Origin: Desulfoprunum sp.
Lineage (GTDB): Bacteria; Desulfobacterota; Desulfobulbia; Desulfobulbales; Desulfocapsaceae
Assembly (NCBI GenBank): GCA_030696435.1
Contig: JAUYSF010000066.1
Coordinates: forward strand, 1-22,032
Direction: 5' to 3'
Length of the DNA: 22,032 bases
Of the stretch, positions 1 to 22,032 are shown piece after piece. The notes below the pieces were generated by a model, which worked only from the letters and a program-made list of their open reading frames with translations, was not told the DNA's origin and searched no databases. Positions within the stretch are counted from its first letter, which is position 1, and each line of letters starts with the position of its first letter. Position numbers and translations under genes: made by a program.

Positions 1-3
1 GAA

Positions 4-843
4 ATGGATCTGCAATTTTCTGTCGACAAAGAGCTGTGTATCGGCTGTGGTGAGTGTGTCAACGACTGCCCTTATGCGGTGCTTGAAATGAAAGGGGACT
101 TCCCGGCAGTGGATAAAGAGCGGGAAGAGATGTGCGTGCAATGCCAGCACTGCCTTGCCGTCTGCAGCACCGGGGCTCTAAGCATTCTCGGCAAAAATCC
201 CGCTGACTCGCTGCCTTTGGAGGGTAAACTTCCCTCGGTCGAGCAGCTAGCTACCCTGATGAAGAGCCGTCGTTCCGTTCGCCGATACAAAAAGACGGCC
301 GTATCTCCTGAAGAAATTGCTTTGTTGCTGGAAACCGTGGCCTATGCCCCAACCGGTGTCAACAACCGACAGGTGCTGTTTACGATGATTGATAATCCCG
401 AGGTAATGGACAACCTCCGAAAGACGACATACGGCACCCTGGAAGCAATCATCAATAACGGCGGCCTGCCAAAGGGCATGGAGTTTTTCGAGGGGTTTGT
501 GGTTGATGCTTTGCAGAACGGCAAGGACACGATATTCCGCGGGGCGCCGCATATGTTGATCGTCTCAGCTCCCAAAGACAGTCCGTCTCCCGAGGCCGAT
601 TGCTATATCGCTCTCAACTACTTCGAGCTGCTGGCCGCCAGTATGGGACTTGGCACCCTCTGGTGTGGTCTGGCGAAATGGGCATTGACAATCATTGCTC
701 CTGAAATATTGACAAAACTCGGAGTGCCGACGTCGCACCAAGTTGGCTATATGATGCTCTTCGGCCGGCCGGCGGTAGAATACCACCGAACAGTGCAGCG
801 GGACAACACCCATGTCAATCGGGTACAGCAGATTATCTGTTAG
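4..843 (+). CDS. Ferredoxin-nitroreductase fusion protein
   Basis: This 279-residue protein joins an N-terminal bacterial ferredoxin module to a nitroreductase-family flavoprotein domain. Two CxxCxxCxxxC clusters are visible (Cys12/15/18/22 and Cys44/47/50/54), enough for two [4Fe-4S] centres. From about residue 86 the nitroreductase fold begins with an RRSVRRY motif, followed by APTGVNNRQ, which in this family contacts FMN. The family reduces nitro compounds, quinones or flavin-linked substrates; the iron-sulfur module probably feeds electrons from a low-potential donor, suiting an anaerobe. No signal peptide is seen, so it is probably cytoplasmic. The ATG at position 4 gives the complete ferredoxin motif, but the ribosome binding site lies outside the window, so the start is not proven. 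The next gene begins about 21 bases after the stop, suggesting co-transcription. The substrate is unknown. Confidence 0.9.
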   Translation: MDLQFSVDKELCIGCGECVNDCPYAVLEMKGDFPAVDKEREEMCVQCQHCLAVCSTGALSILGKNPADSLPLEGKLPSVEQLATLMKSRRSVRRYKKTAVSPEEIALLLETVAYAPTGVNNRQVLFTMIDNPEVMDNLRKTTYGTLEAIINNGGLPKGMEFFEGFVVDALQNGKDTIFRGAPHMLIVSAPKDSPSPEADCYIALNYFELLAASMGLGTLWCGLAKWALTIIAPEILTKLGVPTSHQVGYMMLFGRPAVEYHRTVQRDNTHVNRVQQIIC

Positions 844-864
844 TCGATGCAGGGAGAGCGAGAC

Positions 865-1245
865 ATGATAAAATTTATTTTTTGTGCAAAGCGCCATCCG
901 GATATGTCGCGGGCTCAGTTTCAGGACTATTGGCTCAATCAGCATGGCCCCTTATTTAAAAAATTCGCCGATACATACAGGGCGGTGCGTTACGTACAGA
1001 GTCACACCATCGATTCGGCATTAAACGAGAATATCAGGAAAATCAGAGGAATGTCTGAAGAGTATGATGGGGTTGGTGAGATATGGTGGCAGTCGGAAGA
1101 AGATTTTTTGGCGGCCGTCAATTCACCGGAATGTCAACAGTTGCGTGCGATGTTTGTCGAAGATGAGGCAAGGTTTATAGATTTGAGTGCATCTTCTGCG
1201 TTCTTCACTGTCGAGCATGTGCTCATTGATGGCAAAGTAGCATAA
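865..1245 (+). CDS. EthD-domain protein
   Basis: A 126-residue protein resembling the EthD family (dimeric alpha-beta barrel). It opens MIKFIFCAKRHPDMS and continues with a YWLNQHGPL segment typical of EthD proteins, ending in a strand containing FFTVEH. EthD-fold proteins occur beside redox enzymes and act in degradation or cyclisation of small molecules; the reaction here cannot be inferred. An in-frame ATG at 847 would add six residues, but the ATG at 865 is preceded by a GGGAGAG Shine-Dalgarno-like sequence at good spacing and begins at the conserved strand, so it is preferred. It lies between the ferredoxin-nitroreductase and an SDR, which suggests a small oxidoreductive gene set. A strong hairpin follows the stop codon. 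Confidence 0.82.
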   Translation: MIKFIFCAKRHPDMSRAQFQDYWLNQHGPLFKKFADTYRAVRYVQSHTIDSALNENIRKIRGMSEEYDGVGEIWWQSEEDFLAAVNSPECQQLRAMFVEDEARFIDLSASSAFFTVEHVLIDGKVA

Positions 1246-1251
1246 GCGAAG

Positions 1252-1288
1252 ATTTGCCGGCTCAAGCTTTGACCTTGAGCCGGCAAAT
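1252..1288. terminator. Perfect 15-bp hairpin between EthD gene and SDR
   Basis: Inverted arms at 1252-1266 and 1274-1288 (core GCCGGCTCAAG / CTTGAGCCGGC) pair perfectly over 15 bp around a 7-base loop, starting just after the EthD stop codon and ending about 25 bases before the SDR start. There is no T-run on either side, so simple intrinsic termination is uncertain. It may attenuate transcription, protect an mRNA 3' end, or be a remnant of a mobile repeat. The GGCTCA core recurs in the hairpins after both SDR copies. Confidence 0.6.
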
Positions 1289-1313
1289 TGCCTGCAAAAC
1301 CGGAGGGGTTGAT

Positions 1314-2153
1314 ATGGTGAATAAAGTTGTTCTCGTGTCCGGGGCGAACCAGGGCCTTGGTTTTGCCTTGGTCGAAGCCCTTTGTCGAAATCTCGGGCCG
1401 GAGGCCTCGGTCTATCTCACGGCGCGAAATGCCGCCCGTGGCGAAGAGGCAGTGCGTCAGCTGCGCGAGCGGGGCCTTTCACCGATCTTCCATCTGCTTG
1501 ATGTCACAGGCGATGCGAGTGTGGCCGCCTTGGCTGAAACGATCCGGGCACGGCATGGAGGAGTTGACATTGTCATCTCCAACGCCGCCGCTCGGATCTC
1601 GCGCGACCTTTCCCAGGCCGAACAGGTCGGGTTGTTCGTCAACACCAACAACCATGGTGCTTACCGGATGATTCGCGCCTTTGGGCCGATGTTGAGGGAT
1701 AACGCGCGATTTATAGTGGTGGCAAGTGGATTCGGTTCGTTGCGCAATCTTTCCGCTGATCTCCATGGGAAATTCGATATCGCAAGGCGGTCATTGGACG
1801 ACATCGAGCAGGTCATGGACGACTATGTCCACTTTATCGAAACAGACCAGGCCAAGGCCCAGCACTGGCCGGAGAGGATCAATATCCCCTCAAAAGTTGG
1901 GCAGGTGGCCTCGATCAAGATCATGGCCCGGCTAATGAAGGAAGAGGCCTCGCGCCGAGGAATCCTGATCAATGCCGTGTGCCCGGGATTAATCGATACG
2001 GATGCGTCACGGCCATGGTTCGATGATATGTCATCGGCGCAGAGTCCGGCTCAGGCCGCAGAAGACGTGGTTTGGCTCGCCACACTTGGGCCTCGGATTG
2101 AGGCCCCATATGGGGAGCTTGTGCAGCACCGAAAAGTTCTCCCTTGGTTATAA
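1314..2153 (+). CDS. Short-chain dehydrogenase/reductase with altered catalytic motif
   Basis: A 279-residue classical-SDR-like protein. The N-terminal nucleotide-binding motif is SGANQGLG (residues 9-16), followed by SNAA where NNAG is usual, and VVASGFGS carrying the expected catalytic Ser138. The segment aligning with YxxxSK reads INIPSK: Lys194 is present but the catalytic Tyr position is Asn190. WP a few residues upstream matches carbonyl-reductase-like SDRs and supports this alignment. The protein may therefore bind NAD(P) without normal SDR chemistry, or belong to a subfamily with different chemistry. The ATG at 1314 is preferred because GGAGGGG lies at good distance; earlier in-frame codons would run through the hairpin. 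A decayed copy lies at 8622-9069. Confidence 0.88.
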   Translation: MVNKVVLVSGANQGLGFALVEALCRNLGPEASVYLTARNAARGEEAVRQLRERGLSPIFHLLDVTGDASVAALAETIRARHGGVDIVISNAAARISRDLSQAEQVGLFVNTNNHGAYRMIRAFGPMLRDNARFIVVASGFGSLRNLSADLHGKFDIARRSLDDIEQVMDDYVHFIETDQAKAQHWPERINIPSKVGQVASIKIMARLMKEEASRRGILINAVCPGLIDTDASRPWFDDMSSAQSPAQAAEDVVWLATLGPRIEAPYGELVQHRKVLPWL

Positions 2154-2277
2154 AGGAAGGGTGGCGCACCCCAAGGCGGGCTTTGTACGATGCGTGAGAG
2201 AGCAGGTAGCTGATCTGATTAAAAGGTTTGTGGGAAAATGACGGGCTCATGCTCACACTTTTTACTGAGCATGAGCC
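1371..2277 (+). repeat. Long dispersed direct repeat, copy A
   Basis: Most of the SDR coding sequence plus its 3' flank through the terminal hairpin recurs at high identity at 8653-9280. Relative to copy B, copy A has an extra 256 bases (1546-1801) and 109 bases (1984-2092), both needed for an intact SDR. It lacks an 87-base piece after 2220 that in copy B is bounded by two GATCTGATT repeats. Homology ends with the hairpin; sequence after about 2278 differs. Confidence 0.88.
2244..2277. terminator. Hairpin after SDR, 12-bp stem
   Basis: GGCTCATGCTCA (2244-2255) pairs perfectly with TGAGCATGAGCC (2266-2277) around a 10-base loop rich in T. No T-run follows the stem, so it is not a textbook intrinsic terminator, but its position 90 bases after the SDR stop and its retention after the second SDR copy suggest a 3'-end function or a repeat boundary. 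Confidence 0.55.
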
Positions 2278-2747
2278 TGAGGTCAGTCGTCAATAGTGGA
2301 AACCAAACCTCTGATTATCGGCGCATCACGGCAAATATGCACGAACTATCTGCCGGTTGGTCTTCATGCGGTGACTGGCTGCCTAATCTCGGCAAGCAGT
2401 TTGGCTTATGCGAAGAGCACACAATGGGTTGGTCGGAGGAATTGTTCACCGAAGAAGATATCATCCTTCATTTTGAAAACCTGGAAACAGGATTGTTTGC
2501 CGCCGCAGCGTGACCACATAGAGGAACGTTCAACCTTCTGTGAAACCGTTTACCTTTTCAGGTAATAATCCAGGTGAAGGGAAGTAAAAGGCACTTAGAG
2601 CAGAGTTTTTTCCCAGTGATACCAAATGTCTTCATCATGCTTTGACAGTAACAGCAAGGGGCAGAATGATCGCGTACTATCCTTTACGCAAAACATGACT
2701 CTGCCCCTCTTGCCGATTAAAAGACATGGGTCTGAGAACATAGGCCG
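2278..2747. other. Intergenic stretch with no recognisable gene
   Basis: About 470 bases between the SDR-side hairpin and the 3' end of the minus-strand outer-membrane gene. Two overlapping short plus-strand frames (about 90 residues each, 2238-2513 and 2296-2565) have no recognisable motif and no convincing ribosome binding site. The stretch holds a small perfect hairpin, TTACCT/AGGTAA (2550-2565), and a longer interrupted palindrome at 2655-2712. It is probably untranslated or eroded sequence. Confidence 0.5.
2655..2712. repeat. Interrupted palindrome, possible REP-like element or 3' end signal
   Basis: AGGGGCAGA (2657-2665) and TCTGCCCCT (2700-2708) are perfect inverted arms separated by 34 bases. 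Outer CAAG/CTTG bases extend the pairing past a one-base bulge. It lies 36 bases beyond the stop codon of the minus-strand outer-membrane gene. It could be that gene's transcript-end structure or a REP/MITE-like palindrome; no target duplication was identified. Confidence 0.4.
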
Positions 2748-3707
2748 CTAAAAGGTATACAATACCCCCAAAGTTGCAGAAAACTCATTCGCGCTATCTA
2801 CAATCGGGCTGTCTTTCACGCTGCTGCCAAGCCTGGTGTCATTGACAATTCCAACCAAAAAGAGGTTGCTGGTCAATGGGTATACTCCCATCAACTCGGC
2901 AGAGACATTGAGGGCGCTGTCAGGTGCATAGACGGGCCTGCCCACCCTGGATTCCGCCACCGAAACACCATAATAATAGTCAACGGCCTTGGCGCTCAAG
3001 TAGGTAACAGAAACACTCGGCGTGATTTCAGCACCAAAAAGCCGAAAGGGATATTTATAGGCCAATTCGATATTCTGGCCATCGTGCTCACCAGTAACAT
3101 CGTTGAGGAGCTTCAGTTCAAACTCACCCACGTCTGTCCGATAGAAGGTCGCAAGACCTGCGGCAAAAACCATATCGGGCTCTGTCATACCCTGCAGATA
3201 TCGGCTGTCTGAGGCATCGAATCCTTCAGTAAACAGCTCACCGAAAACGGCGATCCGCAACCTTTCCCCGGCAAAGACATCATAGCTGGTATTGATGCCG
3301 TCATATGCCTGCAGTTGGAACCGTTTGTTGCGGTAGACGATCGCCGGATCAATTTGTAGCTCGTCGTCTGCTCCCTTATAGACTGAGGTTTCGCTTGTTA
3401 CTCCAAAGCCCAGAGATAGACTGCCGCCAATCAGCGGCAATCCGCCCTTTTCCTCATCGGTCAGGATTTCACCGTCTTCCCGCATCTCCAAGGTGCGGTG
3501 TTCATCTTCACTTTCGATCTCGATCTTATATACCAGTTGATCGTTTTCGTGTTTCTCTTCGAAGCTTTCGATATGGCTGCCAGGATAATGCTGGCGCACG
3601 ATCTCGCTGAGTTGGGGTGGCAACCCGGCAAGACACCAGCCAGGTCCAGCTCCGACCAATATGATTGCAAAGCAACATGCTTTAAAAAGATTCTTGTGCA
3701 TTAACAT
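2748..3707 (-). CDS. PepSY-like/MipA-OmpV outer-membrane protein
   Basis: A 319-residue predicted outer-membrane protein. Residues 1-27 form a signal peptide (MHKN basic start, hydrophobic stretch, likely cut after CLA). Residues about 28-95 resemble a PepSY-like repeat: a PPQLSEIVRQHYPG helix, a VYKIEIE strand, then a DGEIL turn. From about residue 100 the MipA/OmpV beta-barrel begins, with PAIVYRNKRFQ, YYYGVSVAES, a VKDSP segment and a terminal LGVLYTF ending in aromatic Phe, as expected for barrel insertion. MipA-type proteins are scaffolds or porin-like proteins at the outer membrane; the N-terminal module is an addition to the usual layout. The frame is open upstream to 4001, but the ATG at 3707 has AGGAGG five to eight bases upstream and begins the signal peptide. 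It is divergent from the two-component genes, with an apparent regulator site about 100 bases upstream. Confidence 0.87.
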   Translation of the reverse strand: MLMHKNLFKACCFAIILVGAGPGWCLAGLPPQLSEIVRQHYPGSHIESFEEKHENDQLVYKIEIESEDEHRTLEMREDGEILTDEEKGGLPLIGGSLSLGFGVTSETSVYKGADDELQIDPAIVYRNKRFQLQAYDGINTSYDVFAGERLRIAVFGELFTEGFDASDSRYLQGMTEPDMVFAAGLATFYRTDVGEFELKLLNDVTGEHDGQNIELAYKYPFRLFGAEITPSVSVTYLSAKAVDYYYGVSVAESRVGRPVYAPDSALNVSAELMGVYPLTSNLFLVGIVNDTRLGSSVKDSPIVDSANEFSATLGVLYTF

Positions 3708-3788
3708 ACTCTCCTCCTTATGGTGGTATTTTGGATTGGCTGGCATTATTACCGCCAGCATTGATGTGGTATTTGTAGCCGTATCGAG

Positions 3789-3830
3789 GTGAAGAGAATG
3801 TTGCAGGAGTGTGAAATGTTCGTGAAATGG
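3789..3830 (-). promoter_or_regulatory. Candidate response-regulator operator, site A
   Basis: Read on the minus strand, half-sites CATTTCAC, CATTTCAC, a degenerate TGCAAC and CTCTTCAC end at 3822, 3811, 3800 and 3789, exactly 11 bases apart. Eleven bases later is the -10-like TACAAA (3777-3772), about 65 bases before the outer-membrane gene start. No good -35 box is seen, as expected for an activator-dependent promoter. The same layout precedes the gene at 6067. Direct repeats at an 11-base period are typical of OmpR/PhoB-family binding; the cognate regulator is probably the adjacent one at 3919-4605. Confidence 0.66.
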
Positions 3831-3918
3831 AAGAAAACTGTTGGTCGAAAGGAAATAAAACTGCTTAACTTTGAGCAGTCGAGAAGAGTGTGGCTTTTCC
3901 CTCCAACAAAAAACGCCG

Positions 3919-4605
3919 ATGAAAGCAGATACACCACTTCGCATTCTGGTTATTGAAGACAATAAGGACCTTGCCGGGAATATCACCGATTTTCTCAGCA
4001 TGCAGGGTCATGAAGTCGATTATGCCATGGACGGTATCACCGGCCTGCACCTGGCCTTGAACCTGCCCCTCGACATCATCGTCCTCGATATTATGCTGCC
4101 CAAGATTGACGGGCTCTCTATCTGCCAGCGGTTTCGCAAGGAAGCCGACAAGCAGTTGCCCATCATTATGCTGACCGCCCGTGATACCCTGGATGACAAA
4201 CTCAAAGGATTTTCGTCGGGTGCGGATGATTATCTGGTTAAACCCTTTTCCCTGCGCGAACTCGAGGCCCGCATCAAGGCGCTGGCCAAGCGTTACGATA
4301 CCCCGACAATGGTTATAAGCAGAGGCGATCTCATCGTTGACTTCGGCACCCGCGAGGTTCGCCAAGGCGAGCGGCTGCTTAACCTGAACAGAATCAGCTT
4401 TGAAATACTCATTCACCTTGTCAGATCAGCCCCCAACGTGGTGACTAGGGATTTTCTGGAGGATAAGCTTTGGGGGGGATTCCTGCCGGGCAGCGACGCA
4501 CTTCGCAGTCATATCTATAGCCTTCGCAAAGAACTCGACAATGGGGCAGTCAACTCATGGATCGAGACGGTTCGCGGTGTCGGCTACCGACTCATTGAGA
4601 GATAA
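3919..4605 (+). CDS. OmpR-family response regulator
   Basis: A 228-residue two-domain regulator. The receiver domain (about 1-120) has acidic Glu13/Asp14, phospho-acceptor Asp57 in IIVLDIMLP, Thr86 in IIMLTAR and Lys108 in YLVKPF. The C-terminal winged-helix domain (about 130-228) ends with the IETVRGVGYRL signature of OmpR/PhoB regulators. It should be phosphorylated by the kinase that starts four bases after its stop, and bind DNA as a head-to-tail dimer on direct repeats. A TTG at 3871 would add 16 unconserved residues; the ATG at 3919 fits the family, although its ribosome binding site is weak. Promoter sites at 3789-3830 and 5935-5974 are its probable targets. Confidence 0.95.
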   Translation: MKADTPLRILVIEDNKDLAGNITDFLSMQGHEVDYAMDGITGLHLALNLPLDIIVLDIMLPKIDGLSICQRFRKEADKQLPIIMLTARDTLDDKLKGFSSGADDYLVKPFSLRELEARIKALAKRYDTPTMVISRGDLIVDFGTREVRQGERLLNLNRISFEILIHLVRSAPNVVTRDFLEDKLWGGFLPGSDALRSHIYSLRKELDNGAVNSWIETVRGVGYRLIER

Positions 4606-4609
4606 GGCC

Positions 4610-5863
4610 GTGCTGAGTCTGAAATCACGTATAATTGCCACACTCTGCCTGTTCAGCCTGTTGCTCAGCTTGGTCTTTGCGGGTATTGCCATCCTGGTCA
4701 GTGTTGCCTCGCAGGATTATGTATTCAATAACGCCGTGCGCCACGTTACAGATCAGGTCATGCACAATTATCTTGAGAACCAGACGCTTCATGACAAACA
4801 TATGCCACCCGAGGTACGCTCTTATGTTGGCCTCGACGGCCTCTCTCAAGATGAGATCATCAAATTCCGTTTGGAAACACTTCCCGACGGCATCCACAAG
4901 GCGATTGCCCCCATCAAGGTTCACTATAGTATCACCTCAATTCCCGGGTTGGATAAAAAACTCTATGTCTTCATGGATGTCCATGAATTCGAATTTGAAT
5001 TCGACCAGGACAAGCTGCTTATCCTGGCGCTACAGTTTGGCATCCCGGCGCTGTTGACCTCGCTCGTCGGGGCGCTGATCGGCTTGATTCTGGCCAAGCA
5101 TATCATCAGCCCGGTCAGGAGGCTGGCTGACAAGGTTATGAAAACACGCCCTGAGAACCTCATTGTCGATTTTTCAGCCAGGTTCGCCGACGATGAGATC
5201 GGTAATCTTGCCAGAAGCATTGAAGCGACCCTGCATCGGCTTGCCCGATTCATTGCCCGGGAACAGGAATTTACCCGCAATGTCAGCCATGAACTGCGAA
5301 CGCCGCTGGCGGTGATAAAAAACGGCTCGGAACTGCTGCGAAGCAACACTGCCAGCAGCGATACCTGGCTGTGCCGTCCTCTCGACAGGATTGATCGGGC
5401 TGTGGCGGAGATGGAACAACTGGTCGAGACTTTTCTCTTTCTCGCCCGGGAAAAGGATCTCAGTGCCAGAAGCCAGTCATGCGATATCTATGATAAGGTG
5501 ACCCATCTCCTGAACAGATATGATTTTCTTCTCCAGGGCCGCAATGTCGTTTGCACTGTGCGGGAAAGTGGCCGGCCGCAGGTCAATGTTGCGCCCGAGG
5601 TTCTTGACATCATACTGGGCAACTGCATCAGAAATGCCTTCCAGTACACCGAAAGCGGTGAGGTCAAAGTCGAGATCGATCCGCAATGCATCACCATGAC
5701 CAATGATATCGGCCAGGATTCAGGCATGGGAAATGATCGTGCCAATACCGGTATCGGCCATTCGATCACCTCAAAGCTCTGTGAGCGTCTTGGCTGGATC
5801 TTTACTTTTGAGGCCAAAACGGACAAGGCAAGGGCAGTTATCTGCTATTCCGCCGACCGATAG
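4610..5863 (+). CDS. Membrane sensor histidine kinase
   Basis: A 417-residue kinase starting at GTG, four bases after the regulator stop. Transmembrane segment 1 (about 8-31) and segment 2 (about 136-163) bracket a roughly 100-residue periplasmic sensor region with no recognised domain, including an acidic EFEFEFDQD stretch just before segment 2. A HAMP linker (about 160-215) leads to the HisKA box NVSHELRTPL with phospho-acceptor His227. The ATPase domain has an N box (NCIRNAFQY), and later NDIG and GIGHSI glycine motifs. The G1/D box is less canonical than usual, but the essential Asp-x-Gly remains. An upstream in-frame ATG at 4541 lies inside the regulator gene and lacks support. The input signal is unknown; context points to an envelope stimulus. 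Confidence 0.93.
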   Translation: MLSLKSRIIATLCLFSLLLSLVFAGIAILVSVASQDYVFNNAVRHVTDQVMHNYLENQTLHDKHMPPEVRSYVGLDGLSQDEIIKFRLETLPDGIHKAIAPIKVHYSITSIPGLDKKLYVFMDVHEFEFEFDQDKLLILALQFGIPALLTSLVGALIGLILAKHIISPVRRLADKVMKTRPENLIVDFSARFADDEIGNLARSIEATLHRLARFIAREQEFTRNVSHELRTPLAVIKNGSELLRSNTASSDTWLCRPLDRIDRAVAEMEQLVETFLFLAREKDLSARSQSCDIYDKVTHLLNRYDFLLQGRNVVCTVRESGRPQVNVAPEVLDIILGNCIRNAFQYTESGEVKVEIDPQCITMTNDIGQDSGMGNDRANTGIGHSITSKLCERLGWIFTFEAKTDKARAVICYSADR

Positions 5864-5934
5864 TTACCCCCCCAAACCTCAGCCTCGCCGTTTTTTAGCA
5901 TTGCTGCTGCCAATGCTTCGCCTCCTCTAGATCT

Positions 5935-5991
5935 ATTTCACAAAAAATTCACATCTAAGCGACGTAGTCTTCACCTGGCCTCAGCTATTCT
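5935..5991 (+). promoter_or_regulatory. Candidate response-regulator operator and promoter, site B
   Basis: Half-sites ATTTCAC, AATTCAC, a degenerate AAGCGAC and TCTTCAC end at 5941, 5952, 5963 and 5974, again exactly 11 bases apart. Eleven bases later is the -10-like TATTCT (5986-5991), 75 bases before the ATG at 6067. The fourth half-site and its flank (CTTCACCT) match site A. The region also ends the two-component operon. The identical spacing, down to the degenerate third turn and the distance to -10, argues that one regulator uses both sites. Confidence 0.66.
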
Positions 5992-6066
5992 CATTTCTTG
6001 ATGAGCCCCGATATTGATGGCAAACCTAATCAAGAGATCAAGAGTTGAACGAACAGGAGGAAGGAT

Positions 6067-7209
6067 ATGGTGGACAATTGCAATCAAACCGAATTACTCA
6101 GAAAGGCCTCATTATGGCTGACCTTTGGTTTCTATTTCTTGATAGCCTTCGAGTTCTTTTACATGATCAGCCCCTTTGCCGTCTATCTCTACTCGGTATA
6201 CGGTCCAGGTTTGGAATTATTCGCCCGATACCAGGCGACCAATTGGCTTAACATTACCTTTCTGCCCCACGTGGTGATGGATACTCATTCGATATTTCTC
6301 AATAATGTGGTCAAAATCGGCCTATTGCTGTTCTCTTTCGGCCTGCTGCTCTTCTTTGTTGGAGCAGGTCAGATCTACTGGGGAAAGTTGAGACGGAAAG
6401 CGGCTGTCTGCGAAGGGCTCTATTTTTTGGTCCGTCATCCACAGTATAGCGCACTGATGTTCGCTGGTTTTGGGATGCTGTTGCTGTGGCCCCGTTATAT
6501 TGTCCTGGTCTCCTACGTCTCCATGCTCTTCATCTATGTCCTATTGGCCCGATTCGAAGAAAAGGAATGCCTGCGTAAATTCGGCAGCAGTTACCGGAAA
6601 TATCACATCCGGACCCCTATGTTTTTCCCGCTCTTCAACGCACCTGCAGATAGAAAGGCTAGATCGTGCAGGCTTTTCGGAAAAATTGGGAGATACACAG
6701 CGATGTACGTCCTGGTGATGAGCACGGCTATACTTGGCGCCAGTTCGATACAGAGTTGGGCTCTCAATCAGCTCTATGCCGAGTTCAGACAAGACTCGGT
6801 CAATATTTCGGCGCAGGCCCTCGACCCGGAAGTAATCAATGCCATGCTGGCGCTTGCCCTCGACAATCAGCAGGCTCGCCGGCTTATTGCCCGCGGTGGG
6901 GAGAAACAAAAATATATCAACTACATTGTGCCGATCAACTGGAGCGCCAGCGAAATCCCCATGCGACAGGTTGTCAGCCAGGAGCACTTTAATTTCGACC
7001 AGAATGATACTCGTGAACGTTACAAAATCATCATCACCCGGGCTGTGCTCTCCGACCCGAATGCCACCGGCAAGGAGATAGTGGGGGCCACCAGACAGCG
7101 GATTCCACTGGCTGAAGTCACCATCGATTTTCACACCAAAGAGGTGCTGGATGTCCAGGGACCAGCGACGGAGGGTGGCATCAGCGGCATTCCCCTACCT
7201 ATGTTTTAG
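6067..7209 (+). CDS. Membrane methyltransferase-family protein with periplasmic extension
   Basis: A 380-residue multi-spanning protein. The N-terminal half (about 1-190) resembles isoprenylcysteine carboxyl methyltransferase/phospholipid methyltransferase-like membrane proteins: hydrophobic segments at about 13-38, 80-105 and 125-160, a VRHPQY motif (Arg123-Tyr127), then FEEKECLRKFGSSYRKY (Glu164/Glu165), the usual cofactor-site region. A further transmembrane helix at about 210-235 leads to a roughly 145-residue soluble tail I cannot assign, probably periplasmic, containing YIVPINW and ending in PLPMF. The AdoMet-dependent activity is inferred from family motifs only; the substrate could be a lipid or a small envelope molecule. 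AGGAGGAAGG precedes the ATG at good spacing. Its promoter carries the site B half-site array, linking it to the adjacent two-component system. Confidence 0.8.
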   Translation: MVDNCNQTELLRKASLWLTFGFYFLIAFEFFYMISPFAVYLYSVYGPGLELFARYQATNWLNITFLPHVVMDTHSIFLNNVVKIGLLLFSFGLLLFFVGAGQIYWGKLRRKAAVCEGLYFLVRHPQYSALMFAGFGMLLLWPRYIVLVSYVSMLFIYVLLARFEEKECLRKFGSSYRKYHIRTPMFFPLFNAPADRKARSCRLFGKIGRYTAMYVLVMSTAILGASSIQSWALNQLYAEFRQDSVNISAQALDPEVINAMLALALDNQQARRLIARGGEKQKYINYIVPINWSASEIPMRQVVSQEHFNFDQNDTRERYKIIITRAVLSDPNATGKEIVGATRQRIPLAEVTIDFHTKEVLDVQGPATEGGISGIPLPMF

Positions 7210-7296
7210 ACATAATGGCGGTCGCAGCCTGCTGCTTATCCATCTGGATCAGAAACGATTACAACTCATTAATCAGACTCTATCATACATATTTTT

Positions 7297-7530
7297 ATGC
7301 GATCAATGATGATGGCAGCCGCCAAGACTCTTTTTCTTGCCCAGGGAGTTAAAAACACTTCGTTCACCGATATCGCAAGCCTGGTGCATATCCCCGAACA
7401 AGATTGTCTCTGTTTCTTTTCCTCAACGGACGAAATACTTGAAGAATTGTGGTCAAACGGGATAAATTCACCAACCATGGTGCACGATTGTGCCACCCAG
7501 CCCACCTCATTTGATCATAAGGCAAGATAA
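7297..7530 (+). CDS. TetR-like HTH-only protein or fragment
   Basis: A 77-residue frame whose residues about 7-55 match the TetR N-terminal DNA-binding pattern: AAKTLFLAQGVKNTSF, then TDIASLVHIP, then a FFSSTDEILEELW segment in place of the usual YYHFxSKDELL. The roughly 130-residue ligand-binding and dimerisation domain is missing. The recognition helix is also atypical (two Cys around the usual Tyr). Four closely spaced ATGs (7297, 7306, 7309, 7312) leave the start open, and no clear ribosome binding site is present. The stop is two bases before the MBL-hydrolase start, so translation could be coupled. It may be a decayed regulator remnant or a minimal DNA-binding protein; the remnant is more likely. 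Confidence 0.5.
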   Translation: MRSMMMAAAKTLFLAQGVKNTSFTDIASLVHIPEQDCLCFFSSTDEILEELWSNGINSPTMVHDCATQPTSFDHKAR

Positions 7531-7532
7531 CT

Positions 7533-8600
7533 ATGGCTCACTCTCAGAAACTCAGGAACCTGCTGGCGACAGGAATCCTTCTTGCTCTCTGTAGCGGATG
7601 CGGCGGATACCACGGGCTGAATTCTGATCATTTTGATGGAACCAGGTTTTCCATCCAGGGTGCCGATCATAGTTTTTCAGCCATGCTCAGATGGCTGTGG
7701 GAAATGGAAACAGTCCCCTGGCCGGAGTGGATTACAGATCCGAAGCAACCGCCCCCTCAGGCCGAGGAGGATGGCGGGAAGCTGCGGGTGACGTATATCA
7801 ACCATGCGACTGTTTTGATTCAGTTGGATAAGATGAACATCCTCACCGATCCGATCTGGTCCGACCGGGCAGGACCTTACAGCTGGCTGGGAGTAAAACG
7901 GGTCAGATCGCCGGGTGTGCTGTTCGAGAACCTGCCGCATATTGATCTCATTCTCCTGTCCCACGACCATTATGATCATCTCGATCTGCCTTCCCTGCGG
8001 ATGATTGCCAAAAGAGATAATCCCAAGGTGATCGCCGGTCTTGGGTTGAAATCATTGCTCAATGGCCATGGCCTTGCAATGGTCGAGGAGCTTGACTGGT
8101 GGCAGGAATATCCCCTGCCAGGCAAGAATATCGCCATTACCTTTGTGCCTGCCCTCCACAATTCGGGTCGCTTGCCTTTTATGGAAAATCGCACGCTCTG
8201 GGGCGGTTACGTCCTCACCCACCCTGATGGCAATATCTATTTTGCCGGCGATACCGGCCTTGGTGACTTCATTTATCAGATTGCCAAAAAATTTCAGCCT
8301 ATCCGGCTTACCATTCTCCCCATCGGCAACTATGAAAAGCGCTGGTTTATGAAGAATCAGCACATGAATCCAGACGATAGCCTTCGAGTCCATGAGATCC
8401 TTCGCGCCCGGCAATCCATGGGTATGCACTTTGGGACTTTTGCCGAACACCCGGAGCAGGCCATCGACGCACATGAACGTGACCTGGCCGCGGCTTTAGT
8501 CGACCATGCTCTTGCTCCTTCGGCATTCTGGATACTGGGGTTTGGTGAAAGCCGGTATGTGCCCGAGATCAAGCGAGATATAGTGACCATGCCGAAATGA
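7533..8600 (+). CDS. MBL-fold hydrolase with lipoprotein-like leader
   Basis: A 355-residue metallo-beta-lactamase-fold protein of the UlaG/NAPE-PLD-like group. It begins with a basic and hydrophobic leader ending LCSGC, a lipobox-like site with Cys23 and an imperfect -3 position, so it may be an envelope lipoprotein. The metal site is clear: INHATVLIQ, TDPIWSDRAGP, then SHDHYDHLD (His144, Asp145, His146, Asp148, His149), with further ligands likely in PALHNSGR and FAGDTG, and MHFGTF near the end. NAPE-PLD-like members cleave phosphodiester bonds in lipids, but the substrate here is not deducible. It directly follows the TetR-like fragment and precedes the SDR pseudogene. Confidence 0.88.
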   Translation: MAHSQKLRNLLATGILLALCSGCGGYHGLNSDHFDGTRFSIQGADHSFSAMLRWLWEMETVPWPEWITDPKQPPPQAEEDGGKLRVTYINHATVLIQLDKMNILTDPIWSDRAGPYSWLGVKRVRSPGVLFENLPHIDLILLSHDHYDHLDLPSLRMIAKRDNPKVIAGLGLKSLLNGHGLAMVEELDWWQEYPLPGKNIAITFVPALHNSGRLPFMENRTLWGGYVLTHPDGNIYFAGDTGLGDFIYQIAKKFQPIRLTILPIGNYEKRWFMKNQHMNPDDSLRVHEILRARQSMGMHFGTFAEHPEQAIDAHERDLAAALVDHALAPSAFWILGFGESRYVPEIKRDIVTMPK

Positions 8601-8621
8601 TTAAGAAGAATCAATGATGCA

Positions 8622-9069
8622 TGAATGTTTTCTGCGCAGGGTCACTTCTCTTGTCGAAGCCCTCTGTCGAAATCTCGGGCCGGAGACCTCGGTCTATCTC
8701 ACGGCGCGAAATGCCGCCCGTGGCGAAGAGGCGGTGCGCCAGCTGCGCGAGCGGGGCCTTTCTCGATCTTCCATCTACTTGATGTCACAGGCGATGCGAG
8801 TGTGGCCGCTTTGGTCGAAACGATCCCATCGAGCAGGTCATGGACGACTATGTCCACCTTATCGAAACAGACCAGGCCGAGGCCCAGCACTGGCCGGAGT
8901 GGATCAATATCCCCTCAAAAGTTGGGCAGGTGGCCTCGATCAAGATCATGGCCCGGCAGATGAAGGAAGAGGCTTCGCGCCGAGGAATCCTGATCAATGC
9001 CGTGTGCCTCGGATTGAGGCCCCGTATGGGGAGCTTGTGCAGCACCGAAAAGTTCGCCCTTGGTTTTAA
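8622..9069 (+). pseudogene. Degenerate SDR copy B
   Basis: This is a broken second copy of the SDR at 1314-2153. Homology is clear from 8653; the first 50 residues or so are recognisable after a shortened 5' end that lacks the Gly-rich nucleotide-binding motif. One base is missing near 8762 (frameshift). Deletions correspond to copy A 1546-1801 (256 bases, junction near 8829) and 1984-2092 (109 bases, junction near 9008). The net loss of 366 bases returns the last 20 residues to frame and preserves the aligned stop. The middle segment, including the INIPSK motif, is out of frame. No functional SDR can be made. The pseudogene retains Asn at the catalytic Tyr position, so that substitution predates the duplication. 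Confidence 0.88.
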
Positions 9070-9280
9070 GGGAAGGGAGGCGCACCCCAAGGCGGGCTTT
9101 GTACGATGCGTGAGAGAGCAGGTAGCTGATCTGATTTCATTGCCGCCAAGGTCGCAAAGGCTGCAAAAAATCTGCCTTCAGGATATAGTAGGAACCAGGA
9201 GTTGCCGGTCCAAAGATCTGATTAAAGTTTTGTGGGAAAATGACCGGCTCATGCACATAATTTTTACTGAGCATGAGCCG
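8653..9280 (+). repeat. Long dispersed direct repeat, copy B
   Basis: Copy B comprises the SDR pseudogene plus its 3' flank and terminal hairpin, matching 1371-2277 with three size differences. Sequence 9137-9223 (87 bases) is absent from copy A and is bounded by GATCTGATT at 9128-9136 and 9215-9223, with a single GATCTGATT in copy A at 2212-2220. Copies A and B lie in the same orientation about 7.3 kb apart, bracketing the two-component module. Confidence 0.86.
9245..9280. terminator. Hairpin after SDR pseudogene
   Basis: CGGCTCATGC (9245-9254) pairs with GCATGAGCCG (9271-9280) around a 16-base loop containing TTTTT, with outer TGA/TCA pairing past a bulge. It is the counterpart of the hairpin at 2244-2277, with changed loop but retained stem, so the stem seems to have been under constraint. 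The small gene at 9308 starts 28 bases later. Confidence 0.5.
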
Positions 9281-9307
9281 TCACAAAAGATAAAGGGAGC
9301 ATCGTCG

Positions 9308-9529
9308 ATGTCCATTAAACACCTGGCCCTCGATCTCTACCGGGCACAGCAAAACGTCGAGCGGCTGGAGAAGGCCATCGCAGCAGCATTGCCCAACGAA
9401 CCTGCTCCCCTGCTGGAAGAGTTGCGCGGAGCAAAGGCAGAGTGGCAGATGCTGCGAAAGATGCTCGATGGTGAGAAGGAAAACGCCGCTCTTCGCGCTA
9501 GATCGGCTGTCTTTATTCGGAGCCGCTGA
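9308..9529 (+). CDS. Small helical hypothetical protein
   Basis: A 73-residue protein, not assigned to a named family. It is charged and helix-rich: a heptad-like LDLYRAQQNVERLEKAI segment, a short Pro-containing turn (LPNEPAPL), then LLEELRGAKAEWQMLRKML, suggesting an antiparallel helical hairpin or short coiled coil. The longer frame reaching upstream to 8840 merely runs through the SDR pseudogene. The ATG at 9308 is preferred because AAAGGGAG lies about eight bases before it and the hairpin ends just upstream. No membrane segment or Cys is present. Function is unknown. Confidence 0.66.
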   Translation: MSIKHLALDLYRAQQNVERLEKAIAAALPNEPAPLLEELRGAKAEWQMLRKMLDGEKENAALRARSAVFIRSR

Positions 9530-9554
9530 TGTCTCTTGACAATCGCCGGGTAGG

Positions 9555-9620
9555 AACAACAATGTATCGATCATGACCTGTTTCTGCCAGGAGATGTCAT
9601 CTTCGGCAGCCATTGTTGTT
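9555..9620. repeat. Inverted repeat before the thioredoxin-like gene
   Basis: AACAACAATG (9555-9564) and CATTGTTGTT (9611-9620) are perfect inverted arms separated by 46 bases, ending 23 bases before the ATG at 9644. The spacer can itself form a weak GATG/CATC stem. It could be an mRNA leader fold or operator pair; no T-run follows. Confidence 0.35.
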
Positions 9621-9643
9621 TGTTATAAACCAAGGAGGACAAT

Positions 9644-10225
9644 ATGGCGTTTACACTTTCCTTAGGAAGTAAACCCCCTGATTTTAAACTGCTTTCCACC
9701 GATGGCAAGACCTGCTCGCTCGCTAGCTTTGCAGGTGCTAAGGTCCTGGTGGTCTTCTTTACGTGCAACCATTGTCCCTACGTTATCGGCTCCGATGAGG
9801 TTACGCGGGCAACTGCCGAAAAATTCGCCGAGCGCGGGGTGAGCTTTGTGGCGATCAACTCGAACAGTAAGAAGACCTACATCGAGGACGATTATGCCCA
9901 TATGGTGATCCGCATGGCCGAGCAGAGATTCCCGTGGAAATACCTGTATGATGAGTCGCAGGAGGTGGCCCTGGCCTATGGGGCGCTACGGACCCCGCAT
10001 TTCTTTATATTTGATCAAGAGAGAAGGCTGGTCTATTCCGGCCGTGGAGTTGATAATCCTAGAGATACCAGCAAGATGACGGTCAACGACCTGGAGAGAG
10101 TCCTTGATGAGGTGACCTCCGGCAGACCGGTGACGGTGCCGTTGACTAATCCGATTGGCTGCAATGTCAAATGGGCCGGCAAAGATAAGCACTGGATGCC
10201 GGCCGATGCCTGCGATCTGGTGTGA
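9644..10225 (+). CDS. Thioredoxin-fold redoxin
   Basis: A 193-residue cytoplasmic redoxin of the AhpC/TSA-TlpA-like type. It begins [16 protein letters not shown], the usual peroxiredoxin/TlpA opening, and has the redox motif CNHC (Cys41, Cys44) in [28 protein letters not shown] forms the cis-Pro strand and the following turn. This group is widespread in bacteria and probably acts as a disulfide reductase or low-specificity peroxide reductase; the partner is unknown. No signal peptide is visible. AAGGAGG precedes the ATG at good spacing. The next gene starts 27 bases after the stop and could be co-transcribed. Confidence 0.88.
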
Positions 10226-10252
10226 TCCGATTTTAAAGAACAGGAAGCAGTG

Positions 10253-11428
10253 ATGGAAGAAATGTTTGCCGAGCGGATCATCAATGTCCCTCGTTCGTTT
10301 ATCCGCGAGATCCTTAAGGTTTCTCTTGATCCGGCGATTATTTCTTTTGCCGGTGGCTTGCCCAATCGTGATTATTTCCCGGTCGAGGAAATCCAGGCGG
10401 CAACTCAGGGGGTGTTTTGCGACAATGGCCGGGATATTCTGCAGTACAGTAATTCAGAAGGCCTGCTCGCCTTGCGGGAGTATATCGCGGCAAGGTATCT
10501 GGCAAAAAAGGGCCTGGTCGTTTCCCCCGAAGATATCCTGATCACCAACGGCTCCCAGCAGGGGCTCGATCTCCTGGGTAAGGTCCTGATCAACACGGGA
10601 GATGCGGTGGTTATTGAAGAGCCGGGCTATCTCGGGGCCATTCAGTCGCTATCAATCTTCAGGCCAACCTTTCTGCCGGTTCCCCTTTCCGATGAGGGAA
10701 TGGAGGTCGATTCTCTGCGAGAGGTGAGTGCCGGGAAGGGCGTCAAATTCCTCTACGCGGTTCCCAACTTCCAGAATCCCTCGGGGATTACCTATTCCAA
10801 CAGCAACAGGCTACAGGTTGCGGAGGTGGCCGCCGACGAGGGTTTTCTGCTCGTCGAAGATGATCCGTACGGAGAGTTGCGCTTTTCCGGTGCAGATCAG
10901 CAGTCGTTTTACAGCCTGCTGCCGAAACAGACGATCCTGTTGGGCTCGTTCTCCAAGATTGTGGCACCGGGATTCAGGCTCGGCTGGATTGTCGCCTCGG
11001 GAAAAATCAGGGAGAAGCTCCTGGTGGCCAAGCAGGCCGCCGACCTGCACACCTCGGGATTTGCCCAGCATATTCTCAATCGATATCTGCAGGACAACGA
11101 TATTGACCGGCACATCGCCCGGATTATCACGGCCTATGGCGGTCAGTGCCAGGCCATGGTTGACAGTATCGCCCGACACCTGCCGGGTGATATAAGCTGG
11201 ACTCGGCCTGAGGGAGGCATGTTTCTCTGGGGTAGATTGCCGGGGGAGATGAGCTCGATGAAGTTGTTTGACCTTGCCGTGCAGGAGAAGGTGGTCTTCG
11301 TGCCGGGAGACCCTTTCTATACGACCACGACTGAAGTACCGACTCTGCGGCTGAATTTCTCCTGCGCCGATGGCGAAACGATCGAAAGGGGCGTCCGGCG
11401 TCTGGCCCGGGCTTTGGCAAAGATGTAG
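10253..11428 (+). CDS. PLP-dependent class I/II aminotransferase
   Basis: A 391-residue fold-type I aminotransferase resembling the 2-aminoadipate/aromatic aminotransferase (LysN/AroAT-like) group, without the GntR domain of MocR regulators. It shows the opening PAIISFAGGLPN, TNGSQQGLDL for phosphate binding, PNFQNPSGIT, the EDDPYGELRF pocket, and the PLP-binding Lys235 in GSFSKIVAPGFRLGW. The C-terminal LRLNFSC supplies the substrate-carboxylate Arg. It transfers amino groups between amino acids and 2-oxo acids; exact substrate is not determined. GTG at 10250 and ATG at 10253 are both possible, and AGGAAG favours the ATG. It is convergent with folE2, with only 25 bases between them. Confidence 0.93.
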   Translation: MEEMFAERIINVPRSFIREILKVSLDPAIISFAGGLPNRDYFPVEEIQAATQGVFCDNGRDILQYSNSEGLLALREYIAARYLAKKGLVVSPEDILITNGSQQGLDLLGKVLINTGDAVVIEEPGYLGAIQSLSIFRPTFLPVPLSDEGMEVDSLREVSAGKGVKFLYAVPNFQNPSGITYSNSNRLQVAEVAADEGFLLVEDDPYGELRFSGADQQSFYSLLPKQTILLGSFSKIVAPGFRLGWIVASGKIREKLLVAKQAADLHTSGFAQHILNRYLQDNDIDRHIARIITAYGGQCQAMVDSIARHLPGDISWTRPEGGMFLWGRLPGEMSSMKLFDLAVQEKVVFVPGDPFYTTTTEVPTLRLNFSCADGETIERGVRRLARALAKM

Positions 11429-11453
11429 GTCAGTTAACGAAAATAGCCGGAGC

Positions 11454-12191
11454 TCAGCGGATCTCGTCGCTGTCGACGTAGGCGTAGGCGCTGTGCTTGT
11501 GGATCGACTCAAAGCTCTCGACGCTTGCAGCAAACCAGGTGATGTCGGGATGGGCCAGCGCCGATACTGCCACCTTACGCACTACGTCCTCGACAAACAT
11601 CGGGTTGTGGAAGGCCTTCTCGGTGACATATTTTTCGTCGGGGCGCTTGAGCAGGGCGTAGAGTTCGCAGGAGGCACACTGCTCCACCATGACGATCAGG
11701 TCTTCAATCCAGACGAAGTTTTTGAATTTCACTTGTAGGCTGATTTCCGCCCGCTGGTTGTGGGCGCCATCGACACTGATCTCTTTGGAACAGGGGCAAA
11801 GGGTGGTTACGGGCACCCGCACGCTGAGGATAAAGCCCTCATCCTCGCCGATTCCGCCGGAAAAAGTGCAGTCATATTCCATGAGACTGCGCGTTTTGGT
11901 GACCGGGGCCTTTTTTTCAATGAAGAACGGAAAAGACATCTCCAGCCTGGCGGTCCGACTCTGGAGTTTTTCCTGGATCTCCGAGAGGATCCCAGAAAAG
12001 CTGGCGACGCTGATGGCCCCGAGAGAATCGTTGAGGGCTGAGGTGAAGACCTCGACGCAGCTATTGTTTTGGCTCCCCGGCATGCTGGCCTGGATGCTGA
12101 TTGTGGCGATGGTGTCCTGTAGGCCACCGCCTTTTTCCAAGACCCGGACGGGCACCTGGATATCTTTTATGCCTACGGATTGAATGTGCAT
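11454..12191 (-). CDS. folE2: GTP cyclohydrolase FolE2-like, divergent
   Basis: A 245-residue protein of the GTP cyclohydrolase I type 2 (FolE2/MptA) family, which makes dihydroneopterin triphosphate or a related product for folate, pterin or queuosine synthesis. Clear hallmarks are FIEKKAPVTKTRSLMEYDC, TLCPCSKEIS (Cys132/Cys134), AHNQRAEI (His144), EDLIVMVEQCAS and FESIHKHSAYAYV. The usual KGxxMSR segment is replaced by NNSCVEV at about residues 42-48, which is odd for an active enzyme. The N-terminus is shorter than in many homologues, which run to about 255-270 residues, and the ATG at 12191 has no good ribosome binding site. It is the only visible pterin gene here; queuosine or folate use cannot be told apart. 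Confidence 0.9.
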   Translation of the reverse strand: MHIQSVGIKDIQVPVRVLEKGGGLQDTIATISIQASMPGSQNNSCVEVFTSALNDSLGAISVASFSGILSEIQEKLQSRTARLEMSFPFFIEKKAPVTKTRSLMEYDCTFSGGIGEDEGFILSVRVPVTTLCPCSKEISVDGAHNQRAEISLQVKFKNFVWIEDLIVMVEQCASCELYALLKRPDEKYVTEKAFHNPMFVEDVVRKVAVSALAHPDITWFAASVESFESIHKHSAYAYVDSDEIR

Positions 12192-12445
12192 GGTGATTGG
12201 GGTACCGGGTTGAGTCGGATGGTTTAATATCAGCCTGACCGGGAGGCCCTCGGAAGAGCGAGGAGGGCTGCAGGCCAGCCGCGAGGCACGATTTTACATA
12301 CACTTTTTCCCCTTTCTCGACAACAGCCATTTCGGGATCCCCTGGGGCATCCTCTTTTTTCATGCGCTTCTCGCTGAATCGGTGTAGTCTTGCAGACCCG
12401 ATGTGATGGAAATGTACAGCTGGAATATTCGTTAATGGTACAACT
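12192..12445. promoter_or_regulatory. Divergent folE2-hslR intergenic region
   Basis: About 250 bases between divergent folE2 and the Hsp15-like gene. It contains a CCTCG/CGAGG hairpin (12248-12252 with 12259-12263) next to GGCTG/CAGCC pairing on the folE2 side, possibly a folded folE2 leader. No known riboswitch core was recognised. A long minus-strand frame here has no motif or ribosome binding site and is not treated as a gene. Confidence 0.4.
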
Positions 12446-12838
12446 ATGGAAGGTGCTGCATCCGGCGTCCGCCTTGACAAATGGCTATGGGCCGCGCGGT
12501 TTTTCAAGACCCGTGCACTGGCCACCCAGGCGATCAATGGCGGCAAGGTTCGTCTGGCCGGAGCCCGAGTCAAGGCCGCGAGAAATGTCTCGATCGGGGA
12601 TGCGTTGGAGATCATCGCAGGTCATGAAAAATATCAGGTGACAATCCAGGCTGTTTCCGGAACCAGACGTCCGGCCCAGGAGGCCAGGCTGCTCTACCAC
12701 GAAGCAGAGGAAAGCCGCAATGCTCGGGAAGAGCAGCGGGAGATGCGGCGTCTGCAAAATGCCGGTATCGCGGCGCCGGCCAAACGTCCGGATAAGCGAG
12801 ATCGCCGCAAGATTAAATTATTTATCCGTAAAGATTGA
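12446..12838 (+). CDS. hslR: S4-domain RNA-binding protein, Hsp15-like
   Basis: A 130-residue protein with an N-terminal S4 RNA-binding domain (VRLDKWLWAARFFKTR, then AINGGKVRLAG and the following strand) and a basic C-terminal tail ending KRDRRKIKLFIRKD. This is the Hsp15/HslR layout; in E. coli Hsp15 binds 50S subunits with attached nascent chains. The ATG at 12446 precedes the conserved motif by eight residues but lacks a clear ribosome binding site. Its stop is 12 bases before the purH-like GTG, so it probably leads the purine/pyrR operon. Confidence 0.9.
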   Translation: MEGAASGVRLDKWLWAARFFKTRALATQAINGGKVRLAGARVKAARNVSIGDALEIIAGHEKYQVTIQAVSGTRRPAQEARLLYHEAEESRNAREEQREMRRLQNAGIAAPAKRPDKRDRRKIKLFIRKD

Positions 12839-12850
12839 TAGGAGTGCGCA

Positions 12851-13471
12851 GTGAAAAAGATACAGAGAGCCTTAATAAGCCTGACCGATAAGTCGGGAAT
12901 CGAGCATTTTGCCTCGGAACTGGCCCGTCTCGGCATTGATATTCTTTCAACCGGCGGCACTGCCCAAAAGATTCGGGCGGCCGGTATTGCAGTGACAGAT
13001 GTCTCTGAATTTACAGGATTTCCTGAAATGCTCGACGGTCGGGTCAAGACCCTGCACCCGAAGGTCCATGGCGGTATCCTCAATCAGCGGCACAATGCCG
13101 AGCACCAGCGTCAATGCGCCGAACATGGCCTGGAGAATATCGACTTGGTGGCCGTCAATCTCTACGCCTTTGAGAAGACCGTGGCTCATCCGGACTGCAG
13201 TCTGGCCGATGCCATCGAAAATATCGATATCGGCGGTCCCACCCTGTTGCGGGCCTCGGCCAAAAACTTCCACGATGTCACCGTCATTGTCGATCCCGTC
13301 GATTATCCCCAGGTCCTGCATGAGATCGAGGAGACCGGCAATACCACCCTGAAGACCCGATTCCGTCTGGCGACCAAGGTCTTTGCCCTGACCTCCCGCT
13401 ACGATACCGCCATTTCAGCCTGGCTGGAGCGGGTCGATATTGAAAAGAACGCCTACTTTTCCGGAGAATAA
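12851..13471 (+). CDS. purH: Stand-alone IMP cyclohydrolase (PurH N-terminal domain)
   Basis: A 206-residue protein corresponding to the N-terminal IMP cyclohydrolase domain of PurH. It has [46 protein letters not shown] and [13 protein letters not shown]. The roughly 300-residue AICAR formyltransferase domain is absent; the protein ends naturally with its own stop and the next gene follows at once, so this is not a truncation by frameshift. It should close FAICAR to IMP, the last step of purine synthesis, with the formyltransferase supplied by a separate gene elsewhere, as in some other sulfate reducers. The GTG start has AGGAG six bases upstream. Confidence 0.93.
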
Positions 13472-13474
13472 ACG

Positions 13475-14056
13475 ATGTTGAAAATGGCAGTTCTGCTCTC
13501 GGGAAGCGGAAGAACACTCGACAATTTTCATGAACGGATTACGCAAGGGACTTTGGCCGGCAGTATACAGGTGGTCATCTCCAATGTCGCCACAGCCCTT
13601 GGAGTCAGCAAGGCCAAAGCCTACGGCTATCCAGCCTTTTATGCCGCCGACAGTACGGCGGTCAATGCGATATTGCAGCATTATCAGATCGATATCATCT
13701 GTCTTGCGGGCTACTTAAAGCTTTATTCGCCTCCGGCCCAGCTCGCCCGTTCGGTGCTGAATATCCATCCGTCACTCATTCCTTCCTTCTGTGGCCCCGG
13801 ATTCTATGGTAGTCGGGTGCACAGGGCCGTCAAGGCACGCGGCTGTACGGTCAGCGGTTGCACCGTGCACTTTGCCGACGGCAACTATGACGAAGGTCCC
13901 ATCATCCTGCAAAAGACTGTTGAGCTGGCCTATGAGGACGACATCGATACCATCGCGGCCAAGGTCTTTGCCGCAGAGTGTGAGGCCTTCCCCGAGGCAA
14001 TTAATTTGGTCGATGCCAAGGGTGCGGACTTTTTCTGGGCACGGGTGGCGAAGTGA
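13475..14056 (+). CDS. purN: Phosphoribosylglycinamide formyltransferase
   Basis: A 193-residue PurN (GAR transformylase), which formylates GAR using 10-formyl-tetrahydrofolate. Catalytic features are intact: Asn96 and His98 in NIHPSLIP, and Asp139 in NYDEGPI. The opening reads LLSGSGRTLDNF rather than the common SGNGSNLQ, and an FCGPGFYG segment replaces KYPGLHT, marking the FCG-type branch of PurN. It starts three bases after the purH-like stop and its stop overlaps the pyrR GTG by the sequence GTGA, so the three genes are almost certainly one operon. Placement beside a stand-alone IMP cyclohydrolase groups two folate-linked purine steps. Confidence 0.92.
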   Translation: MLKMAVLLSGSGRTLDNFHERITQGTLAGSIQVVISNVATALGVSKAKAYGYPAFYAADSTAVNAILQHYQIDIICLAGYLKLYSPPAQLARSVLNIHPSLIPSFCGPGFYGSRVHRAVKARGCTVSGCTVHFADGNYDEGPIILQKTVELAYEDDIDTIAAKVFAAECEAFPEAINLVDAKGADFFWARVAK

Positions 14057-14589
14057 CGGTGCATAAACGTGTCATCATGAATTGCCAGGAGATGGATCTG
14101 GCCGTCAAGCGGATCGCTCTGCAAATCCTCGAGAAAAACCAGGTTTTGGCCGATATGGCCCTCGTCGGGATTTACACCTGCGGGGTCTATCTGGCCGAGC
14201 GCATCGGTCGAATCATCCTGGAGCAGACCGGGACGACCGTCCCCTCCGGCAGCCTCGATATCAATCTCTACCGCGATGACTGGAGCCTGATGACCCAGAA
14301 TCCCGTAGTCAAGACCACGGATATCCCCTTTGATGTGGATAACATCAATCTGGTGCTGGTGGATGATGTTATTTTCACCGGCCGAACGATCAGGGCGGCG
14401 ATGGATGCCATCATGGATTATGGCCGACCGAATACCATCCAACTGGCCGTGCTCGTTGATCGCGGCGGCCGGGAGTTTCCTATCCAGCCTGATTTTACCG
14501 GGATGACGACCACCGTCATGGCGGATGAGCGCATCCAGGTCCTGCTTGATGGACACGGCGGCGGCAATGAAGTCGTGATTGAGCGATGA
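14053..14589 (+). CDS. pyrR: PyrR uracil phosphoribosyltransferase/regulator
   Basis: A 178-residue PyrR-type phosphoribosyltransferase. The PRPP-binding loop is LVLVDDVIFTGRTIRAAMD; GIYTCGVYLAERI near the N-terminus and LDINLYRDDW in the middle match PyrR. The family has weak uracil phosphoribosyltransferase activity, and in Gram-positive bacteria binds RNA to attenuate pyr operons. No pyr gene or clear anti-terminator binding loop was seen in this window, so an enzymatic salvage role is as likely here. The GTG start overlaps the purN stop, and the downstream U32 gene overlaps its own stop. Confidence 0.93.
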   Translation: MTVHKRVIMNCQEMDLAVKRIALQILEKNQVLADMALVGIYTCGVYLAERIGRIILEQTGTTVPSGSLDINLYRDDWSLMTQNPVVKTTDIPFDVDNINLVLVDDVIFTGRTIRAAMDAIMDYGRPNTIQLAVLVDRGGREFPIQPDFTGMTTTVMADERIQVLLDGHGGGNEVVIER

Positions 14590-16829
14590 GGAGCCCTATG
14601 GAACTCCTGGCGCCTGCCGGTAATATCGAAAACTTTTTTGCCGCCCTTGAGGCGGGGGCGGATGCCGTCTATGTCGGCGCGCCGGGCTTCAACGCCCGCA
14701 ATCTGGCCAAGGATCTCCAGCTCGAAGAGATCGGGGCGATGATCCGCTATTGTCATGCCCGTGAGAAAAAACTCTACGTTGCCGCCAACAGCCTGCTCTT
14801 GGAAAGGGAGCTGCCGCAGGTTATCGAAACCCTGGCCCTCTTGGAGACCCTTGGTCCTGACGCACTGATCGTCCAGGATCTGGGGCTTATTCAGCTCGTG
14901 CAGAAACATTTTCCGCGCCTGAAAATGCATGCCTCCACTTTGATGACTGCCCACAACTCGCTGGCGGTTCAGACCTTGTCACGTCTGGGGTGTGAGCGCG
15001 TCGTTCTAGCCCGGGAGCTGACCTTGAAAGAAATTGGTTCAATCTGCGCCAGGACCGATGTCGAGATCGAGATCTTTATCCACGGGGCCATGTGCTTTTC
15101 CTATTCCGGTCTCTGTCTCTTCTCGTCTTTTCTCGGTGGCAAAAGCGGACTTAGGGGGCGTTGTGTCCAGCCCTGCCGCCGGGCTTACACCACGAGTGGC
15201 AAAGGCAAGAAAGGTGGTCGCGAGAAGTCCGGCGCCTACCTCTTCTCGATGAACGATCTGACCGGTCTTGCAGCCATCCCTGCCCTCAAAGAGGCGGGCG
15301 TAACCTCGTTGAAGATCGAGGGACGTCTGCGCTCGGCCCATTATGTCCGCACCGTTGTCCAGGCCTATCGCCTGGCCATGGATGCCAAACCGGAAGAGTT
15401 CCAGAACGTCCTGCCACAGGCGGAGGTTCTGGTTGAAAAGGCTATGAGCCGCAAGATCACCAGCGGCTATTTTTTTTCGCCTCAGCCACCGGAGGCAATC
15501 ACGCCCTACCATTCCGGCAATATCGGTCTGCATCTCGGCCGGGCCCAGAGCGTCATGCCGGCAGGTGCGGTTTTTGCCTGCATCGTGTCCCTGAAGGAAA
15601 ATCTCCAGGTTGGAGATCGTCTCCGTCTACATATGGAACCTTCCGGCGAAAGGCTGGCCTTTACCCTGAAAGAGCTGCGGCTTGGCAATGAGCCCGTCGA
15701 GCGCGCCGTCAGTGCAAATCTTGTCAGGATTGTCCTGCCGGCCACCTACCACCACGCGAAGGGTGATTCCCTTGATCTCTACAAGATTGACTCGGGCAAA
15801 ACCGGCAAGGTGGAAATAGGAGATCTGCAAATCGGAGCAGTGAAAAAAGATCTGGGAAAATCCCGTCTCAGGCTGGCCAAGCGAATCCTGTCAATCACCT
15901 GGGATGCCTGGGAGAGTGGGATTCGTAAGGATATTCAGGAGCAGGTGGGCCAGAAACGGCCGCAGGTCAATACCGGCGGAAGCCGCCAGAAAAAAGCCGG
16001 TACCTCGGCAAAGATGCCGCTCGATTGGTGGCTCAGAACCGATTCACTCAAGACCCTGCAGGGCAAACTGCCATTTTCTCCGGACCGATTTGTGCTGGCC
16101 TTTGAAAAGGGACTGACCGGCCAGGCCGGCCAGATCAAACGCCTGCTCGGCGGGCGGATACGGGATGTGATTTGGGCACTCCCGCCTGTAATCATGGAAC
16201 AGGATCTGGCAAAAAATCACAAACAGATTTCCTTGCTGATCCGCTCAGGTTTCAAGTGTTTCCAACTCGGGCATATCAGTCAGACCGAACTGTTTGTCGG
16301 GCAACGCGTCCATCTTTCAGCCGATTACAGTCTCAACCTCCTCAATAATCAGGCGGTGGTCATGGCCGGGCAGACCGGCTTCGAGTCGGTGCAGCTCTCA
16401 ATCGAGGCTGACCGCGAGGCCCTGCGTGAGCTTATTCAGGGGTATAAGAAGACCGGAGTTCAGGCTGCAGGAAAGGAGGCGGTGCGGAGAAGTACCCAAG
16501 TAGGCCTGACAGTTTACGGCTCGCCCGCCCTCTATACCGCCCGCTTGGCCGCAGCGCATTTTTCCTATGATCGACCGATTGTCAGCCCTAAAGGCGAGCC
16601 GTTTGTCATCCGCCGGAAAGAAGGCTATACCCAGACCCATCCCTTGCGGCCCTTTTCTCTCCTGCCCTATCTGGTGGAGTTGAAAAATATGGGGCTTGAT
16701 TATGTGGTAGTCGATATCTCGGGAGAGCCGATGGGTGGCCGTTCTGTCCAGGAACTGCACGAACGCCTGATCGGCTCAGGCCGCTACGCCAAACTGTCCA
16801 CCTTTAATTATCTCGGCAAGTTGGAATAA
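14586..16829 (+). CDS. U32-family protein, RlhA/TrhP-like
   Basis: A 747-residue protein (743 from the second ATG) of the U32 peptidase family, whose E. coli members RlhA and TrhP act in hydroxylation of 23S rRNA and tRNA. The conserved MELLAPAGN start, EIFIHGAMCFSYSGLC motif and four cysteines (166, 173, 189 and 193 counted from MELL) match the proposed iron-sulfur site. The C-terminal half is long and more variable, close to the DUF3656-containing RlhA group in length. ATG 14586 overlaps the pyrR stop; ATG 14598 begins exactly at the conserved MELL and has AGGAG upstream, so it may be the true start. The stop lies four bases from the convergent cNMP-binding gene. Confidence 0.87.
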   Translation: MRSPMELLAPAGNIENFFAALEAGADAVYVGAPGFNARNLAKDLQLEEIGAMIRYCHAREKKLYVAANSLLLERELPQVIETLALLETLGPDALIVQDLGLIQLVQKHFPRLKMHASTLMTAHNSLAVQTLSRLGCERVVLARELTLKEIGSICARTDVEIEIFIHGAMCFSYSGLCLFSSFLGGKSGLRGRCVQPCRRAYTTSGKGKKGGREKSGAYLFSMNDLTGLAAIPALKEAGVTSLKIEGRLRSAHYVRTVVQAYRLAMDAKPEEFQNVLPQAEVLVEKAMSRKITSGYFFSPQPPEAITPYHSGNIGLHLGRAQSVMPAGAVFACIVSLKENLQVGDRLRLHMEPSGERLAFTLKELRLGNEPVERAVSANLVRIVLPATYHHAKGDSLDLYKIDSGKTGKVEIGDLQIGAVKKDLGKSRLRLAKRILSITWDAWESGIRKDIQEQVGQKRPQVNTGGSRQKKAGTSAKMPLDWWLRTDSLKTLQGKLPFSPDRFVLAFEKGLTGQAGQIKRLLGGRIRDVIWALPPVIMEQDLAKNHKQISLLIRSGFKCFQLGHISQTELFVGQRVHLSADYSLNLLNNQAVVMAGQTGFESVQLSIEADREALRELIQGYKKTGVQAAGKEAVRRSTQVGLTVYGSPALYTARLAAAHFSYDRPIVSPKGEPFVIRRKEGYTQTHPLRPFSLLPYLVELKNMGLDYVVVDISGEPMGGRSVQELHERLIGSGRYAKLSTFNYLGKLE

Positions 16830-16833
16830 GAGC

Positions 16834-17934
16834 TTAATTGAGCTTTTTGCCACGCCCTTCATCGAGGCGTCGCATCCCTTCCATGAGCAGTTTCATGAAA
16901 AAACCAATCTCCGGGGTCTCAAAATCCTCAGGCGGGATGCCCGGGGTGAAGCGAAACCAGCCTGAGTGTTCTTTCAATATCTGGTAAAAGGCCGAATCGC
17001 CGACGTAATCGGCATATTTAGCCTTGATGAGTCCCCCCTGGCGGAAAGAGAACCTGGCCGTCCCCTTGGTGAGTTGGCTGATGGTGAGGATGCCCGTCTT
17101 GCTGTTCATGTTCAGGGTCTGGAAAAGGGCCTCTGCCGGGATCTCCGAGAGGTTGCCGATCATCCCCGAGGCGAGATCCTCAGCTCTGATCTTATTGGAT
17201 TTATTCAGCCGTTCTGCCATCAGACGGGAGAAGTAGAGCTGGATGCCGGGATAGTGGTCGAGGATTTTCTTGAAATTCTGCTGATCGATGTAGAGGATAG
17301 AGGTCGGTTCGGTCACTTGGATGGTGGCGCTGACGTTGTCGTTACAGATCAGGCTCATCTCACCAAAAACCTCGCCTTTACCGAGCGTCGAAATTTTTAT
17401 GCCCGCATCGTTGAGGACATTGACGTTTCCCGAGACGATGATATAGAAGTGACCGCCGGGTTCTCCTTTGCGGATGACAATTTCCCCTTTGGGGTATTTG
17501 CTCAGTTTGAAAAACTGAATGACGTTTTCAAGGTGCTTGTCGTCGATATTCTTGAAAAAGGCAAACCCGCTCAAGAGATGCATCATCGAGCCGAGTTCGT
17601 TTGAATAACGCTCTTCTCCATTGGCAAGCATGAGGTCATCGTCTTTGGTATGTTCGAGTTTGACGGAACCGGTGCAACCACTGCAGCTGATCATGCAGAC
17701 CGGGATCTTGTCGCCGCGCTCATACAGGATCATGATCTTCGTCAGATCGGCGTTGAGGACCTTGCAGACCTTTTTGTCGAGGGGGAAATTGATGATGGTC
17801 GTGGTGATGAAGGTGTTTTCAGCCTCATTGCTTATGGGAATGGCAATGCCTGTAAGTTTGAAACTGTCACCGTACTCATAGAGTGGACAGGCCCTGTTTT
17901 CGACTACTCTGAATGCTACTTTTGGAAAACCCAT
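16834..17934 (-). CDS. Cyclic-nucleotide-binding-like protein with DUF4388
   Basis: A 366-residue three-part protein. Residues 1-110 are Cys-containing and unassigned (Cys16, Cys57, then CMISCSGC with Cys80/84/87), suggesting a metal or redox site. Residues about 122-236 form a cyclic-nucleotide-binding fold (GEIVIRKGEPGGHFYIIVSG, then VFGEMSLI). The phosphate-cassette Arg expected after the cassette is replaced by Val (NVSAT), so cNMP binding is doubtful. Residues about 258-345 match the DUF4388/PATAN-type domain (FQTLNMNSKTGILTI, FRQGGLIKA). There is no DNA-binding helix, unlike CRP. The role may be signalling, possibly linked to motility or protein complexes, as for other DUF4388 proteins. 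The start has a weak ribosome binding site. Confidence 0.84.
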   Translation of the reverse strand: MGFPKVAFRVVENRACPLYEYGDSFKLTGIAIPISNEAENTFITTTIINFPLDKKVCKVLNADLTKIMILYERGDKIPVCMISCSGCTGSVKLEHTKDDDLMLANGEERYSNELGSMMHLLSGFAFFKNIDDKHLENVIQFFKLSKYPKGEIVIRKGEPGGHFYIIVSGNVNVLNDAGIKISTLGKGEVFGEMSLICNDNVSATIQVTEPTSILYIDQQNFKKILDHYPGIQLYFSRLMAERLNKSNKIRAEDLASGMIGNLSEIPAEALFQTLNMNSKTGILTISQLTKGTARFSFRQGGLIKAKYADYVGDSAFYQILKEHSGWFRFTPGIPPEDFETPEIGFFMKLLMEGMRRLDEGRGKKLN

Positions 17935-18091
17935 TTCGTGTCTCGCGGATAAAGTTCATGCTGCAGGGGAAAAGAGAAGTAGTGTTTTCATCTCCTCTGC
18001 CCTGTAGAATATCCTATGGTTGCCGATTCTGTCAAATGGCAGTGGAGATTTATTAGCCGTGAGTAATTGCAGCCTCTGATGACGATACCTG

Positions 18092-18120
18092 TTGACTTTG
18101 TGCGGCTCTTGCATTATTAA
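18092..18120 (+). promoter_or_regulatory. Likely sigma-70 promoter of rpsT
   Basis: TTGACT (18092-18097) and TATTAA (18115-18120) are separated by exactly 17 bases. Five of six and four of six positions match the consensus. It predicts a leader of about 115-120 bases before the rpsT GTG and points the right way. Confidence 0.6.
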
Positions 18121-18143
18121 TTCTATTCTTTTTCGTAAAAATC

Positions 18144-18217
18144 ACCACAGAGTTGAGGCTCAAAAGACGCTGTGGTCTGCGTATCGAGTACATAACCGTT
18201 AGCCCGGTTGGTATACG
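18144..18217 (+). promoter_or_regulatory. Structured 5' leader of rpsT
   Basis: Two predicted stems lie in the leader. ACCACAG (18144-18150) pairs with CTGTGGT (18170-18176) and encloses a small TTGA/TCAA stem. Then CGTAT (18180-18184) pairs with ATACG (18213-18217) around AACCG/CGGTT (18194-18198 with 18205-18209). The fold ends 13 bases before the AGGAGG ribosome binding site. In E. coli S20 represses its own translation through its leader; a similar role here is inference. No homology to a known leader motif was recognised. Confidence 0.42.
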
Positions 18218-18244
18218 AGAGTCAATAACAGGAGGAATTACTAC

Positions 18245-18517
18245 GTGGCTAATCATAAATCTGCTGAAAAAAGAAACCGCCAATCCCAGGATCGTCGTCT
18301 GCGCAACAGGGTGAACAAGACCCAGATGAAAAATGCGATTCGCAAAGTGAATGCTGCTGTAGCGACAGGTTCCGAAGAAGAGGCCAAAGTGGCACTGCTC
18401 TTGGCAATTCCCGTTATCGCCAAGACGGCATCTAAGGGAAGCATCCACAAGAAAACGGCATCACGTAAGATTTCCCGTCTGGCCAAGAGTGTCAATAAGA
18501 TAGAGCCAGCGGCGTGA
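18245..18517 (+). CDS. rpsT: 30S ribosomal protein S20
   Basis: A 90-residue highly basic protein, full length for S20, which binds 16S rRNA early in 30S assembly. It opens ANHKSAEKRNRQSQDRRLRN and has HKKTASRKISRLAKSVN near the end, the standard S20 pattern. The start is GTG, preceded by a strong AGGAGG. A non-ATG start is notable because E. coli rpsT uses UUG as part of autoregulation. It has its own promoter, folded leader and terminator, so it is probably a single-gene transcription unit between the cNMP-binding gene and the trp operon. Confidence 0.97.
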   Translation: MANHKSAEKRNRQSQDRRLRNRVNKTQMKNAIRKVNAAVATGSEEEAKVALLLAIPVIAKTASKGSIHKKTASRKISRLAKSVNKIEPAA

Positions 18518-18578
18518 TATGATTGTTTTGTCCTCTCGGCAGGCTTTAATAAGCTGATCGGGAAGGACAGGAAGGATG

Positions 18579-18621
18579 AAAGGACCATGGAATCTCAAGA
18601 TTCTTTGGTCCTTTTTTTTTT
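18579..18621 (+). terminator. Rho-independent terminator after rpsT
   Basis: AAAGGACCA (18579-18587) pairs with TGGTCCTTT (18606-18614), and inner GAATC/GATTC pairs across a TCAA loop with a two-base mismatch between. A run of ten T residues (18612-18621) follows. It is a strong terminator for rpsT and insulates the trp operon. Confidence 0.93.
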
Positions 18622-18730
18622 GCCTCTTCCAAAGATGCTGGACATTTCCGTTTGATACCTGTTATTCTGTGTGATCTCTTGCTGGTCTTTTTATGTAACC
18701 AACTGAAGTTTCATTTATTTTTTTAAGATC

Positions 18731-20233
18731 ATGTCTCGCCGAACCTACATTCCTTCTGCTGAAGTCTTTGCCGATTTTCTGGGATCAGCAAAACTCATCC
18801 CCGTCTGCACCGAGATCATTGCCGATCTCGATACCCCACTCACGCTTTTTGCCAAGGTTGCAGCTGAGCACAGCCACATTTTTCTGTTTGAAAGCATGGA
18901 GGGGGGAGAAAAATGGGGGCGGTATTCATTTATTGGCTTTGACCCTCTGGTGACCTTTGAATCACGGCAGAATGAGGTGTGTATCAGCGAGGTGCGGGGA
19001 GCCACGAAGACCGAGGAGCAATTTCAGGCCAATCCGCTATCGGCGATCAAGACCCTGGTTGAAGAGCTCCAGGCCGCCGAGGTTGCCGGACTACCGAAAT
19101 TCTGCGGCGGTGCCGTTGGTTTTCTGGGCTATGACATGGTCCGTTTCATGGAGGATCTGCCCGATAGCCGGCCATTGCTCGATCTGCCGGATTCTTCTTT
19201 TATGGTACCGGGCATTGTCCTGGTCCATGACAGTTTTCGCCAGACGGTGACTGTCGTCTGCTGGGTGCGGGTTGAAGAGGGGGCCGATGGAGAAAGGCTC
19301 TATGCCGATGCGACCCGGCGGATCGACGAGATTATAGAGATACTCAAGGCCCCGGTCCCTATTCAGGCCCGAAACAGCGCCGAAGGAACTTCCGCTGCGC
19401 ATGTCTTTTCCACCAATATGGACGCAACGCAGTTTCATGCTATGGTTGAACGGGCCAAGGAGTATATCCTGGCCGGGGATATCATCCAGGTCGTTCTGTC
19501 CCAGAGATTTCATACCGAGACGGATATCGATCCGACCGTGCTCTACCGGGCTCTGCGCCACATCAACCCCAGTCCTTATCTGTTCTTTCTGAAGTTGGGC
19601 GATCTGATCCAGATCGGTTCATCCCCAGAAATCCTGGTACGAAAAGAAGGTCAGACTATTGAGTTACGGCCGATCGCCGGTACCCGCAAGCGGGGCCTGA
19701 CGGAACAGGAGGACCGTCGCTTGGAGGAGGAGCTGCTGGCAGACCCCAAGGAGAGGGCAGAGCATCTGATGCTCGTTGATCTAGGTCGCAACGATGTGGG
19801 CCGGGTGGCCCAGGGTGGCTCGGTTGAGGTTAGGGATCTCCTGGTGATTGAACGCTACAGCCATGTCATGCATATTGTTTCCGGGGTGCATGGTGTGCTT
19901 GAGGCAGACAGGGACCAGTTCGATGTCCTGGCCGCCTGTTTCCCTGCCGGTACGGTGAGCGGAGCTCCGAAGATCAGGGCCATGCAGATCATCGATGAGC
20001 TCGAGCCGGACAGGCGCGGGCCTTATGCCGGTTCCGTCGGCTATTTCGGCTTTTCCGGCAATATGGATTTCTGTATCACCATTCGCACTTTTATCATGCA
20101 GGGCAGAAATCTGTGGATCCAAGCGGGGGCAGGTATTGTCGCCGATTCCGATCCGGACAAAGAATTTGAAGAGACACTCAATAAATCCATGGGACTGCGA
20201 AGGGCGGTTGAACTCGTGGAAAAAGGGTTTTAG
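18731..20233 (+). CDS. trpE: Anthranilate synthase component I
   Basis: A 500-residue TrpE, which with TrpG converts chorismate and glutamine to anthranilate. The N-terminal FLFESMEGGEKWGRYSFIG contains the region that in TrpE forms the tryptophan feedback site. The catalytic domain has RPIAGTRKRG, LVDLGRNDVGRVAQ, HIVSGVHG, GTVSGAPKIRAMQIIDELE and RRGPYAGSVGY, all full chorismate-binding motifs. The ATG at 18731 is preceded by T-rich sequence with no good ribosome binding site. The 109 bases between the rpsT terminator and this start show no Trp-rich leader peptide or clear attenuator. trpG starts three bases after the stop. Confidence 0.97.
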   Translation: MSRRTYIPSAEVFADFLGSAKLIPVCTEIIADLDTPLTLFAKVAAEHSHIFLFESMEGGEKWGRYSFIGFDPLVTFESRQNEVCISEVRGATKTEEQFQANPLSAIKTLVEELQAAEVAGLPKFCGGAVGFLGYDMVRFMEDLPDSRPLLDLPDSSFMVPGIVLVHDSFRQTVTVVCWVRVEEGADGERLYADATRRIDEIIEILKAPVPIQARNSAEGTSAAHVFSTNMDATQFHAMVERAKEYILAGDIIQVVLSQRFHTETDIDPTVLYRALRHINPSPYLFFLKLGDLIQIGSSPEILVRKEGQTIELRPIAGTRKRGLTEQEDRRLEEELLADPKERAEHLMLVDLGRNDVGRVAQGGSVEVRDLLVIERYSHVMHIVSGVHGVLEADRDQFDVLAACFPAGTVSGAPKIRAMQIIDELEPDRRGPYAGSVGYFGFSGNMDFCITIRTFIMQGRNLWIQAGAGIVADSDPDKEFEETLNKSMGLRRAVELVEKGF

Positions 20234-20236
20234 GCC

Positions 20237-20842
20237 ATGCTGGTACTCATCGATAACTACGACTCGTTCACCTACAACATCGTCCAGACCATCGCCGCCA
20301 ATGCCCGCAAGGAAGGGCGTGAGGAAGATATTCGGGTATTCCGCAACGACAAGATCAGCCTCGCGGAGATCGAGGCCATGCAGCCGGACCGGCTGCTGAT
20401 CTCGCCTGGCCCCTGTTCTCCCCAGGAGGCGGGTATATCGATTGCCGCAATCCGCTATTTCAGCGACAAGTTGCCGGTGCTGGGGGTCTGTCTCGGGCAT
20501 CAGTCGATGGGTGAGGCCTTTGGCGGCAGGACAGTGCGGGCTGGCAGGATCATGCACGGCAAGACCAGTCCCATGCATCATGACGGCCGTGGAGTCTTCA
20601 CCGGTCTGCCAAACCCCTTTGACGGCATGCGCTATCACTCCCTGATTGTCGAGGAGCAGACCCTGCCCGACTGTCTGATTGTCACCGCCCGCACCGACGA
20701 GGGGGAATTGATGGCCATCCGCCACAAGACCTTGTTGATCGAGGGGGTGCAGTTTCATCCCGAATCGATTATGACCCCGGCCGGTATTCGGCTTCTGCGC
20801 AACTTCATGAGTCCCGACTACCCCGAGATGTTGCAGGGTTGA
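20237..20842 (+). CDS. trpG: Anthranilate synthase component II (glutamine amidotransferase)
   Basis: A 201-residue class I glutamine amidotransferase that supplies ammonia to TrpE. DNYDSFTYN starts the fold, LLISPGPCSP forms the oxyanion-loop region, and the catalytic triad is complete: Cys85 in GVCLGHQ, His174 and Glu176 in QFHPESI. The protein could also serve PabB as PabA, but its position between trpE and trpD favours tryptophan synthesis. It is three bases from trpE, indicating tight translation coupling; trpD starts 38 bases downstream. Confidence 0.96.
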   Translation: MLVLIDNYDSFTYNIVQTIAANARKEGREEDIRVFRNDKISLAEIEAMQPDRLLISPGPCSPQEAGISIAAIRYFSDKLPVLGVCLGHQSMGEAFGGRTVRAGRIMHGKTSPMHHDGRGVFTGLPNPFDGMRYHSLIVEEQTLPDCLIVTARTDEGELMAIRHKTLLIEGVQFHPESIMTPAGIRLLRNFMSPDYPEMLQG

Positions 20843-20880
20843 CGGATTCTGGCCTGATAATCTTTGCCAAGGAAGAAACG

Positions 20881-21930
20881 ATGCATATTCAAGAAGCGAT
20901 AGGCCAGGTGGTTGTCGGCCGTGATCTCAGCGAAAAGGCGATGTATGAGGTCATGCAGGATATCATGAGCGGTGAGGCGACGGCTGCCCAGATCGGAGCC
21001 TTTATTACTGCCCTGCGCATTAAGGGTGAGACCGTGGCCGAGATAACCGGGGCGGTCCGGGTCATGCGGGAAAAGGCCACCCGGATTGAAACCGGAGTCG
21101 ATACGGCGGGCGGGGGGATTATTATTGACACCTGCGGCACCGGCGGAGACGGTTCGGGCACCTTCAATGTCTCGACCACCTCGGCCTTTGTGGTGGCCGG
21201 CGCGGGTGGGGTGGTCGCCAAACACGGTAACCGCTCGGTCTCGAGCAAATGCGGCAGCGCCGATGTCCTAGAGGCCTCAGGTGTTGCCTTAAACCTTACG
21301 GCCGAGCAGATCGGTCAGTGTATCCGGGGTGTCGGCATTGGTTTTCTCTTTGCCCCGGCCCTGCACGGCGCCATGAAATACGCGATCGGGCCGAGAAGGG
21401 AGATCGGGATCAGGACCATTTTCAATATCCTCGGGCCACTGACCAATCCGGCCGGGGCCAATGTCCAGATCCTCGGGGTCTTCGATGCCGGCCTTACCGA
21501 ACCCCTGGCCAAGGTCCTGGGAGGGCTCGGTTCCAAGAGGGCCCTGGTGGTCCATGGTGAAGGTAATCTTGATGAGCTGACGGTAACCGGCGCCACCCGG
21601 GTTTCCGAGCTGGTCGACGGTCAGGTCAGGACATATTCCCTGACCCCGGAAGAATTCGGCTTGAAAAGATCCAGCCTCGAAGAGTTGGCGGGGGCCGCGA
21701 CCCCGCAGCAGGCTGCGAGTGAAATGCGGGCCATCCTAACGGGTGAATCGGGGGCCAAGCGTGACATGGTTCTTTTAAATAGCGGTGCGGCCCTGATGGC
21801 TGCCGGTATAACCGGGACCATTGCTGAGGGCATCGAGACAGCTGCCGGGATTATTGATTCGGGCAAGGCCTTGGCTAAACTCGATGAGCTTGTGCAGTTC
21901 TGCACCGCCATCAGGCAGCAGAACGGCTGA
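20881..21930 (+). CDS. trpD: Anthranilate phosphoribosyltransferase
   Basis: A 349-residue TrpD, transferring phosphoribose from PRPP to anthranilate. It has the PRPP-binding IDTCGTGGDGSGTFNVST, the VVAKHGNRSVSSKCGSAD loop, FLFAPALHGAMKY and RTIFNILGPLTNPA, all intact, and the usual length. A TTG at 20839 would extend the frame 14 residues into the trpG end, but the ATG at 20881 has AAGGAAG at good spacing and begins the usual MHIQEAI-type helix. It is the third gene of the trp operon. Confidence 0.97.
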   Translation: MHIQEAIGQVVVGRDLSEKAMYEVMQDIMSGEATAAQIGAFITALRIKGETVAEITGAVRVMREKATRIETGVDTAGGGIIIDTCGTGGDGSGTFNVSTTSAFVVAGAGGVVAKHGNRSVSSKCGSADVLEASGVALNLTAEQIGQCIRGVGIGFLFAPALHGAMKYAIGPRREIGIRTIFNILGPLTNPAGANVQILGVFDAGLTEPLAKVLGGLGSKRALVVHGEGNLDELTVTGATRVSELVDGQVRTYSLTPEEFGLKRSSLEELAGAATPQQAASEMRAILTGESGAKRDMVLLNSGAALMAAGITGTIAEGIETAAGIIDSGKALAKLDELVQFCTAIRQQNG

Positions 21931-22017
21931 GGGGTTCTCGTCAAAAAGATATTTCCGAAACACTCGCAATTTCCTTAAGGGACAATCTAAAACCGTCCCT
22001 CTATCAGAGATGAGACA

Positions 22018-22032
22018 ATGATTTTAGAGAGA
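22018..22032 (+). CDS. Partial gene start, probably trpC
   Basis: ATG at 22018 begins MILER and runs off the window. This matches the MILDxI-type start of indole-3-glycerol phosphate synthase and the gene order trpE-trpG-trpD-trpC. Only five codons are present, so the call rests largely on context. A GAGATGAGA ribosome-binding-like stretch precedes it, and a small AGGGAC/GTCCCT hairpin (21978-22000) lies between it and trpD. Confidence 0.42.

Follow-up and report, generated by a model that had tools for sequence, protein, structure and literature searches.

A ColR-like two-component system and two probable target promoters of matching four-unit layout in Desulfoprunum

The window analysed in this work, a stretch of 22,032 nucleotides that makes up one whole contig of a Desulfoprunum sp. 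assembly (93% complete, 494 contigs), in all likelihood holds a ColR-like two-component system together with two of its target promoters, activated by the phosphorylated regulator. The regulator and its matching pair of operators very probably form a genuine switch, of a type that is already known. This reading draws on the operators and their spacing, on their rarity, on the position of the -10 elements and the absence of a -35 match, and on the conservation of the layout with the regulator, all of which are properties of the DNA itself. The features concerned are the following.

2748..3707, minus strand: mipA-like gene, whose product has a MipA/OmpV outer-membrane domain (PF06629, 146.8 bits) and a weak N-terminal PepSY match
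3772..3777, minus strand: putative -10 element of the mipA-like gene, TACAAA, 11 bases past the fourth unit of operator A (position conserved in 27 arrays)
3789..3826, minus strand: operator A, four TTCAC-type units at 11-base steps, the third GCAAC, directed toward mipA (direct reading)
3919..4605, plus strand: gene of a ColR-like response regulator of 228 aa (PF00072, PF00486; position in the ColR clade; 48% identical to the Pseudomonas-type ColR)
4610..5863, plus strand: gene of a sensor histidine kinase (HisKA, 50.2 bits) of 417 aa from the GTG at 4610, or 440 aa if it starts from the ATG at 4541
5937..5974, plus strand: operator B, four TTCAC-type units at 11-base steps, the third GCGAC, directed toward the methyltransferase gene (direct reading)
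5986..5991, plus strand: putative -10 element of the methyltransferase gene, TATTCT, 11 bases past the fourth unit of operator B (position conserved in 27 arrays)
6067..7209, plus strand: gene of an ICMT/PEMT-like membrane methyltransferase of 380 aa with an extra C-terminal part (domain matches under cut-off; homologue in genome G749)
7533..8600, plus strand: gene of a metallo-beta-lactamase-fold hydrolase (PF12706, 132.5 bits), probable partner gene of the methyltransferase

On the minus strand, operator A reads TTCAC GAACAT TTCAC ACTCCT GCAAC ATTCTC TTCAC, with units ending at 3822, 3811, 3800 and 3789, and on the plus strand operator B reads TTCAC AAAAAA TTCAC ATCTAA GCGAC GTAGTC TTCAC, with units ending at 5941, 5952, 5963 and 5974. 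An earlier note on this DNA had described TTCAC-like half-sites at exact 11-base steps, followed 11 bases after the fourth unit by the -10-like TACAAA or TATTCT, and direct reading confirmed both the coordinates of the half-sites and the placing of the -10-like elements. The best four-unit scores upstream of the two genes, 17 and 18, are obtained at step 11, and no other step between 7 and 16 gives more than 14. The unit bases of A and B are identical at 19 of 20 positions, those around and between the units at 30 of 78. Given this low agreement outside the units, leftover duplication is unlikely to be the origin of the likeness and we rejected it, in line with what the note had concluded from the differing flanks. 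Two further traits it had pointed out hold for A and B but do not extend to the group. A third unit as divergent as GCAAC or GCGAC occurs, among the 27 arrays described below, only in the window sites and in L024, the locus of a related genome, and the fourth-unit CTTCACCT shared by A and B is missing in L024.

The operators are rare in the genome. The three-unit pattern TTCACN6TTCACN17TTCAC, with up to two mismatches, has exactly two matches in the window, A and B, against a mean of 0.06 and a maximum of 1 in 100 shuffles; in the whole assembly it has seven, and the pattern read backwards, which served as control, has two. Many genomic matches of equal quality, which the earlier note had named as evidence against its proposal, were not seen with this pattern: A and B alone are perfect in the 3,822,993-base assembly. 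Among 257 genomes of the window's order, five hold perfect matches, at seven sites, and the control gave 0 among the matches listed. Two of these sites belong to the window genome, one to G020, two identical ones to G015, one to G023 and one to G194. One of the G015 sites adjoins a CreB gene cluster, the G023 site sits in a simple 11-base tandem repeat, and the G194 site sits in a gap between open reading frames of the other strand. In the 25 regulator loci presented below, the stretches upstream of mechanically called open reading frames of at least 250 aa fall into two groups, 12 of 216 scoring 18-20 and the other 204 at most 15. Lastly, for nine mipA/pepSY and methyltransferase promoters the observed score was never reached by shuffles (1000 each).

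As the earlier note had proposed, the regulator encoded between the operators is an OmpR/PhoB-family response regulator, in which both the receiver domain (PF00072, 91.7 bits) and the winged-helix Trans_reg_C domain (PF00486, 58.6 bits) were found above their cut-offs. In a tree built by a quick method, without bootstrap, it falls in a clade with the Pseudomonas-type ColR (61 rows, SH-aLRT 99), apart from CreB, PhoB, QseB and BasR. We identified the Pseudomonas-type ColR from its gene order (PMC2689224) and from the Pfam assignment of the next two genes past the kinase, not from a record name. At locus L209, the regulator of which is 48% identical to that of the window, the order regulator, kinase, methyltransferase and LPS kinase (Pfam families confirmed) is as in the published colR-colS order, and an array followed at 11 bases by TATCGT lies ahead of the methyltransferase gene. 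As for the window kinase, it has a SHELRTP box and a HAMP match of 23.4 bits, under the cut-off of 25. No ExxE motif is present within its first 170 residues; as this periplasmic metal-binding motif is reported for the ColS/VgrS kinases, the signal of the window kinase may differ from that of ColS. Its ATP-binding part (5500-5863) is degenerate, having no HATPase_c match in Pfam and, in TNDIGQ, an unusual G1 box. Judged by eye, the D-x-G box seems to be missing altogether from the L024 kinase.

The half-site itself is already known, both as the ColR box and as the cre/blr tag. In Pseudomonas putida, the footprinted ColR sites listed by Kivistik and colleagues in their Table 1 (PMC2689224) are described by them as two direct repeats with the core (T/C)(T/C)NA(C/G)NN(T/C)TTTTT(C/G)AC. 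When reread here, these published sites (PMC2689224) consist of units of the form TTCAC, TTGAC or TCAAC that follow one another mostly in 11-base steps, with one 10-base step as well in PP0900. The same paper describes the activation by ColR of PP0903, the methyltransferase gene right behind colRS, which is followed by an LPS kinase gene and the promoter of which was footprinted (PMC2689224). The window thus resembles the ColR-ColS system of P. putida in the clade of its regulator, in the half-site at 11-base steps, in the methyltransferase target directly behind the kinase gene and in having envelope-related targets. It differs in that its sites have four units and no T-tract, whereas the paper has two repeats and a T-tract, in that its targets are mipA and a methyltransferase of the PEMT/ICMT family, whereas the Pseudomonas-type enzyme belongs to Methyltransf_25/11, and in that its kinase lacks the ExxE of ColS. 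By our own count, A has three and B four mismatches to the 16-base core, in the T-tract, which is why we file the regulator as ColR-like and not as ColR itself. The mipA site of G412, a relative of the same phylum, matches the 16-base core exactly (TTCACGTTTTTTTGAC), and TT[C/G]AC half-sites at 11-base steps were found in target promoters in 24 of the 25 loci of the window's group.

The pho box of Escherichia coli pstS, a PhoB-activated promoter, is laid out in a similar manner, with four direct repeats at 11-base steps, a degenerate third one and then a possible -10, TATTTT, by our own assignment. However, the half-site is TGTCA instead of TTCAC, and the distance to TATTTT is 10 bases by our own count instead of 11. 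The window regulator is also distinct from PhoB, reaching 160.3 bits where the NCBIfam PhoB equivalog has its cut-off at 296.2.

A regulator search at E <= 1e-62 in 395 genomes drawn evenly across the phylum matched only the window genome and G412, and a search at E <= 1e-60 in 291 genomes of the order of G412 gave 23 regulators in 22 genomes (G412 included). These 23 regulators, with those of the window and of G020, form our set of 25 loci in 24 genomes. G020, which belongs to the same family as the window assembly, provides the closest regulator with DNA context (locus L024, 63% identical); closer ones (81, 71, 69% identity and so on) are found in the protein database without surrounding DNA. 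Four TT[C/G]AC units at 11-base steps score at least 17 of 20 at 42 positions in the 396,214 bases of the 25 loci, and the reversed motif does so at three. Fifteen rows were dropped, 14 of them as overlapping registers of the same arrays and one, in L164, as an inverted copy. The 27 arrays that remain come from related regulators and genomes, some of them incomplete, and are not independent samples. At least one array is present in 24 of the 25 loci with close relatives of the regulator; in the 25th, L163 of G792, the kinase gene is immediately followed by a run of N, so that this place is uninformative. The presence of arrays at these loci, mostly with a TANNNT-like element at 11 bases, supports the central proposal of the earlier note, that the arrays are operators of the regulator encoded between them. 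At L024, a pepSY-mipA-efflux gene set is divergent from the regulator gene and a perfect array lies ahead of pepSY, with a degenerate third unit and a -10-like TAGAGT 11 bases past the array. In L164, the array that precedes pepSY is repeated without change, in inverted orientation, some 300 bases away (40-77, minus strand, and 376-413, plus strand).

Farther from the window, six loci of relatives with 39-48% identity (L011, L025, L104-L107) have no four-TTCAC array at a score of at least 16. In the 29 gamma-proteobacterial loci, of about 3.6 kb each, arrays scoring at least 17 are present in five (L182, L183, L187, L190 and L199), three of which have TA at the 11-base distance (L182, L183 and L187). 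No array was found in the other 24, nor in two stretches, one of which is 15 kb long, around a Marinomonas regulator. Either promoters were missed in these array-free stretches or the layout is not general there, which counts against a claim for all gamma-proteobacterial members.

The -10 element played no part in choosing the 27 arrays. All of them have an A 13 bases behind the fourth unit; base 12 is a T in 23 and a C in four, and the base four past the conserved A is a T in 20 and another base in seven. At the two window sites, a consensus scan detected no sigma-70 promoter and no -35 match. The lack of an ordinary sigma-70 promoter at A and B is expected of activator-dependent promoters, and the fixed distance combined with the missing -35 is what one would expect if the bound regulator held sigma-70 in place. 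Just ahead of their start codons, the mipA-like and methyltransferase genes both have a Shine-Dalgarno-like AGGAGG.

The genes behind the 27 arrays are of several kinds: mipA/pepSY genes (seven), efflux operons (eight), Rieske protein genes (eight), ICMT-like methyltransferase genes (two, in the window and G749), the regulator gene itself (one) and the gene of a DUF2860 protein (one, identified by PF11059). Of the eight efflux target genes, seven encode HlyD-type adaptors and the eighth an outer-membrane efflux protein, each above a Pfam cut-off, and RND pump genes are present in these regions; the Rieske targets are above the PF00355 cut-off in all eight cases. On the tree, the mipA-linked regulators form one clade of seven rows (SH-aLRT 98), the efflux-linked ones a group of eight (93), and the Rieske-linked ones, together with the uninformative G792, a group of nine (92). 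The target classes follow the regulator subclades, and it thus appears that the layout and half-site stay while the targets change with the subclade. G749 shares the methyltransferase target of the window, yet its regulator branches outside the window's subclade. We lean towards the view that the ColR-like regulators of Desulfobacterota and of at least some gamma-proteobacteria share one fixed promoter grammar (four TT[C/G]AC units, 11-base steps, N11, TANNNT, no -35), with the genes under its control swapped between subclades. If this is true, the sequence by itself could suffice to read out regulons, and the sharing of the half-site with the separate CreB family would make cross-regulation possible in genomes that hold both.

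In the mechanism that we envisage, the kinase would phosphorylate the regulator, which would bind as two tandem head-to-tail dimers to the four TTCAC-type units, all of them lying on the same face of the helix. The bound regulator would replace the missing -35 and recruit sigma-70 polymerase to the -10 set 11 bases behind the last unit, thereby switching on mipA at one side and the ICMT-like methyltransferase gene at the other. The kinds of targets suggest an envelope or antimicrobial stress type of signal.

Half-sites of just five bases, and a third unit that is degenerate in both window sites, might suggest that the arrays are a chance or non-functional resemblance. This is contradicted by the shuffle and genome controls and by the conservation of the array in 24 of the 25 regulator loci; we rejected chance on the basis of the shuffles, the other step lengths and the reversed motif, and hold it to be extremely improbable. 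The sign of control is not certain, as ColR is reported to repress at least one P. putida gene (PMC2689224). The regulator might bind both sites and act as a repressor, the fourth unit being inside a would-be -35/-10 spacer and blocking polymerase. This unit does lie 11 bases ahead of the -10 element, and one of the seven P. putida ColR targets newly found in the published work is negatively regulated (PMC2689224). However, there is no -35 match to repress at either site. Fixed spacing is typical of activator-polymerase contact, and the layout of four units resembles that of the PhoB-activated pstS promoter of E. coli. ColR also acts as an activator at PP0903 (PMC2689224). Repression thus seems very unlikely to us, and we favour activation by the phosphorylated regulator.

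Whether that regulator is the main binder can also be asked, since a CreB is encoded elsewhere in the genome (G000:C19:2288-2983) and might occupy A and B in its place. The two-unit tag TTCACN6TTCAC, identical in the window, is published as the cre/blr tag of CreB/BlrA (PMC4689548, PMC3660660). With 309.9 bits, the C19 regulator exceeds the NCBIfam cut-off for CreB (273 bits), and its kinase gene is directly followed by an array with 19 of 20 unit bases. A close CreB is present in the window genome (G000), G020 and G015, the three checked of the five perfect-array genomes. In contrast, the window regulator reaches 136.2 bits against the same equivalog cut-off of 273, is 33% identical to E. coli CreB and branches apart from it on the tree. 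CreB-like proteins (E <= 1e-52) were sought in 23 genomes with a window-type regulator, namely G020 and 22 genomes of the order of G412. Ten have one; in the 13 where none was found, of which nine are at least 90% complete, the array is retained at the regulator locus in every case. In five of these 13, the search scored only the best 125 first-look candidates. Likewise, G412 has no CreB-like protein of more than 40% identity and yet keeps its mipA array. Furthermore, the arrays adjoin ColR-like genes, and the targets follow the tree of the ColR-like regulator. As arrays are kept in 13 of 13 genomes where no CreB was found, CreB is not needed to explain them, and mainly on this ground we rejected it as sole binder. 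We consider CreB an unlikely main binder of A and B, the ColR-like regulator being preferred, and CreB may cross-bind arrays where both regulators exist.

Some observations on the CreB family may be added here. The CreB-CreC-like pair of the window genome (G000:C19:2288-4485, locus L115), with its four-unit TTCAC array (19/20) directly behind the kinase gene, has TATTCT just 10 bases past the last unit. The clusters around the CreB-like regulators of L116 (4842-8667) and L129 (5020-9914) include genes for a protein with VIT/VWA domains and for a membrane protein resembling exosortases. In L116, the VIT and VWA matches exceed their Pfam cut-offs, the exosortase match is under its own, and a four-unit array lies ahead of the VIT gene; the cluster genes of L129 were judged by eye.

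Our study provides a testable promoter code for a group of regulators to which our searches attached no specific name. It suggests that a MipA/OmpV protein and an ICMT-like methyltransferase are linked with efflux pumps and Rieske proteins through a single kind of two-component system, and it points to a genome in which two regulator families, ColR-like and CreB, have the same half-site, so that binding is directly measurable there. A literature check, which was incomplete and supports no claim of absence from print, returned no paper on a response regulator binding motif together with MipA in sulfate reducers.

As for the flanking genes, the PepSY match of the mipA-like gene amounts to 19.1 bits, under its cut-off of 24. 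The window methyltransferase matches NCBIfam isopcys_mtase at 40.2 bits and Pfam PEMT at 23.4 bits, both under cut-off; its homologue at the G749 regulator locus, 30% identical over nearly the full length, has PEMT and ICMT matches above the cut-offs. The hydrolase gene has no array of its own in 7101-7540 on the plus strand. At locus L172 of G749, the hydrolase and methyltransferase genes are divergent. The hydrolase gene there, the product of which is 56% identical to that of the window, has a two-unit site of its own, TTCACATGTTTTTCAC, followed after 11 bases by TAGACT. The methyltransferase and hydrolase genes are thus neighbours in two distant genomes (window 6067-8600; L172 13401-15848), in differing orientation. 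Farther along the window, 10250-11428 encodes an aminotransferase-like protein of 392 aa, the best NCBIfam match of which is the C-terminal part of the MocR-type PdxR, from model position 92.
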